DNA of 64,000 nucleotides from NCBI GenBank assembly GCA_026710945.1, contig JAPOQA010000013.1:1-64000 (forward strand), given 5' to 3'. Below the pieces are notes generated by a model. That model was not told the DNA's origin, did no database searches, and saw only the letters and a program-made list of their open reading frames with translations. The stretch's first letter is position 1. The number at the start of each line of letters is the position of its first letter. This document shows, piece after piece, positions 1 through 64,000 of this stretch. The DNA comes from Chloroflexota bacterium. GTDB lineage: Bacteria > Chloroflexota > UBA11872 > VXOZ01. A program made the position numbers and the translations under genes.

Positions 1-433
1 CGGCGGCAACAGCCAGGCCTGTTCACGACTAAACGGTCTCAACGGCATCGTCACTACCTCTCTACAAACTATCCCACCACCTCACCTTGCTCCTCTTCAC
101 GCCAGTATACATCCGGTAGATCTACTTTTGAGACAGCCTCTGGGGGAGAGGGTTGGGGTGAGGGGGTCTTTTTGCTATGATGGCCCTTTACGCTGGACAG
201 TGTCACGACGTATCAGGGCAGAATCGGTGTGCGTATGGAGAGAATTCAGGAGATCCACCCTCACCCTAGCCCTCTCCCGTCGAGGGAGAGGGAACTATTT
301 CGCTACCGCTTGAGTTGCGCAAAGGTCTCCTCGAGGGAGAGGGAGCTTTCAGACGGTTATGCAAAGGTGTCCTCGAGGGATGTTTTCCTCCTTGCCTGAG
401 CTATAAGAGTGTCTCAAGAAAAGAGAGTGGCCT
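1..433. repeat. Intergenic repeats (GGGAGAGGG type)
   Basis: No convincing gene is seen here. The segment carries several copies of a dispersed module in which CCCTCTCCC and GGGAGAGGG face each other, for example around 136-170, 258-300 and 333-350. Short open frames in this stretch come from the repeat itself and have no recognisable protein. The same module recurs near 3440, 10810, 17830-17970, 18120 and 59055. The first 120 bases may be the distal part of an upstream intergenic region; nothing in them can be assigned. Confidence 0.6.
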
Positions 434-1708
434 ATGACTGGACAGCTAGCGCTTGACGGCGGCGCGCCGGTGCGCACGACACCGCTACCGGGAGCGTACC
501 CGGGCGCAACTATTATCGGTGAGGAAGAGAAGCGGGCCGTGAATGAGGTCTTGGAGCGGCGCTCGCCGTTTCGCTATTACGGTCCCGACCCGGCGTACAA
601 AGTGAATGAGCTGGAGCAGACGGTTGCATCGCTCATCGGCATTGAGCACGCCGTGGGCGTGACTTCAGGCACGGCGGCGCTGATTGTGGCGCTCCGCGCG
701 CTCGGCGTGGGGCCCGGCGACGAGGTGATCGTGCCTGCCGCCACCTTCTACGGTTGTGTAAACGCCGTGGTCGCGTGCCAGGCAGTGCCGATATTCGCCG
801 ACCTGGACGAAACTGTGAGCATTTCCGCCGAAAGTGTCGAGCATGTCATCACACCGCGCACACGGGCCGTGATGGTGGTGCACTGGCGCGGTGCGGCCGC
901 CGATCTGCAGCCGTTACTCGAAGTGGGTAAACGACATGGGGTGGCTATTCTGGAGGACTGCGCCCAGTCGTTTGGCGCGCAGTATCACGGCCGGTTCGTC
1001 GGCGGGCTGGGTGACATAAACATCTTCAGCTTCCAGATGAACAAAGTGATCTCTGCCGGTGAGGGCGGCATGGTCGTCACCAATGACCCCGTCCTTCACC
1101 AACGCACCATCGCCTGCCAGGACCAGGGCACGCCCCGCAAGAGTGAAGGCGCGGACCTGGCGCCGTTCTTCGGCGAGAACTACCGCATGAGCGAGCTTAC
1201 CGCGGCGGTGCTCATAGAGCAGGTGCAAAAGCTGGAGCGGCTGCGCGCGCACGTACGCCACCTCGGCGGCATCATCAAAGAGGGTGTGAGCGGCTTGCCA
1301 GGCGTACGCGTGAGGCCTTTGGCGGATACCAGGGGTGATACCGGTGTCAGTCCAGGGTTTGTCTTCGATACGGTAGAACTCTGCGCGTGGGCCAGACAGG
1401 CGCTCGCGGCGGAAGGTGTGCCGATCAAGTTTCCCTACGGCGGCGTGCCAGTCTACATGCATGAGCCGATTGTGGAAAAACGCATGTGGCACCAGGGCGC
1501 GTCGCCGTGGGACCCGCGTCTCTATGCCGGCAGTGTGGACTACGGCCCCGGCCTCTGCCCGCGGGCGGAGGAACTTATGCCGCGTGTTTGTGAATACCAT
1601 CTCAGCATGGACTGGACGGAACAGGACGCGCGTGACGTTGCCGCCGGACTGCGCAAGGTCATGTCGGCGGTACCGTGCGCGTTACTGGATCCGGCGCGCG
1701 TGGCGTAG
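434..1708 (+). CDS. DegT/DnrJ/EryC1/StrS-family PLP aminotransferase
   Basis: The 424-residue protein has the fold-type I architecture of sugar or cyclitol aminotransferases. Visible signatures are the phosphate-binding SGTAAL segment near residue 79, the EDCAQS segment (residues 174-179) whose Asp should pair with the pyridine nitrogen of PLP, and the FSFQMNK segment with Lys204 as likely Schiff-base lysine followed by GEGGMVVT. Length fits the family. The ATG start has an AAGAGAG-like ribosome site a few bases upstream. Family members transaminate keto-sugars (cell-surface or antibiotic sugars) or AHBA-type precursors. No sugar-nucleotide genes are adjacent, so the substrate cannot be inferred. 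The gene stands alone, 171 bp before the methyltransferase gene on the same strand. Confidence 0.9.
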   Translation: MTGQLALDGGAPVRTTPLPGAYPGATIIGEEEKRAVNEVLERRSPFRYYGPDPAYKVNELEQTVASLIGIEHAVGVTSGTAALIVALRALGVGPGDEVIVPAATFYGCVNAVVACQAVPIFADLDETVSISAESVEHVITPRTRAVMVVHWRGAAADLQPLLEVGKRHGVAILEDCAQSFGAQYHGRFVGGLGDINIFSFQMNKVISAGEGGMVVTNDPVLHQRTIACQDQGTPRKSEGADLAPFFGENYRMSELTAAVLIEQVQKLERLRAHVRHLGGIIKEGVSGLPGVRVRPLADTRGDTGVSPGFVFDTVELCAWARQALAAEGVPIKFPYGGVPVYMHEPIVEKRMWHQGASPWDPRLYAGSVDYGPGLCPRAEELMPRVCEYHLSMDWTEQDARDVAAGLRKVMSAVPCALLDPARVA

Positions 1709-1879
1709 TTGCCGCGCCCAGCGCCGTTGGTGACATTTCCTCTAGGGTGCGGTTGGAAGGAGTTGCATGCAAAGAGAGCTATGATTGCGCCCCGCCTTGC
1801 GTCCTCGTGGGCGCGGCACGGCGGCGAAACTCGTTGCTTGGCGTGGGGAAGATTGACCTAGAAGGGAGAGCCAACGAAA

Positions 1880-2854
1880 ATGGGCATCTTGCAGATGTTG
1901 GAGAAAGACGTCGTACTCGGTGATGGCGGCTACATTGTTGAACTTGAGAAGCGTGGCTATGTCATCGCTGGAGCATTCACTCCCGAACTGGCGCTGGAAT
2001 ACCCGAGCGCAATTCGTGAGATGCACGTCGAATTCTTGCGGGCTGGTTCGGAAGTCTTGCAGGTAATGGCATTCTACGGCAGTCGCAGCAAGCTCGAGAC
2101 CGTGGGCCAGGCCGACCGGACGTTCGAGATCAATCAGAAAACTACACAGATTGCGAAAGACGTGGCCGGTGACAAAGCGCTTGTGGCCGGCGACCTGAGC
2201 GCGACGTGGAAGTGGGAAGCGGATAATCCCACCGGCAATGCCGCGATTGCCGGAATATTCGACGAGCAGATTGAGGCGCAAGAAGGCGTAGACTTCTTCA
2301 TTGGTGAGACCTTCTGGCACTTGGGCGAGGCGTTGCTCTGCCTAGAGCGCATCAAGGCCAAGTCAAACTTGCCCGCCATGATTACCATGTCATTCCGCGC
2401 AACAACGGAAACGGACGACGGTTATTCCGCTGCCGACTGCGCGCGCATGCTGGCGGATGCGGGCGCGGAAATCGTCGGCGCGAACTGCATGCGCGATCCG
2501 GTGCACACGTATCCCATTCTTGAGGAGATGCGTGTTGCGACCGATGCCTACATTGCCGCCCAGCCGGTGGCGCACCGCACCAGCGACGAGGTGCCGTGGT
2601 TTACGGGTACTTCGGCGTTTCCTGACAAGCTGGAGCCGACGCAAATGACGCGCTACGAGATGGCGGACTACGCGGTGAAGGCCAAGGCCATGGGCGTAAA
2701 CTTCATCGGCGCCTGTTGTGGAACGGTTGCCATGCACGTCCGCGAAATGGCCAAGGTGCTCGGCAAATTTGAAGAGGAAGCGATTTGGCAGCCGGACCCC
2801 GACAAGCCCATGAGCGAGACGGAGTTTAACTGGGAACGGCGTCAGGAGAGCTGA
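1880..2854 (+). CDS. Homocysteine S-methyltransferase family protein (betaine-homocysteine methyltransferase-like)
   Basis: This 324-residue TIM-barrel protein resembles the Pfam S-methyl_trans family. The zinc-thiolate ligands are visible: Cys203 in GANC and the pair Cys279-Cys280 in GACCGT, as expected for enzymes that activate homocysteine thiol. The N-terminal DGGYIVELEKRGY segment matches the start of BHMT-like enzymes, which transfer a methyl group from glycine betaine to homocysteine and give methionine plus dimethylglycine. The context supports this, because the next gene on the strand is a dimethylglycine-dehydrogenase-like flavoprotein. A GAAGGGAG ribosome site lies about 11 bases before the ATG. 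S-methylmethionine or another methyl donor remains possible. Confidence 0.85.
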   Translation: MGILQMLEKDVVLGDGGYIVELEKRGYVIAGAFTPELALEYPSAIREMHVEFLRAGSEVLQVMAFYGSRSKLETVGQADRTFEINQKTTQIAKDVAGDKALVAGDLSATWKWEADNPTGNAAIAGIFDEQIEAQEGVDFFIGETFWHLGEALLCLERIKAKSNLPAMITMSFRATTETDDGYSAADCARMLADAGAEIVGANCMRDPVHTYPILEEMRVATDAYIAAQPVAHRTSDEVPWFTGTSAFPDKLEPTQMTRYEMADYAVKAKAMGVNFIGACCGTVAMHVREMAKVLGKFEEEAIWQPDPDKPMSETEFNWERRQES

Positions 2855-3648
2855 GCAGCCGGCCCTGAGAGCAAATGACACTCTAGGCGCCAGGAGGCGG
2901 GGGGCAAGCCCCAATGTTGTCGCATTAAACATAGTGGCGCAGAGCACCGCGCCTCATATCCCCGGTAGCGCAGGCACTTCGACAGAGCCTGTACTGAGCG
3001 CTTCGACAGGCTCAGCACAGGCCTGCCGAAGTGCTCAGGACAAGTTTGCAACCCCGTGTCACGCACGGGGCAGGCTCTGCGCCATCTTGCCGTAGCGTGG
3101 AGCGAGCACACCAGACCGCGGGGCTGGGCACAGGTTACAAACCTGTGCTACCGGTGTTCCTGCCCATCAATGCAAAAATATCAAACCACTAGGCACCAAG
3201 AGGCGGGGGACAAGCCCCAATGTTATCGCATTAGACAAAATGGCGCAGAGTACCGCGCCTCATATCCCCGGTAGCGCAGGTTTGCAACCTGCGTTCCTGT
3301 AAAGTCAATCCTTTTCGTGCCTGTTTCCCTTTGCTCTGGCGGGGGACAAGCCCCTGCGCTACAGCGGGCCATTGAAGAGCGCTCTTGCAGCGGTGGGTGC
3401 GCGCGGGCCGCATTGAGGCCCCTAGGTTCTTGCCCCCTCCGGTTCCCTCTCCTCGGGGAGAGGGCTAGGGTGAGGGGGAACGCCTCTTGCGTGGGCTATA
3501 CACCAGTGCTGGCCGGGAGCGTCGTGAGGCTGCGCGGCTCGTGCAGCCGCCTGCAGACGCCCTTGGCGTTCATGCAATGAGTAAGAGTTACATCTGTCTG
3601 AAACCCCGTTCGATCCGGTAACGCAGAGCTAACAGAGGAGAGCCCACC
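2855..3648. repeat. Repeat-rich intergenic region with a 92-bp direct repeat
   Basis: The 794-bp gap has no gene I can support. It holds two 92-bp direct copies (2883-2974 and 3189-3280) that differ at about eight positions. Each contains an AAGCCCC module and ends in GGTAGCGCAGG. Between them are CTTCGACAGGCTCAG-type repeats (2980-3030) and a CACGGGGCAGGCTCTGCGCC block (3055-3085) that recurs at 6180-6210. Further on are a GCAGGTTTGCAACCTGC palindrome (3276-3292), a GCGGGGGACAAGCCCC module (3340-3362) and a CCCTCTCC/GGAGAGGG module (3445-3475). Open frames here are repeat-derived. Confidence 0.7.
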
Positions 3649-6099
3649 GTGCAGTCGCATGCGCGTCTTGTCATCATTGGCGCCGGCATTGTGGGGTGCA
3701 GCGTCGCCTATCACCTCACGAAGCGCGGCTGGCAAGATATCGTAGTGGTGGATCAGGGGCCGCTGTTCGACACCGGCGGTTCGTCCTCCCATGCCCCCGG
3801 CCTCGTGTTCCAAACCAACGCTTCCAAGCTCATGACCACGCTTGCCAAGGAAACGGTTGAACTCTACGGCCGGCTTGAATTGGACGGCGAGCCCTGCTGG
3901 TACGGTGTGGGCAGCTTGGAGGTGGCGTTTACTGAGGCGCGCTGGCAGGACCTACACCGCAAGCTGGGCTTTGCCAAGTCATACGGACTAGATGCCAGCC
4001 TAATTTCTCCTCAAGAGACGCTCGACCTCGTGCCGTTGCTGAACCCCAGCGTAATCCACGGCGCGTACTTCGTCCCCAGCGACGGTATCGCTAAGCCCGT
4101 GCGCGCGGCAGAAGCGATGTCGCGCTATTCAAAAGCGCACGGTGCCGCATTCTATGGAAATACCATGGTCACCAACATCGTGGTTAAGGGCGGGCGCGTG
4201 CAAGCGGTGGAGACCACGGCAGGCCGCATTGCTGCCGACCAGGTGCTCATTTGCGCCGGTATCTGGGGGCCGCGTGTCGGGCGTATGGCGGGTGTCTCAA
4301 TCCCATTGCTGCCAGTGCAGCACCAATACACGCGCACAGCTCCGTTGCCCGCTTTGCAGGGAGAGACTCGCGAGGTCGACCATCCCATCGTGCGGCATCA
4401 GGACTACGCCATGTACTTTCGCCAGGAAGGCGACTGCTACGGCATCGGGAATTACAAGCACGAACCCTTGCCGGTGGAGGCGGACGACATTCTCAGCCCC
4501 GCGGAAGCAGAGCGCGCCCCAGCCATGATGGACTTTACGCCGGAGCACTTTACGGTCGCGCGACAGGCGGCTGACGAGCTCTTCCCCGCGCTGCGCAATC
4601 TTGAGTTAACGGACGCCTTCAACGGCATGTTTTCCTTCACGCCGGACGGCCTGCCCATCCTGGGTGAAGCGCCGCAGGTAGATGGACTATGGATCGCTGA
4701 AGCGGTCTGGATTACGCATGGCGGCGGTGTGGGCAGCGTGGTTGCGGAATGGATGGCGGAAGGCATGCCGAGCCTTGATCTGCGGGAGGCGGATTACAGC
4801 CGGTTCCCGGCTCACGCGCACACGCCGGCATATGTAAGGGCCCGCGGGGCGCAGCAGTACCGCGAGGTCTACGATATCATCCACCCCCAGCAGCAGCTGG
4901 AGACCCCCCGCAACGTGCGGTGCAGTCCGTTCCACCCGCGTTTGGAAGCGCTTGGAGCCGTCTTCTTCGAGAGCGCCGGCTGGGAACGCCCGCAATGGTT
5001 TGAGGCCAATAAAGACCTCATTGCGGATGATGCTATGCCGGTAAGAACTGGCTGGGAAGCCCAACACTGGAGCCCCATTCAGGCTGGCGAACACCGTGCG
5101 ACCCGCGAGCGCGTAGCCATGTATGATCTTACGGCGTTCACGAAGATAGAGGTAAGCGGTCCAGGCGCACTGGACTATCTGCAGTCCATCAGCGCGAACC
5201 AGATCGACCGCCCGGTGGGCAAGGTCGTCTACACGGCGATGCTCAACCGGAATGGCGGCATCCAGTGCGATCTCACGCTCACACGTCTCGCAAGAGACCG
5301 CTTTCTCGTGCTCACCGGCGGCGCCAGTGGGATACGGGACCTGGCATGGCTGCGCAGCCATGCGCCATCGGACGATTCGGTGACCATAGACGACGTCACG
5401 TCGGAGTACTGCGGTATTGGCTTGTGGGGGCCGCGAGCACGCGACGTATTGCAGCAGGTGTGCGCAGACAATGTATCGAACCGCGCATTTCCGTACTTCG
5501 CGAGCAAAGCGCTTTCTATCGGTACCGCACCTGCCCGCGCCTTGCGTGTTTCCTATGTCGGCGAACTGGGTTGGGAGATCTATGTCCCTACCGAGTACGG
5601 CCTGGGCACGTGGGATGCCCTTTGGGAAGCGGGACAGCACTTTGGCATGATTGCGGCCGGCGGTGGGGCGTTCGACTCGCTGCGCTTGGAGAAGGGATAT
5701 CGCTTGTGGGGTGCGGACATCCACACGGATTACAATCCATACGAGGCCGGGTTGGGCTGGGCAGTGAAGCTCAATAAAGGTGACTTTATCGGCCGTGAGG
5801 CCCTCATGCGCAGCCGGGAAGCGGGCATCGAGCGGCGACTCTGCTGTCTCACTCTGGACGATCCCAGCCACGTGGTCATGGGTAAGGAGCCCATCCTCGA
5901 TGGCGAGCGTGTGCTTGGTTACGTGACCAGCGCAAATACTGGGTACACCGTTGGCAAGAGCATTGCTTATGGCTATTTGCCAATTGAATGTGCCACTGAG
6001 GGAACCAGCCTAACCATAGATTACTTTGGCAGGCGGTACGAGGCTACGGTAACGGAAGAACCATTGTTCGACCCCAGTCACGCCAGGCTGCGAAGCTAG
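3649..6099 (+). CDS. FAD-dependent dimethylglycine/sarcosine dehydrogenase-like protein with C-terminal GcvT domain
   Basis: The 816-residue protein has two parts. Residues 1 to about 390 form a DAO-type FAD domain, with the dinucleotide motif GAGIVGCS near residue 9 and the FNGMFSFTPDGLPILG segment typical of this family. Residues from about 430 onward form a folate-binding GcvT/aminomethyltransferase domain, with YDLTAFTKIEVSGPGA, SYVGELGWEIYVP and FDSLRLEKGYRLWGADI. This layout is that of dimethylglycine or sarcosine dehydrogenases, which oxidatively demethylate the amine and pass one carbon to tetrahydrofolate. GTG is the chosen start because GAGGAGAG lies 7-8 bases upstream. Following a BHMT-like gene, it probably acts on dimethylglycine; the exact amine is an inference. 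Confidence 0.88.
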   Translation: MQSHARLVIIGAGIVGCSVAYHLTKRGWQDIVVVDQGPLFDTGGSSSHAPGLVFQTNASKLMTTLAKETVELYGRLELDGEPCWYGVGSLEVAFTEARWQDLHRKLGFAKSYGLDASLISPQETLDLVPLLNPSVIHGAYFVPSDGIAKPVRAAEAMSRYSKAHGAAFYGNTMVTNIVVKGGRVQAVETTAGRIAADQVLICAGIWGPRVGRMAGVSIPLLPVQHQYTRTAPLPALQGETREVDHPIVRHQDYAMYFRQEGDCYGIGNYKHEPLPVEADDILSPAEAERAPAMMDFTPEHFTVARQAADELFPALRNLELTDAFNGMFSFTPDGLPILGEAPQVDGLWIAEAVWITHGGGVGSVVAEWMAEGMPSLDLREADYSRFPAHAHTPAYVRARGAQQYREVYDIIHPQQQLETPRNVRCSPFHPRLEALGAVFFESAGWERPQWFEANKDLIADDAMPVRTGWEAQHWSPIQAGEHRATRERVAMYDLTAFTKIEVSGPGALDYLQSISANQIDRPVGKVVYTAMLNRNGGIQCDLTLTRLARDRFLVLTGGASGIRDLAWLRSHAPSDDSVTIDDVTSEYCGIGLWGPRARDVLQQVCADNVSNRAFPYFASKALSIGTAPARALRVSYVGELGWEIYVPTEYGLGTWDALWEAGQHFGMIAAGGGAFDSLRLEKGYRLWGADIHTDYNPYEAGLGWAVKLNKGDFIGREALMRSREAGIERRLCCLTLDDPSHVVMGKEPILDGERVLGYVTSANTGYTVGKSIAYGYLPIECATEGTSLTIDYFGRRYEATVTEEPLFDPSHARLRS

Positions 6100-6457
6100 T
6101 GGTTCGACAGACTTGAATCGATGGGTGAGAGCGCCGATAGCGGAGGCCCTTAGACAGGCTGAGGGCACGTCTGCAACCCCGTGTCACGCACGGGGCAGGC
6201 TCTGCGCCATCTTTTAGTTAATTGGGCGATCGTGCCAATGCGACGAGAAGACCACAGGTTACGGACCTGTGCTACCGTTTGTCCCAAGTATCAGTACAGA
6301 GTAGTTGGGCCAGGAGAGTGCATCCTTCCGGTGTGCAGTAATTTTACAATGGAGGATGCCGACCGGATATTGGTTCGTGTTGGGGCAACGGCCTGAGAGT
6401 GAATCGGAGCTTGCTGTGAGGCAAGAGACGCCATAACGCCTCCCCAGCGGCAAAACG
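6100..6457. repeat. Intergenic repeats between convergent genes
   Basis: This gap separates the dehydrogenase gene (plus) from groEL (minus). It repeats the block seen at 3046-3085 (here 6171-6213, nearly identical) and a CACAGGTTACGGACCTGTG palindrome near 6253. No protein-coding signal beyond repeat-derived frames is seen. Confidence 0.5.
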
Positions 6458-6485
6458 AAGGGGCTCCCCGATTGGGGAGCCCCTT
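6458..6485 (-). terminator. Rho-independent-like terminator after groEL
   Basis: A 12-bp perfect stem (6458-6469 with 6474-6485) closes a GATT loop. It lies about 30 bp past the groEL stop codon. Read on the minus strand, the stem is followed by CGTTTTG, a short T-rich tail. Because groEL and the upstream dehydrogenase gene converge, the hairpin could also act on plus-strand transcripts, where TTTGCAATTCT follows. Confidence 0.7.
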
Positions 6486-6515
6486 TGCAATTCTCAGAAT
6501 TGAGAACAGGTTGCC

Positions 6516-8147
6516 CTAGTAAGGCATCCCTTCGCCTTCGGCGGGTGCGGGTGCCGGCGGTTCAGGAATGTCAACCACCAGCGCATCCGTGGTCAGTACC
6601 ATGGCTGCGACCGAAGCCGCGTTCTCGACTGCCGAGCGGGTGACCTTCAACGGGTCGATGATGCCCGACTCGATCATGTCAACATACTCAGCGGTGAGCA
6701 CGTTGAAGCCAACGTTCTTATTGCGGCGGCTCTTGGCCAAGCGGCGAACCTCTTGGGCAATGACGGAGCCGTCCTGGCCGGCGTTCTGCGCGATGCGCCG
6801 GATCGGCGCTTCCAGTGCGCGGCGCATGATCGTCACCGCCACGGCTTCATCGCCGTCGAGCTTTAGGCCGTCCAGCGCGGGCAGAGCGTTGAGCAGTGCA
6901 ATTCCGCCACCAGGGACGATGCCTTCCTCAACTGCAGCGCGCGTCGCCGAGAGTGCATCCTCGACGCGGTGCTTCTTCTCTTTCAACTCGACTTCGGTGG
7001 CCGCGCCCACGTTGATGACGGCCACGCCGCCGGACATCTTGGCTACGCGCTCTTCCAGCTTCTCGCGGTCGTAGTCGCTCGTAGTCTCTTCAACCTGAGC
7101 CTTGATCTGGTTGATGCGACCCTTGACTTCCTCAGAGTCACCGTGGCCCTCGACAAACGTCGTGTTGTCCTTATCGGAAACGACGCGACGGGCGCGACCG
7201 AGGTCCTCAAGCGCAACTTGGTCGAGGCGTCGACCCAGCTCTTCGGAGATCACCTGGCCGCCGGTGAGGACTGCCATATCCTGCAGCATCTCTTTGCGGC
7301 GATCGCCGTAGCCGGGAGCCTTCAGGGCGACGCAGTTCAACACACCGCGCATCTTGTTCACGACGAACATTGCCAGGGCTTCGCCCTCGACATCTTCGGC
7401 AATGACTACCAGGTTCTTCTGGCCGGCTTGCACGAATTTCTCAAGTAGCGGCAGCACGTCGTTGCCAGCGCTGAGCTTCTTGTCGGTAATGAAGATGTAC
7501 GGGTCCTCGATAGAGGCTTCCATGCGGTCGGAGTTGGTTACAAAGTACGGGGAGATGTAGCCCCGGTCGAACTCCATGCCTTCCACGAATTCGACGGAAA
7601 AGCCGATTCCGCGACCTTCTTCCACCGTGATGACGCCGTCTTTGCCGACCTTGTCCATCACGTCGCCAATGAGCTCGCCAATTTCGCTATCGGCTGCGGA
7701 GATCGAGGCAACTTCGGCAACCTGGGCTCTGCCCGTAACGGGTGTGGCAATGTTCCGAAGCTCGTCGACCACGACGCGGGTGGCGTGCTCCAGGCCGCGC
7801 TTCATGATCATGGGGTTGACACCGGCAACCACGTTGCGGTGTCCCTCGGTAATGAGGGTGTGCGCCAGCACGGTCGCGGTCGTGGTGCCGTCACCGGCAA
7901 TGTCGTTGGTCTTGCTGGCTGCTTCCTTGATGAGTTGGGCGCCGACGTTCTCGAGCCCATCCTCAAGTTCGATTTCCTTGGCGACAGTGACACCGTCGTG
8001 GGTAACGACCGGTGCGCCGTACTTCTTGCCCAGTGCTACGTTGCGCCCCTTGGGACCGAGAGTAGACTCGACCGCGTCGGCCACCTTCTCGATGCCGCCC
8101 ATTAGCGCGCGCCGGGCTTCTTCATTCAGTACTACCTGCTTTGCCAT
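6516..8147 (-). CDS. groEL: Chaperonin GroEL (60 kDa)
   Basis: The 543-residue protein is a full-length group I chaperonin. Near the N-terminus are TLGPKGRNV and the nucleotide-binding [10 protein letters not shown], with the second ATP-binding segment VPGGGIALL in the C-terminal equatorial part. The C-terminal tail is [11 protein letters not shown] rather than the classical GGM repeats. It folds proteins inside the GroEL-GroES cage in the cytosol. No groES lies beside it, so this is a stand-alone groEL; a second groESL locus elsewhere is possible. A GAAGGAG ribosome site precedes the ATG, and a promoter and inverted repeat lie upstream. Confidence 0.98.
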
Positions 8148-8185
8148 TGGCGTAGAATTCTCCTTCTGCGTGATTTACACCAAAT

Positions 8186-8209
8186 ACACCGCGCACTTTG
8201 CTACGGTGT
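8186..8209 (-). promoter_or_regulatory. Inverted repeat in the groEL leader, possible operator
   Basis: The arms ACACCG (8186-8191) and CGGTGT (8204-8209) flank 12 bases and lie just downstream of the predicted groEL promoter. The sequence is not the HrcA-bound CIRCE element (TTAGCACTC with a 9-base gap), so if it controls groEL the regulator would differ. It might also be a leader hairpin. Function is inferred only from position. Confidence 0.35.
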
Positions 8210-8216
8210 TCGCTTA

Positions 8217-8246
8217 AGTATAGCCTCCTGCTGTTCTTGAAGTCAA
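8217..8246 (-). promoter_or_regulatory. Sigma-70-type promoter of groEL
   Basis: On the minus strand TTGACT (8241-8246) is separated by 18 bases from TATACT (8217-8222). This is five of six matches to each vegetative consensus box. Position about 70 bp before the groEL start fits. No sigma-32-like sequence was recognised. Confidence 0.7.
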
Positions 8247-8515
8247 GTCAGTGCATGTATTTTCAGACTATGTTCGCGTAGTTGTGAAGCTTCTTGCTGC
8301 ATTTCCATAACCGTCATTTGTAGCTGAACGTTTAATTCGTGTAATTTTGTGCCGCGCTTGCGCAGGCAGTTGTATTGAGGATTCTTGGGATGACGCATGC
8401 CTTAGGGCAGCACCGTGCCGAATCGGGGTATCATTCAGCAGGACGCACGTAGCCAGCGCCAATGAGCGGAGTGTCAAACCGGACACCGTTTCCGGCGCAG
8501 AGAGGCAGAGCCGAC
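8247..8515. other. Intergenic region between groEL and the metallo-hydrolase gene
   Basis: The two genes diverge here. Apart from the groEL promoter at the left edge I see nothing specific. An in-frame upstream ATG at 8462 would add 18 residues to the hydrolase, but they look non-native (see that gene). Confidence 0.4.
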
Positions 8516-9406
8516 ATGTCACTTCGACTTACCCTGCTTGGCACCGGAACGCCAACCCCCTCCCTGGAACGTGCAGGTTGCAGCTTCCTGGTGGAACGAA
8601 GAGGCGATTCGCTGCTATTCGACTGTGGGCCCGCGGCCGTACAGCGTCTCTTAGCGATGGGAGCAGCGCCTGCGAAAATTACCCATGTCTTCTTAACCCA
8701 TCTGCACTATGACCACTGCATGGATTACGGCTACCTGGTTCTCACGCGCTGGGATCAAGGCGCTGGGCAAATACCCGATCTGAAGGTCTATGGTCCCGAG
8801 GGTATCGGGCACATGACACACCTGCTCTTTGGCGAAGAGGGCGCTTTTCAGGCGGATCTCGCCGGCCGCACGCTCCATCCGGGCAGTCACTTGATCTACG
8901 AACACCGGGGCGGCGAACTCCCACGCCAGCGCCCCGCGCCGCAGGTGGGGGAGGTGGATGCCGGGGCGCAAATCGATGGAAACGACTGGCAGGTGCAGGT
9001 TGCAGACATGGTCCATTGCCAGCCGTACCTCAAGTCGGTGGCGTATCGATTCAATAGCCCTGAGGGATGCATCGTGGTTTCGGGTGACACGGCCCCCAAC
9101 GCGCAACTCGTGGCACTGGCACGCGGCGCAAACGTGCTCTTGCACATGTGCCACTTTCTGAATGGCGTTGAAACGGACCCGCGCATAACTTCGTCGTGCT
9201 CGGGACATCTTGACGCCGCGCGCACGGCAGCTCAAGCAGGTGTTGAGAAACTGGTGCTGATCCACCTGACCGAACAGATTACGCGGCCCGGTATCAGGGA
9301 ACGCATGATTGCCGAGGCGGCAGAGGTCTTCGGCGGCACGATAATTCTCGGTGAGGACTTGATGGAGATACCGCTGGACCCAATTCGACCTGAGCCAATA
9401 CTCTAG
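8516..9406 (+). CDS. Metallo-beta-lactamase-fold hydrolase (RNase Z-like)
   Basis: The 296-residue protein starts with the LTLLGTGTPTPS strand typical of RNase Z/ElaC-like members of the metallo-beta-lactamase fold. It carries the zinc motif THLHYDH (His62, His64, Asp66, His67). A second metal Asp lies in VSGDTAPN, and later His residues in HMCHFL, SGHLDA and LIHLTE. ATG 8516 is preferred over ATG 8462, because the first 18 extra residues precede the conserved strand and lack family resemblance. Members include tRNA 3' endonucleases and many small-molecule esterases; the substrate is open. It sits between groEL (divergent) and a sarcosine-oxidase-like gene (same strand). Confidence 0.85.
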   Translation: MSLRLTLLGTGTPTPSLERAGCSFLVERRGDSLLFDCGPAAVQRLLAMGAAPAKITHVFLTHLHYDHCMDYGYLVLTRWDQGAGQIPDLKVYGPEGIGHMTHLLFGEEGAFQADLAGRTLHPGSHLIYEHRGGELPRQRPAPQVGEVDAGAQIDGNDWQVQVADMVHCQPYLKSVAYRFNSPEGCIVVSGDTAPNAQLVALARGANVLLHMCHFLNGVETDPRITSSCSGHLDAARTAAQAGVEKLVLIHLTEQITRPGIRERMIAEAAEVFGGTIILGEDLMEIPLDPIRPEPIL

Positions 9407-9586
9407 AGGAAAGACTGCTGCTGCCAGCGCCGGAATTGCACCTATGCACGATGCCGGTGAGTTGGTCGTGTTGAGGGAGTGTGCGAGACGTAGCCTCGTG
9501 AACGGCTCCATGAGTACACTGAGAGAGAGGCGCTACGAACGGTGATTTGCTCTTGTATCGACGAAATCGGGCAAGGATGAGAGAGA

Positions 9587-10720
9587 ATGAAGGCAGAGCA
9601 CTTTGACACAATTGTCGTAGGCGTAGGGGGCATGGGGAGTGCTGCCGTCTACCACTTAGCGCGGCGCGGCGAGCGAGTCCTCGGACTGGAGCAATTCGAC
9701 ATTCCCCACGATATGGGGTCGTCGCACGGCGTAACACGCGTCATTCGGCTCACGTATTTCGAGCACCCTTCATACGTGCCGCTGCTGGCGCGGGCATACG
9801 CGCTCTGGCGCGAACTCGAGCAGGCCGGCGACGAGCAGTTGTTGTATATCACGGGCTCTATCGATGCCGGTGCGCCTGACTCGTTCGTTGTCGAGGGTTC
9901 GATGAATTCCTGCGAGGAACACGAACTGGCACACGAGGTGCTGACAAGTGCGGAGTTAACGCAACGATTTCCGGGATTCAACCTCCCGCCGGAGATGATG
10001 GCCGTGTGGCAGCCGGATGGCGGGTTTCTGCTGCCGGAGCGCTGCATCGTGCACCACGTGCTGCAAGCACAAGCGTTGGGCGGGGAAGTGCGAGCGCGTG
10101 AAGCCGTAGTCGATTGGAAGGCAGATCAAGGAAGCGTGACCGTCCGCACCACCCGCGCCACCTACACTGCCAAGCGACTAATCTTCACTGCCGGCGCCTG
10201 GAGCCAGTCCCTGCTTGCGCGGCTGGGCCAGAACGCCGTGCCTGAACGCCAGGTCATGGGGTGGTTCCAACCGGCGCAACCGGAGCTGTTCAACCGGGAA
10301 CGCTTCCCGGTTTTCAACTGTCTTGTGCCGGAAGGGCATTACTACGGCTTCCCAATTCACGGCATTCCAGGATTCAAGATTGGGAAGTACCACCACCTTT
10401 TGCAGCAGACCGCGCCGGACGACGTGGACCGCGAATGCCACCTTGAAGATGAGGAAGCACTGCGTGCTTGTACACAGAATTACCTTACCGGGGGCATGGG
10501 AGCTACGCTGGCATTGAAGACGTGCATGTTCACCAATACGCCGGATGGACATTTCATCATGGACCATCATCCGGAACATGCCAACGTGGTGATTGCGGCG
10601 GGCTTCTCCGGCCACGGCTTCAAGTTCTGCAGCGTGGTGGGAGAGATAGTCGCTGAGATGGCGCTAGACGGCGAGTCGCGGCACGATATTGGGATGTTCG
10701 GCCTCAATCGCTTTGACTGA
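9587..10720 (+). CDS. Monomeric sarcosine oxidase / N-methyltryptophan oxidase-like flavoprotein
   Basis: The 377-residue protein matches the MSOX/MTOX family in length and motifs. It has an N-terminal FAD fingerprint GVGGMGSAAVYHLARRG, the GSSHGVTRVIR segment, Cys313 in KTCMFTNTPDGHF at the position of the Cys that binds FAD covalently, and the C-terminal GFSGHGFKF loop. Such enzymes oxidise N-methyl amines (sarcosine, N-methyltryptophan, pipecolate), giving formaldehyde and hydrogen peroxide. With the BHMT-like and dimethylglycine-dehydrogenase-like genes upstream, a role as the last step of betaine-to-glycine demethylation is plausible. A purine-rich AAGGATGAGAGAG precedes the ATG. Confidence 0.9.
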   Translation: MKAEHFDTIVVGVGGMGSAAVYHLARRGERVLGLEQFDIPHDMGSSHGVTRVIRLTYFEHPSYVPLLARAYALWRELEQAGDEQLLYITGSIDAGAPDSFVVEGSMNSCEEHELAHEVLTSAELTQRFPGFNLPPEMMAVWQPDGGFLLPERCIVHHVLQAQALGGEVRAREAVVDWKADQGSVTVRTTRATYTAKRLIFTAGAWSQSLLARLGQNAVPERQVMGWFQPAQPELFNRERFPVFNCLVPEGHYYGFPIHGIPGFKIGKYHHLLQQTAPDDVDRECHLEDEEALRACTQNYLTGGMGATLALKTCMFTNTPDGHFIMDHHPEHANVVIAAGFSGHGFKFCSVVGEIVAEMALDGESRHDIGMFGLNRFD

Positions 10721-10796
10721 GGAAGCACGGCTCTCGGTCAGGAAGGCATTGGGAAACTCTGGAGTGCGGGAGAAATTGGCCCGGAGCGGTTACGGT

Positions 10797-10836
10797 TTCC
10801 CCTCAGCCCGGCCCTCTCCCCAGGGAGAGGGAGTCC
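10797..10836. repeat. GGGAGAGGG-type intergenic repeat
   Basis: A copy of the dispersed CCCTCTCC/GGGAGAGGG module sits in the 296-bp gap between two convergent genes. The rest of the gap shows no gene and no clear terminator. Confidence 0.5.
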
Positions 10837-11016
10837 TATCGCCTGCTGCTCGGATTGCTCATTGGTCTCCACGGACAAAGGAGGCACTCTTGCCGCAAAG
10901 CCTGAGTGTCATTCAGTTCTCAGCAGGGCAGAAACATCCGCAAGTTCCAACGCTTTTGCCAGATCCGCTGCAACTATTGAAGATGCTCGAGTTTTGAACA
11001 AGCCTGCGCGAGTATC

Positions 11017-12204
11017 TTATTGCGGTCCGTATTGAGTAACCACTGCCTCGTCTACCTCGATACCCAGACCCGGCCGTTGTGGAATCAACACCGCCCCGTC
11101 ATCCTCCAGGGTGAAGGGTTCACGCAGCAGCGTATCGCGCAAGGGGTTGGGATTGCGATCAAACTCCAGCATCGGTTCATTGAGGGCAGGCAACGGATTC
11201 GCCGAATGCGGGCTGGGCGGCAAAGACGCGATGAAATGCAGCGCGGCGGCCAGGGCGATACCGGACCCCCAGACGTGCGGATATACCTGAACGTCGAATG
11301 TGCCGGCGAGGGTAGCAATCTTGACGGCTTCCGAAATACCGCCCGTCCCACAGATGTCGGGTTGCGCGATGTCTATACAGCCATCAAGGATGAGGTCGCG
11401 GAAGCTGAATCGCGTGTGCTCGCACTCTCCGCCCGCGATGGCAAGGTCGAGGGTCTCGGCGACCTGGCGGTACCCCCTGCGGTCTTCGGGAATAACCGGT
11501 TCTTCAAACCACAGGGTATCTTCTTCCTCTAAACCACGGCCCACCTTGATGGCGATGTGCGGCGGATAGGCATGGTTGGCGTCCACCATGTAGGGAAAGC
11601 GTTCACCGCTGGGGGCACAGGCATCGAGCGCGCGCCGCGCAGCCTTAACGCGGGCAAGGTCTTCGGCCACCGAGAGCAAGCCGACTTTGATCTTGAGTGC
11701 GCGAAAGCCCGTGGCGGCGTGCCGCTCGACTTCCGCCGCCAAAGCTCCGGTATCGGCCCAATTTTCCGGGCCACCCTTGTAGTAGCCACCGGTTGCATAT
11801 GCCTTCACCCGGTCGCGATACGCGCCGCCAAGCAGGGCATGAATTGGCTGCTCCAGCGCTTGGCCCGCAATGTCCCAGCACGCGATGTCCACGCCACTGA
11901 TTGCTTCTACGGCGGTCCCCTGTCGTCCCCAATCGCGAATGTGCGCGTAAAGTTTCTCCCAGATGACGTCCATGTGCAATGGATTCATGCCCATAATACG
12001 GGGTGTAAGGACGTGGTCGATCATGGCAGCTACCGGTTCCGGCGCGCCCCAGAGGCCTGCTTCTCCCCAACCGACCAGACCGGCGTCCGTCTCGATGCGC
12101 ACGAGGCAACTACTGCGTTCGGAAAAGGACTCTTGAGAGGCGTAGAAGCCTTGATCGCCAAGTGGACTCTTCAGCACGTAGCTGCGAACGTCAATAATTC
12201 TCAT
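11017..12204 (-). CDS. Mandelate racemase/muconate lactonizing enzyme (enolase) superfamily dehydratase
   Basis: The 395-residue protein has a capping domain (about 1-125) and a TIM barrel. Visible catalytic elements are the KIK motif in ALKIKVG on strand 2 and metal ligands in MVDANHAY (Asp), WFEEPV (Glu) and GGECEH (Glu). A His follows in YPHVWGSG near the C-terminus, a pattern of the mandelate-racemase-type subgroup that dehydrates sugar acids. Substrate cannot be read from the sequence. The gene is monocistronic, flanked by convergent and divergent genes. A second superfamily member lies at 53.5 kb; expansion of this superfamily is known in SAR202-like Chloroflexi. Confidence 0.88.
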   Translation of the reverse strand: MRIIDVRSYVLKSPLGDQGFYASQESFSERSSCLVRIETDAGLVGWGEAGLWGAPEPVAAMIDHVLTPRIMGMNPLHMDVIWEKLYAHIRDWGRQGTAVEAISGVDIACWDIAGQALEQPIHALLGGAYRDRVKAYATGGYYKGGPENWADTGALAAEVERHAATGFRALKIKVGLLSVAEDLARVKAARRALDACAPSGERFPYMVDANHAYPPHIAIKVGRGLEEEDTLWFEEPVIPEDRRGYRQVAETLDLAIAGGECEHTRFSFRDLILDGCIDIAQPDICGTGGISEAVKIATLAGTFDVQVYPHVWGSGIALAAALHFIASLPPSPHSANPLPALNEPMLEFDRNPNPLRDTLLREPFTLEDDGAVLIPQRPGLGIEVDEAVVTQYGPQ

Positions 12205-12603
12205 AGGTTCTTTACCTCGAAGACTGTGTTGAGATTAGCTTCATTATACCGACTTTCAATAGTTATCCGGCATACGTCCGCTGCGATGCCTCTTTGATAC
12301 GGATGACGGATGTTTCCGGATAGGGCAGTATCAGATTCGAGAAGCCATCTTTGATTGACGCGCCTACGTTACAATATGGGAGGACATGAGAGCAATCGAT
12401 TCGTGCGGTGGGAGTGGCGGCAGACTCAAGTTTCCACCGAGGTTCGGACCGCGCGGAGCGGCTTGCATGTGTGAGTGGCATTCGGCAGGTGCGGTTGTGG
12501 CAGGGCCAAGGGGAAGAGTCGCAGGTTGCAAACCTGCGCTACTGGAGGGAACAAGAAGCAGAGCCATGGATACACTCTGGGGCAAGATGCATAGGAGATT
12601 GTT
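12205..12603. repeat. Divergent intergenic region with a GCAGGTTGCAAACCTGC palindrome
   Basis: This 399-bp gap separates the enolase-superfamily gene (minus) and the six-hairpin gene (plus), so it should hold both promoters, but I see no convincing -35/-10 pair. A palindrome with 7-bp arms (12521-12537) followed by GCTACTGG is a copy of a module also present near 3276 and 52308. No gene is supported. Confidence 0.45.
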
Positions 12604-13839
12604 GTGGCGATAATGCGTGATCCTCTCACAGTCGCGCGCTCGATCGGCGACCGCTTTGTTTCCTGGCAAGGCACCATCGGGCGGCCTGACCCGGAAAAGT
12701 GCCCGTTCGTCACGACCGGTGGCAGCTTCGGTCCCACGCATGCCCACTCGCCGCCGTACTTGGCGCAAGCACTCTATCGACTCTATGAGCGCACCAACGA
12801 AGTGTGTTACAAAGAAGCGGCAGACCGCTATGCGGTCTTTTCTTTCAGCTTCATGCGCGATCCGGTACCCCCGGTGGCCGACCGGCAGCGCAATCTGCGG
12901 CTGAGCCAGAGGATGGAGCGGGATCCCACGAGCGTCGGCGATCCGCGCACTGTGAATAACCTCTTCAGTCGCTCTTGGATGCAGGGTGTCGGCCTGTGGT
13001 GCTACGGTGAGTTTCGTACTCACAACCCGCATGAGGTCTGTTTTGACGCCCGCGCCGACTCGTTATTTGACTACTTGCAGCAACACCGGACTGACCGGGG
13101 CCACGCGTACAACATCGGATACCCGCCATCTAATTGCCAGGACCCCGCCATCACCGACGGCGCCTTCACCGACGACTTGCGGTGGGTCGGCATGGGGCTG
13201 GTGCACTACTACGAGCAGACTAAGCGAGATGACGTGCTGGCTTCGGCGGTGCGCTTGGCGGACTACTATCTCCGTCTCCACGAGCCGGGATCGCCGGACG
13301 GCGCTTTTGTCGATGGACTGGGTACCTGGTGCATTGGGCCGTGGCCGACGGAGATTGCCGCCGAGCACTTTCCCAGCGTACGGATGGATGAGACCGGCTG
13401 GGGTTTCTCGGCGTGGGGAGCGGTGGAATTCCTCTCGCGATTGCACACGTGTCTGCCGGTAGACCATCCGCGCGAGGCCGTGATGCGCGACCGCTGCACC
13501 CGCTCGGTGGAGTGGCAGTTCTCCTGTCAGTTTCCGGATGGCGCCGTCGGCATGCACATGCAGGACGACCATTGGTTGGGCATGACTGCGGCGGCAATAA
13601 TGGCCTACGATCACATTCGCGCGGTTGGCTGGATGGACGAAGGCCTTGAAGAGCGTCTGGCCCCAAAGATTGCGGCTGCCAAGGAGTGGCTGCTCGCGAA
13701 CGCGACGGAGGAGTTTATCGACCAGGGCGGATATCGCAAAATAACAGGCAGAACGACGCCCCACCCGCCTGAAAACTTGGCCTGGTTGCTTGGTTGGACG
13801 GTTGAAGCGCTGCTGCGGATTGAGGCTGAAGCACTTTGA
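12604..13839 (+). CDS. Six-hairpin (alpha/alpha-toroid) glycosidase-like protein, function unknown
   Basis: The 411-residue protein has no signal peptide. It has regularly spaced helix-rich segments with aromatic and glycine turns (YLAQALYRLYERT, LVHYYEQTKRDDVLASAVRLADYYLR, WGFSAWGAVEFLSRL, MTAAAIMAYDHIRAVGWMDEG). This resembles the alpha/alpha-toroid of six-hairpin glycosidases, AGE-type epimerases and GH88/GH105-like unsaturated-uronyl hydrolases. I cannot place the catalytic residues, so an enzyme class is not claimed. GTG is chosen as start because AGGAG lies 6 bases upstream; an internal ATG three codons later is an alternative. The stop overlaps the beginning of a small pseudogene fragment. 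Confidence 0.65.
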   Translation: MAIMRDPLTVARSIGDRFVSWQGTIGRPDPEKCPFVTTGGSFGPTHAHSPPYLAQALYRLYERTNEVCYKEAADRYAVFSFSFMRDPVPPVADRQRNLRLSQRMERDPTSVGDPRTVNNLFSRSWMQGVGLWCYGEFRTHNPHEVCFDARADSLFDYLQQHRTDRGHAYNIGYPPSNCQDPAITDGAFTDDLRWVGMGLVHYYEQTKRDDVLASAVRLADYYLRLHEPGSPDGAFVDGLGTWCIGPWPTEIAAEHFPSVRMDETGWGFSAWGAVEFLSRLHTCLPVDHPREAVMRDRCTRSVEWQFSCQFPDGAVGMHMQDDHWLGMTAAAIMAYDHIRAVGWMDEGLEERLAPKIAAAKEWLLANATEEFIDQGGYRKITGRTTPHPPENLAWLLGWTVEALLRIEAEAL

Positions 13840-13905
13840 GACGTGGACGCAAGGTACAAGAACAGGAGCCGGTGGAGTTCACGCTTACCGGGATAGTGCG
13901 CTACA
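13836..13905 (+). pseudogene. Displaced 5' fragment of an rlmD/rumA-like gene
   Basis: Translated from a TTG, the first 20 codons match the start of the rRNA methyltransferase gene 830 bp downstream at 13 of 20 positions (shared RGRK, EPVE and TLTG). The similarity then stops, just before the stop codon of the opposing cupin gene. It overlaps the stop of the six-hairpin gene by 4 bases. The fragment encodes only the first part of a TRAM domain and is presumably dead. It most likely marks a past duplication, or an insertion that separated the cupin segment from the methyltransferase gene. Confidence 0.65.
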
Positions 13906-13910
13906 GCGTA

Positions 13911-14276
13911 TTACAACTCTCCTGCCGGTGCGCCCCAGATCAGGAGCAGCTTCAGCGTTTCGTCGCCGGTGTTGCGGAAACCGTGGTCAACCCCGGGAGG
14001 AGCCATGACGGCGTCTCCCGGCCGGACCGTCAGTTCTTGTCCATTCATCCACATGACGCCCTGACCCTCGATGAAGTAGTAAAACTCCTCCAGCGCGTCG
14101 TCGCCGTCGTGGCTATGGGATCCCTCACTCGCGCCCGGCGGCAGTTCCCATATCTCGACGCGGACGGGCAGCCGCGCGGTGTCCCGGAAGAATCTCCGGC
14201 GCGTGATCACACCGTCCCCGTCGTGGATGGCGGGCGTGTCCATCACGTCCGCCGATTCGCTCTGCTTCCATGCCAT
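13911..14276 (-). CDS. Cupin-domain protein
   Basis: The 121-residue protein is a single conserved-barrel cupin. Motif 1 reads roughly GSHSHDGDDALEEFYYFIEGQG, with metal-ligand His and Glu residues, and motif 2 is PGDAVMAPPGVDHGFRN. A GGAGG ribosome site 7 bases before ATG 14276 fixes the start; a longer open frame reaching 14474 is unlikely, because its extra N-terminus is not cupin-like. Small cupins serve as isomerases, dioxygenases or sensors, so function is open. It faces the neighbouring plus-strand genes and seems to sit inside a duplicated methyltransferase locus. Confidence 0.8.
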   Translation of the reverse strand: MAWKQSESADVMDTPAIHDGDGVITRRRFFRDTARLPVRVEIWELPPGASEGSHSHDGDDALEEFYYFIEGQGVMWMNGQELTVRPGDAVMAPPGVDHGFRNTGDETLKLLLIWGAPAGEL

Positions 14277-14667
14277 CCCGCAACCTCCGAGCCTAATGGT
14301 TTGGGGTACAGTATAGCGCTCTCCATGCCGCGCCACACGGCGTGAGAGACCTGGGGGGTTCGATGCCGGAGAGGGTCGAAGGATTGGCAATGAGGACGCG
14401 GTACCGGTCGCTGCTGATCGCAAAGCAACTATGGTTGGCCTAGTCTGCCTGAACGACGCCGTTGTCAAATTCAATATCGATGAATGCGCTGCTCTCCTGG
14501 TTTAATTAGTTTAGTTCTGTAGGGAAGTTCCGATGATCGGCCTGGCACGTAGCGACTTCGTAGTGAAACCGGGTGAATGGCGGCGCTCGCAACAAGACCG
14601 ACTATTATTCGTCAACCCACGGCTCGCATGGGGCCGTTAGAGAGGGTGCATTAAGAAATGGAAATCA

Positions 14668-15981
14668 ATGAGTCGCGGTCGTAAGATTCGGGAACGCGAA
14701 CCGGTGGAAGTGACGCTCACCGGTATGGCGCATCGTGGCCCGGCGGTGGGCCGCATCGACGGCAAAGTAGTCTTTGCATTCTATGGTATACCCGGGGAGC
14801 GCGTGAAAGTACAACTGGAACGGAGGCGCAAGAAGTATCTGCAGGCGCACGTGGTAGAAGTGCTTGACCCTTCGCCGGATAGAGTCGAACCGATCTGTAC
14901 GTACTATGGGTCCTGTGGCGGCTGCCAGTGGCAACACATGGACTACGCGGCGCAGGTGCGCCTCAAGCAGCAGGTGGTAGAAGAGCACTTCGCCCGGATT
15001 GGTAAGCAGCCGGTTGCTATAGACGCTGTGCACAGGCCTCAGAATCCGTGGGAGTATCGTTACGGCTGCGAAATCGCCCTTTCGCGGGAAGCGGGCTTTC
15101 GGCAGCGCGGCAGCCGGCGCGTCGTCGAGGTCGAACATTGTGCAATCAGCCATCCACTCATCTCCAAGTTGCTGGCAACGCTCAACGAGATGATCCGTGA
15201 CGGCAGGATTCCCGATCTATGGGGAAAGAACTGGGTGGAGACCCGCGTCATTCCTCAAGGTGGCGCCGCAAAGTTAGCGCTGATCCTGGAAGGCGTGCGC
15301 AATGTTGACCTGGATGCGGAACCGGAACTCGGCGCTGTGCTGGACGCCCTCACCACAATTCCGGAGGCTATGAGCGTCTCCTATCGGACTCCAAGCGGTG
15401 CAGTGGAACCCTTTGCCGGACCGGCCATGGTGGGTATTGAGATCATGGGAAAGACGATTCAATTTCCGCCCGGCGCTTTCTTTCAAGCAAGTGTAGAGAT
15501 GTTGCCTCTTGCCATCTCCCGCATGCGGACTTTGGCGGCAGTCCAACAAAGTGAGACCGTGCTCGATCTCTACTGCGGGGTCGGGATATTCGGTCTTTTC
15601 ATGGCGGCAGACGCCCGGCACGTCATTGGTATCGAAGTGGACAAGCAAGCCATCGAAGCGGCCCGGCAAACTGCACGGCATTGGAGGTTGCAGAACATCG
15701 ACTTTAGGGGCTTGCCTGCCGAAAAGGTAACGGAAGACTTGCCGGACGTTGATGTTGCCATTGTTGATCCGCCGCGCACCGGCATGGATCCCCGTGTGCT
15801 CCATGCAGTGGCCGGCAGCGCCCCGAGCCGGATAGTTTATTTGTCGTGCGAACCGTCCACGCTCGCGCGTGACACAGCGCTCTTGCATGAAGAGGGATAC
15901 CGCGTCGCACGATTGGAGCTTTTTGATTTCTTTCCGCAAACGTACCATATTGAAAGCCTGGCACTTTTTCGGCGTCACTAG
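14668..15981 (+). CDS. rlmD: 23S rRNA (uracil-5-)-methyltransferase, RlmD/RumA-type
   Basis: The 437-residue protein begins with a TRAM RNA-binding domain (about 1-60). Four cysteines that can bind an iron-sulfur cluster follow (Cys77, Cys83, Cys86 and Cys158, in the C-x5-C-x2-C plus C pattern). The C-terminal half is a SAM-dependent fold with LDLYCGVGIFGL and DPPRTGMD, and the catalytic nucleophile Cys394 lies in LSCEPSTLARD. The enzyme makes 5-methyluridine in rRNA; whether the target is U1939, U747 or a tRNA position cannot be told from sequence alone, so the symbol is family-level. The start has only a weak ribosome site. A copy of its first 20 codons lies at 13836. Confidence 0.88.
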   Translation: MSRGRKIREREPVEVTLTGMAHRGPAVGRIDGKVVFAFYGIPGERVKVQLERRRKKYLQAHVVEVLDPSPDRVEPICTYYGSCGGCQWQHMDYAAQVRLKQQVVEEHFARIGKQPVAIDAVHRPQNPWEYRYGCEIALSREAGFRQRGSRRVVEVEHCAISHPLISKLLATLNEMIRDGRIPDLWGKNWVETRVIPQGGAAKLALILEGVRNVDLDAEPELGAVLDALTTIPEAMSVSYRTPSGAVEPFAGPAMVGIEIMGKTIQFPPGAFFQASVEMLPLAISRMRTLAAVQQSETVLDLYCGVGIFGLFMAADARHVIGIEVDKQAIEAARQTARHWRLQNIDFRGLPAEKVTEDLPDVDVAIVDPPRTGMDPRVLHAVAGSAPSRIVYLSCEPSTLARDTALLHEEGYRVARLELFDFFPQTYHIESLALFRRH

Positions 15982-16379
15982 AACTCATCTCATCAATACA
16001 TCGCTCCGCGTACACTTGCCCTTCGACAGGCTCAGAGCCTGCCCCGTACTCGATACGGGGGCAAACGGAAAAGGTAAATCCCGTTCGTGCTGAGGGCTAC
16101 GCGAAGCCTGCTGCGCGAAGCCCTTGTCGAAGCACAATGCGGGTTATCGAGTCGACTCATGAGATAGTTTCTAGATTCCTCGGTATGTCTGCTAGAGTGT
16201 AGCGCGGGGGCTTGTCCCCCGCTCGGGATGTTGTGCGCTGGTGCGGAGTGGATGCCTTCTCGCATGACAGGGAAGGCCAGTCTGCTGGATCGTCAAGACT
16301 AGCCAGCGAGGAGGCCGGACGAGAAGTAGCGCGGCGTACGGTTTAGTGGGTAGTATGTGCGCTTGAGGAGGACGTCTCC
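15982..16379. repeat. Intergenic repeats; left arm of an inverted pair
   Basis: Positions 15996-16165 carry a composite of CTTCGACAGGCTCAG, CGTTCGTGCTGAGG and GTCGACTCAT blocks. They are found in reverse orientation at 17976-18107, beyond the coaE-DUF4126 pair. A GCGGGGGCTTGTCCCCCGC module follows at 16202-16222. No gene is supported in the gap. Confidence 0.65.
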
Positions 16380-17057
16380 ATGCCGGGTGGCCTGCAGGAC
16401 ACGGACAGGCAACGGCAATCGCCAGTGATCGGCATTACAGGCAACATCGGTACCGGCAAAAGCACAGTCACAAAGATCCTTGCCGAGCAGGGTGTGTACG
16501 TAATCGACGCCGACCACGTCGTGCATGCGCTTTACGCCGACCCGCACAGTGCCCTTGTGGAGGCCGTCGCCGATGAGTTTGGTGGGAGCGTCCTGGCGCA
16601 AGATGGTACGCTTGATCGCACGGCCCTGGCGAGAGTAGTATTCGAGGACTCTGCGGCGCGAGGTACGCTTGAGTCGCTCGTTCACCCGGCGGTCGTGGCC
16701 GAAGTGCAAGAGGAACTGGACGGGAAGTCGCCACAAACGCCTTGCGCCATTGAGGCCATCAAGCTGATAGAAAGCGATTTGGTTACGATGTTGGACGCAG
16801 TGTGGATTGTCGAGGCCACGCCTGAATTGCAGCGAGCGCGTCTCCGGGCCAAAGGTATGCCTCGCGGCGAAGCGCAACGTCGTTTAGACGTTCAGTCTAC
16901 GTCTGAGGAGAAGATCGCTCACCTGAGACGGAAGCGCGGCGCGACATTCCCGGTCATGAGCATTAAGAATACGGGATCACTCGCCGAATTAGCTTCAAAC
17001 GTGCAAAAGGCGTGGGAAGCCACACAATCAATGTTTCGCGCTACCGAGGAGTCGTAA
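16380..17057 (+). CDS. coaE: Dephospho-CoA kinase
   Basis: The 225-residue protein has the P-loop GNIGTGKS near residues 21-28, followed by VYVIDADHVVHALY (the CoaE-typical DAD), then LVHPAV and a LID region with RLRAKGMPRGEAQRR. It catalyses the last step of coenzyme A synthesis, ATP-dependent phosphorylation of the 3' hydroxyl. Length is slightly above the usual ~200 residues because of about 15 extra N-terminal residues. The start is supported by GAGGAGG about 8 bases upstream. It is followed after 4 bp by the DUF4126 gene, so the two are likely cotranscribed, and the pair is flanked by inverted repeats. Confidence 0.93.
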   Translation: MPGGLQDTDRQRQSPVIGITGNIGTGKSTVTKILAEQGVYVIDADHVVHALYADPHSALVEAVADEFGGSVLAQDGTLDRTALARVVFEDSAARGTLESLVHPAVVAEVQEELDGKSPQTPCAIEAIKLIESDLVTMLDAVWIVEATPELQRARLRAKGMPRGEAQRRLDVQSTSEEKIAHLRRKRGATFPVMSIKNTGSLAELASNVQKAWEATQSMFRATEES

Positions 17058-17061
17058 CAGC

Positions 17062-17640
17062 ATGCCTTGGACTGCACTCGGTCTTACGTTTGCTGCCGGC
17101 CAGAACCCGTATGCAGCTCTGTTTCTTCTGGCGGTGTTGGCTCGGTCCGACAACGTAGACATTCTGCTGCATGCTCCCTTCGCATTCCTATCCCACACTG
17201 CCACTATTGGCGTCCTGTTCGTGCTTGCCGGGGTACAGGTGTTTGCCGACAAGCATCCGCGCTGGAGGCGTACGGAAGCACTGACCGGCTTGGTCGCCCG
17301 ACCGCTCAGCGCAGCCATGATCGTGCTTAGCCTCATCGGCTCGACGGATACTGGCGTGTTGCTTTGGGTGGTGGTGGCAATTGTAGTTGCTCACGCCAGT
17401 CACTTTTTCCGCGTCCGCTTACGCCGCCAGCTTGCCGACAAAATGGCGGGGATGGGGTATTTTCTCGCAAGCCTTTCGTTGGATAGTGCCGCACTGATTA
17501 CGGGACTGCTTGCCATTCTCGCGCCGGTCGTCGGCGCGGTGTTGGGCGCGTCTGTATTCGCCAGCTCGGCAGTGCTTTCCCTGCGAATGCAATTCAATGC
17601 GGGTGAATCTGGCCAGCCGAAACTCCCGAACCAGTCCTAA
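17062..17640 (+). CDS. DUF4126-like membrane protein
   Basis: The 192-residue protein is hydrophobic, with about five predicted membrane segments. It starts with TALGLTFAAGQNPYAALFLLAVLAR, which resembles the N-terminus of DUF4126 proteins. A central charged loop (ADKHPRWRRTEAL) and a C-terminal small-residue-rich segment also fit. Function of the family is unknown. It begins 4 bp after coaE, with GAGGAG inside the coaE 3' end as its ribosome site, so translational coupling is likely. Confidence 0.75.
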   Translation: MPWTALGLTFAAGQNPYAALFLLAVLARSDNVDILLHAPFAFLSHTATIGVLFVLAGVQVFADKHPRWRRTEALTGLVARPLSAAMIVLSLIGSTDTGVLLWVVVAIVVAHASHFFRVRLRRQLADKMAGMGYFLASLSLDSAALITGLLAILAPVVGAVLGASVFASSAVLSLRMQFNAGESGQPKLPNQS

Positions 17641-18333
17641 CAAGCTGCTACATGCCGGCGCCCCCTTTTTTTGGCGCGCCACCTGGGTGCCTTACCTATG
17701 AAGGAACAACCTCTGACGTAGACGCGATAGAGTTGGGGGCATTCAGAAGGGCTTCCCACAGCCGCATGTACGCGGTTCCACAATCCGCTCTGCTGGAGAC
17801 CGGCGCAACGTCCTCAAAGCTGAGAAAGAGTTCCCCTTTACGCCGGGAGTAAGCAAGGGTGAGGGTGAGTTCACGGCAATCCAGCCCATACTCACCGGTT
17901 TCGCGCAGTTAACGCACAGGTCTCCTCAGGGAAGGGAAACTGAATTGGCAAGAATACCCTCTCCCCAGGAAGCTTTCTCATAAGTCGACTCAATAAGCCT
18001 AACCGTGCTTCGACAAGGGCTTCGCGCAGCACTCAGCACGAACGGATTATTGCCTGTTACGTTCGCCCTGAGCCTGTCGAAGGGCAAGTCTACACGGAGC
18101 GATGTATTTCTGAGACGGTCTCCCAGGGAGAGAGTAATCCTTTCGCCTCCGGCCGAAGTTACGCAAAGCCTGCTCTGAGCTTGCCGAGGAGCTTGGCCCG
18201 TGCCCCTGAGATACGGGAGTTTCCGGTGGAAGAGGGTGAGGCTTTTCCCTGTTCACGATACGGGGTGAGGGGAAACACTCGAAATCCAGGCCATTCTCAT
18301 GCACCAGGATGACGGAAAGCCTTTCTGTGAAGT
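17641..18333. repeat. Repeat-filled intergenic region; right arm of an inverted pair
   Basis: The 693-bp gap holds degraded GGGAGAGGG-type modules (17830-17970 and 18118-18260). At 17976-18107 it holds the inverted counterpart of the 15996-16165 composite, sharing TAAGTCGACTC, GTGCTTCGACAAGGGCTTCG, CTGAGCCTGTCGAAGGGCAA and GGAGCGATGTAT. Short frames here translate repeats only. It separates a plus-strand and a minus-strand gene, so transcripts converge here, but no classical terminator is seen. Confidence 0.65.
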
Positions 18334-20091
18334 CTAGAGCAGTTGTACCAGATCGCCCCGTACGAAGAAATAGAAGTCCTGCGAGCCGATGGGTTTGGGC
18401 ATTTTGCGGCTTACCAGCCACGCCGTGAAGTTTCTGCGGGTCGTGTCATTGGTGATGAAGTCCAGTATGAACGTCGGGCGTAATTCCCGGTACAGGTCTT
18501 CGGGGAACCACCACCGCAATTTATAGCGGAACGGTACGTAGTTGCTGAGGTGTTCGCGCGCGTTTTCGACCTCGCTGGCAGTCACGATCACGAATGCCGC
18601 CTCGCCCGGATCGCCGATCTTGGATATGTAGCCTACGTTTCTATAGTCGCGGAGATACCACGCAAACGGCCAGGAATCTTCATTGTCTACAATGCCAACG
18701 ATTTCAGTATTGGTTGTGAGCTTGCGAGACATCTGCTCAATCTGCGCTGCCACGAATGGTACATCTGGGGTCGTCTGCACGTACACCAGCAAGTCGCGCG
18801 GCGTATCGCCATGCGCAAATGCCAGTGGCAGGCCGGTATGCAAGGCGTAGACGCCAATGAGGAGAAAGAGGGTGAGAGCAACACGATGCCGGCGTATACC
18901 ATTGGGCTCGGCGAACTTCTGTCCCAGGAATCGTGAGACCAACAAGATACCTGGCAGCGAAAGGTGCAGCACGAGCCAGGGCATGCGCTCGCCGGCAAGG
19001 GAATAGAGCACGACTGCTCCCACGAACCAGAAGCAAAGGAAGCGATCAGTCAGGCTCCCTCGGCGCGTGAGAAACCAGAGCGCCGGCAGCGCAAACACCG
19101 CCACGATGAGTTCATAAAGGGGCACCTGCATGAAGTAGTACCAAATAGGTTGGTTGCCCCGGCTCACGTCTTGTTGAGCCAGCCAGTACTCAAGCGCCTT
19201 GATTACGCCGCTTGCAAAGTCCTGGGGATGGGTGTAGAACGCGGTAAAGAAGGTAACGAACACCAAGAGAAACGTCACAATTCCGGCAATAAGCAGCCGC
19301 CAATCGCTCCACAGATCGGCGAGCGCGCTCTTCACTGATTCATGGCTGGGCAGGCGTCCGGCAAGACCGGGCGTAAACTGCTCTTGCAAGAAGCGGACCA
19401 CGATGAAGGCTGCAAAGATTGCCACCGTAATGTAGGTGTTTTCCTTGGTGGCCAATGAGAGCGCCACCGCGCTTGCTCCCAGATAGATGTACTCTCGGTG
19501 TCTGGTATGCAGCCACCCAAAGAGCGCCAGCAGGATGAGCATCGTCCATGCCACCACGTAGATGTCATTGCGCGCGAATCGTGAAAAGTAGAGCAACGGT
19601 GGCGAAATTGCCAGGAGTACCGCGGCGAGCACCATGCCGCCCCGTCCCAGGTAAGGCTTAAGGGGGAAGACCAGCAGCACGGAGATCACGCCAAAGAGTG
19701 CCGGTCCAAAGCGCGCTACGGCGTCGCTAACGCCAAAGAGGAAGAACATGAAGGCGGTGAAGTAAAACTGGAACGGTCCGTGCAACACCGGATTGTAGCG
19801 ATAATCGAATGAGCGGTAGATGTCCCACGCAAAGCGGGCATGCATGCTCTCGTCATGGTGCAAGGCGCGCGTGCCCAGATCCCAAAAGCGAGTGAATACG
19901 ACAAACACCAGCACCGCAAGAAAAACGAGCAATTGCCAGCGGCAGAGTCCGAAGGGGGTTTCGGCGCGCAGCCACGTCGCGATGGCCGGCCAATCGGCTA
20001 CCACCGGGTCCGCAGGAGGACGTGACTTGCGCGATCGAGACGTGCTCGGTTTCGCTTGCGCCCCGGTTGGGGCTGCTTTCTTAGTTGACAT
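18334..20091 (-). CDS. Agl23-like (TIGR03663-type) multispanning membrane protein
   Basis: The 585-residue protein has a short basic, Lys/Arg/Pro-rich N-terminus (1-40) and about a dozen hydrophobic segments. An early loop reads FTRFWDLGTRALHHDESMHARFAWDIYR, with the Asp-Glu pair common in GT-C-type glycosyltransferases of the PMT/ArnT/Agl class. The soluble C-terminal part is about 150 residues. I recognise it as resembling the Chloroflexi/archaeal family annotated as flippase activity-associated Agl23, implicated by association in protein or lipid glycosylation. Its start overlaps the end of the upstream YYY-type gene by 11 bp, a conserved-looking pairing that implies joint function in the membrane. 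Confidence 0.8.
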   Translation of the reverse strand: MSTKKAAPTGAQAKPSTSRSRKSRPPADPVVADWPAIATWLRAETPFGLCRWQLLVFLAVLVFVVFTRFWDLGTRALHHDESMHARFAWDIYRSFDYRYNPVLHGPFQFYFTAFMFFLFGVSDAVARFGPALFGVISVLLVFPLKPYLGRGGMVLAAVLLAISPPLLYFSRFARNDIYVVAWTMLILLALFGWLHTRHREYIYLGASAVALSLATKENTYITVAIFAAFIVVRFLQEQFTPGLAGRLPSHESVKSALADLWSDWRLLIAGIVTFLLVFVTFFTAFYTHPQDFASGVIKALEYWLAQQDVSRGNQPIWYYFMQVPLYELIVAVFALPALWFLTRRGSLTDRFLCFWFVGAVVLYSLAGERMPWLVLHLSLPGILLVSRFLGQKFAEPNGIRRHRVALTLFLLIGVYALHTGLPLAFAHGDTPRDLLVYVQTTPDVPFVAAQIEQMSRKLTTNTEIVGIVDNEDSWPFAWYLRDYRNVGYISKIGDPGEAAFVIVTASEVENAREHLSNYVPFRYKLRWWFPEDLYRELRPTFILDFITNDTTRRNFTAWLVSRKMPKPIGSQDFYFFVRGDLVQLL

Positions 20092-22471
20092 TGGCTTTCA
20101 GCACATACACGTCGCCGCTCTGAAACACGACGGGGAACCAGTTGAGAAGGTGATCCACGTCCTGGCCGTACAATTGCCGCTCCCAGTCACCTACGAAGAT
20201 ATAGTCAGCGTCATATTTGCGCAAGAGCGCCTCCGCACCATCTCTTGGCGCGGTCACGTAGAACAGCTGGAGATCGTTCTCACGTTCGAGAACAAGCTTG
20301 AAGTCATTGCGCCAGAGGTTCTCGTGCTGCCGCCACCCTAGCACCGTCTGCAATCCCGTAAACGCCGCTACCCGGCTGTACAGACTATATTCCTGGCCGG
20401 AAGCTTCTACTACCACGCTATCTGACGCGGCATTCTCCTGCAACCACGCTATTGCCGCCACTTCGTCGGCATGATCGCGGGCATAGAACTTGGTGCCGTC
20501 CAAAGTCGGCGGCTCGCGTTGAAATGACGCAAAGATAGGCGCAGTAAGGGCGCTGTAATAGAAACCGCTGAGCACGAGCAATATCGTGACGGCGCGAAAT
20601 GCCCAACTCAACGGACGTTGCCTCTCCCGCAGCCAGATTCTCGCATAGTAGATCGCGAAAGCCATTACCGGCGCGAGAAGAGTCCAGACTTGAAAGTAGA
20701 GCTTGAAGACGGTGTTCATGCGCATGTTCGGCGGGCCGTAGAAATCCTTTACATAAAGTATCTCGCTCGTCAAGACGAGGAGTGCGGCTAGTCCGATCAT
20801 ACCCAGCACCAGGGGCAACGGGTCACTGTAGTCACGCCACCAGAGTAGAATGCCGATCCCTGCCACGAGGCTCAGGGCAATGATTGCCAAAGCAGCCGTA
20901 TCGAAGAGCCGCGCGAGCAGCAGCGTTATGGCGACCCAACCAAGGATCCAAAGCGCGTAAGGTGGATAGAACTCCCTGCGTGCCTTGGGTTCCGGTGCGG
21001 GGGTGGGGGGCTGCTGCGAGCCACTGTCTGCACGGCGGCGCTGCTGTCGTGCCTTCCGCCCTCGCGGTTGGGACTTACGTGCTGAGGATTCCGGCATGAT
21101 GCGACGCAAAGTGGTCTGAATGCCAGTTATCGTCAGGAGCACGCCTATAGGCACCAGGAAGATGCCAAACAAGGTGAAGAACTGGCCGACGTCTGACCGG
21201 TAGGGCACCAGGCCGATTCCCTGCGCAGGCGGATCAAAGGTGAGGTAGAACGGTGCATAGAGCACCACGGCCAAAACACCGGTGGCGCCTACCCAAATGA
21301 GCGCGTTTCTCCACTGCGTCCACTCGCCTCTTACGCGAAGCGAAAGAAGCACGAACGCTGTTAGCAGTACAAAATAGGTGGGAAAGTCCCACGAATTCAG
21401 GAAGTATAAACCGCCGAAGATGATTGCACTGAGCACGACACGGCTGACTCTCGCGACGGTAAGCACCGCCAAGATGGATTTCCAATCTGGAGGGAATGAC
21501 AGGGGCACAGGCGGGTAGTCAGGTCTTGCATACCACGTGAGCGCCGTGAAGACGGCGAGCAGGGCGAAGGGCAGCGCCATGACGTGCGGATGCATGTCGC
21601 CCAAGATGAAGCTGAATGCCGGGAACTCATTGATCGTGTAGTCAAGCAGCGTATCGCCTTCCACGCGTTGGACCACACGGGTGGCATTCCAGCCAATGCC
21701 GAACCAAAACCCTTGACGGAGTATTTCCGGCTCGGTTAAGGCTTTCCAGATAGTGAAGAGATTTCCGATGAAGAGGAGCAGGAATACGGCAAAGAGACCG
21801 GTGAGCGTTCCTTTGCGCGGCTCGACGATCCCACCTGCGGCTTGGAAAAACTTAACCAGGCTGTAGCCAATGCCGTAGGCACCCAGTCCACTCAGGGCAA
21901 AGAAGAGCGCCAGCGCCAAATTATAGGTGATCGCTGAGGGAATAAAGGTGAGTCGGGTGAGAAACGCCACCATGAGGTAGCCGAAGTAGTAGTAGTTGAT
22001 GGTAAGTCCCGCGGCCCAGGCATCGTGGGGAGGGAAAGAGGTCGATTGGAGGATGCTATTCACCATCATGAAGTCCATGAACTTCTCGGTGCCCATGAGT
22101 TCGGGGGCATATTGACGCAGTACCGCGTATCCACACAGGAGTACGAAGAACAGGACTTCTGCGACATACAACTGATGCCCAACGGCCTCACGTACGTCTT
22201 GCCAGCGCCAATGGGAGCGGCGCACAATGACCGCCGAAAGTGCGCTGAGGAGGACGAGGACGACGATGAGCGCCCACAGTGTATTCGGTAAGATGCGCAG
22301 CGACATCAGAAGCCAACCGACGAAGCCGAAGAGAAGAATGCCAAGGGTCTTTGCGAACGGGTATCCGCCCATTGGCATGTGTCGGAAGAGCAGCCAGGTA
22401 AGAGGAAATGTCACCAGGCAGATGACTTGCACCGCAAGCCACCAAAGCAGTATGTACCCTAAGGTTGTCAC
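20081..22471 (-). CDS. DUF2298 (Chlor_Arch_YYY) multispanning membrane protein
   Basis: The 796-residue protein has many membrane helices. The tyrosine triplet in GLTINYYYFGYLMVAFLTRL gives the YYY family its name, and a luminal-type loop carries EKFMDFMMVNSILQS. A charged cytosolic insert (about 450-490) separates two membrane halves, and the C-terminal ~130 residues look soluble (LDGTKFYARDHADEVAAIAWLQ). The family occurs in Chloroflexi and archaea next to Agl23-like proteins and is thought to act in glycan transfer; the enzymatic activity is not established. The start is GTG, and its stop overlaps the next gene's start. It is likely the first gene of a two-gene operon. Confidence 0.82.
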   Translation of the reverse strand: MTTLGYILLWWLAVQVICLVTFPLTWLLFRHMPMGGYPFAKTLGILLFGFVGWLLMSLRILPNTLWALIVVLVLLSALSAVIVRRSHWRWQDVREAVGHQLYVAEVLFFVLLCGYAVLRQYAPELMGTEKFMDFMMVNSILQSTSFPPHDAWAAGLTINYYYFGYLMVAFLTRLTFIPSAITYNLALALFFALSGLGAYGIGYSLVKFFQAAGGIVEPRKGTLTGLFAVFLLLFIGNLFTIWKALTEPEILRQGFWFGIGWNATRVVQRVEGDTLLDYTINEFPAFSFILGDMHPHVMALPFALLAVFTALTWYARPDYPPVPLSFPPDWKSILAVLTVARVSRVVLSAIIFGGLYFLNSWDFPTYFVLLTAFVLLSLRVRGEWTQWRNALIWVGATGVLAVVLYAPFYLTFDPPAQGIGLVPYRSDVGQFFTLFGIFLVPIGVLLTITGIQTTLRRIMPESSARKSQPRGRKARQQRRRADSGSQQPPTPAPEPKARREFYPPYALWILGWVAITLLLARLFDTAALAIIALSLVAGIGILLWWRDYSDPLPLVLGMIGLAALLVLTSEILYVKDFYGPPNMRMNTVFKLYFQVWTLLAPVMAFAIYYARIWLRERQRPLSWAFRAVTILLVLSGFYYSALTAPIFASFQREPPTLDGTKFYARDHADEVAAIAWLQENAASDSVVVEASGQEYSLYSRVAAFTGLQTVLGWRQHENLWRNDFKLVLERENDLQLFYVTAPRDGAEALLRKYDADYIFVGDWERQLYGQDVDHLLNWFPVVFQSGDVYVLKANVN

Positions 22472-22517
22472 CGGTGTTGCTTTACTCTCCCCAGTGGAGG
22501 CAGGAATTGCTTGCTGA

Positions 22518-23156
22518 TTACAATGCGCCGGCTACCCAGGCCACACCGCGCCGCAAGAGTGTTGACGCGCCCGGATACTGCAAAGCAGCTCGATCGTGTC
22601 CCAAGAGAAGTGTGCACACGCGCGTTTGAGGGTGTTCGACCACCCACAGGAGAGGCTGCACGTTCCCATTCAGCGTGGCGTGGGCAAGAAGATGCGCCTC
22701 AGGCGTCAGTTGTATGTTGGCGTAGAGTTCGTCACGCACGGCAAAGTCCACCATGCGGGCCGTAATAGGGTGGGCGGAGTCGTCGATTTGCACGGGGAAT
22801 GGGCCATAGGGCGGATGGTAGAAATCGGGCGAGGGTGAGCCGCCGATAAGTCGCGTGTAGTCTTCCCAGCCGCGAAAGCTCAAGACACCCGCGTGCAGGA
22901 CCAGCAACCCTTTTCCCCGCGACAACGCCTTGCGAAACGCCGCTTCTCTGGCTTGCGGCCAGCGCGCATCCTTTGTGTTGAGATAAAGCAAGATCGCATC
23001 GTAGGCGTCGACGGCAGAAGTTTCGAGGATGCTGGCGTCCTCAGTCAACGTAACCTTGACCTCGCCAGTCATCTCTAGGTGGTCTGCAACATACGCGGCT
23101 ACGTCCCTCGGCTGATGCGCCGGGTTAGTTCCGCCAAGGAGCAGGATGTGCTTCAT
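22518..23156 (-). CDS. ThuA-like (class I glutamine amidotransferase-fold) protein
   Basis: The 212-residue protein opens with MKHILLLGGTNPAHQPRDVAAYV and contains LLVLHAGVLSFRGWEDYTRLIGG and PITARMVDF, the hallmarks of ThuA-like domains. The fold is that of glutamine amidotransferases without the Cys-His-Glu triad. It is associated with trehalose or other sugar-oxidation pathways. It ends 46 bp before the YYY-type gene on the same strand, so weak cotranscription is possible. The substrate is not known. Confidence 0.82.
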   Translation of the reverse strand: MKHILLLGGTNPAHQPRDVAAYVADHLEMTGEVKVTLTEDASILETSAVDAYDAILLYLNTKDARWPQAREAAFRKALSRGKGLLVLHAGVLSFRGWEDYTRLIGGSPSPDFYHPPYGPFPVQIDDSAHPITARMVDFAVRDELYANIQLTPEAHLLAHATLNGNVQPLLWVVEHPQTRVCTLLLGHDRAALQYPGASTLLRRGVAWVAGAL

Positions 23157-23376
23157 CGCTGTGCACCAGTTCCCAGGTTGATATTTGCGGCCGTACGGGC
23201 TCCTTATTCCATCTTATATCGTTTGCGGGAGTCTGTGTGGGCGTAAGGTCGTACGGCGTATGTTCTGGGCCGGGACAGGCGTGAATCAACCTGGATGGAA
23301 CACGAGTGCAAGGGCAGCAACCCACGTAGCTACGTGACAGCATTCGTCTCCGGTGTGTTGGACCGCTCGCCGCTCA

Positions 23377-24681
23377 CTATGTGGTGAGCACTGCGGCAGA
23401 CTCTTCCACAGCCGACAGGGCACTATCGAGAATGTCGAGGGCGCGATCGGCTTGCGCCAGCGTGATTATGAGAGGCGGCTGGAAGCGCAAGACGTTCCCA
23501 TAGAATCCGCCGCAACCAATGAGGAGGCCCGCTCTCCGGCATTCTTCTTGGACTTGCTTTGCCTCGTCCGGCGCGGGATTCTTGGTTTCGCGGTCGGTCA
23601 CGAGTTCGAGCCCGATCATGAGCCCCTTGCCCCGGACATCGCCAATCAGGGGATGGTCGTCGCGAAACGTCGCAAGAGCGTCCAGCACGTGTCGTCCAAC
23701 ATACTCTGCGTGCGCGGGCAGGTCTTCGCGTTCCAGGAAATCGATAGTTGCTATAGCTGCCGCCGCCGATACGAGGTTGCCGCCAAATGTGCTGAAGTGG
23801 TCGCCGGGCAAGAATGATTCGCCGATTTCCCGCCGGGTCGTAAAGGCGCTGAGCGGAAAACCATTGGCTATGCCTTTGGCCGAGGTGAGTATGTCCGGCT
23901 CAACACCAATGTCTTCGCTGGCAAACATCGATCCTGTGCGTCCAAAGCTAGTCTGAACTTCGTCGGCGATGAAGAGGGCATCGTTCTGCTCGACGATGCG
24001 CTTTGCTTTTGGAAAGTACTCAGGCGGCGGCACGATAATGCCGGCTTCTCCCATCACCGGCTCCGCAATCATGGCGGCGACATTGCCGGTGGTCTGGGTC
24101 TCGAATACCCGTTCGACTTCGTCGGCGCAAGCCACGTTGCAGGAAGGGTAGGTGAGGTGGAGCGGGCAGCGATAGCAGTACGGCGCCGGTGCGATAGCCA
24201 CACCCGATGTCAGCGGTCCGGCGCGGCGTTTGCGGCGGGCGTTGCCGCCGAGGCTAAGCGTGCCAAGGGTGCGGCCATGGAATGAGTATTGCAGGGAAAT
24301 AAACTCGGTGCGGTCGGTATATGTCTTGGCGATGCGGAGCGCGCCTTCAACGGCTTCAGCGCCGCTGTTGCCAAAGAAGGACTGCTCCAGCCGACCCGGT
24401 GTAAGTTCTGCCAGCTTTTCTGCGAGATCGGCCACCGCGGGAGCATAGTAGAGGTAGCTCCCCACGTGCACGTGGCGGTCCATGGCGCTCTTGGCGGCGG
24501 CGAGGACCTCGGGATTGCTGTGCCCGGCATTCACCACGGAGTAGCCTGCGAATCCATCCAAATACGTTGTACCGTCCGCGGCTGTAATCGTCGCCCCTTG
24601 GGCATGGGAGACCTCAACGGGCGGCATCGCGGGTGCGTGGCTTGTGACGACGTATTTTTCGTACTTCTGTTTGGTGTCCAT
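23377..24681 (-). CDS. Class III PLP aminotransferase (aspartate aminotransferase family)
   Basis: The 434-residue protein has class III features. These are GYSVVNAGHSNPEVL near the N-terminus, FFGNSGAEAVEGALRIAK, YSFHGRTLGTLSLGGN, the Asp-containing LFIADEVQTSFGRTG, and Lys269 in SAKGIANGFPLSAF as the PLP-binding lysine. Relatives include alanine-glyoxylate, 4-aminobutyrate, beta-alanine and taurine transaminases. The ATG at 24681 begins MDTKQKYEKYV; an in-frame extension up to 24783 has no family likeness. The gene is separated from neighbours by about 220 and 250 bp, so it is probably monocistronic. Confidence 0.9.
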   Translation of the reverse strand: MDTKQKYEKYVVTSHAPAMPPVEVSHAQGATITAADGTTYLDGFAGYSVVNAGHSNPEVLAAAKSAMDRHVHVGSYLYYAPAVADLAEKLAELTPGRLEQSFFGNSGAEAVEGALRIAKTYTDRTEFISLQYSFHGRTLGTLSLGGNARRKRRAGPLTSGVAIAPAPYCYRCPLHLTYPSCNVACADEVERVFETQTTGNVAAMIAEPVMGEAGIIVPPPEYFPKAKRIVEQNDALFIADEVQTSFGRTGSMFASEDIGVEPDILTSAKGIANGFPLSAFTTRREIGESFLPGDHFSTFGGNLVSAAAAIATIDFLEREDLPAHAEYVGRHVLDALATFRDDHPLIGDVRGKGLMIGLELVTDRETKNPAPDEAKQVQEECRRAGLLIGCGGFYGNVLRFQPPLIITLAQADRALDILDSALSAVEESAAVLTT

Positions 24682-24745
24682 GGCTCTTTTCCCTACGCTA
24701 CGCAGGCAATCTGTCTGCTTCTCCAGTCTTACGGCTATTGCTGCT

Positions 24746-24771
24746 AGTATAGCGTACCGGGTGAGAAGCAA
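24746..24771 (-). promoter_or_regulatory. Possible promoter of the class III aminotransferase gene
   Basis: On the minus strand a good -10 box TATACT (24746-24751) lies 65 bp upstream of the start. TTGCTT (24766-24771) is only 14 bases further upstream, shorter than ideal, so the -35 assignment is weak. Confidence 0.3.
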
Positions 24772-24930
24772 CAGTGGACACAATCAGATTCTCTCGCATA
24801 CCTGGTGGAGTCGCAAACTGAGGGGGTACAAACTGACGCCTGTCGTATGCGTCGTCGCGCTCTGCCGGCAGACTGTCAGCGACATCGATTTGTGGCAGGC
24901 AAGGCCCCGGGAAGCCAAGCCAAAGTGAGG

Positions 24931-26073
24931 TTACTTGATCTTCTTGGAGTTGTCTTTCACCTCATTGTAGACCAGTCTTGGGGTGAATTCCGGGTCAACC
25001 ATGCGGAAGTAGTATTCAGATGAAGTGGGAGGAATGTCGCCTACCTGCCGCAGGTACCAGATGCAGAAGACGCCGGCCCACGGCCAGTTAGAGCGACCGT
25101 ACTTTACGCCTTCAACGGTCCACGCCGCCTGTTCTTCCTCCTCGACGCGCCGCCAGATCAGCTTTTCGTCGGCCATGTCAGGAGGAGAAGCATTCCAGCC
25201 GTATTCATTGAACCAGACCGCTTTGCCTTCGTCTCCGTTTCGCACCATTATTTCACGCAAGAGCTCGACGCGGCGGAAATTGAGGACATTGGGGTCGGGC
25301 AACGCGGTTGGGGGAAACTCGAGCCCATAGGCGTTCGCCGACATTATATCGAAATAGTCGGCGGCACCGTGTTGATACATCTCTTCCAGGTAGTCTAGCT
25401 CGACCATGGCGCGTGGGGATCGTTCCAGGGTGATGGCCAGCGGGGCTGTTAGTACCTTAATGGAGGAGTCTACCTCTTTAATGCGTTGGTATCCGGTGCG
25501 AAGAAGGTCCACGTAGCCTTTAGGGTCCGGGGGGCTGCCCCATTCATGCGCGAGGTTGGGTTCGTTCCAGAGCTGATAGTGGGAAATGCGCCCTTTGTAG
25601 TGGTCTGCCAGTTCGGCAAGAAAGTCGCCAAAGTCAGCAAAGTTTGCCGGAGGAGCTTCTGACGGCTGGCCGTCCGCTCGCGCCCAAAGTGGGCTGCGGT
25701 CGATGCGGACGATCAGTTTTATACCAAACTGCTCCGCAAGATCCACAATCTCATCAAACTTTTGCCACGTCGGCTTTTGCCACGTCCGATCGAAGAAGTC
25801 GCCCTTCTGGCTCTGCTCGATCTCTCTCCAGGGGAATTGCTGCTTGATCCACACGATGCCGGCATCTCGAGCCATCTCGAGGGTCTTCTCTTTCTTCCAG
25901 GTCTCAACCTCTTTGTGGAGAAATGCGTTGGCGCCCCATGGATTGACTTGTGCTTCTGGAATCGTACGCACGATATCCGGTTCATCCTCACCGCGAAACG
26001 GGCCGCACGCGGCCGCACCCAAGATGGCCGCACTTGTCGCCAAGAGGTTTCTACGTCGCATTTGTCCCGCCAT
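24931..26073 (-). CDS. Lipoprotein glycoside hydrolase-like protein, clan GH-A TIM barrel
   Basis: The 380-residue protein starts with a twin-arginine-like stretch and a lipobox (MRRRNLLATSAAILGAAACG), so it is probably exported and lipid-anchored. The mature part is a TIM barrel with both clan GH-A catalytic glutamates visible, the acid/base in LWNEPN and the nucleophile in WFNEYGWN. This resembles GH5/GH39-type enzymes. The carbohydrate substrate is not evident. An AAGGAA ribosome site precedes ATG 26073; a second ATG four codons in is possible. The gene begins 3 bp after the isomerase-like gene ends and is the last of three tightly packed genes. Confidence 0.8.
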   Translation of the reverse strand: MAGQMRRRNLLATSAAILGAAACGPFRGEDEPDIVRTIPEAQVNPWGANAFLHKEVETWKKEKTLEMARDAGIVWIKQQFPWREIEQSQKGDFFDRTWQKPTWQKFDEIVDLAEQFGIKLIVRIDRSPLWARADGQPSEAPPANFADFGDFLAELADHYKGRISHYQLWNEPNLAHEWGSPPDPKGYVDLLRTGYQRIKEVDSSIKVLTAPLAITLERSPRAMVELDYLEEMYQHGAADYFDIMSANAYGLEFPPTALPDPNVLNFRRVELLREIMVRNGDEGKAVWFNEYGWNASPPDMADEKLIWRRVEEEEQAAWTVEGVKYGRSNWPWAGVFCIWYLRQVGDIPPTSSEYYFRMVDPEFTPRLVYNEVKDNSKKIK

Positions 26074-26076
26074 GCC

Positions 26077-26943
26077 TCACTTTCCTTGCGCGGCAGCAGT
26101 TGCCGCCATGTAGTCGTACGTAATGTCCAGCGCCTCACAGGGATCAGTGGTGTCAGCCTGCAAGTCAAGCGTATACCACCGGCAGACTTCTGCAAGAAGC
26201 AGCGGGCGCAGCACATTGGAGAGAGAGACGCATCCCTGCCCCGGCGGCACAAAGAGCCCCGCGGCTGCCGCACTTGGCAGGCTGCGCAATCCAATGTGGA
26301 TGTCGTTTGTCAGCTGTTCGTCGAGGTCTCGCACGTAGCAATACGTAATCCGCGCTCCATGGCGCTTGATGATCTCCAGGGCATCAATCTCCATAAGGGC
26401 GAGGTGGCCCAAGTCAAGAGCCAGGCTAATGAGTTCCGGCTCGGTATCTTCAAGAAATCGCTCCATCTCGTCTTCGGTCTCGATGAAGGAAGCAAGTCGT
26501 GGACGAAACGCTACCTGCACGCCGACAGAGCGAATCATATCAGCCACACTCTGTACCGTGTCGACGAGGGATGCATGCTCACTATCTGAAAGTGAGTCGA
26601 AGCGAATTGCGTTCGGCCAACCGGCGGTGGACATGCGCTCATTGGAGCCTGGGACGGAAAGAATGCAGAATTCCGGTTCCAGGGCGGCAAGTCCATCGAG
26701 CAATTGCGGCAAGGCCGGGCGATGCGTAGACGCAATGGCGCGGTCGTACCAGGGTTGGTGCAGCGTTAGCGCCGACAGCACGACTCCGGACTCTGCTAGT
26801 CGGTCTTGAGTTGCCAGCAGTGCCGGCAACCGCGAACCTCTCTGCTCCAAGCCCGTGAACTGAGCAGCGTTGCATGCCTCTGCAATTTCCTCGGCCGGCG
26901 CTTCTTTCCAAAGCCCTGGCGCGCAGCTAAGCGGAGGACCCAC
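26077..26943 (-). CDS. Sugar phosphate isomerase/epimerase-like TIM barrel protein
   Basis: The 288-residue protein has the AP-endonuclease-2/xylose-isomerase-like barrel. Signs are FTGLEQRGSRLPALLATQDRLAESGVVLSALT, a Glu-rich metal region, LALDLGHLALMEIDALEIIKRHGARITYCYVRDLD, and the C-terminal YDYMAATAA. Such proteins isomerise or epimerise sugars and polyols with a divalent metal. The GTG start follows GGGGAAG at 6 bases and lies 3 bp after the NYN gene's stop. Being between an NYN-domain gene and an exported glycosidase, it may process the sugar released by the latter; this is inference. Confidence 0.75.
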   Translation of the reverse strand: MGPPLSCAPGLWKEAPAEEIAEACNAAQFTGLEQRGSRLPALLATQDRLAESGVVLSALTLHQPWYDRAIASTHRPALPQLLDGLAALEPEFCILSVPGSNERMSTAGWPNAIRFDSLSDSEHASLVDTVQSVADMIRSVGVQVAFRPRLASFIETEDEMERFLEDTEPELISLALDLGHLALMEIDALEIIKRHGARITYCYVRDLDEQLTNDIHIGLRSLPSAAAAGLFVPPGQGCVSLSNVLRPLLLAEVCRWYTLDLQADTTDPCEALDITYDYMAATAAAQGK

Positions 26944-26946
26944 TGC

Positions 26947-27663
26947 TCACTTCCCCTCATCGTGTGGCCGCGGGTAGTAGTGGCCGCCTTTCCGGTCGGA
27001 GGCTTCTTCCGGCGTTTCACTTGGTGTGCTGTAGGAGACGTAGGAGTCAGAACCGTCGTGCGCCAGCGTCGAGGGCACAGTGCTTTCAGGTGCGGGTGTG
27101 CGCGTACCGTTCGGTGGCACGGCCATCTGAATATCTGGTGCCAGCTCAGACAATTCCGTAAAAGTATCCGCAACGTCAATGAGCGCAATTGCCGTCATTT
27201 CTGCTAGTCCAACGACTTCGACACGCACTCCCTTGAACTGAACTGCTTCCACCAGCCGGACAAAGTCTCCGTCACCTGAAACGAGTACCGCCGTATCGAT
27301 GTGCGGCGCAATCATGAGCATGTCGATAGCGAGTTCCACGTCGAGATTTGCCTTGACGGTACCGTCAGGGAAGCGGCGAAGGTGTTTGGTAACTACCCGA
27401 AAACCGTGGCGCTTCATCCATGTCAAATACCCTTGGGACTCGGGATTTTGAGGATCTACGCCCGCATAGGCGAAGGAACGCAACAAACGCCGGCGCTTTG
27501 TCAGAACGTCCACCATACGCGTGTAGTCGACGCGGATGCTTAGTTTGCGGGCCGCAAAATACAGGTTTCCTAGGTCAATGAAGAGGGCCACTTTCTCGAA
27601 ATAGGGCGGAAACCCAAGTTGTTCCGAATCGACAGCAGGACGGTCGACGTGGTTTACGTTCAT
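26947..27663 (-). CDS. NYN-domain (LabA/DUF88-like) predicted nuclease
   Basis: The 238-residue protein carries an NYN/PIN-like domain. Acidic positions are seen in ALFIDLGNLYFAA, KANLDVELAIDMLM and VLVSGDGDFVRLVEAVQFKG. These are the conserved Asp residues expected to hold a metal in this family of predicted RNases. Residues beyond about 175 are a disordered Pro/Ser/Thr-rich tail. ATG 27663 is chosen because GAGG lies 8 bases upstream; GTG 27672 in the same frame is within that ribosome site. It is the first gene of a three-gene operon with metabolic genes, an unusual context for a nuclease. Confidence 0.85.
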   Translation of the reverse strand: MNVNHVDRPAVDSEQLGFPPYFEKVALFIDLGNLYFAARKLSIRVDYTRMVDVLTKRRRLLRSFAYAGVDPQNPESQGYLTWMKRHGFRVVTKHLRRFPDGTVKANLDVELAIDMLMIAPHIDTAVLVSGDGDFVRLVEAVQFKGVRVEVVGLAEMTAIALIDVADTFTELSELAPDIQMAVPPNGTRTPAPESTVPSTLAHDGSDSYVSYSTPSETPEEASDRKGGHYYPRPHDEGK

Positions 27664-28649
27664 AGGAAGCACCTCATACTACAAAAACGTTGACTGGGCC
27701 TATTCTGATTTGTACACAGCAGAGAGAATGTGAGTGGTGGGCGGTAATGTACTTCGCAACGATGTGCAATCACTGGAAATGAGATAGCAATTGGGAATTA
27801 GACGTAAAGGCCGGACATGGAGGGTAGGACAATAGTTCAGAAGGTCAAGTCACATGGCGGGAAGGACAAATGGAATAGTAGTCTCCCTAAGCACTCACCA
27901 AGGCTGTCCAAAACTGCGGCAATCCCTATGCAAATCAATTTTCGCTACAATTCGAATCACAATTGCCGATGCTTTGGCAAGCCGCAGTTTGAGAGAATGC
28001 TGGTAGCTCAAATAACAAGAGCACAAATCTACGGTAGTTAATCTGGGAATCCTGGGAAGGTAGCGATGCAACGGACGCAAAAAAGCGGAGATTGGGTGCG
28101 GAAGAACAGTGCAAAGCCGAGGAAATCAGAGCGAACGAGGTGTTTCTGCTCCAAAATAGTATAGCAGGGCCGAGATGCAATGGCTAGTCGGATGACGTTC
28201 ATCTCGGTACTTCAGTATCCCGACCGACTCTTTCTGACGGGTGAGGCGGTGACTACAGGCAAGATTCTCTCTTGCCGCCAGTGTGCGTCCCGGTATTCAC
28301 CGTCAGCGTTCTCACTATAGGGCCGCACGATTGAAGGATGTGCCTGAAATGGTCTCGTCCCCGTGGTGAGTCCTAGAGTTGCCGGGCCGGTAGCCGGCCG
28401 GTACTTTACCAAACGGTTAATTGTTGCGGTGCTACCGCTGCAGGGGCTGCGCCTCACCATTAAGAAGGTATACTTAGAGTAAGGCGCACTGCGGTCAATC
28501 GAGGTGATTCTTGTAGGCTGCGACTGACCGAGGCAATGGGCACAAGCACATGCTGCTGGCGCGATGAGGGCCTTCTATCGTACGGAAGCGGTCAGCGGCC
28601 CGATCCACTGAGGTGACATAGGTATGCACTTGCATAGAGAGTTTATTGC
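27664..28649. other. Long intergenic region of about 1 kb
   Basis: No protein gene is supported; several short frames have no recognisable domain. The left half is relatively AT-rich compared with the surroundings. The right half contains a segment with long-range complementary pieces (separate entry, 28234-28458). A TATACT box on the minus strand lies at 28158-28163 without a clear -35. Confidence 0.4.
28234..28458 (+). ncRNA. Candidate structured RNA with alternative pairings, family unknown
   Basis: GGTGAGGCG at 28240-28248 is exactly complementary to CGCCTCACC at 28450-28458, which would close a ~220-nt structure. The overlapping piece CTGACGGGTGA (28234-28244) can instead pair with TCACCGTCAG (28297-28306) with one bulge. 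Internal hairpins include GGCAAGA/TCTTGCC (28258-28276) and GCGGT/ACCGC near 28424-28437. I could not match it to RNase P, tmRNA, 6S, SRP RNA or a riboswitch class. It could be a leader element of the flavoprotein gene 190 bp downstream, an independent RNA, or chance. Confidence 0.3.
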
Positions 28650-30032
28650 ATGCGAAAAGTAGACCTGGTCGTCATCGGCACCGGTCCTGCCGGCCACCGC
28701 GCCGCTATTCAAGCTGCGAAGCTTGGCAAGTCGGTGGTTGCCATCGAGCGCCGGCGCTTTGTGGGTGGCAACTTGGTTAATGCTGGCTCGATCCCGAGCA
28801 AGACCCTGCGGCAGGCAGTGCTCTATCTCACCGGCTTCTTTGAGCGAAATATCTATGGAATCACGTACACGGTCAAGGAAAACATCACGATTGCCGATTT
28901 GATGTTTCGCTGTGAGCACGTCATTAAGAATGAGACCGACGTATTAGAGTTGCAGCTCTCTCGCAACGGTGTGACTCCTCTCTACGGAGATGCCGAATTT
29001 ACCGGTCCGCACCATGTCACCATTGCCTTGGAAGACGGAAAGGCGGAAGAAATCGAAGCGGGCCACGTCATCATCGCAACAGGGAGTCGTCCGGCGCACT
29101 CCGCCATGGTGCCCTTCAACGGCCGAACAATTATCGATACCGATGGCGTGTATATGCTTCAGGAACTCCCTAAACGTCTCGCAATCGTCGGTGCGGGCGT
29201 CATTGGAGTCGAGTATGCGTGTATCTTTGCGGCGCTAGGCATAGATGTGACCCTCGTCGAGCAACGCGATGAGATGCTTGACTTTATCGATGAAGAGATT
29301 CGAGAAGCGCTTTCCTACCACATGCGGGAAGCGGGAATTACGTTCCGATTTCGCGAAGAGGTGGCAGGAGTGAGCGATGAGGGACACCGCATTGTCGCCC
29401 GCACCCGCAGCCGCAAGACGATTATGGCCGACCACCTTCTCTATGCTGGGGGCCGCCAGGGGAACACGGATACACTCAACTTGGCCGCCGCCGGCCTGGA
29501 GGCGGACAAGCGGGGACGGCTGCAAGTCAACGATCAGTTTCAAACCGAAGTGCCCCACATCTATGCCTGCGGCGACGTGATTGGATTTCCGGCCTTGGCG
29601 GCATCTTCTATGGAACAAGGCAGGCTGGCTGCCCGCCACGCATTTGGTGAAGGCGGCTCCTTTAATTCAAACCTCTTCCCGTATGGGATATATACGATTC
29701 CGGAAACTTCAATGGTCGGACAGACCGAGAAAGAGCTGAGCGAGGCCGGGATCCCCTATGAGATTGGAGTGGCCAGGTATCGCGAAATTGCTCGCGGGCA
29801 AATCATCGGCGATCCAAATGGTCTGGTAAAGCTCCTTATTCACGCCGACGACAGGACCATACTCGGTGTCCATCTGCTCGGCACCGGCGCTTCGGAATTA
29901 GTCCATATCGGACAGACGGCGATGGCCCTTGGCGGCACGCTCGACTTCTTTGTGGACAATGTCTTCAACTATCCCACGCTCGCCGAGTGCTACAAAGTGG
30001 CAGCGCTCGATGCCTACAATAAACTCGCTTAA
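28650..30032 (+). CDS. sthA: Soluble pyridine nucleotide transhydrogenase-like flavoprotein (SthA-type)
   Basis: The 460-residue protein is of the pyridine nucleotide-disulfide oxidoreductase family. It has FAD fingerprint VVIGTGPAGHRAAIQAAKLG at the start, NAD(P) fingerprint AIVGAGVIGVEYACIFAALG near residue 180, and a dimerisation domain ending FNYPTLAECYKVAALDAYNKL. The region of the redox-active disulfide reads VNAGSIPSKTLR, with no cysteine. This fits SthA, which shuttles hydride between NADH and NADP without a disulfide, rather than lipoamide dehydrogenase or glutathione reductase. It is monocistronic, preceded by a 1-kb intergenic region. Confidence 0.85.
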   Translation: MRKVDLVVIGTGPAGHRAAIQAAKLGKSVVAIERRRFVGGNLVNAGSIPSKTLRQAVLYLTGFFERNIYGITYTVKENITIADLMFRCEHVIKNETDVLELQLSRNGVTPLYGDAEFTGPHHVTIALEDGKAEEIEAGHVIIATGSRPAHSAMVPFNGRTIIDTDGVYMLQELPKRLAIVGAGVIGVEYACIFAALGIDVTLVEQRDEMLDFIDEEIREALSYHMREAGITFRFREEVAGVSDEGHRIVARTRSRKTIMADHLLYAGGRQGNTDTLNLAAAGLEADKRGRLQVNDQFQTEVPHIYACGDVIGFPALAASSMEQGRLAARHAFGEGGSFNSNLFPYGIYTIPETSMVGQTEKELSEAGIPYEIGVARYREIARGQIIGDPNGLVKLLIHADDRTILGVHLLGTGASELVHIGQTAMALGGTLDFFVDNVFNYPTLAECYKVAALDAYNKLA

Positions 30033-30177
30033 AGCACTCTACCACGCGACAATAAGCGGTTGCTGCCAAGCAGCGGCAGCGCGCGCCTGCACGGCCAGAC
30101 CATGGCTGAGGTAGCGTGATCGAGCGGTGTGACAATGCGCGGTGCCAGGTGCAGTAGGGCGATGCGACTATCGGGCC

Positions 30178-30477
30178 TTAGCGATGAGGTAAGGGCACAT
30201 TCTTTGCTAAGCTCCGCAGGAAGGCGCGCGCGCCGGCATGGGCCGCGTGAAGGCGCACCACGGGCTTCACAAGCCGCTCTCGTGAAATCTCATCGGTGTG
30301 TGCTGCAATACTGGCCGCATGAGCCTGACCACTGTGCAGCACGTCACGCAGGGCAGTGTTGGACCGGCGTACAATGCCCGCGAGAATGAGAGTTAAGGCC
30401 AAGAAGAGTACGGTGCCGATTAGCGCTTCGATGACAAGGATGAGGACCGCTATATCGCGCCAGTGTGCCAGCGTCAT
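30178..30477 (-). CDS. Small single-span membrane protein
   Basis: The 99-residue protein has one strongly hydrophobic helix (about 9-33, VLILVIEALIGTVLFLALTLILAGI) followed by an amphipathic, Ala/His/Arg-rich tail. No domain is recognised. It begins 7 bp after the YtxH-like gene and looks like the last gene of a three-gene cluster of small membrane proteins. Its layout (N-terminal helix, cytosolic helical tail) resembles that of the 30701-31000 gene, and the two may be distant paralogues. Confidence 0.6.
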   Translation of the reverse strand: MTLAHWRDIAVLILVIEALIGTVLFLALTLILAGIVRRSNTALRDVLHSGQAHAASIAAHTDEISRERLVKPVVRLHAAHAGARAFLRSLAKNVPLPHR

Positions 30478-30484
30478 GCTTTCT

Positions 30485-30682
30485 TCACTGCTTCGCTTCC
30501 TCGAAGCGGGCGAGGAGCTCCTGTTCGGTGTCTTGCGCCGCCTGCGCGGCTTCGGTTCTGGCTACTTCAATCTGGCGGCGAATGCTCTCTCTGAATGTCT
30601 CTCCATTGCTCGGAGCCAATAGACCGCCAACTACCATGCCAAGGGAAATTCCCATCGCAAATCCGACCGTAAACCCTAGCAT
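30485..30682 (-). CDS. YtxH-like small membrane protein
   Basis: The 65-residue protein has a Gly-rich transmembrane helix (GFTVGFAMGISLGMVVGGLLAP) followed by a charged amphipathic helix with a run of Glu and Gln. This matches the architecture of YtxH-domain, gas-vesicle/stress-associated small proteins. GGAG lies 8 bases before the ATG. It sits between two other small membrane protein genes on the same strand. Confidence 0.7.
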   Translation of the reverse strand: MLGFTVGFAMGISLGMVVGGLLAPSNGETFRESIRRQIEVARTEAAQAAQDTEQELLARFEEAKQ

Positions 30683-30700
30683 TAACTTGTGCTCCTTGTG

Positions 30701-31000
30701 CTATCTCTTCCTTACACGTGTTACGGCATCCACTAGCGTGCGTGTGAACCGCAGTATGCCAATGGTCCTGCCTGCGGCCTTGGCAGTGGGCCTCACAACG
30801 GCTTCGCTTACAAACTGTGTCGTCCCTTTTACCGTATTGCTGGTCTCGGTAAGAGATCGGAGCAGCGGCCTAATCTCGTCCTGAATAGTGCCGGCAAGTC
30901 GTACTACCGACAGTACCAAAAAGAGGACTGAAAACGCCATGAGTGCTGACACGAGGGCGAGCACAATGACCGCAATGTCGCGAATTTCGCTAAGACCCAA
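30701..31000 (-). CDS. Small membrane protein, DUF948-like
   Basis: The 99-residue protein has one N-terminal membrane helix (IAVIVLALVSALMAFSVLFLVLSVV), then a helical tail with Thr/Glu-rich LLRSLTETSNTVKGTTQFVSEAVVRP. DUF948-type proteins typically have this pattern. The TTG start is supported by AAAGGA about 8 bases upstream; an alternative start cannot be excluded. It is the first of the three small membrane protein genes, about 140 bp downstream of the transglutaminase-like gene. Confidence 0.6.
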   Translation of the reverse strand: MGLSEIRDIAVIVLALVSALMAFSVLFLVLSVVRLAGTIQDEIRPLLRSLTETSNTVKGTTQFVSEAVVRPTAKAAGRTIGILRFTRTLVDAVTRVRKR

Positions 31001-31140
31001 GTCCGCTATCCTTTCTCGTCATTGTGATTCTGAAAGACGAAAGATTGATACTTCTATAGTATATGCTCACCTCTGGCAATAACGCATGCGCCACGTGCAA
31101 CGTCCGGCGTGGCGTCCACGCGCTCTGTACTTATGCGATG

Positions 31141-33600
31141 CTACTGATGAGTACTGCTTGCAGAAGCGCTGACGGGCGTTCTCTTGCGCAAGAAGGGAAT
31201 GAGCCGCTTTGCCCCCAAGCGTAGTCCTCGGCGATAGAGCCGCCAACGGAGCCGCCTCCAGGCCTTGACCGCCGTGTTCTTCTGCGTTGATGAGATGCCT
31301 TGCCCGCTATAGAGCGACTCCGCATACGTCGCGCAGATCGCCCGTACCGCACCATCAGGAAAGCGCTTATCAGAAATCGCGTGCACGTCGTTGAGCAACC
31401 GAAAACCGTATTCATGGGGGGTAAGCGCCGTAGAGCCGGGTATACCTGCGAGCTTGCCGGCGCGCACAAGCTTCCGGTAGACGTGCCGCACCATTTGGTG
31501 GGGTTTCATGCGCCGCTCTTGCACAAAACTGTAGGTGAACCAGCCTGCGACGATAGCGGCCAAAACCAATAGTAGCGGGCGGAGATCGGGCAGATTGGGG
31601 ACTTCCACCCCGAGTATGCTGGTTCCCGGTACACTCCCGCCAAGCACGGTGGCCGCGCCGGTAACCAGGAAGTCCTCATCACCGAGCTCGTCGTAGAATT
31701 CGTCGAGTTCAGGGTTTGCCGAGCCGCTGATCTCAGATGCGAGAATGCCGCGGTCAATAGGCGTCTGGTTGGGGCTGGGCTCGAAGGGAATCCAACCAAG
31801 GCCCGCGAAATACACTTCCGGCCACGTATGCGCCTGTTTTTCGGTCACGACGAATCTTCGTTGCGCCACGTCGTATCGGCCGGTGGCGAATCCCACGGCC
31901 AGGCGGGCAGGAACGCCCACCGTGCGCAGCATGACCACCATGGTGCTGGCATAGTAGTCCGCATAACCGCGCTTAGCCTCGAAGAGGAAATAGTCAACCG
32001 CATCCTTGTCCGCAGGCGGTGGCGGAATGGCAATCGAATAGGGTATTCGCCGCAGGAACAGCTCGATCGCCAGGGCCTTCTCGTATTGTGATTCCTTCCC
32101 GCGCACAACGGTCTTCGTCAAGTCCACCACGCGCTGAGGCAACCTTGGCGATTGCATATACCGGCGGATTTCCGCGGGGACCTCGCCCTGGGCGTTGAGG
32201 AGTTGGTCTTCTGTGGCCGTAGTAACCAGGCTCTCCAGGGTATACTCCAGGTCGGGCACCGCAACGCGTCGCGCACGCAGTAGGTCATAGTCGAGCGGTA
32301 TGTCCGTGGACGCTACCTGCACACGGTACGGAATACTTATGCTTGTAGGAAAGTCCGGCGCAAAGACGATGTCGCTCGGGCTATCCACAATGCGGAACGC
32401 GAAAGTTGCCGGCCGACGATAGCTCACGGGAGGCGGTGGAATAGGCTCTTCATTCGCTCTCCGGTCGAGCAGCGTCCCGCTGGTGTTGTACCAGGTATAG
32501 CCGGTATAGGCATCGAACGTCGCGCCGCGCCAGTAGCCGTTGAAGTTTCTTTCGTCTGTTGTCACATACATGCGGTACGGTTGGCTGAATCGCCTTGGCC
32601 CGCTAAAGAGACGATTGTCGGAGCCCAAGATGAGACCTACGCCGGTAGGATTCTGAATGCCTGAGAATAGACGCTTTGTGGTGTTGTCAATCTCCGACCA
32701 CTCACCGCCGAAAACTGTCCAGAACGTCTCTGATATCGGATTGCTGCCCACTCGCGGGGCCATGGTCGCCATGAACGTAATCGCGGTTGTCAGAATCACG
32801 CTCGCAATCAAGACGTCCAGTCCTACTTCCGTGGCGTAGTCGAGCTTGCGTGACTCCCATCGTTTGTGAAGCGCGTGAAGATTCAAGCGCACCATGAGCA
32901 GGAGCGTCGCGGCGAGAAACAGGACGAAGGGCCAACGCCCCTGGCCGGAGTAGGCCAAATTGATGACCATTGCAACGCCGGGTACGATTGCCGCAATGAG
33001 CACGTCGTTGTGCCGGAAGAAACCCCACGTCGCCACGAACCCAATTGCCCATCCGACGAGTGTGATCCAGAAAACGAACACACCGTTGTCCTCAGAGTAG
33101 GTGCCTCTGATACCTGCCTGCGTCCAATCGACTAAGCGAACGCCAAAGTCACTGGCATTGGTAACAAAGGTGGATGCCGCATCCACCGGAGGAATCGGTT
33201 GCGGCACTCCGCGACCGCCAAGCAGACCGCCCAACGCGCCAAGGATCCACGTGAGCGTATTCAGGAGCAGCGCGAAGGCGTCTTGGAAAATGCGGTCGAC
33301 CGGCGGCAGGGCTTCACTCACGAGCAAGAAGCAATAGACAAGGCCGATGGCAGCGCCAATTAGCCAGCCCTTGCGGGTTCGCCACGATGTGTGGGCGGCA
33401 AGAAAGCCCACGGCCAGGCCGATTGTGGCGGTGGAAAAGATGGCTTCAGTGCCTGTTGCCCAGCCGGACTGATGGATGGCCCAGGAACTTACCAGAACCA
33501 TGGCAGCCAAGAGCAGGAGGGTTAGCCAGTTCTGGAGCAAGGTTTCAAGCAAGCTCGGCTTGTCATCAGACGACGTGTCGGAGTAAACGAAGTTCGCCAT
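31141..33600 (-). CDS. TgpA-like transglutaminase-domain membrane protein lacking the catalytic Cys
   Basis: The 819-residue protein has about seven N-terminal membrane helices (1-270), an extracytoplasmic region with a transglutaminase-like core (about 500-610), one further helix near 675, and a basic cytosolic C-terminus. The core reads KRGYADYYASTMVVMLRTVGVPAR, followed by QAHTWPEVYFAGLGWIPFEPSP. Family members have Cys where this protein has Ala547, so the nucleophile of the Cys-His-Asp triad is absent while the His is kept. It may be a pseudoenzyme or bind peptide without cleavage. It starts 4 bp after the DUF58 gene, a widespread pairing, here without an adjacent MoxR ATPase. Confidence 0.85.
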   Translation of the reverse strand: MANFVYSDTSSDDKPSLLETLLQNWLTLLLLAAMVLVSSWAIHQSGWATGTEAIFSTATIGLAVGFLAAHTSWRTRKGWLIGAAIGLVYCFLLVSEALPPVDRIFQDAFALLLNTLTWILGALGGLLGGRGVPQPIPPVDAASTFVTNASDFGVRLVDWTQAGIRGTYSEDNGVFVFWITLVGWAIGFVATWGFFRHNDVLIAAIVPGVAMVINLAYSGQGRWPFVLFLAATLLLMVRLNLHALHKRWESRKLDYATEVGLDVLIASVILTTAITFMATMAPRVGSNPISETFWTVFGGEWSEIDNTTKRLFSGIQNPTGVGLILGSDNRLFSGPRRFSQPYRMYVTTDERNFNGYWRGATFDAYTGYTWYNTSGTLLDRRANEEPIPPPPVSYRRPATFAFRIVDSPSDIVFAPDFPTSISIPYRVQVASTDIPLDYDLLRARRVAVPDLEYTLESLVTTATEDQLLNAQGEVPAEIRRYMQSPRLPQRVVDLTKTVVRGKESQYEKALAIELFLRRIPYSIAIPPPPADKDAVDYFLFEAKRGYADYYASTMVVMLRTVGVPARLAVGFATGRYDVAQRRFVVTEKQAHTWPEVYFAGLGWIPFEPSPNQTPIDRGILASEISGSANPELDEFYDELGDEDFLVTGAATVLGGSVPGTSILGVEVPNLPDLRPLLLVLAAIVAGWFTYSFVQERRMKPHQMVRHVYRKLVRAGKLAGIPGSTALTPHEYGFRLLNDVHAISDKRFPDGAVRAICATYAESLYSGQGISSTQKNTAVKAWRRLRWRLYRRGLRLGAKRLIPFLRKRTPVSASASSTHQ

Positions 33601-33604
33601 ACTG

Positions 33605-34936
33605 CTAGCCTGCGCTCAGACCATGGACTCGGCCCGTTGCGGTGGTTTCCACTGTTTGTGCGCGGCGCCGGATATCCTCGTCGCCCTTTTCCAAGGCGAT
33701 TGTGCGGAACTCCTGCCCCTGCTCAATTTCAATATACGAGATCCCGGCGGCGCCAAGCGCACTCTGCAATGGAGCACTTGGCTTGGCGCTGCCGAAAGTT
33801 TCCGGCACCAGATGGAGCACTGTGGGTCGTATACCTCTGCGGGACACATTAACCAGGATTGGCGCCAACTCGGGGTCGGTGCTTGGCGTAATGACGATAA
33901 GGCTCATGCTGCCCCGGATTTGCGGTGCGACTTCAGACAACACCTCTCCTACCTTGGCGGTGCCTCGGGCACGAATGACCGCCAGTATCTCCATGATGCG
34001 CCACATGTGCTGGCTGCCCTTATTCGCGCGCAAGACCCGTTGCTCGTCGCCGTAGGTAATTAGGCCAATCGACTTCTGCTCACGTATCAAGCGGTACACC
34101 AATGCGGCGGCGAGCTTAACGGTATATTCCTCCGTAGACTCATCTTCTTCACCTGCCTGAACCGACCTATCCAGGTCGAGCAAGATCCAGGTGCTGCCGC
34201 CCGGTTCCATATCGAATTCCTTCGTCTGTAGGCGGCCGCGTCGGGCAGTGGTGGGCCAATGAATGATGTGCAAGGCGTCTCCGGGCACGTATTCACGGAC
34301 ACTGGCGGCATCGGTGGTGAGGTGCAAGGCGCGCCGCAAGGAGCGTGATTCTCCCGTCTGGCGTCCCGTCGGCAGGGCAAGCCCCGGCACCTCGGTTATA
34401 GGCGGGTAGACGAGAAATGTCGCTTCATCCGGCAGCACCTTGGTGGCGCGAAAGATGCCGAACGGGTCGCCCGTAAACACGCGCAGAGGTCCCAGACGAT
34501 AGAGTCCGCGGCGGCTGCACACAGCGCGCGACTTCCATTCCCGGTGCTCGCGGGGTCCCAGTCCGGTGACGATGCCGGCCTCGTAACCGGGTACGTCTGA
34601 GTGGTCGTTCACTTCCACCCAAAGCACGGGCAGCGCACCGTAATTATCTACGCGAAACGTCTCCACAATCTCATCGCCGAGCGTCGCCCACTTGGAGAGA
34701 AGATGGCGCTCCACGGTTAGGTTGCGGATATTCCGGGTCGTCCAGAAATAGCTCAGGGCAATGAGGCCGAGCATGGCGTAGAGGAAGGAATAGAGCACGT
34801 TGATGCCGGAGATTAGCGCAAGCAGCAAGATGGCGGCGGTCAGCACGAAGATGAGCGGCCGCTCCAGTTCTACCTGTACCGTCCCTCGCTCTGACTGACG
34901 TTCAGCCTCTTGCATCCAGCACCGCCTTATTCCCAT
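33605..34936 (-). CDS. DUF58-domain protein
   Basis: The 443-residue protein has two N-terminal membrane helices (about 28-65), an Ig-like segment, and the DUF58 signature VREYVPGDALHIIHWPTTARRG near residue 225. A VWA-like domain follows with LLDLDRS. DUF58 proteins usually occur with MoxR AAA+ ATPases and transglutaminase-like membrane proteins, and probably organise envelope-associated complexes. Only the transglutaminase-like partner is adjacent. Start choice is uncertain; ATG 34915, seven codons downstream, is an alternative, and neither has a strong ribosome site. Confidence 0.85.
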   Translation of the reverse strand: MGIRRCWMQEAERQSERGTVQVELERPLIFVLTAAILLLALISGINVLYSFLYAMLGLIALSYFWTTRNIRNLTVERHLLSKWATLGDEIVETFRVDNYGALPVLWVEVNDHSDVPGYEAGIVTGLGPREHREWKSRAVCSRRGLYRLGPLRVFTGDPFGIFRATKVLPDEATFLVYPPITEVPGLALPTGRQTGESRSLRRALHLTTDAASVREYVPGDALHIIHWPTTARRGRLQTKEFDMEPGGSTWILLDLDRSVQAGEEDESTEEYTVKLAAALVYRLIREQKSIGLITYGDEQRVLRANKGSQHMWRIMEILAVIRARGTAKVGEVLSEVAPQIRGSMSLIVITPSTDPELAPILVNVSRRGIRPTVLHLVPETFGSAKPSAPLQSALGAAGISYIEIEQGQEFRTIALEKGDEDIRRRAQTVETTATGRVHGLSAG

Positions 34937-35231
34937 GCCGGCAGCGTTTCACGCCCTTCACCTCACTATACCCCAACTCTTGGCAGGTCGCATGACCTGC
35001 ACAGGCAATTCTTGCCAATGAAGGTTCCAGGGATCCCACTGCTGCGTTCGACCATGTTTGCGCCTTCGCGGTTGCCGGCGAATTTGGTACGCAAGGTGGT
35101 CTGTAGGGAGTGGCCCTGTGCTACGATTAAGGCAGGATCATGGAGCGCAGACGTTGCCCCATTTACGTACATTCGTAGTGTGTGGAGTACTGGCCGTCAT
35201 GACAAATGATTACTAGAAAGGAAACCCAGAC

Positions 35232-36548
35232 GTGGCCAACTTCGTCGCAGACGCCGACTTCGTAGCAAACGCCGACTTCGTCGCAGACGCCGTACAAGAG
35301 GATCTCGCCGGACTAGAGTCAATCGCCCGGCAAGACCCGGCAGTCTACCAATGGATTGTGAAAGAGCGCCAACGCCAGGAAGACCACCTGGAACTCATCG
35401 CTTCCGAGAATTACACGAGCGTAGCGGTTCGCGAGGCGTGCGGCTCTATTCTTACGAACAAGTACGCTGAAGGCTATCCGGGACGGCGCTATTACGGCGG
35501 CTGCGAATTCGTGGATGAGATCGAGCAACTGGCAATCGATCGCGCAAAGGCGCTCTTCGGCGCGGAACACGCCAACGTGCAGCCATATTCCGGTTCCAAT
35601 CCCAATGCCGCGGTCTACCTTGCCATGCTGGAGCCCGGCGATACGGTCATGGGCATGTCCCTAGCCCAAGGCGGGCACCTCACTCACGGGCACCCCAAGA
35701 ACTTTTCCGGACTCGTCTATAAATTCGTCCCCTATGGGGTGAATCTGGATACGGAGCTCATCGATTACGCCGAGGTGGAGCGCATTGCCCACGAGTGCCA
35801 GCCGCGCTTAATCGTCGGTGGGGCTACGGCTTACTCGCGCATCATTGACTTCGCCCGCTTGAGAGAAATTGCAGACTCCGTCGGCGCGCTCTTCATGGTA
35901 GACATGGCGCACATTGCCGGTCTCGTCGCCACCGGCCTCCATCCCAGCCCGGTGCCCCACGCGCATTTCGTAACCTCGTCCACCCACAAGACGCTGCGTG
36001 GGCCTCGCGGCGGCATAATCCTCTGCCAGGAGGAGTTTGCCAAGAAGGTGGATAGCGCGATATTTCCCGGCCTGCAAGGCGGCCCATTCATGCACATCAT
36101 GGCAGGCAAAGCGGTAGCATTGGCGGAGGCGATGACGCCGGAATTCAGGGCGTATAGCGAGTCCGTCCTAGAAAACGCAGACGCGCTTGCCACGACTCTC
36201 AGGGAGCACGGCCTGCGCGTTGTCTCCGATGGCACGGATAACCACCTCATGGTCGTGGACTTTGGCAAAGAGGGACCCTCCGGCAAGGTGGTGGAGGCTG
36301 CTCTGGCCAAGGCCAACATCACCGTAAACAAGAACACGGTACCGCGCGAGACTCGCTCGGCGTTTGTGACCAGTGGCATTCGCATTGGGTCGCCGGCGGT
36401 TACGTCGCGCGGCATGGGCGTGCCGGAAATGCAGCGCATCGGGACCGGCATGGCAGAGGTAGTCCACAATCGCAAGGACGCGGCCACGTTGCAGCGAGTA
36501 CAGCGGGACGTGCTCGATCTCTGTGACGCGTTCCCCGCGCCGGCGTAA
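35232..36548 (+). CDS. glyA: Serine hydroxymethyltransferase with repeat-bearing N-terminus
   Basis: The 438-residue protein is [36 protein letters not shown] is seen at the expected place, and Lys253 in [14 protein letters not shown] is the PLP lysine. It converts serine and tetrahydrofolate to glycine and methylene-THF, and could draw on glycine from betaine demethylation. The first ~20 residues consist of a six-residue unit repeated three times ([18 protein letters not shown]) and are not part of the family. The GTG start has an AGGAAACC site upstream; starting after the repeat would need a non-standard codon, so the repeat is likely translated. Confidence 0.93.
35238..35291 (+). repeat. 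Three 18-bp tandem repeats inside the glyA 5' end
   Basis: Units 35238-35255, 35256-35273 and 35274-35291 share ACTTCGT-GCA-ACGCC and keep the frame. Differences are limited to a few positions per unit. Such in-frame microduplication adds 12 to 18 residues to the N-terminus of SHMT. Confidence 0.85.
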
Positions 36549-36623
36549 GCATACAGCACCTAGTTCAAGGCACATTACTGTCAGTTCCGGAGACTGTATC
36601 CTAGTTCATATACGTTTATAGAT

Positions 36624-36652
36624 TTGACAGTCAAGACTCTTTCATTTAGGGT
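36624..36652 (+). promoter_or_regulatory. Possible promoter before the Thr/Ala-repeat protein gene
   Basis: A perfect -35 box TTGACA (36624-36629) is followed after 17 bases by TAGGGT, a poor -10; TATGTT, four bases further, is the alternative with a long spacer. Position 80 bp before the start codon is suitable. Confidence 0.35.
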
Positions 36653-36732
36653 ATGTTGAAGGTAGGGAGTCACGCCTGCGAAAGGCTGCATGAATTGTGC
36701 AGCTTTGTTCGCTGCCTGGATGGGAGATCCCG

Positions 36733-37848
36733 GTGAAGTACCTTCAGGTCCCAATAAGCGTCCTCGTCTTTGCTGTCCTGGTTTTTGCCGCACTTTCTCC
36801 GGCCTTGGAAGTGCAGGCGGAGGTCACGCTGCCTCCCGGCACTGTCGTTTCCCTGCAGGGCACTCCCCACCTTTGGTTTGCTGATGATGAAGGTGTCCTG
36901 CATTGGGGCGGCGATACACGCGCCCTTTCCGGGCGTCTCATAGACTGGAATAAGCGCGTAGAGGTCAGCTTAGAAGAGCTCCAGGTCTTGGATGTCGGCG
37001 ATCCATGGCTTTCCACCGGATTGCTGAAAGATGGCGATCCCATCTATCTGGTTAAGTGGGAAACGGAGTGGACGGACCCACAATTACTGCACATACAGTC
37101 TTTGAACGATGTGGAACTCTTCGGCATAGACAGCGGTAATTATGGAGAATTCGTGCTTGATCCGCCAACGTGGGAGGGCACGTACGGTCTGTCGGCGGAT
37201 AGTCTTGTGCGCTTGGCGCTCGAGCCAGCCACAACTCCCTCAAGTCCGGCCCCGGGAACAGGTCCCACGGCTCCCGATAGTAGGGAGGCAATTCTTCTAC
37301 GTTTGGTCAACAAGATTGAAGATGATGACGACGATGACGACTTGGACGACGACACTGAAACCGCAACGGCAACCGCAACAGCGACAGGAACAGGCGATCA
37401 AACGGCGACAGCGACGGCGACCGCGACCGACGACGGTACCTCAGTAACGCATACCGAAACGGACGATACGCCTGAGAGTCAGAATGTAGCGACCATTACT
37501 GCAACAGACACGGCAACAGCGACGGGGACAGGCGATCAAACGGCGACGGCGACGGCGACCGCGACGGGAACCGGTGATCTGACCGCTACGGCAACAGCCA
37601 CGGCGACAGACGACGGCACCTCTGCAACTCAAACTGGTACCGACGACACGCCTCCCGGCCAGAATGTCTCCACAACGACTGCGACCGACACGGCAACGGC
37701 GACTGCCACAGGCAACCAGACAGCAACCGCCACGGCGACGGCTACGGATGACGGTACTTCAGTGACGGTCACCGATACTGACTCAACCGACGATACCCCA
37801 ATCGAGAGCGGCTCGGAAGATGTCGATAGTGATGATGACAGCGACTAG
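36733..37848 (+). CDS. Secreted protein with Chloroflexi-type N-terminal domain and Thr/Ala/Asp repeats
   Basis: The 371-residue protein starts at GTG with GGGAGAT upstream. A Sec signal peptide (about 1-29, ending ALEVQA) is followed by a compact domain of about 140 residues (TPHLWFADDEGVLHWGGDTRAL, DPIYLVKWETEW, DVELFGIDSGNYGEFVLD). I have the impression this domain recurs in secreted Chloroflexi proteins. Residues from about 195 on are low complexity: an Asp-rich run, then three long units built on TATATAT, GTGDQ, DDGTS and DDTP, ending in an acidic tail. No anchor or sorting motif is seen. Function is unknown; surface or matrix association is possible. Confidence 0.75.
   Translation: MKYLQVPISVLVFAVLVFAALSPALEVQAEVTLPPGTVVSLQGTPHLWFADDEGVLHWGGDTRALSGRLIDWNKRVEVSLEELQVLDVGDPWLSTGLLKDGDPIYLVKWETEWTDPQLLHIQSLNDVELFGIDSGNYGEFVLDPPTWEGTYGLSADSLVRLALEPATTPSSPAPGTGPTAPDSREAILLRLVNKIEDDDDDDDLDDDTETATATATATGTGDQTATATATATDDGTSVTHTETDDTPESQNVATITATDTATATGTGDQTATATATATGTGDLTATATATATDDGTSATQTGTDDTPPGQNVSTTTATDTATATATGNQTATATATATDDGTSVTVTDTDSTDDTPIESGSEDVDSDDDSD
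37357..37800 (+). repeat. Coding low-complexity repeat of about 150-bp units
   Basis: Within the preceding gene, ACGGCAACAGCGACG-like triplet-rich tracts alternate with GACGACGGTACCTC and GACGATACGCC blocks, giving three imperfect units. The DNA repetition makes the segment prone to length change. Confidence 0.75.
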
Positions 37849-37892
37849 CCGCGAAACACCGGGAGTCTGCCGCACATTGAAGCGGGCATGAC

Positions 37893-39113
37893 GTGTCGAG
37901 CTTGCTTACCGCTCCGCCCTTGTCTCCGCAGGTGGCATTCCCGGACGATCAGCGCCTGAGCGACTTTCCTAGCCTCTTTGATGGAGATTGGGTCTGGCGC
38001 ACGTACTGTTCCAGGCTTGGTGAGCCGGAGGAGATACCGCAGCGGCTGCGCTTGCGCCAACTGAGCTACAATCCCAGACGGAGCGTAACGGCCACCTACG
38101 TCGCTGAGTGGCCCTGGGACGAATTCGTCACCCAGCAGCAGTTCGCTATCGAGCTCATCCGCGACCGGCCGCCGCGGTTCTTTTGCTACCCCGATGACCC
38201 CTCCCTGCCCGGCCTTGCGGAGGCAGCCTCTCCACTGGCGGCCAGCCGCTTGCTCAGCCGGTATGTGCTCGCGACGTCAGTACAGCGCGTGCGGTTGGAT
38301 CTTGTGCGCTACAGACCTGGCGGACATGCCGTATTGCGTCAAAAGCATGGCCGCGTGCGCTTCTACGTGCGGGTTATGCGGCCCGGCCGTGTGCCGCGAC
38401 TTATGGCTGCTGCAGAGCTCGTTGGGCAGACCGGATTTGTGCTGCCCCGTTTGGCAGGCTGCTGGGCCGAAGGTGGCGTCGTGTGGCTGGCCGAAATACC
38501 GGGCAAGAATGTGCGCCGCCTCATCCGCAGAGGAGAAGACGTAGACCTCAATCCAATTCTTGACAGTCTTGAGCAGCTATGGGAAACCCCTCCAGCGGCC
38601 GGCGACGCCCGCCCGTTGAACCTCCACGGAGCCTACCGTCGCGCCAGGCGCGTCTTCCGGCAGGTACTGCGAGATCACGCCGCAATCCGCCTCAAGCTGC
38701 AGGATGCAACCGCAGTGCTGGACGACTTTGCCAGAGCGTGGCAACCTTCATCCGTCGCTCACAATGACTTCTATGACGACCAGATGATTCGTGTTTTCGA
38801 CGGCAGACTTGCACTCGTAGACTTTGAGGAAACCGGATTAGGCGATCCAATGATCGACGTGGGCAATTTTCTCGCCCACATGCGTTGGACGGCACGGTTT
38901 GGGCGCGAAGGGGAGTCGAAGGCGAGCGGCGCTTATTACCAGGCCTTTCGCTCCGCAGCGTTGCAACGTTTTGGCTGGGAAGAGCGGGATCTCAATCTGC
39001 GTGAGGCCGTTTGTATCTTCCGGGTCTGCACCAACCCCGTGCGCCACCTTGCCCCGGACTGGCCGCAGCGACTGGATGCCGGCCTGTCGCTGGTGAATGA
39101 AGTGCTGTCTTAG
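37893..39113 (+). CDS. APH-fold phosphotransferase, substrate unknown
   Basis: The 406-residue protein has the aminoglycoside phosphotransferase/choline-kinase-like fold in its C-terminal half. The catalytic loop is VAHNDFYDDQM (in place of HGDLHxxN) and the metal loop is LALVDFEETGLGDPMIDVGNFLAH. The N-terminal half includes YRPGGHAVLRQKHG and LPRLAGCWAEGGVVWLAEIPG, fitting a lobe that holds ATP. Family members phosphorylate small molecules, sugars or protein kinases' substrates; no resistance role should be assumed. The GTG start follows the repeat-protein gene by 44 bp. Confidence 0.8.
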   Translation: MSSLLTAPPLSPQVAFPDDQRLSDFPSLFDGDWVWRTYCSRLGEPEEIPQRLRLRQLSYNPRRSVTATYVAEWPWDEFVTQQQFAIELIRDRPPRFFCYPDDPSLPGLAEAASPLAASRLLSRYVLATSVQRVRLDLVRYRPGGHAVLRQKHGRVRFYVRVMRPGRVPRLMAAAELVGQTGFVLPRLAGCWAEGGVVWLAEIPGKNVRRLIRRGEDVDLNPILDSLEQLWETPPAAGDARPLNLHGAYRRARRVFRQVLRDHAAIRLKLQDATAVLDDFARAWQPSSVAHNDFYDDQMIRVFDGRLALVDFEETGLGDPMIDVGNFLAHMRWTARFGREGESKASGAYYQAFRSAALQRFGWEERDLNLREAVCIFRVCTNPVRHLAPDWPQRLDAGLSLVNEVLS

Positions 39114-39154
39114 CCGGTACCCGTGGTGGGTTGCAATCAGTCTGGTATTGGCTT

Positions 39155-39946
39155 TCAGTGGTGGTCCACTCTTGGACCGTACTGCAAGCCGCGAATGTCT
39201 TCCACAACCTCGATGATGGCCTGGCTCACCGTCTCCAGAATGCGCTCGCCTTTCCAGGCCGCGCCGAGGGTAGGATCGCCGCCGGTGCCGTCTGCCGACA
39301 TCTTGCTGAGGTGGTCCACGTATTTCACCGGCGAGCCGCCCATCAGGTCGCGGTAGTGCCATTTGGTGCGGATTCTGTAGTCGGCTTGCGCCTTGTCCAT
39401 TTGCACGCGTGCCGGATCGAGCGCCAAGTAGATTGAGGTCTCAAATTCGCCGGCGTGATCCATGCCGCCGGGATACTCAGATTCCCGCCATTCTTCAACT
39501 TCTTCCTTTGCAAGGTCCCAATAGGATACGAGAGCGCACGCGGCGTCGGAGTGCAGTGTGGCGAGGCGCGCGGCGACTTGCAGCAGTGGGTCGTTTGAGG
39601 CGTGTCCGTTTACAAAGAGGATGATTGGAAAGCGATGGCGCGCAAAGCTCACCGCCACGTCGTAGCAATAGTCGATGAAGTGCTGCGCCTGGACTGAGAT
39701 AGTGCCGGGAAAGTCCATATTGTGCTCGTTGAAGCCGTAGTGGATCGGCGGCGCGCAGAGGAGTTTGCTAGAAGCGGCTTGTGCCGCGCGCTCGCAGACG
39801 GCGAGCGCCGCGACGTTATCAGTGTCTATCGGTAAATGCGGACCGTGCTGTTCGATGGCCGCTACGGGCAACAAGACGGCCTTTTGCTCCCGCGCTGCCT
39901 GTCGCACTTCCGGCCAGGTGAGCTTTGCGTAGCGCCATTCCGCCAT
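39155..39946 (-). CDS. Creatininase-family amidohydrolase
   Basis: The 263-residue protein has the family's metal-binding signatures: AAIEQHGPHLPIDTD near residue 29, FVNGHASND and MDHAGEFETS. Members hydrolyse creatinine or amide bonds in compounds such as mycofactocin precursors and FAPy intermediates. ATG 39946 is preferred, with AAGGAA upstream; a longer in-frame start at 40096 would run through a palindromic repeat and is unlikely. The gene converges with the phosphotransferase gene and diverges from the substrate-binding protein gene. The substrate is unknown. A sarcosine route from creatinine is one possibility, given other demethylation genes in the window. Confidence 0.87.
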   Translation of the reverse strand: MAEWRYAKLTWPEVRQAAREQKAVLLPVAAIEQHGPHLPIDTDNVAALAVCERAAQAASSKLLCAPPIHYGFNEHNMDFPGTISVQAQHFIDYCYDVAVSFARHRFPIILFVNGHASNDPLLQVAARLATLHSDAACALVSYWDLAKEEVEEWRESEYPGGMDHAGEFETSIYLALDPARVQMDKAQADYRIRTKWHYRDLMGGSPVKYVDHLSKMSADGTGGDPTLGAAWKGERILETVSQAIIEVVEDIRGLQYGPRVDHH

Positions 39947-40026
39947 GACTTTCCTTTTCGTCGGCGTTCCACGGAGGACTGCATCCGTCCATCTAGTATA
40001 GACAAACGGAGTCATGGCGACATCCG

Positions 40027-40053
40027 CAGGGGCGGGTCGCGAACCGCCCCTAC
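40027..40053. repeat. Palindromic repeat (GGCGGTTCGCGAACCGCC type)
   Basis: A near-perfect palindrome centred on TCGCGA, in the intergenic region between divergent genes. Two further copies lie at 43640 and 43778. The whole intergenic stretch from 39947 to 40161 holds no gene. Confidence 0.8.
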
Positions 40054-40161
40054 CATGCGGAGTCTTTGCCGCTCCGTAGGGTGTGGTTGCACTCAAACCA
40101 AATTGGGACTAGAGTTTGAGTGAGAGTCTGGGACGTGTTCGTGAAGTATAAGGAGAGGAAT

Positions 40162-41526
40162 ATGCGAGATAAAATTCTCAGACGGACGTTCCTCGGTGGT
40201 GTAGGCGCGACGGCGGCAGGTGCGTTGTTTGTCGCCTGTGGCCAGGCGGCCCCGATGGAATCCGCAGATGCGCCGGCGGAAGAGGAAGCGCCGAAAGCAG
40301 AGGAAGCACAACCCGCACCGGCAGAGGCTGTCGAGCTAGAGGTGTGGACGACCGCCCGGTGGGACCTTTCACAGGGCCTGGGCCTGGAGGTCAAGCAAGA
40401 GATCGAGGCCCTGGTCGAGGGTCTTACGGTCAAAGACCTCATCCCGGAAGGCAACCGCTTCACCATCTTAATTGCCGCGCAAGCAGCGAATGCGTCTCCT
40501 GACATCGGTCAGGTGGGCGTCTGGCAGAACCAGCAGGTGGCGGCCGGCGGCATCGTCGATAGCCTGGAACAGTATTACGCCCAATCGCCGGTCATCAATA
40601 AGGATGACATCTGGCCGTCCTTGCGCATCGACATGGACCACAAAGGCCAGGTGTGGAGCATGCCTTTCGGCCCGGACGTGCGCTTCTTCTACATCCACGA
40701 CAATCTCTACCTGGATGCGGGCCTCGATCCGGAGAACCCGCCGGTGACGTGGACGGACATAGAGGATGTAATCTCCAAGTCATTCAAGGGCGGCAATACC
40801 ATTGAGCAGGTGGCGTGGGGTCCGTTGTGGGCTAACCGTCACGTGTGGATGGTGCCCATGTGGCAGCTTGGTGGCGAGAACATTAACGAAGACGCCACCA
40901 AGATCACCCTCAATACCGAGGAAGGCCGCGAAGGCATGGCGTGGCTGAAGAAGGTGCACGACATGCAGGGCGGCTACGACGCTTTGCAGGAGTTCAAGGG
41001 CGATGAGAATGCCCGGGCACACTTCTACGGCAGCCGTTTGGCAAACCTCTACGATACCGGCTCCATCCGGTTTGAGAGCATCGCCAAGGAAGCGCCGGAC
41101 CTTGAGTATCACTGGGGTCACTGGCCCAAGCCCGCCGACGGCTTCAACCGCACGTACGGCGGCTGCCATACGTGGGTGCTGCCCGTGGGCGCTACGCACA
41201 AAGACCTTGGCTGGACGTTCATGGAGCACTTCGGCGTAGATGACGTGAATATCCGCTGGGCCAAGCACTTCGACCGCCTCCCAATTCGCGTTGACACGTC
41301 GTACAGTGAGGCCTACCACGGCGGCGATCCGTTCGTCATCCATCAGGTTGACGTCATGGAAGGCCGACGCTTTGTGGTCTCTGCCCCCGGCGCGAACGAG
41401 ATGCTCGGCATCATGAGCGGCGGCGTGCCCGACATGCTCACCGGCAAGACCACCATCGAGGAAGGCTTGCGCAACACTGAGGCACAAGCGCAGACGGTCC
41501 TCGACGAGTGGCTGGCGCGCGAGTAA
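40162..41526 (+). CDS. Extracellular substrate-binding lipoprotein of an ABC importer
   Basis: The 454-residue protein has a twin-arginine-like signal (RRTFLGG at 7-13) and a lipobox with Cys26 (ALFVACG), then an Ala/Glu/Pro-rich linker and a family-1 type solute-binding domain (VELEVWTTARWDLSQG, MPFGPDVRFFYIHDNLYLDAG, YGGCHTWVLPVGATHKDLGWTFMEHF). Such proteins capture sugars or similar solutes outside the membrane. ATG 40162 is fixed by AGGAGAGG 4 bases upstream. No permease or ATPase genes are adjacent. A terminator-like hairpin follows the stop, so the gene is a monocistronic orphan. Confidence 0.9.
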   Translation: MRDKILRRTFLGGVGATAAGALFVACGQAAPMESADAPAEEEAPKAEEAQPAPAEAVELEVWTTARWDLSQGLGLEVKQEIEALVEGLTVKDLIPEGNRFTILIAAQAANASPDIGQVGVWQNQQVAAGGIVDSLEQYYAQSPVINKDDIWPSLRIDMDHKGQVWSMPFGPDVRFFYIHDNLYLDAGLDPENPPVTWTDIEDVISKSFKGGNTIEQVAWGPLWANRHVWMVPMWQLGGENINEDATKITLNTEEGREGMAWLKKVHDMQGGYDALQEFKGDENARAHFYGSRLANLYDTGSIRFESIAKEAPDLEYHWGHWPKPADGFNRTYGGCHTWVLPVGATHKDLGWTFMEHFGVDDVNIRWAKHFDRLPIRVDTSYSEAYHGGDPFVIHQVDVMEGRRFVVSAPGANEMLGIMSGGVPDMLTGKTTIEEGLRNTEAQAQTVLDEWLARE

Positions 41527-41593
41527 GAAACTACACTAGGCGGTCTTGCGCAGGCGTTGCGGCGCTGGCGCGACCGCTCTGACGGTGGAAATG

Positions 41594-41640
41594 GAGCACC
41601 CAATACCTCGCCAAGCGGCGGGAGTGCTGGGTGCTCTGTT
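41594..41640 (+). terminator. Terminator after the substrate-binding protein gene
   Basis: GAGCACCCA (41594-41602) and TGGGTGCTC (41628-41636) form a 9-bp stem with partial inner pairing, followed by TGTTATTCTTG. It lies about 70 bp past the stop codon and separates this gene from the DUF3604 gene. Confidence 0.65.
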
Positions 41641-41723
41641 ATTCTTGTCAGCAGCCTGTAGGAGAAGATTCTTGTGAGGCACGATTTCAATTTTGGCATT
41701 TGGATCAGGTGAGGAGTGAAATA

Positions 41724-43274
41724 GTGACCGCCGCAGAATTCGACCCCAACCTCATTCGGCTGCCGCTGGACTACCAGGGAACACCGGAGCTAGCGGAAAT
41801 CCGCGTGACCGTGCCCAGCATAGTGCCGCCGGACGTGAGCAACGGCGAATTCGCGATCGGCCTTGAGTTGCGGGATAGGTGGGGGTTCCACCTGCCGCAG
41901 CAGAGCGCCCACCTGGTACTTTCCATAGAGGGAGCAAGCGGTGAGGTCCCGGCAGATGTGCCTATGTTGCCGGAGTACGACAGCCATCATGCTGTGCGGG
42001 GTGCGGTTGCGGAGAAAGATCGGGTCTTTCGCGTGCGCGCGCGAGATCGCGAGACCGGCATCGAAGCCGTCAGCAATCCGGCCTGGGCGCCTGCGTTCAT
42101 GTACAAAGGCGACCACAAGCTCTACTGGGGCGACCTGCACTGTCACCGTCTGGAGAATCCCAGCCGCAAGCGCACCGATCCCCTCCTGTGGAGCTACGGG
42201 CCTGCCACTGTAGATGAAGTGTACAGATTTGCCCGCGACGTGGTGCACTTGGACTTCACGGCGCTGACCGACCACGACTACGCGCTAAGCACGGACGAAT
42301 GGCGCGAAATACAAGAAGGCGCGGAGTACTTCAACCAACCGGAGCGATTCGTAACGCTGCTGGGTTACGAGTGGTCGTGGAACCGGGGTCCGGACGCCGA
42401 CTGCGGCCACCGCAACGTGATCTTCCGCCACGGCGACATGCCGCTCATCTCCAGCAACTGGAAGGGCTCCAATACTCCCCAAGACCTCTTCAACGTCTTC
42501 AGAAGCCTTTCCCGAACCGGCAGGGACATTCTTTCGATACCCCATCACCCCGCCCGCCTGGGCAATCGCATCTGGCACAATTGGGAGACCATGGACCCGG
42601 AGTTCGAGCGTCTGATGGAAGTTTACAGCCATTGGGGCAGCAGCGAGCACGAGGGCGAGCCCTACGCCCTCAAGGGGAGGAATGAACGGACGCAATGGGA
42701 CGAGCCTCAAGCGGAGTATCCTCCTTTCGAGGCCACTGGACATTTCTTGCAGGATGGGCTGCGGCAAGGATTTCGGTTTGGCTTCGTGGGAGGCAGCGAG
42801 AGTCACGACGGCCGTCCCACGAGCAGCGTGCAGATTGCACACTTGCCCATTAAGCTGACGACCTTCAACCACCACGCCGGCATGACGGGTCTCTGGTCGC
42901 GCCGCCGCGAGCGCGACGCCATGTTCAGTTCGCTCTGGAACCGCCGCGCCATTGGCACCACCGGTGTGCGCATTTACCTAGACTTCAGTGTGGACAACCA
43001 GCCCATGGGCGAGACGATCAGTGTGCAAACGCCGCCCAAACAGATGCGCGTGCGCGTGCACGGCACCGCGCCGCTTGCCAAGGTTGTCGTGGTCAAGAAC
43101 AATCACGACTGGCATGTGGTTGAGAAGCCCGGCTGGGAGTGCGTCTTCTCGTTGGATGACATGGAAATGCCCCAAGACCGTGCCGACTGGTACTACGTGC
43201 GGGTAACGCAGGAAGACGGCGAGATGGCGTGGTCGAGCCCCATTTGGATTGAGGACGCCCGCCGCGTCTTCTAA
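41724..43274 (+). CDS. DUF3604 PHP-like metallohydrolase
   Basis: The 516-residue protein has an N-terminal beta-rich region (1-130) and a PHP-like domain. Metal motifs are seen in LYWGDLHCH, DFTALTDHDY, LLGYEWSWN, SIPHHPA and GFVGGSESHDGRPTS, all intact. DUF3604/CehA-McbA-like proteins are predicted phosphodiesterases or esterases; the substrate is unknown. The GTG start has GAGGAG 7 bases upstream. An in-frame extension to 41631 would begin inside the terminator stem and is rejected. It lacks a signal peptide. Two diverged relatives follow. Confidence 0.85.
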   Translation: MTAAEFDPNLIRLPLDYQGTPELAEIRVTVPSIVPPDVSNGEFAIGLELRDRWGFHLPQQSAHLVLSIEGASGEVPADVPMLPEYDSHHAVRGAVAEKDRVFRVRARDRETGIEAVSNPAWAPAFMYKGDHKLYWGDLHCHRLENPSRKRTDPLLWSYGPATVDEVYRFARDVVHLDFTALTDHDYALSTDEWREIQEGAEYFNQPERFVTLLGYEWSWNRGPDADCGHRNVIFRHGDMPLISSNWKGSNTPQDLFNVFRSLSRTGRDILSIPHHPARLGNRIWHNWETMDPEFERLMEVYSHWGSSEHEGEPYALKGRNERTQWDEPQAEYPPFEATGHFLQDGLRQGFRFGFVGGSESHDGRPTSSVQIAHLPIKLTTFNHHAGMTGLWSRRRERDAMFSSLWNRRAIGTTGVRIYLDFSVDNQPMGETISVQTPPKQMRVRVHGTAPLAKVVVVKNNHDWHVVEKPGWECVFSLDDMEMPQDRADWYYVRVTQEDGEMAWSSPIWIEDARRVF

Positions 43275-43915
43275 GCAATTTACGCAGCTTGCCCTCTGAA
43301 CGTTGGCGATATTCATTCAGGTGGATGGGAATTCCGTCGTTTGTATGTTGAATGAGTCCTACAGATGAGCGAAGGTGCGAGGGTAGCGCGAGGGACGCGT
43401 CGTCCTTAATTCCGGCGCAAGCCGGAATCCATCTTCACTTTCCCTCAACCACACTTCACCACTGAATCTTCAGCCCTCATGCTCACGCACAGGAGCGGGG
43501 GACAAGCCCCCGCGCTACGGCGGAAGCGGAGAACATCGGCCATTCCCGTGTAAACGCGCCCCCGTGCGGGGACGCGGAATCCATCTTCTCCGTTTCATGC
43601 TGTGCCTGCACGTTTTCAAGCGTGGGCTTGCAGTCCTGCGTAGGGGCGGTTCGCGAACCGCCCCTACAACTTGTGTGGCCTGAGCAAGGCCATGGTGATT
43701 CCCGTGATAACGGGAATCCATCTTCTCCGTCTTATGCTGTTCCTGCATGCTTCGTAAGCGTGGCGATGCAATCCTGCGTAAGGGCGGTTCGCGAACCGCC
43801 CCTACAACTGGCAATATGCAAAAGCGCCCTGCGGCATGCTGTGATACGATACCGCAGGGCAATAGCGCCGAATTCAAGGGAATTCAAGCAGTTGGATGAA
43901 AGGTGGCGGTGAGTA
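43275..43915. repeat. Dense repeat region before the tandem DUF3604 pair
   Basis: The gap holds one copy of a 177-bp composite (43342-43518; the partner is at 50402-50578) and a ~96-bp direct duplication (43576-43671 and 43713-43809). Both copies of the duplication end in a 28-bp palindrome centred on TTCGCGAA (43640-43667 perfect, 43778-43805 with one mismatch). A 9-bp hairpin GCCCTGCGG/CCGCAGGGC (43826-43860) follows. No gene is supported. Confidence 0.75.
43640..43667. repeat. 28-bp perfect palindrome
   Basis: Each 14-base half is the exact reverse complement of the other, centred on TTCG|CGAA. A second copy lies 138 bp downstream and a third near 40040. This is the pattern of REP-like elements. 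Confidence 0.9.
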
Positions 43916-45730
43916 ATGTCTGCGAGTGCCAACGGACGGTTTCAGGTTAGTGCGGAAGGACTGCTGCAGGTTGCGGAGACTGTGGCTCTGAAGTTGCACT
44001 ACACGCCTCCTGCTGGCGGCATGCAGTCCGGTGGCAACCTCTGGTTTTTCTACGACATCCGTCAGTTTGGCGATCGCAGGCACGCATTTGAAGCATCGGG
44101 CGGCATCACTGTCGAGGGGCCGGCTGGAACTTCCTGGGAAGCAGAGGCGCTCGTCAACGGCGGCACGGTGCGGACGTTTGATATTCATCCTCCAGCACCC
44201 GAATTCCTCCATGCGGTGCACGTGAGGTGCGCTAGCGGTTCGGTCGCGGCAGGCGAGCAGATTGCCGTAGAGCTGCGCAGCGTACCCGAGGGCTTCCTAT
44301 TACCGGTAAATGCCATCGACTCCTTCCGCTTCTGGTTGGTGGAAGACTTGGCTGGAGAACTTGAGCTATACCATCCCGACCGCGAAAAATATCACTACTT
44401 TCTACCGCGTGAGACGAAACTCTCGGTTTTGGAGAGTAACCCGCTCACGATTACTGCCGCCGAACCGGCTGTGCTCCAAGTGACCACTCCCTCTCTTGCC
44501 GCGGGACAAGCAACGACCCGGGTCGTCGTTACGGATAGGTTTGGCAATCCTGTCCACGACCCGGAAGGTGAAGTTGCCCTGCGTACCGGCAGTGGTGAGA
44601 CAACTGCTGCACTCAATTCTTTCAGCGCTGAGGGTACGGTGCAGGTGCAGGGTCCTGCCGATCGTGTAACGGCGGCATACGGGGACATCCAGGCCGTGAG
44701 CAATCCGGTGCGCGTTGACAAAGACACCGAGCCGTACACGCTCTATTGGGGAGACCCCCACGGCATGCTCTTCAACCAGCGCCCGATTGTCGAGCACTTC
44801 GCATGGGGCAAGGACGTAAACGATCTCGACTTCGCAGGGGGCCAGCTCTTTTCCTACAGCATCTGCATAAGCGAGAAATGGGAAGAATTGCAGGACGCAT
44901 GGAAGAAGTATGATCTACCGGGCGAATTCGTCGCCTTGCCGTCGGCGGAATTCGCCACCGGTCCCGACGGCAGTCACCGTCACGGCTTCTTCCCCGCGCC
45001 TGAGGGCCAGCCGCCGGTCTTCTGTGAGGACCGCCCCGCGGCCAACGACCCCAAACTGCACGCCCGGTACCATCCCGATACCGTTTACTGCAACGACTAT
45101 CAAGAGTTCTATCGGGAAATGAAACGGCGGGGCGCGCTCATTCACGGTCACTTTCACACCCACTTCTACGTGCAGGAACACCTGGCCGAGATCTACCAGA
45201 AGCAGCAGACAGACGGTGTTACGGAAGAGGAAAAGATAAACCAATTCCTGATGCGGGGCGTCAGGCTCGGCATTGTCAGCGGAAGCGACACGCACGACAA
45301 CCGGCCCGCGAACCCCTATAAGGAACCGGGGCCGTCCGGCCCGGCCGGACTGACGGGAGTGTGGGCGGAGCGGCTGGATAGGCCCACACTGTTCGATGCG
45401 CTCTTCAACCGGCGCTGCTACGCCACCACCGGCGTGCGCATCATCGTGGACTTCCGTGTGAACGACAGTTGGATAGGCTCCACGGTAAAGTCCGACGGCT
45501 TTGGCTTTACTGCCGACGTCGTCGGGACTGAAGACATCGAGCAGATTGACCTGGTGGTAAACGGAGACACGGCCAAGAGCTACACACCCAATCGGCAGCA
45601 CGTGCAGTTGGAGGACGAGGTACCATTGCGGTTTTCGCCGGTTGGCGCCAACTACTGCTACTTGCGTGTGCGGCAAGTGGACGGCAACCGCGCATGGACG
45701 AGCCCGGTCTGGTTGGAGACCCTGGCCTAG
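43916..45730 (+). CDS. DUF3604-related protein, tandem paralogue A
   Basis: The 604-residue protein has an N-terminal beta-sandwich-like half (NLWFFYDIRQ, WEAEALVNGG, RVVVTDRFGNPVHD, with invasin/Ig-like spacing) and a DUF3604-like C-terminal half. The PHP motif I is changed to LYWGDPHGML and motif II (TDHD) is replaced by DFAGGQLFSYS. Later motifs HGHFHTHF and GSDTHDNRPAN are kept. The metal site is therefore altered, and activity may differ from the 41.7-kb gene. No signal peptide is visible. A GGTGGCGGTGAGT region precedes the ATG, with a moderate ribosome site. The next gene is a close copy (roughly 70% identical by eye). Confidence 0.8.
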   Translation: MSASANGRFQVSAEGLLQVAETVALKLHYTPPAGGMQSGGNLWFFYDIRQFGDRRHAFEASGGITVEGPAGTSWEAEALVNGGTVRTFDIHPPAPEFLHAVHVRCASGSVAAGEQIAVELRSVPEGFLLPVNAIDSFRFWLVEDLAGELELYHPDREKYHYFLPRETKLSVLESNPLTITAAEPAVLQVTTPSLAAGQATTRVVVTDRFGNPVHDPEGEVALRTGSGETTAALNSFSAEGTVQVQGPADRVTAAYGDIQAVSNPVRVDKDTEPYTLYWGDPHGMLFNQRPIVEHFAWGKDVNDLDFAGGQLFSYSICISEKWEELQDAWKKYDLPGEFVALPSAEFATGPDGSHRHGFFPAPEGQPPVFCEDRPAANDPKLHARYHPDTVYCNDYQEFYREMKRRGALIHGHFHTHFYVQEHLAEIYQKQQTDGVTEEEKINQFLMRGVRLGIVSGSDTHDNRPANPYKEPGPSGPAGLTGVWAERLDRPTLFDALFNRRCYATTGVRIIVDFRVNDSWIGSTVKSDGFGFTADVVGTEDIEQIDLVVNGDTAKSYTPNRQHVQLEDEVPLRFSPVGANYCYLRVRQVDGNRAWTSPVWLETLA

Positions 45731-46022
45731 GCGGCCTGGAGAGATGGACAGGTGGGCTTGGGTGCTATCCCGTGGCGGGCAGACGAGCGGAGTAGCAAGA
45801 GGAGAGGTTTCTCCCGGGCACTGCGCAATGAGCGCATCATCCAAGCAGGTGGGCAGTGGTAGGGGGCAGTACGCTACGGCGCGAGGACTCCGCGTCCGAT
45901 TGCGAGGTCGCCGTGCCCGCTCGTGTGCGGGCTGCCGGGACGCACGCTGGTGGTACGATACCGTAGCATGGGGATACTGTTAAGCCGTCACTTCAAGCGG
46001 TAGAGCCCAAGGAGCGGAGACG
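45731..46022. other. Intergenic region between the tandem paralogues
   Basis: The 292-bp gap contains no gene. TACGATACCG followed by -AG occurs here (45953-45964) and also before the first paralogue (43844-43855), which may be a shared promoter-proximal element carried along in the duplication. Confidence 0.35.
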
Positions 46023-47870
46023 ATGTCTTTGGGGCAGAGCGGGCGCTTCCGGGTCAGTGTGGACGGCCCGCTGCGAGTTGCTGAAACAGTCACGCTGCAG
46101 CTTCACTACTCGCCGCCGGCGGGCGGCCTGCAAGCGGGTGGGAATCTCTGGTTCTTCTTCGACATTCGCCAGCTTGACGAGTGGGTGCTCAACTTCACTT
46201 GGCCGGACTCAATTACGGTGCAAGGTCCGGCGGGATCGGCCTGGGAGGCCGAGGCGCTCGTTAATGGCGGCGTGGTGCGGACGTTTGATATTCATGCTCC
46301 GGTGCCTGAATTCCTCCACGTGGTGCACGTGACATGCGTTGCGGGCGCAGTGATGGAGGCAGAGCGTGTTACGGTGCAACTGCGCACTGCCCCTGACGGC
46401 TTCCTGCTCCCCCGCAATGCCATCGACGCCTTCCGCTTCTGGCTGGTCGAGGACCCGTCCGGTGAGCTTACGTTTTACCACCCGGAACGCGACAAACACC
46501 ACTACTTCCTGCCGCGTGACGCGGAACTCTCCTTACTGGAGAGTCATCCCCTCACCATCAAGGAGGCTGAACCGGCGGCGCTGCAAGTAACCACGCCTTC
46601 GCATACCACGGGGCAAGCGGCCACGCGCGTCGTCGTCACCGATAGGTTTGGCAATCCGGTACGCGATGCCCAGGGAGAGGTGACCTTACGGTCCGGCAAT
46701 GGCGAAACAACGGTTACGCTCAGCTCGTTTAGCGCCGCAGGGACGATTCCCGTGCGGGGGCCGGTTGACTGTGTTACGGCGTCGTATCGGGGCATCGAGG
46801 CGGTGAGCAACCCGGTGCGGGTGGCAGAGGAGCCGCCGCCCCTCTCGCTCTATTGGGGCGATCCCCACGGCATGCTCTTCAGCCAGCGCCCCATTGTCGA
46901 TCACTTTGCCTGGGGCAAAGATGTGAATGACCTCGACTTTGCCGGCGGCCAGTTGTTCTCCTACAGTATTTCTATTGAAGAAACGTGGGAAAAGCTCCAG
47001 GATGCGTGGCAACAGTACGACCTGCCCGGGGAGTTCGTCGCGCTGCCTTCGGCGGAATTCGGCACCACTCCCGACGGGAGTCACCGCCATGCGTTCTTCC
47101 CGGAGATTGCGGGACAGCCGCCGGTGTTCTGCGAAGATCGGCCTGCGGCGCACGATCCGAAACTCCAGGCGCGTTTTCACCCGGATACGGTCTTCTGCAA
47201 AGACTATCAAGAGTTCTATCGCGAAATGAAGCGCCGGGGCGCGCTAATGCACGGTCACTTCCATACGCACTTCTACGTCCAGGAACATCTGGCGGAGATA
47301 TTTCAGAAGCAGAGAACGGACGGCGAGGTGGAAGAGGAGAAGATCAACCAGTACCTGATGCAAGGCGTGAAGCTCGGCTTCGTGAGCGGGAGCGATACCC
47401 ACGACAGCCGACCCGCCAATCCCTACCGGGAACCGGGCCCGCTGACCGGTGTGGCCGGGCTCACCGGTGCCTGGGCGGAACGGTTAGACAAACCGTCAAT
47501 CTTCGACGCGCTCTTCAACCGGCGCTGCTACGCCACCAGCGGCGTGCGCATGATCGTTGATTTTCGCGTGAACGGCGCGCGGATGGGCTCCACAGTGCAG
47601 GCGGACCGCTTTGGCTTTACGGCGGACGTGGTGGGTACGGCGGACATCGAACAGATCGACCTGGTTGTGAATGGCGACACGGTCAGAAGCTATGCGCCCC
47701 GGCAACAGCACGTGAAGTTGGAGGACGAGGTGCCATTGTGGTACTCACCGATGGATGTCCACTACTGCTACCTGCGCGTGCGGCAGCAGGACGGCAACCG
47801 GGCGTGGACGAGCCCGATCTGGCTGGAGCCGTCTGTCACTCGGCGAAAGCCGGTGTCTAGCGGTAGCTAG
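46023..47870 (+). CDS. DUF3604-related protein, tandem paralogue B
   Basis: The 615-residue protein is collinear with paralogue A across its whole length. It shares NLWFFFDIRQ, WEAEALVNGG, YHPERDKHHYFLPRD, LYWGDPHGML, DFAGGQLFSYS, HGHFHTHFYVQEH and GSDTHDSRPANPY. The same PHP-like positions are altered in both, so the change predates the duplication. An AAGGAGCGGAGACG site precedes the ATG. Being unequal copies in direct orientation, the two could recombine. A short, divergent tail of about 15 residues distinguishes it. Confidence 0.8.
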   Translation: MSLGQSGRFRVSVDGPLRVAETVTLQLHYSPPAGGLQAGGNLWFFFDIRQLDEWVLNFTWPDSITVQGPAGSAWEAEALVNGGVVRTFDIHAPVPEFLHVVHVTCVAGAVMEAERVTVQLRTAPDGFLLPRNAIDAFRFWLVEDPSGELTFYHPERDKHHYFLPRDAELSLLESHPLTIKEAEPAALQVTTPSHTTGQAATRVVVTDRFGNPVRDAQGEVTLRSGNGETTVTLSSFSAAGTIPVRGPVDCVTASYRGIEAVSNPVRVAEEPPPLSLYWGDPHGMLFSQRPIVDHFAWGKDVNDLDFAGGQLFSYSISIEETWEKLQDAWQQYDLPGEFVALPSAEFGTTPDGSHRHAFFPEIAGQPPVFCEDRPAAHDPKLQARFHPDTVFCKDYQEFYREMKRRGALMHGHFHTHFYVQEHLAEIFQKQRTDGEVEEEKINQYLMQGVKLGFVSGSDTHDSRPANPYREPGPLTGVAGLTGAWAERLDKPSIFDALFNRRCYATSGVRMIVDFRVNGARMGSTVQADRFGFTADVVGTADIEQIDLVVNGDTVRSYAPRQQHVKLEDEVPLWYSPMDVHYCYLRVRQQDGNRAWTSPIWLEPSVTRRKPVSSGS

Positions 47871-47911
47871 TAGTGGTAAAGGCTGAATGACCGGAACCAA
47901 GAGGAACAGGC

Positions 47912-48988
47912 ATGGAAGAAATCGAGGTATGGGCAATTGAAGGATCTCAGGCAGTGCCTATTGAGCGGGCGGAGATGGACTTGGAGAGCAGTCTGGAGGA
48001 CACGCTCGTCGCACACCCGGACATGTTGTTGCCTAATCTAAAGCTGGTAGGCCGGCAAACGCCGGTCGGCGACGGGAATCTCGATTTACTCGGCGTAGAT
48101 GGTGAAGGCAAGCTTGCTGTATTCGAGCTAAAGCGCGGCACGTTATCCCGAGACGCTGTGTCCCAGGTGATAGACTATGCCTCCGCCCTCGAAGCTATGA
48201 GCGAAAGTGATCTATCCGGGCTTATTTCCGGTAACTCTGGTCAAGACGGCATTGAAAGGATTGAGGACTTCGTGGAGTGGTATCGGGAAGGGTTCAGGGG
48301 ATCATTGGACTCTTTACGACCACTGAGTATGTACCTCGTTGGCCTGGGAACTGATGATACCACTAGGCGCATGGTGGACTACCTGTCTGAACATGGCGTG
48401 GATGTATCCCTTCTGACTTTCTATGGATTTGCATACTCGGGCAAGACCCTGCTAGCCAAGCAGGTGCAAGCAGCCCCTGTCGTACCACAGCATCCATCAC
48501 GAGAGGAGCGAATGCGATTGCTTGAGAGTCTCGCAACGGATATGGGCGTAGCCGACCTTATGGCTGCGGCAAGAAATATGTTCTCTAGTTCCTGGGACAA
48601 AGTGACTCAGGGGAGGTACTCGTCTCCCCCGTATCCAGAGCCAACAAAGACTGGGATAACTTACTACTTGTCAAAACCAAGTGAATCGGGGACATACTCC
48701 TACCCCGCCTTCTCGTCCATCCAATTGGAAAAAGGGAAGCGAGCAATCAAGGTGCGGTTCTACCCGCGTGCTATTGAACTATGCATTGAGAAGTTTAACC
48801 AACTGGATCCAGAGAAGATCCCGTTTGAGAAACAACCCCCCCGCCATGCAGCCCCAACGGATCGAGTGAAAGAGGAGATTCTATTCCCCTTGCATTCACT
48901 CGACGATTGGGAGGCGCGCAAATCCAAATTAAGTGAACTTACGCGAGCTACCTTTGAGGGTTGGATGGACGAAGAAGAGAGTCAGTAG
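47912..48988 (+). CDS. NucS/DUF91-like endonuclease
   Basis: The 358-residue protein has the NucS-type nuclease core near residues 25-75. LESSLEDTLVAHPDMLLPNL is followed by GDGNLDLLGVDGEGKLAVFELKRG, giving the Asp and Glu-x-Lys residues of the RecB/PD-(D/E)XK-like site. The C-terminal half (GITYYLSKPSESGTY, KVRFYPRAIELCIEKF) resembles a DUF5655-type binding region, less certainly. NucS enzymes cut mismatched or branched DNA. Local base composition looks lower in GC than the neighbours, suggesting acquisition. It has no partner gene; GAGGAAC precedes the ATG. Confidence 0.8.
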   Translation: MEEIEVWAIEGSQAVPIERAEMDLESSLEDTLVAHPDMLLPNLKLVGRQTPVGDGNLDLLGVDGEGKLAVFELKRGTLSRDAVSQVIDYASALEAMSESDLSGLISGNSGQDGIERIEDFVEWYREGFRGSLDSLRPLSMYLVGLGTDDTTRRMVDYLSEHGVDVSLLTFYGFAYSGKTLLAKQVQAAPVVPQHPSREERMRLLESLATDMGVADLMAAARNMFSSSWDKVTQGRYSSPPYPEPTKTGITYYLSKPSESGTYSYPAFSSIQLEKGKRAIKVRFYPRAIELCIEKFNQLDPEKIPFEKQPPRHAAPTDRVKEEILFPLHSLDDWEARKSKLSELTRATFEGWMDEEESQ

Positions 48989-49130
48989 CCGTTGCAGGGC
49001 TAGCCGTGTTCGCGCTTGAAGCTGGGGCGGTTACAAGGTGGGCGGGTTGCGTAGTCCTGCTATTTCTCAAGTGAATCCGTTGTATCCGATGCTGCAGTGA
49101 CTAACACCATGGATGATTTGAGTCGAGAAC

Positions 49131-50240
49131 ATGGCTGACATAGCGCGCATAACACAATCCATGGCAGAGCAGCGGCTCGATGCGCTGGTCACGCTGGGTA
49201 TGCGCAACTGCGCGTATCTGGCGGGCGCGGTCAGCGAAGGGCCGTGGCTCAATGAGCCGCAGGGGTTGGCGCCGTGGATGACGTGTCTCATTCCCCCCGG
49301 CCGGTCGTTTACGTTTGGTGGTCTTCCCCAAGAAGAAGACCTGCCGGTGGAGGGCCTGTCTCCTGACCATACGCGGGCGGCGCGACTAACAGTGCTGGCG
49401 GATGAGATGCGCCAGCGTGGACTGGCGCGGGCGCGCATCGGTCTGGACATGGAATTTGCAGCAGTGAGCGATCTGGAGAGGCTCAAGGAACTGCTGCCGG
49501 AGGCCACGTTTGTCTCCGCCGATCTGCTGCTTGCCGAGGCGCGGGCGTGCAAGACGCCGGCGGAGATTCGGTGGCTCCGTAAGGCGATAGCCGCCTCGGA
49601 GGCCGGGTATCGCGAGATGCTGCGGGAAGTTCGCGTGGGGATTTTGTTTCAAGACCTCGTGACCGTATGGGCCAAAGCGGTGCTGGATAACGGGGCCCTG
49701 CCCATCAACACGTCGCCGGTGTCGTGGATGCTGCCCCACACCGGCACAAGTTTGCGGGAGCAACCGAACGCCGCCGTGATTCGTAGCCCCGGTGTCGTTG
49801 AAGCGGGTCTGGTTTACCGTGTCGACCTTGCTGCAGTGTCTGTCGGCTATTTCTCCGACCAGAAGTTCAACTTCTGCGTCGGCACGCCGCGCAAGGAAAG
49901 CTTGGCAGTTTGGCGGGAGCACCGCGAGCGGCAGCTCTTTATGGAAGACTTCGTGCGCCCCGGCAAGACTAAGCGAGAGGTCTTTGACGCTTGCCAGCGT
50001 GAGTTTAGGGGCATTGATGAATATGCCTGGTGGATTCACGGCGTGGGCATGGATAAACATGAAGAACCGTTGATCGGCAGCTTGCTGCCGTCCGCCGTTG
50101 ACGTGCGGCCGGAAATCTTGTTTGCGGAGAACAACGTGGTCTCGCTGGAGTCCTCGTGGCTCGAGGAGGACATGTACGTGCTTAGGGAAGGTGGATTCGA
50201 GCGGTTGGGGACGATCCCGCAGGAAGTGGCTATTGTGTGA
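49131..50240 (+). CDS. M24-family peptidase (Xaa-Pro dipeptidase/creatinase-like)
   Basis: The 369-residue protein has the creatinase N-terminal domain (1-135) and a pita-bread domain. The expected metal ligands can be placed: Asp in YRVDLAAVSVG, Asp in YFSDQKFNF, His in WWIHGVGMDKHEEP, and Glu residues in VVSLESSW and EEDMYVL. The binuclear site is thus probably intact, favouring a metallopeptidase over metal-free creatinase. Substrates could be proline dipeptides or N-methylated compounds. It lies inside the segment bracketed by 177-bp repeats. Confidence 0.85.
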   Translation: MADIARITQSMAEQRLDALVTLGMRNCAYLAGAVSEGPWLNEPQGLAPWMTCLIPPGRSFTFGGLPQEEDLPVEGLSPDHTRAARLTVLADEMRQRGLARARIGLDMEFAAVSDLERLKELLPEATFVSADLLLAEARACKTPAEIRWLRKAIAASEAGYREMLREVRVGILFQDLVTVWAKAVLDNGALPINTSPVSWMLPHTGTSLREQPNAAVIRSPGVVEAGLVYRVDLAAVSVGYFSDQKFNFCVGTPRKESLAVWREHRERQLFMEDFVRPGKTKREVFDACQREFRGIDEYAWWIHGVGMDKHEEPLIGSLLPSAVDVRPEILFAENNVVSLESSWLEEDMYVLREGGFERLGTIPQEVAIV

Positions 50241-50812
50241 GAATGAAGACTGGATTCCGGCTTTCGCCGGAGTGACCATGGTCTTGGTTTGGGCAGAGTT
50301 AGGAATGCGAAGTGTGGTCGGCTCTCTAACCGTTTCTTGAGTGTTTGAAAAGGGCTGCAAGTGAGGGTGAGAGGACAGGGAGAGGGGCATCATCCGACAT
50401 ATGTATGTTGAAGATTGCCTATAGATGAGCGGAGGTGAGAGGGCAACACGAGGGGCGCGCCGTCCGTCATTCCCGCGAAAGCGGGAATCCATCTTCTCCT
50501 GCTTGCAACCACACTTTACCACCGAGTCTTCAGCCCTTGTGCTCAATCTCAAGAGCGGGGGACAAGCCCCCGCGCTACAAGGAGAAGATCACTTCAATAC
50601 GTCCTTCCCGCGCATTGCTTGGCTTTGCAACGTTGATCGCGGGGCGGTATCTCGGGTGTGCGTGGTGAAGACTGGATTCCGGCTTTCGCCGGAATGACGG
50701 ATGAGGGTCGTTACTATCCGGGCATTTGGCCCTGGCGAGAGAAGGCAAGGTCACTATATTTCGCTGATACTGCAAGGAAATCTGTTACCAATAGTCGCTA
50801 AAGGAGAGTCAC
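50241..50812. repeat. Intergenic repeats with the second 177-bp composite copy
   Basis: GATTCCGGCTTTCGCCGGA modules occur at 50252-50273 and 50672-50696. The 177-bp composite (50402-50578) aligns end to end with 43342-43518, with its ATTCCCGCGAAAGCGGGAAT and GCGGGGGACAAGCCCCCGC hairpins. No gene is supported here. Confidence 0.75.
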
Positions 50813-52153
50813 ATGGCCATAGCCGAGAAGCAAAGCGGCGTGCTGCCGGAGGGCGTGCGTGAGCCGTACGACTGGGCCCTCGACCAGATGCGAGTCAGAG
50901 AGGCCCATGCCATTACGCAGGGCAGTCCTGACGTAATCGTGGCGGTGATAGACCTGGGCTATCGTTTTCATCCCGACCATGAGGGTCACCTGTGGGTCAA
51001 TCCACGCCCCACGCGGGGCGACGTGCACGGCTGGGACTTTGCCGAGGAAGACGCCACACTTGAATATGAAGGGTCGCGCTCGGACACGATGTATCATCGC
51101 GGTCACCACGCGTTTGTCGTGGGCGAAGTAGCCGCGACGGCGCCCAAGTGCCCAATCATGGTACTGCGCGTCGGGTACGAACCGCACCACCAAAAGAGTT
51201 GGCCGCGCGCCGTGCGCTATGCGGTCGATCACGGCGCCAAGGTGCTCGTGATGCCCCATGGCTACATCACTCTAGACCACACGGACGGCGTCCCGTTGTT
51301 CTACAAGGGCACCGACTTCAGCTATCCCTACGACAATATCGGCCTGATCGAGGCGCTGGACTACGCCTACCAATCTGGCTGCCTGGTTTTCAAAGGCACG
51401 GCGGACAACCGCGGTAGGCGGGTAGCAACCGTAAATGCCGGCGTTGACAGCGTCTTTGCCGTCGGTTCGACGAACCGGCATGGTCAAGCGGCGAACATCG
51501 CGGCATCGGCAGACTACGTGGAGGCGGCCACGCCCGGCGGCGAACGCAATACGGACGACCCAACGGAATCCGTTTGGGGAACCGGCGGCGACCTCGAATA
51601 CATTCCCTTCGAGGGCGGGTGCATGGCGTCCGCCTTTGGCGGCGGCGTCGCGGCGCTGGCGTTCTCGCGCTATCCGCACCTTTCCAACGTGGAGATTCGA
51701 CAGATTCTGCGCAATACGTCGCAGGGATCCGGCTGGGACCCGTTGCTTGGACATGGCATCTTCGATGCCTACGGGGCAGTTTCGCTCACGCCGCAGGAGT
51801 TGTCGCCGGGATTGCGGATTGACACGGAGGCATCACGCGTACGCCGGGAAGATGGGCGGCTGCTGGCTGATATCGTAGTGGAGAATACCGGCGCATTCGA
51901 TGTCGCTCGGATGCTTGCAGTCGCCTTCAATGGCGACCCGAAAACTGCTGCCGACGCCGATGCCACTCGCGAGGAGTCGAACATCCTGATCTGGCGGCAA
52001 ATTGGGCATTGCATTGCGCCGGTGCCTGGTCTGGAGCGAGTCTCGGTCTCGCTGGAGTTGAAAGACGACACGCAGCCGGAAGAGGTCTGGGTGCAGGTAA
52101 ACCCGCTGGATCTGGGCATGGCGGGCGTCTACGACTCGGCGCGGATATCTTAG
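50813..52153 (+). CDS. Subtilase (S8)-family protein with Cys at the nucleophile position
   Basis: The 446-residue protein aligns with the subtilisin core: Asp47 in VIDLGYRFHPD, His98 in the HHAFVVGEVAA stretch (equivalent to HGTHVAG), Asn199 in GTADNRG (oxyanion position) and the GTSMASP-equivalent GGCMASA, where Cys270 replaces the Ser. The rest of that helix (FGGGVAAL) is well kept. A C-terminal domain of about 100 residues follows (from 345), rich in beta segments. No signal peptide or propeptide is obvious. It may be a Cys-type protease, an inactive relative or a binding protein. GGAGAG lies upstream of the ATG. Confidence 0.82.
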   Translation: MAIAEKQSGVLPEGVREPYDWALDQMRVREAHAITQGSPDVIVAVIDLGYRFHPDHEGHLWVNPRPTRGDVHGWDFAEEDATLEYEGSRSDTMYHRGHHAFVVGEVAATAPKCPIMVLRVGYEPHHQKSWPRAVRYAVDHGAKVLVMPHGYITLDHTDGVPLFYKGTDFSYPYDNIGLIEALDYAYQSGCLVFKGTADNRGRRVATVNAGVDSVFAVGSTNRHGQAANIAASADYVEAATPGGERNTDDPTESVWGTGGDLEYIPFEGGCMASAFGGGVAALAFSRYPHLSNVEIRQILRNTSQGSGWDPLLGHGIFDAYGAVSLTPQELSPGLRIDTEASRVRREDGRLLADIVVENTGAFDVARMLAVAFNGDPKTAADADATREESNILIWRQIGHCIAPVPGLERVSVSLELKDDTQPEEVWVQVNPLDLGMAGVYDSARIS

Positions 52154-52436
52154 TCTTGGAAGACGCGTAGGACGGCGAAAGCCAATTACTGCACGGCTGC
52201 CCGGCCGTCACTCCGGCGGAGGCCGGAGTCCAGGCAGCGTGGGTTGCAGTGAGTTCCGTCCCAAAGCGGGCTCGGGTTTGAATACGTGCGGCATTTGGGC
52301 AGCGAGCGCAGGTTGCAAACCTACGCTACCGGAACAAGACCGTCTGTAGCGGCTACTCTCATAGTAGTAACAGCAAGCTATGCTGAGCCTGCGCACGTTG
52401 TTAGGGACACGGAATTCATGGCGTGAAGGAGTTGCG
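52154..52436. repeat. Intergenic palindromic repeats
   Basis: The gap carries a CACTCCGGCGGAGGCCGGAGT module (52206-52228) and a GCAGGTTGCAAACCTACGC module (52308-52326). Nothing else was recognised. Confidence 0.5.
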
Positions 52437-53456
52437 ATGAGGATTTCGTCCGTAGAGGTGGCCCCCTGGAAAGACGACGCCAGCTTCGTCTACTCGGTGG
52501 TCTTTGACGAGGGCACCATCGACTGTTTGGCCAACGCGTTCCCCCTCGCGCAGCAGTACGACATTCCCGGAGACGTGGCGGTGGTGGCCGGGCAACTGGG
52601 TGAAAAGCGCCACGTCGAGCGCAGTTCCCTCAACGACTATTTCCACATGGGGCCGGACCACCTTAAGTTTCTTCTGTCGCAGGGTTGGAGCATCAGCAAC
52701 CACAGCTATTGCCATCCGCCGTTGCGCGAACCGGACAGCATCGATTTTGCACAGGAGATCGTGGAGTCCTACCACATCCTGGAACAGGCGCTGGGACAGC
52801 CGGCGCCGATCTTCTCATCGTGGAATAGCTTCGAGGTCTACGACACGGTGCGGGCGTGGGTGCAACGCGTGCCGGGCTATCTCGGTCTGACACGCGCCTC
52901 CAACGATGCGGAACACATAAACCAGCCGGACTTCGATCCGTTCAGCATCTGGCGCAACCGCCTGTGCGAGGACGACGCCATAGCATACCTGCCTCCGTGG
53001 CTCTCGCGCGGCGGGTTCGAGCCGGAGCGCGTTCAGGGGCAGTGGCTCGTAGATGTCACGCACCTGGTCATGTACAAGACGCCGCAGGGACACAAGTGCA
53101 TTTCGCCCTACGCTCTGGAAGGGCGTTTCGACCAGATGCGGACGCTGTTTGGAGAAAACATGTGGGCCGCGAATCCGGACGACGTCGTACGCTATGCCTA
53201 CCTGCGGCGCCACTGCGCACCAGCGGTCACGCAGGATTCGGATACCTATGCCACCATCACGCTGGATTTCCCGCAACTGCCGCTGCAGATTGAGAAGGGT
53301 GAGCTGACGTTCCTCGTCTCCTTTGCTGAAGATCCTGGACCCGTGCACATTCAAGGGCCGGATGGCATTGCAAATGTCACTGCGGCCGGTGAAGGGCGTG
53401 TGCGCTTCACGTGCCATGTACGTGCAGGCGCTGAAATCGTAGTAGCCAACGGATAG
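52437..53456 (+). CDS. Polysaccharide-deacetylase (NodB)-like protein
   Basis: The 339-residue protein shows the NodB-type motif 1 as VFDEG (commonly FDDG), and motif 2 as SNHSYCHPP with the paired histidines. The family's IPGDVAVVAGQ strand follows. Residues after 240 form a beta-rich tail (ITLDFPQLPLQIEKGELTFLVSF). Typical members remove acetyl groups from chitin, peptidoglycan or other glycans using a divalent metal. The substitution of Glu for the second Asp may alter the site. No signal peptide is visible. ATG 52437 has AAGGAG 5 bases upstream; the longer frame from 52380 is not needed. Confidence 0.8.
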   Translation: MRISSVEVAPWKDDASFVYSVVFDEGTIDCLANAFPLAQQYDIPGDVAVVAGQLGEKRHVERSSLNDYFHMGPDHLKFLLSQGWSISNHSYCHPPLREPDSIDFAQEIVESYHILEQALGQPAPIFSSWNSFEVYDTVRAWVQRVPGYLGLTRASNDAEHINQPDFDPFSIWRNRLCEDDAIAYLPPWLSRGGFEPERVQGQWLVDVTHLVMYKTPQGHKCISPYALEGRFDQMRTLFGENMWAANPDDVVRYAYLRRHCAPAVTQDSDTYATITLDFPQLPLQIEKGELTFLVSFAEDPGPVHIQGPDGIANVTAAGEGRVRFTCHVRAGAEIVVANG

Positions 53457-53510
53457 CGGTCCTTATCGGCTGTTCTTCCGAGATAGGCTGCGTACGTTCG
53501 CTCCCTTGCT

Positions 53511-54650
53511 TTACCAGTCTGTGAGTGAACCGTCGTCCCGGTGCAGCCGGGCGTGTTCCCAGTATTGATATGGATACTGTTTTGCTGCCTCGGCGTTGAA
53601 CTCAATGCCAATCCCAGGCACGTCGGCGGGATAGAGGTGTCCGGCCTCCACACGGCACTGCGTGGGGAAGATGTCGGTCATGGCCGGCGGGACCATGGAA
53701 AGTTCCTGAATGCCGAAGTTGGGAATGCACATATCAAGCTGCACGCTGGCGGCGGTGTTTACGGGTCCCAGCGGATTGTGCAGGGCCGAGTCGATGTAAT
53801 GCACCTCGCTCATGGCGGCGATCTTCTTGCCTTCAGTGATACCGCCGACGAGGCCGAGGTCGGCGCGCATGTAGTCAATTAGCTCATTCTCAATGAGCTC
53901 GCGGAACTGCCACTTGGTGATGAGCTGTTCGCCGGTGGCGATAGGAACACTGGTGTGGTGGCGCAGATTGGCGAACGATTGCGGGTTCTCCGAGCGAATG
54001 GGGTCTTCGATGAAGAAGGGACGGAGCGGCTCAAGCCGTTTACATAACTGAATCGCCCACGTCGGATTGAGGCGCGTATGCACGTCGAGGGCGATTTCGA
54101 TTTCATGCCCCACGGTCTCACGCACGGCTTGGAAGGCTTCCACCGCATTGCACACTGCCCGGGCCGGTTCCAAAATGTCGCCCGGATCGGTCGGCAGGCC
54201 GAACCGCACCACTTCGAAGCCTTCATCCACGCGCGCTTGCGCGGACTGCGCAAAAGACTCCGGGCTGTCGGTCCCGCCGCCAAAGTGGGCGTAGCAACGC
54301 ACTTTGTCGCGGGTCTTGCCGCCGAGCAGTTGGTAGGTTGGCACCTCGAGGGCCTTGCCAAGCAAGTCCCAGAGGGCGATGTCGAGGGCCGAAATGGCTG
54401 CTGTGAGCACCGGGCCCGCGCGCCAGAAATTACCGCGGAAGTGGTCCTGCCAGATGTGCTCGATGCGCGCGGGGTCCTGGCCGATGAGCAGCGGCCGGTA
54501 GTGCTCCACGGCCGCCGCCACGGCCTTGTCCTTGCCGGAGCAGCCGGATTCGCCGATGCCGTACAGGCCGTTCTCTTCCGTTACGGTGACGAACGTGTAG
54601 TTGCGCGTGCCGCCACTTACAATATGGGTTTGGACGTCACTGATCTTCAT
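53511..54650 (-). CDS. Enolase-superfamily dehydratase (galactonate dehydratase-like)
   Basis: The 379-residue protein begins MKISDVQTHIVSGG and has ISALDIALWDLLGKALEVPTYQLLGG, KVRCYAHFGG, metal-ligand Asp in IALDVHTR, Glu in FFIEDP and Glu in ATGEQLITK. This is the DgoD/gluconate-type pattern with barrel acid-base groups. A sugar-acid dehydratase is likely; the exact sugar is unknown. It is followed only by a small repeat-containing gap. GGAGG upstream of the ATG is a good ribosome site. This is the second member of the superfamily in the window. Confidence 0.88.
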   Translation of the reverse strand: MKISDVQTHIVSGGTRNYTFVTVTEENGLYGIGESGCSGKDKAVAAAVEHYRPLLIGQDPARIEHIWQDHFRGNFWRAGPVLTAAISALDIALWDLLGKALEVPTYQLLGGKTRDKVRCYAHFGGGTDSPESFAQSAQARVDEGFEVVRFGLPTDPGDILEPARAVCNAVEAFQAVRETVGHEIEIALDVHTRLNPTWAIQLCKRLEPLRPFFIEDPIRSENPQSFANLRHHTSVPIATGEQLITKWQFRELIENELIDYMRADLGLVGGITEGKKIAAMSEVHYIDSALHNPLGPVNTAASVQLDMCIPNFGIQELSMVPPAMTDIFPTQCRVEAGHLYPADVPGIGIEFNAEAAKQYPYQYWEHARLHRDDGSLTDW

Positions 54651-54723
54651 GGTTTGCCTCCACTTCCAACGTGTTTATGCTTAAAGAAACAGGCGGTTTC
54701 GGACATAGCCTCTCGTGCCAGGA

Positions 54724-54748
54724 GACGGGGGACGAGCCCCCGCGCTAC
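54724..54748. repeat. GGGGGACGAGCCCCC-type repeat
   Basis: A copy of the dispersed hairpin module with CGCGCTAC at its right edge. It overlaps the last codons of the adjacent kinase gene, so the repeat has probably inserted at or near the 3' end. Confidence 0.6.
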
Positions 54749-55677
54749 TCCTGATGGGGATTGAGCGGCATTGGAGCCGCGCCTTCCAAGTACTCCTGTA
54801 GCCGCTCCCACTGGGCGGATATCCAGTTGTGTTCAGGTGGTGACTGGGCGGCGGCCCAGAAGATGAGGGACGCTGCACGCGCGGCCATCAGAGCGGGGAG
54901 AGCCGCGCGCTCCACTTCCGAAAGTCTGCGGATCTCCTGGTAACCGTCGAGAAGCGCGACTCGATTTACAGCGTACCTCGGCTTGCCCCACGCCCCTGCC
55001 AGCACCACCGCGAGGTCGAAGGCGTAGTGTCCGAAACCGCAGTCGTCAAAGTCGATGAGGGCCGGCCGGTTGCCGTCGAACAGGATGTTGCTGAAGCTCA
55101 GATCGCCGTGAACGAGGCCGTATGCAGCGGCGTCTCGGCCGATTGCATCCTCCGCCTGCCGCAGTTCTTGCTTGGCTCGCGCCAGATCACACCTCAGCGT
55201 GGCCTCGAGCTCCTGACGATCCCCGGCGAAGATACCGTCGGCGTCACAGCGTGGTCGCGTGAATCCGACCGGCGCCTGCCACCGTTCGGAGAAGAGGTGG
55301 AGCTTTGCAAGCATTGCTCCGACAAGCCCGAAGTGTGCCGGTGTCCGCTCGGCATTGGGGATCAGGCCGCCTTCAACCCAGGAGGCCACGGTCACGAAGC
55401 ATACGCCGGGAGCTTCCCAAGCGTAGTGACCATCCGCCAGACGCAGTGGTCGGGGGCATGGGATCACGCTGTCCGCGGCAACCGCTGCCAGCCAACGCAT
55501 TTCCGACTCCACTTCCGGGAGCTCACGGCGATCCGGTGCGTAGACGCGCAGGGAGTAAGCCTGGTCACCAACCGCGACGCGGAAGGACGCATTGACGAAG
55601 TCTTGCAGCAACTCGATTGAGGCGCCATCGAGGCCATATGCAGTCAAAGCGGCACCAACGATTGCCGGATCAGGCAT
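54745..55677 (-). CDS. APH/homoserine kinase type II-like phosphotransferase
   Basis: The 310-residue protein has the catalytic loop YGLVHGDLSFSNILFDG (HGDLxxxN), the metal motif ALIDFDDCGFGHYAFDLAV, and an N-lobe with NASFRVAVGDQAYSLRVYAP. This is the standard APH-family set. Relatives include Stress-response kinase A and homoserine kinase type II. ATG 55677 (MPDPAIVG) is preferred; 22 further upstream residues in frame are Cys/Ala-rich and not family-like. Substrate is unknown. It lies 95 bp upstream of the enolase-superfamily gene's ATG on the same strand. Confidence 0.85.
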   Translation of the reverse strand: MPDPAIVGAALTAYGLDGASIELLQDFVNASFRVAVGDQAYSLRVYAPDRRELPEVESEMRWLAAVAADSVIPCPRPLRLADGHYAWEAPGVCFVTVASWVEGGLIPNAERTPAHFGLVGAMLAKLHLFSERWQAPVGFTRPRCDADGIFAGDRQELEATLRCDLARAKQELRQAEDAIGRDAAAYGLVHGDLSFSNILFDGNRPALIDFDDCGFGHYAFDLAVVLAGAWGKPRYAVNRVALLDGYQEIRRLSEVERAALPALMAARAASLIFWAAAQSPPEHNWISAQWERLQEYLEGAAPMPLNPHQE

Positions 55678-56246
55678 GCGGGCTTCTGCGCCACAGCAAG
55701 CAGATGACGGAGCTCCTTTCCTACTATCAAGGCTTGCTTCCATTCCTCGGAAAACATGTCCCTATGTCCTGGCAAACACCACATTCCGGGGCGGCATAAA
55801 ATGTATTCACCATCTATTCTGCTGTCAATTTAAGTGATACGTGCATTCTCGCTTAGCGGTGCACTTCCCCGGCCACCTCCATCGGATAGGTGTCGCCGCT
55901 GTAGAGACAACCCTGGAGATTGACCCAGACCCCGGCCGCAGCCAGGGTGCCCACAAGAGACACCCCTACGGCGCTGGATTCCTGCGTGCGCGAGAATGAC
56001 GAGGTAGGTTTTTGTGTCGGGGTGTGGTGAAGCGTGCCCCGGCTCCCTGGACTTCGGCTTCCGCCGCCGTGACGGTATCTCCACTATACTGCTCATTTTC
56101 CCATCCAGCATACCTGATGCTGACAATCCCCTCGCTGTGCGCTCTGTGACAACTCGACCCCAGGACGAATGCTCAGCTGAGAGCCACCAGGTGGGTCGAC
56201 ACCTCATGTACTGAGGCGCTACGACGACCTATCGGGGGAAACAGCT
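55678..56246. other. Intergenic region
   Basis: The region holds a GGATTCCTGCGTGCGCGAGAATGAC repeat-like piece (55976-56000) and no gene I can support. The opposite frame of 125 codons here has no domain and overlaps repeat sequence. Confidence 0.4.
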
Positions 56247-56480
56247 ATGATCTCCCAACTACTCACCATCCCGGAGCAGACCACTCCTAAATGGTTGACT
56301 AGCGTCCTCCTCCAAGGTGGGCAGCTCCCTCACGGCCACATGACCGACGTCCGCAGTCTCCGTCCACCGAGCCAACATCCGCCTGGACGCTCTTCCATTT
56401 GCTCGTGCGCTACTCGGCCGATGCGCCGCCATCAGCACGGGAGCACCTGATCTTGAATCTGTCCAAGCGACCGACCGCAA
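56247..56480 (+). pseudogene. Broken 5' part of an APH-family phosphotransferase gene
   Basis: The ATG-initiated frame reads TIPEQTTPKWLTSVLLQGG and QLPHGHMTDV, close to the N-terminus of APH proteins. Past about 56365 the likeness moves into another frame, with TSAWTLFHLLVRYSADAPPS and REHLILNLSKRPT, the conserved start of the nucleotide lobe. The rest of the gene is missing; the opposing aspB-type gene ends 40 bp later. A frameshift plus truncation is the simplest reading. A GGGGGAAAC site still stands before the ATG. Confidence 0.65.
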
Positions 56481-56519
56481 ACCTTGGGACGCAGGAGCAT
56501 TGCTCGTTATGCCATTCGC

Positions 56520-57683
56520 TTACAATAGCTTTCGCAGCCGTTCGAGGGCTTCCTGCAGCTTTTCGCGGCTGGTGGCGTACGACATGCGCAGGTGGCCGTC
56601 GGCGAGGAACGACGACCCCGGCACGGTGGCGACGTGGGCTTCTTCCAAGAGGCGGTCGGCAACCGCCATGTCTTCTTCATCCCCTCTGACTTGCGGGAAA
56701 GCGTAGAATGCGCCGCCCGGCAGCGAGCAGGTATAGCCAATTGAACGCAGCCCTTCTACAAGCAATGTGCGACGGGCGCTAAACTCAGTAACCATCTCCC
56801 GCACGCAGTCTTGCGGTCCGGTGAGGGCGGCAATGGCGGCCTTTTGGGCGGCAGCTGTCGGATTGCTCGTGATCTGTGTCATCAGGTCGTTGATCGCCTT
56901 GACCACCGGTTCCGGCCCGGCCACGTAGCCCAAGCGCCAGCCGGTCATGGCGTACGTCTTCGATACGGTATTCACGGTGATTACGTGGGCTTTCTCGTCC
57001 GGTCCCATTGAGGCGGGCGACAGGTGCTCAGTATCGCCGTAAAGAAAGTGCTCGTAGGTCTCGTCCGCGATGAAGTAGATGTCGCGTTCTACACATGCTC
57101 TTGCCAGTTTGCGGATCTCCGCAGGGTCAGCCACCTCGCCGGTGGGGTTGCACGGGGAGTTGAGGAGAATGGCCCGGGTCTTGGGAGTGATGCGCTCGAG
57201 CAGTGGGTCCGCCGTGATTGCAAAAGGTGAGGGGAGGGACACAGTGACGGGATTTCCCTGCGCCAGTTTGATCTGCTCGAGGAAGGTCGGCCACGTGGGT
57301 GCATGGACGATCACCTCATCGCCGGGATCGCAGATCGCGAGAAAGACGTTGCAGACGGCCTGTTTGCCGCCGACGCAGGCAACCACCTCATTCGGGCTGT
57401 AGTCCACTCCATTCTCACGAGAGAGCTTCTCGGCAATGGCCTCTTTGAGTTCGGGGATGCCGCCGGCAGGAGTATATTTGTTGAATCCATCCTGAATCGC
57501 GGCTATGGCAGCCGCTTTTATGTGTTCCGGCGTATCAAAATCCGGTTCGCCCACAGAGAGATTGATGACATCAATGCCAGACCGCACCATTGCTTTGGCC
57601 TTGGCATCCATGGCCATGGTAGGGGATGGGGTCAATTCCAATATTCGGTTGGCTACTGCCTGCGCGGAGCTTGGGGGTGCCAC
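56520..57683 (-). CDS. Class I PLP aminotransferase (aspartate aminotransferase-like)
   Basis: The 387-residue protein has class I signatures: VINLSVGEPDFDTPEHIK, KYTPAGGIPELKEAIA, NSPCNPTGEV, FIADETYEHFLY and Lys242 in TVSKTYAMTGWRLGYVAG. It probably transfers amino groups between aspartate or another amino acid and 2-oxoglutarate, with the aspB/aspC subgroup Ib as closest. GTG is the start, with GGAGG about 10 bases upstream. The gene is single and opposes the APH pseudogene. Confidence 0.92.
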   Translation of the reverse strand: MAPPSSAQAVANRILELTPSPTMAMDAKAKAMVRSGIDVINLSVGEPDFDTPEHIKAAAIAAIQDGFNKYTPAGGIPELKEAIAEKLSRENGVDYSPNEVVACVGGKQAVCNVFLAICDPGDEVIVHAPTWPTFLEQIKLAQGNPVTVSLPSPFAITADPLLERITPKTRAILLNSPCNPTGEVADPAEIRKLARACVERDIYFIADETYEHFLYGDTEHLSPASMGPDEKAHVITVNTVSKTYAMTGWRLGYVAGPEPVVKAINDLMTQITSNPTAAAQKAAIAALTGPQDCVREMVTEFSARRTLLVEGLRSIGYTCSLPGGAFYAFPQVRGDEEDMAVADRLLEEAHVATVPGSSFLADGHLRMSYATSREKLQEALERLRKLL

Positions 57684-57914
57684 GAGCGGATTGCCTCCAG
57701 ATGCTAAGAGAAGGAAGAGAACTCAAGATGATTATATAAACACTGGTCAGCATCTACAACGACTTGCCAATCCAAGTGTCTTACTTGCGCGTGTGGAATG
57801 AGGTCCACGCTGCGACAAGCTCAGCGCGAAGGGCCAAGTGTTCAGCCACGCTGCGATCCTTCGGCAAGCTCAGGACAGGCAAAGCTCAGCGCGAACGGTC
57901 ACGTTTTAGCCACC
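57684..57914. repeat. Intergenic region with GCTCAGCGCGAA-type repeats
   Basis: Two related blocks, GCTGCGACAAGCTCAGCGCG and a version with GATCCTTCGGCAAGCTCAGG, occupy 57805-57903. They belong to the CTTCGACAGGCTCAG family seen at 3.0, 16.0 and 18.0 kb. No gene is seen. Confidence 0.5.
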
Positions 57915-58979
57915 TTACCGCGTGAAGAGTATATAGAGCACATCGCCGTCTTGAACGACGTAATCCCGGCCTTCCTGGCGCACGAGCCCGTGCTTGCGCG
58001 CATCGCCGTACCCGTTGTTCTCGACCAACTGATCCCAGGGAATCACTTCCGCCCGGACGAAACCCCGCGCCATGTCGGTGTGGATCTTGCCGGCGGCGTC
58101 CTGCGCTCTGGTGCCCTGTGGGATGGTCCATGCGCGCACTTCTTGTTCGTTCATGGTGAAGAAGTGGATCAGGCCCAAGAGCGCATGCGACTCGCGCACA
58201 ACGCGTGCCGCGCCCGCTTCAGCGAGATCTAAGTCCTCGCGAAAGAGCTTGGCCTCTGCCGGCGGTAGTTGCGCGATTTCCATTTCCAGTTGCGCGCAGA
58301 GGCCTAACACTGTTGTCTGCGCGTGGGCGTAAGTGGCGCGTACGTTCGTGGCCAATTCGTCAGCCTGCGCCATCTGTTCCTCAGAGAGATTGAGGACCAC
58401 CAGAGTGGGCTTCATAGTGAGGAGCTGGTACCCTCGGATAGCTTGTATTTCGTCTGCGGAGAGTTCCAGTGCCCGTACCGGCACGCCCTGCTCCAGCGCG
58501 CTTTGTATGCGTTCCAAGAGACTCTGTTCGCGCTCAAGTTGGAGGCGTTCGGCTGCGGGGGCCGTGCGCCATTGCAACGCGAGCCGCTCCAGTCGGCTTT
58601 CCACGATTTGCAGGTCTGGCAAGACGAGATCGAGATGAATGCTCTCAAGTTCGTCGCTGGGGTCTTGGGTGCCGCTGAAGGCCCCAATGACAATGAGCAA
58701 GGCATCTACGGTGCGGAGCGTGCCTACCCAGGCGGCATCCTTTTCTTGCCTGCCGAAACCGGCGCCGGGAAAATCCAGGTACTGTACTTCCGTGGGGATG
58801 CACAGTTCAGTTGCGAACAGGGCACAGAGCGCTTCAAGGCGGGCATCGGGCAGGCGCACGGTGGCGAGGGTTGGTTCCAAGCCGTGGGACTGGTGGCTCT
58901 GTTCCGACGCATCGCCGGCAAGGGCAGTGAAAACTGTGGTCTTGCCGGAGAACGGCAACCCAACTATGCCAATCTGCAT
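57915..58979 (-). CDS. ychF: YchF/Obg-family GTPase (ATPase)
   Basis: The 354-residue protein starts with MQIGIVGLPFSGKTTVF, a P-loop with the YchF-type GLP, followed by LDFPGAGFGRQEKDAAW and VVLNLSE (NxxE-like specificity region). A coiled-coil insert with many Glu/Arg follows, and a C-terminal TGS-like domain ends ARGFVRAEVIPWDQLVE and DGDVLYILFTR. YchF binds ribosomes and hydrolyses ATP. The family motif usually reads GLPNVGKST; here FSGKTT is seen. No pth gene is next to it. Confidence 0.9.
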   Translation of the reverse strand: MQIGIVGLPFSGKTTVFTALAGDASEQSHQSHGLEPTLATVRLPDARLEALCALFATELCIPTEVQYLDFPGAGFGRQEKDAAWVGTLRTVDALLIVIGAFSGTQDPSDELESIHLDLVLPDLQIVESRLERLALQWRTAPAAERLQLEREQSLLERIQSALEQGVPVRALELSADEIQAIRGYQLLTMKPTLVVLNLSEEQMAQADELATNVRATYAHAQTTVLGLCAQLEMEIAQLPPAEAKLFREDLDLAEAGAARVVRESHALLGLIHFFTMNEQEVRAWTIPQGTRAQDAAGKIHTDMARGFVRAEVIPWDQLVENNGYGDARKHGLVRQEGRDYVVQDGDVLYILFTR

Positions 58980-59451
58980 CCGGATTCTATCCTTTAGTTA
59001 CCCTTGCAAAAGTGAGTTTGGCTGGAGGTGTTTGGCCGGGACTCAGTAATCGTTCCCCTCGCCCTGGCCCTCTCCCCAAGGAGAGAGAGAAGATTCGCCT
59101 GAAGCAGCATGGGTGCCAGGAGAGTGCGGCCGTACTCTTACGCGTCCGCGTGGCCTGTTAGCACGCGTCCACAGTCTGGCATCCGTTACGTATTGTATGG
59201 TGCATGAAAGCTAGCGACAACCGAAGCTTAGCAACACAGGTTGTTTTGGCAAGTTTGCTGCGCTATCATCGGTGTAGCAAATACGCTCCGGGAGAGCGAA
59301 AGACTGGCGGAGTGCGGTAGATAATGCTCAACCAGCATTCCTGGTGGGTGGCATGTCGTACACACGCTTTTTCTTGCTTCAATGAACTGAGTCTAACGCG
59401 AGTTCTTAGCCTTTGAAGGCGTCAAAGCACCAAGTGAATGGAGGAATTGGC
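58980..59451. repeat. Intergenic region with a GGGAGAGAG-type repeat
   Basis: A copy of the CCCTCTCCCC/GGAGAGAG module is at 59053-59092. The rest shows no gene. This stretch separates divergent ychF and the isomerase-hydantoinase genes and should hold both promoters, but none stands out. Confidence 0.45.
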
Positions 59452-60195
59452 ATGTTTGGATGGCGTGGACGCATCGGTCTGCTTGTACCTTCGGTAAACA
59501 CGGTGGTGGAGCCGGAAGGCTGCGCATTGCTGCCTGACGGCTTTGCCGTTTATGCCACTCGCATGCGCAATTCCCGCTCGGATGCGGACGACATGGCGCA
59601 GATGTGCGCGCACGTCGATCGCGGCGTTGATGAGTTGCTCAGCGCGAACGTCGACGCAATCGCGTTTGCCTGCACCGCAGGCAGTTTCTTCGAGGGCGCT
59701 GACGGTGAAGAGGCATTGCGCGAACGGTTGCGGGGCGGCAGCAATATCGAGTCAGTGACTACTGCCGGCGCGGTCGCCGGGGCCCTGCGCGCTCTAGACG
59801 CACAGCGCGTTGCCATGGTGACACCGTATATCCCGGAGCTTAATGACCTCGAGGTCAAGTTCCTGCGCGATTGGGGCTTCGACGTGGTGAGCCAGGCCGG
59901 CATGAGCATCCTCACGGCGTTCGACATCGGCGTTGTTCCCCTGGAGGAAACCTACCGCTTTGCCCGCGATCACGTGGCAGAGAGTGCCGACGCGCTTTTC
60001 ATTAGTTGTACCAATCTCCGTACCATGGACGTCATCCAGGCCCTTGAAGAAGACCTGGGCATTCCGGTTGTTACGAGCAACCAGGCGACGTACTGGCAAT
60101 GCCTGCGTGCGTTGGGCCATACTGCGGCGATTCCCGGCTACGGCAAGCTTTTCGATCTTTCCCCCGCGGCGCAGCCTGTGCCCGTGACCGTCTAG
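59452..60195 (+). CDS. Maleate cis-trans isomerase/Asp-Glu racemase-family protein
   Basis: The 247-residue protein begins RIGLLVPSVNTVVEPE, typical of maleate isomerases. It has two cysteines at the places of the catalytic pair of the Asp/Glu racemase superfamily, Cys74 in FACTAGS and Cys186 in ISCTNLRTMD. Members isomerise maleate to fumarate, racemise hydantoins or decarboxylate arylmalonates. ATG 59452 follows GGAGG by 7 bases; an in-frame ATG 39 bases upstream is less likely. It lies 3 bp before hyuA, so a hydantoin- or lactam-degrading operon is suggested. Confidence 0.85.
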   Translation: MFGWRGRIGLLVPSVNTVVEPEGCALLPDGFAVYATRMRNSRSDADDMAQMCAHVDRGVDELLSANVDAIAFACTAGSFFEGADGEEALRERLRGGSNIESVTTAGAVAGALRALDAQRVAMVTPYIPELNDLEVKFLRDWGFDVVSQAGMSILTAFDIGVVPLEETYRFARDHVAESADALFISCTNLRTMDVIQALEEDLGIPVVTSNQATYWQCLRALGHTAAIPGYGKLFDLSPAAQPVPVTV

Positions 60196-60198
60196 GCG

Positions 60199-62292
60199 AT
60201 GCTTGTGGACTCATCTTTGCGTGTCGGTGTAGATATTGGGGGTACCTTCACCGACCTTGTCTTCATGGACTCGCAGGGGCTGCGGGCATGGACTAAGGTT
60301 TCATCCACTGCTGACGACTTTGCGCAAGGCATAGTCCAGGGACTTGATTCGCTCATTCACGATACGAATGCCGAGAGCGCCGACATTGCCGAGGTCATCC
60401 ACGCTACGACAGTGGCAACCAATGCCATTCTGGAGGGCAAAGGCGCGCTCACGGGTCTCATTACCACTGCGGGCTTTCGCGACGTGCTGGAGATCCGACG
60501 CTTGCGCATGCCGCGGCTCTACGACCTGCACTGGGAACCGCCGCAGCCGCTGGTACCGCGTGCGCTGCGCCGGGAAGTCATCGAGCGCTTGGACACGCTG
60601 GGCAACGTGGTGCAAGAACTCGACGAAGATAGTGTCCACGCTGCGATAGCACACTTGCTGAAGGCTGGTGTACGTTCGATTGCGGTGTGCCTCATCAACG
60701 CCTATCGCAATCCGGCACACGAAGAGCGCATCGGCGCGCTGCTCCACGCTGCGGCTCCAGAAGTGTTCGTTTCTCTTTCGTCGCATGTTCTCCCGGAAAT
60801 TCGCGAGTATGAGCGGACCAGCACGACGGTAATCAACGCGTACATTGCTCCCGTCATGCGCTCCTATCTCAATCGCCTCCATGAGTCTCTCGATGAACGA
60901 CGCATCACTGCGCCGGTATACATGATGCAGTCCGCAGGGGGCATGATGGGCGCCGCCAAGGCTGCGGAGCAGCCAATTCACGTGATCGAGTCCGGTCCCG
61001 CTGCCGGCGTGATGGGCGCGCTCTCGCTCGCGAACGCAATGGGCGCCGCCAACGCAATAACCCTCGACATGGGCGGCACGACGGCCAAGGCCTCGGTGAT
61101 CGAGGACGGCCGCATCACGCGCACGAACGACTACGAGGTCGGCGGCGGCATTAGCCTGAGCGCGCGCCTGCAACGCGGTGCGGGCTATGCGCTGCGCGTA
61201 CCCGCCATTGATATCGCCGAAGTCGGCGCCGGTGGCGGCAGCATCGCGTGGATAGACCCGGCCGGCGGGCTCCGCGTCGGTCCGCACAGCGCAGGCGCCG
61301 AGCCAGGCCCTGTGTGCTATTCCCTAGGCGCAAAAGATCCTACACTCACCGACGCCAATGTCGTCCTCGGTTTTCTCAATCCCACGCACTTCCTGGGCGG
61401 TGAGTTGCCCATCGACGCTGCTCGCGCACGAACCGTATTGCAGCGGCGGCTCGCAGAACCGCTTGGACTGGGCGTCGCAGACACCGCGCACGGCATTCAT
61501 CGCATTGCGGTCTCACATATGAGCCGCGCAGTGCGGGCAGTGACCGTGGAGCGCGGACGCTCGCCCTCAGATTTTGTGCTGTTTGCCTTTGGTGGCAGCG
61601 GCCCGCTGCATGCCGTTGAAATGGCACGGGAGCTCGGTGTACAGCAGGTTGTAGTGCCGCCGTTTCCGGGTCTGTTTAGCTCATTAGGCCTCTTGTGCGT
61701 TGATGTTTCCCAGCACGCCGTGCAGACCGTGCTGCTGCCGCTTGATGCGGTGAGCCAGGACGAGATTGACCGGCAATATCTCGCGCTTGAGTCTCGATTG
61801 GCCGCCGAGCTTGGTGTGGGCAGCGGTGCGCGGCAAGACGGCGAGTGGCAACGCTTCGCGGACCTGCGGTATGCAGGCCAGTCTTTCGAACTCACCATCC
61901 CACTGCAGGAGTCAATTCCAGCACTGATGCGTGAGGCGTTTGAGCTTGAACACGAGCGCACGTACGGGCACAAGGCCCCGGATGATCCCGTGGAGCTTGT
62001 CAATTTACGGGTGGAAGCAACGCTGCCGCGCGAGGGAGCGCACCAATGGGGAGGATCATCGGGCGGAAGGAGATCTCTCGACGGCCCCAAAGAGCGTTCA
62101 GCATACTTTGGCGCTGCAATTGGCATGCGGACTGTGCCGTTGCTCGCACGTGAGGATATTGGCACAGAGGATCAGCCGGGACCGTTGATCATCGAGGAGT
62201 ACGACACCACCGTGCTGGTGCCGCCGCACTGCACAGTGAGGCGAGATGCGTGGGATAACGTGGTGATTACTTTAGGAGAGGAGCAGCCGTGA
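60199..62292 (+). CDS. hyuA: Hydantoinase/oxoprolinase subunit A
   Basis: The 697-residue protein carries [16 protein letters not shown] at the start, [16 protein letters not shown], and a second actin-fold phosphate loop [18 protein letters not shown], all typical of HyuA. The C-terminal part ends [13 protein letters not shown]. With HyuB it performs ATP-dependent opening of cyclic amides (5-oxoproline, hydantoins) or carboxylation of ketones in related complexes. It starts 3 bp after the isomerase gene and overlaps the hyuB GTG by 4 bases. Confidence 0.93.
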
Positions 62293-64000
62293 GCCGAGAG
62301 TTCGATCCGGTAGAAACGGAAATCCTCAAGAACGCGCTGGAATCGCTCGTTGATGAGATGGCAATGACGGTACTGCGCACGGCGTATTCGAATAATCTCA
62401 AGAACAGCATGGACTTTTCGACCGCGCTCTGCCAACCCAGCGGGGAGCTTATCGCCCAGGGTCTAACACTTCCCTTGCACCTTGGGTCTGTGCCCCACGC
62501 TATGGAGAGCATCTTTGCGACGTTTGGCGATGACGTGCAGCCCGGCGACGTGTATATGCTCAACGATCCCTATGCCGGTGGTACGCACTTACCGGACATC
62601 TACATCTTCAAGCCGGTATTCCTGGATGGCGTGCTTGCCTGTTACCTGGTTTCCATCGCCCACCACGCGGACGTCGGCGGCATGGTGGCAGGAGGGAACG
62701 GCTGTGACGCCACCGAGATCTTCCAGGAAGGCATCCGCATTCCGCCGCTGAAGCTCTATGCCGCCGGCGAACCGAACGATGCCGTCTTTGAGTTGATACG
62801 GGCAAACGTGCGCGTGCCGCGGCTGGTGCTCGGCGATCTTCGCGCTCAACTCTCCGCCTGTCACGTGGGCGAGCGACGCGTGGCTGCGCTCTTTGCGCGC
62901 TACGGACACGACGATCTCCAGGCGCGGTTTACAGCGCTGCTCGACTACACGGAAAGGCTGGCGCGACAAGCCATTGCCGATCTGCCGGACGGCGAATACG
63001 CGTTCACCGACTACATCGATGACGACGGCTTCGATCCAGGTCCGATCCCCATCGCCGTCACCGTGAAGGTGCATGGCGATTCGATGACGGTGGACTTTGC
63101 CGGTACGTCGCCCCAGGTCCGCGGCGGCATCAACTCGCCGATACCGTTTACGCGCTCGGCGGTCTATGCTTGTGTCCGCAGCTTAATGGGAGAGGAGATC
63201 CCCAATAATGAGGGGTACTTCCGTCCCATCGAGGTAATTGCGCCAAAGAGCTCGGTCATCAATCCCAGCATGCCCGCGCCGGTGGCGGCACGGGGCCTCA
63301 CCGGCTACCGGACCGCTAACGCCGTGATGGGCGCGCTGGCCAAGCTGGCGCCGGAGCGCATACCGGCGTGTGAAGTTGGCGGTGATACCGGCGTAAGCAT
63401 CGGCGGCTACGATGACGACGGCAATCCGTTTGTCTACCTGGAGTTCCTCTTTGGCTCGTGGGGAGGCAAGCCCTGGAGCGACGGCACTGACGCTATGGCG
63501 AGCATCGTGGTGAATTTTTCAAATAATCCGGTAGAAGTGGTTGAGGCCGAACTCCCCTTGCGCATCGAGCGCTACGGCTACGTGCCGGACTCCGAAGGCG
63601 CCGGCACGTACCGCGGCGGCCTGGCGCTCGTACGCGACTACCGCCTGCGCGAGCGGCGCGCCACGTTGCAATTGCGTTCGGATCGACATAAAAACCACGC
63701 GTACGGGCTGGCCGGCGGTCATGACGGCGCGCCTTCAAAGAACATCCTCAATCCGGATACGGAGGCTCGCGTACTAACGAGCAAGGCGACCGAGACGATC
63801 TATGAAAACGATCTGTTCCGGCACATGGTTGCCGGGGCCGGCGGCTGGGGCGACCCGTTGGAGCGCGATCCGCAGTTAGTCTTGGATGACGTGCGCAATG
63901 AAAAGGTCTCTCGCGAACGCGCCCGTGAGGTCTATGGAGTAGTGGTGACGTCCGACGGCGAACTGGACTGTGAGGCAACTGAGCGTTGCCGCAGTAGGCA
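62289..64000 (+). CDS. hyuB: Hydantoinase/oxoprolinase subunit B (3' end outside window)
   Basis: The frame starts with GTG overlapping the hyuA stop (GTGA) and remains open for 570 codons to the window edge. It reads [56 protein letters not shown] and SIAHHADVGGMVAGG, which are HyuB hallmarks. The last residues (VYGVVVTSDGELDCEATERC) look like the usual C-terminus, so only a few codons are probably missing. HyuA and HyuB form one ATP-dependent hydrolase; translational coupling is implied by the overlap. Confidence 0.92.
   Translation, partial: MSREFDPVETEILKNALESLVDEMAMTVLRTAYSNNLKNSMDFSTALCQPSGELIAQGLTLPLHLGSVPHAMESIFATFGDDVQPGDVYMLNDPYAGGTHLPDIYIFKPVFLDGVLACYLVSIAHHADVGGMVAGGNGCDATEIFQEGIRIPPLKLYAAGEPNDAVFELIRANVRVPRLVLGDLRAQLSACHVGERRVAALFARYGHDDLQARFTALLDYTERLARQAIADLPDGEYAFTDYIDDDGFDPGPIPIAVTVKVHGDSMTVDFAGTSPQVRGGINSPIPFTRSAVYACVRSLMGEEIPNNEGYFRPIEVIAPKSSVINPSMPAPVAARGLTGYRTANAVMGALAKLAPERIPACEVGGDTGVSIGGYDDDGNPFVYLEFLFGSWGGKPWSDGTDAMASIVVNFSNNPVEVVEAELPLRIERYGYVPDSEGAGTYRGGLALVRDYRLRERRATLQLRSDRHKNHAYGLAGGHDGAPSKNILNPDTEARVLTSKATETIYENDLFRHMVAGAGGWGDPLERDPQLVLDDVRNEKVSRERAREVYGVVVTSDGELDCEATERCRSR

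Follow-up and report, generated by a model that had tools for sequence, protein, structure and literature searches.

Peptidase family S8 (PF00082), the subtilases such as subtilisin and thermitase, is regarded as a family of serine peptidases, and thiol-subtilisins are regarded as products of the laboratory. The engineered enzymes subtiligase, peptiligase, and omniligase are built on subtilisin BPN' S221C with P225A or another residue at position 225 (PDB 7am3-7am8). In the S221C enzyme the sulphur crowds the site; the P225A substitution brings activity back, and the product is subtiligase (PMC7921005). Among the mutants of a screen, the highly active ones had only Ala or Gly at position 225 (PMC9126251), whereas several other residues also worked there in the M222P/L217H background of peptiligase (PMC7921005). 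Natural subtilases with altered catalytic residues are represented by the CspC/CspA pseudoproteases, which have lost two residues of the triad (PMC6636752). In the open-access literature we found no report of natural Cys subtilases, only of engineered thiol-subtilisins.

Here we analyzed a gene on a 64,000-nucleotide stretch (the window) from a Chloroflexota bacterium (contig JAPOQA010000013.1). Its product is a subtilase-fold (PF00082) protein with Cys at the position of the catalytic Ser, and it probably belongs to a clade of intracellular enzymes, apparently unreported so far, that use this Cys as the nucleophile, as judged from sequence comparison and modeling.

Cysteine occupies the nucleophile position of a natural subtilase

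The Cys-subtilase gene (50813..52153, + strand, ATG at 50813) encodes 446 amino acids and matches PF00082 (Peptidase_S8) with an E value of 9e-15 and 55 bits, against a gathering score of 21.8 bits; every scanned Cys-subtilase member matched the same profile. The subtilase domain covers residues ~18-325 and is followed by a C-terminal beta-sandwich (residues ~331-446). This beta-rich region (51803..52150, + strand), with strands predicted from residue 334 to 445, had no match in a Pfam scan of the protein.

The nucleophile motif EGGCMASAFGGGVAA (51611..51655, + strand) was located by translation and profile alignment and reads E267-GGCMASAFGGGVAA-281, with Cys as codon 270. When the family profile was aligned with subtilisin BPN' structures, Cys270 (TGC, 51620..51622, + strand) fell without a gap on residue 221, and Ala274 (GCC, 51632..51634, + strand) fell on residue 225, where subtilisin has Pro; the segment GGCMASGFAGG thus pairs with GTCMASPHVAG of the S221C subtilisin 1gns. 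A 55-sequence alignment likewise placed Asp47 (50951..50953, + strand) on D32, His98 (51104..51106, + strand) on H64, and Cys270 on S221. Asn199 (51407..51409, + strand) is invariant and was assigned to the oxyanion-hole N155 from the family motif DNRGRR, whose DNRG stands where the oxyanion-hole GNxG sits. The original prediction had put Cys270 at the nucleophile position and listed Asp47, His98, and Asn199 as kept, and both points are borne out by these alignments. It was also right that TGC is a single base away from the Ser codons AGC and TCC, although it had worded this wrongly as a three-base difference.

Because of Cys270 and the lack of Pro at 225, the protein departs from the G-T-S-x-[SA]-x-P signature of the serine peptidase family S8, and we do not file it as a serine peptidase. 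With S8 enzymes it shares a homologous fold and the order of catalytic residues, but it differs from them in its Cys nucleophile, GGC in place of GTS, Ala or Gly in place of Pro225, and the lack of a signal peptide and propeptide.

A sequencing or assembly error, or a misalignment in which a nearby Ser is the true nucleophile, would be the simplest way to dismiss this Cys, and a TGC codon one base from a Ser codon would be compatible with it. We consider this extremely improbable, since 16 other sequences, all from independent assemblies and including 4 from same-genus genomes and 7 from other phyla, have Cys in the same column, in two synonymous codons (TGC or TGT). The alignment is ungapped, and Ser273, the candidate that had been raised as an alternative nucleophile, aligns with Ser224 and is variable among homologues (Ser, Ala, Gly, or Ile). 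The homologue search that had been proposed for this column therefore confirms the Cys assignment against both the error and the nearby Ser.

The Cys proteins form one rare and scattered clade

The original prediction concerned the window protein and did not cover position 225, the paralogue, the family, the absent signal peptide and propeptide, or the deacetylase partner. Two subfamilies could be distinguished in this small family, whose members come from uncultured bacteria, and the Cys is invariant in 17/17 members across them, as is His98. The window's subfamily has 12 sequences, all with Asp, His, Asn, and Cys: orthologues from 4 other Chloroflexota genomes of the same genus are 87-91% identical to the window protein, and 7 relatives outside Chloroflexota, in Armatimonadota (L008, L033, L034, L035) and Kiritimatiellota-type genomes (L009, L031, L032), are 49-54% identical. 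The second subfamily includes a paralogue in the window's own genome (L025:6155-7555, contig C19 of G000) with 32-36% identity, which keeps the Cys, has Glu for the catalytic Asp, and is common to three other genomes of the genus. One Armatimonadota genome also encodes a second-subfamily member (L083:1456-2781, 44% identical to the paralogue). No second-subfamily member was found among 175 genomes from the phylum of the Kiritimatiellae genome, a set without a positive control. In the window's 98%-complete genome, only two PF00082 proteins were found at E <= 1e-8, and both are Cys-subtilases.

When 17 Cys subtilases were placed in a tree with 32 Ser subtilases, they formed one clade with support of 100/97, and removal of the motif columns left this support at 99/93 in a 54-row tree, a bootstrap of 99-100% either way; the Ser rows in both are those fetched by our searches, so that a closer Ser relative may exist elsewhere. 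The family occurred in 1/224 Chloroflexota genera, in 3/388 genomes of the phylum of G102, and in 4/291 of the phylum of G101, and this rarity and scatter over three phyla suggests horizontal transfer. No relatives were found in viral contigs, and matches from plasmid and phage records reached only 22-31%, those with annotation being S8 peptidases. Within the genus, the window gene shows a dN/dS of 0.05-0.09, indicating strong purifying selection.

By NCBIfam, the best match of both subfamilies is the type VII secretion mycosin model (TIGR03921), which the window protein and the paralogue match at 98 and 212.7 bits, well below the equivalog cut-off of 278.75 bits. In contrast to the Cys proteins, mycosins have a Ser nucleophile and are secreted and membrane anchored; we saw no type VII genes among the neighbours examined. 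The second subfamily also gave weak NCBIfam matches to maturation subtilases of the QhpE and PatA/PatG types, which have a Ser nucleophile and dedicated precursor peptides, whereas none was identified for the Cys-subtilases.

Residue 225 parallels the engineered subtiligases

In an alignment made without a motif filter, position 225 of the 17 Cys proteins is Ala in 6 and Gly in 11, while 33/35 Ser homologues have Pro and the other two have Ala or Gly. The association between residues 221 and 225 gave a Fisher p of about 8e-12 for sequences that are not phylogenetically independent; the Cys members share one origin, which leaves the association unreplicated by independent natural origins. The mycosin MycP1 aligned with Ala225 next to a Ser nucleophile, and a small residue at 225 may thus have preceded and permitted the change to Cys. 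Together with the small residues of the two Ser homologues, MycP1 also means that loss of Pro is by itself no proof of adaptation to Cys.

It seems that the closest likeness is to the subtiligase group, with which the Cys-subtilases share Cys221, Ala/Gly225, His, Asn, and the fold, a likeness known from sequence and fold; they differ in being natural, in about 22% identity, in other substrate loops, and in an extra C-terminal domain. The best PDB profile matches of the family are S221C/peptiligase chains. The second-subfamily member L083 reads GGCPAIAH, in which Cys221, Pro222, and Ala225 make up the combination of the engineered M222P peptiligase.

As a separate observation, another Chloroflexota genome encodes a probable pseudo-subtilase (L020; G075:C9:49647-53510) with Ser changed to Ala, His changed to Asn, and Pro225 also lost; a normal Ser subtilase (L015) is encoded about 1.7 kb away.

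Predicted fold, location, and substrate cleft

An AlphaFold2 model built with 36 sequences had a pLDDT of 88.7 and a pTM of 0.89; with 12 close sequences the pLDDT was 67, and it reached 88.7 after the second subfamily and Ser homologues were added. In the model, helix 269-286 carries Cys270 at its N-terminal end, the place that Ser221 takes in subtilisin. Foldseek matched the model to subtilisins at a target TM of about 0.8 and ranked peptiligase 7am3 top; the subtilisins ranked close together, and their order is due in part to the shared Cys.

In the Cys proteins the Asp is preceded by a stretch of only 38-47 residues and the N-terminus is low in hydrophobicity, and neither a signal peptide nor a propeptide was found in them by N-terminal length and hydrophobicity. 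In contrast, most Ser homologues start with a hydrophobic, signal-like segment and have about 120-160 or more residues before the Asp. Judged from this short, non-hydrophobic N-terminus, the Cys enzymes most likely reside in the cytosol and are synthesized without a propeptide; there, we infer, the thiol nucleophile would stay reduced.

Around the active site, the window's subfamily has HHxF instead of HGTH, PHG[YF] instead of the substrate-binding segment SLGG, and the oxyanion Asn within [DE]NRGRR, all invariant or nearly so. The conservation of these motifs argues for one conserved and probably non-generic substrate, and because parts of the canonical substrate cleft are replaced, this substrate may not be a peptide. 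Cys113, the second Cys that is invariant, also occurs in several Ser homologues, and for that reason we dropped the idea that it has a special role.

The original prediction had left open whether the protein is a thiol-type variant or a pseudoprotease. The same cleft changes (HHxF for HGTH, PHGY for SLGG) bear on this choice, as they could mean that Cys replaced Ser after catalysis had been lost, with the protein retained, as CspC is in Clostridioides difficile, for a binding or sensing role. The Glu that replaces Asp32 in the second subfamily is likewise counted against an active thiol enzyme, and Pro225 is lost in the likely pseudo-subtilase L020 too. However, the known pseudoproteases among subtilases are missing two residues of the triad (PMC6636752), while in the window's subfamily Asp, His, Asn, and the nucleophilic Cys are invariant across phyla and residue 225 is always Ala or Gly rather than random. 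CspC and CspA resemble the Cys-subtilases as natural subtilases with altered catalytic residues, but a CspC-like pseudoprotease would have lost catalytic residues without a nucleophilic replacement, whereas the D/H/C triad is complete in the window's subfamily. We therefore regard a pseudoprotease as unlikely; the invariant catalytic residues, the purifying selection, and Ala/Gly225 support the thiol half of the earlier suggestion and disfavor the other. The Cys-subtilases would then probably be active cytosolic thiol enzymes that form an acyl-thioester.

A deacetylase-like partner in most lineages of the window's subfamily

A polysaccharide-deacetylase-like gene of the NodB fold (52437..53456, + strand; PF01522, E 1e-9), without an obvious signal peptide, lies beside the Cys-subtilase gene. 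Alignment of this partner family from three bacterial groups revealed invariant Asp-Glu and His-Ser-x-x-His, which we take to be a NodB-like metal-site pattern whose second Asp is replaced by Glu; no NCBIfam match was found for the family. The deacetylase adjoins the Cys-subtilase in 7/8 lineages of the window's subfamily, again in three bacterial groups: it is present in the window genus (5/5 genomes) and at L045/L008, L046/L009, L040/L031, L041/L032, L042/L033, and L043/L034, with L044/L035 as the sole exception. The order of the two genes varies, and between 0 and about 290 bp separate them.

Other genes recur in some lineages, namely those for URO-D/MtaA-like, Gfo/Idh, DegT, and AraC proteins. 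M14 carboxypeptidase-like genes stand beside the Cys-subtilase of L042 (L042:11799-12941) and near the paralogue (L025:9411-10568), and their products are about 30% identical. We considered a RiPP-like cluster with a precursor encoded between the subtilase and its partner and rejected it, as the gaps are only 0-15 bp in three loci. A role in a defence system was also rejected, since the window Cys-subtilase had no PADLOC match; the paralogue weakly matched a subtilase model.

Several further features of the window were noted. Tandem DUF3604-related proteins of ~600 amino acids, about 76% identical, are encoded at 43916-45730 and 46023-47870 and are conserved in the genus, with a third related copy at 41631-43274. 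A NucS-C-like protein (47912-48988) matches PADLOC PDC-S11 candidate defence models (E 1.5e-32); its versions in two genomes of the genus share only 56% identity, compared with 80-97% for its neighbours. The dispersed palindromic repeat TTCCCGCGAAAGCGGGAATCC and its variants occur at 43410, 43699, 50252, 50470, and 50674, and three of them sit just upstream of the subtilase gene.

Proposed catalysis and the fate of the acyl-thioester

According to our model, the Asp47-His98 pair would activate Cys270, whose thiolate would attack the carbonyl of a dedicated substrate to give an acyl-thioester held in the oxyanion hole by Asn199. In the absence of Pro225 (Ala274), the nucleophile helix could shift and make room for the sulphur, as in subtiligase. 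The acyl group would then pass either to water, as in an amidase or peptidase, or to an amine, as in a transferase or ligase. The substrate is probably small or specialized, considering that SLGG is replaced by an invariant P-H-G and that the Arg-rich DNRGRR lies at the oxyanion hole, and it would belong to the same pathway as that of the partner deacetylase.

For transfer to water, the protein would be a cytosolic cysteine amidase or peptidase that works in series with the deacetylase and cleaves a specific amide bond. The co-occurrence with the deacetylase, the M14 carboxypeptidase-like, M24, and arginase-family genes near some members, and the cytosolic location all fit hydrolysis. Exchange between Ser and Cys is frequent among natural hydrolase families, which also speaks for it. 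On the other hand, few neighbours are common to most lineages, and laboratory thiol-subtilisins are drastically reduced in activity (PMC7921005). Overall, we give such a hydrolase a little less than an even chance.

For transfer to an amine, which would preferentially resolve the acyl-thioester, the protein would be a subtiligase-like natural ligase or transpeptidase for biosynthetic amide joining. Both substitutions that define subtiligase are present, L083 carries the M222P peptiligase combination, some neighbourhoods contain biosynthetic-looking genes (DegT aminotransferase, Gfo/Idh), and thioester intermediates favor aminolysis over hydrolysis (PMC9126251). But the engineered ligase needs activated ester donors, none of which is known for the Cys-subtilases, and many ordinary Cys peptidases hydrolyse well. 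The neighbours include peptidase-like and catabolic genes too, and no precursor-peptide gene was found; in several loci the gap to the partner is too short for one. This assignment is thus tentative and rather doubtful. In its widest form, the whole clade would be natural thiol-subtilisin acyltransferases or ligases that make cytosolic amide bonds through a Cys thioester, with Ala or Gly at 225 for the same reason as in the engineers' enzymes, a possibility that we put forward as a speculative one.

A natural, conserved Cys clade with the compensating change at residue 225 turns the question of how a Ser hydrolase scaffold becomes a Cys enzyme in evolution into a testable one, and the same holds for whether subtilisin scaffolds serve as thioester-based ligases in nature. 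For the development of peptide-ligation enzymes produced without a propeptide, such proteins would be new starting points. The conserved pairing with the deacetylase points to an uncharacterised pathway.
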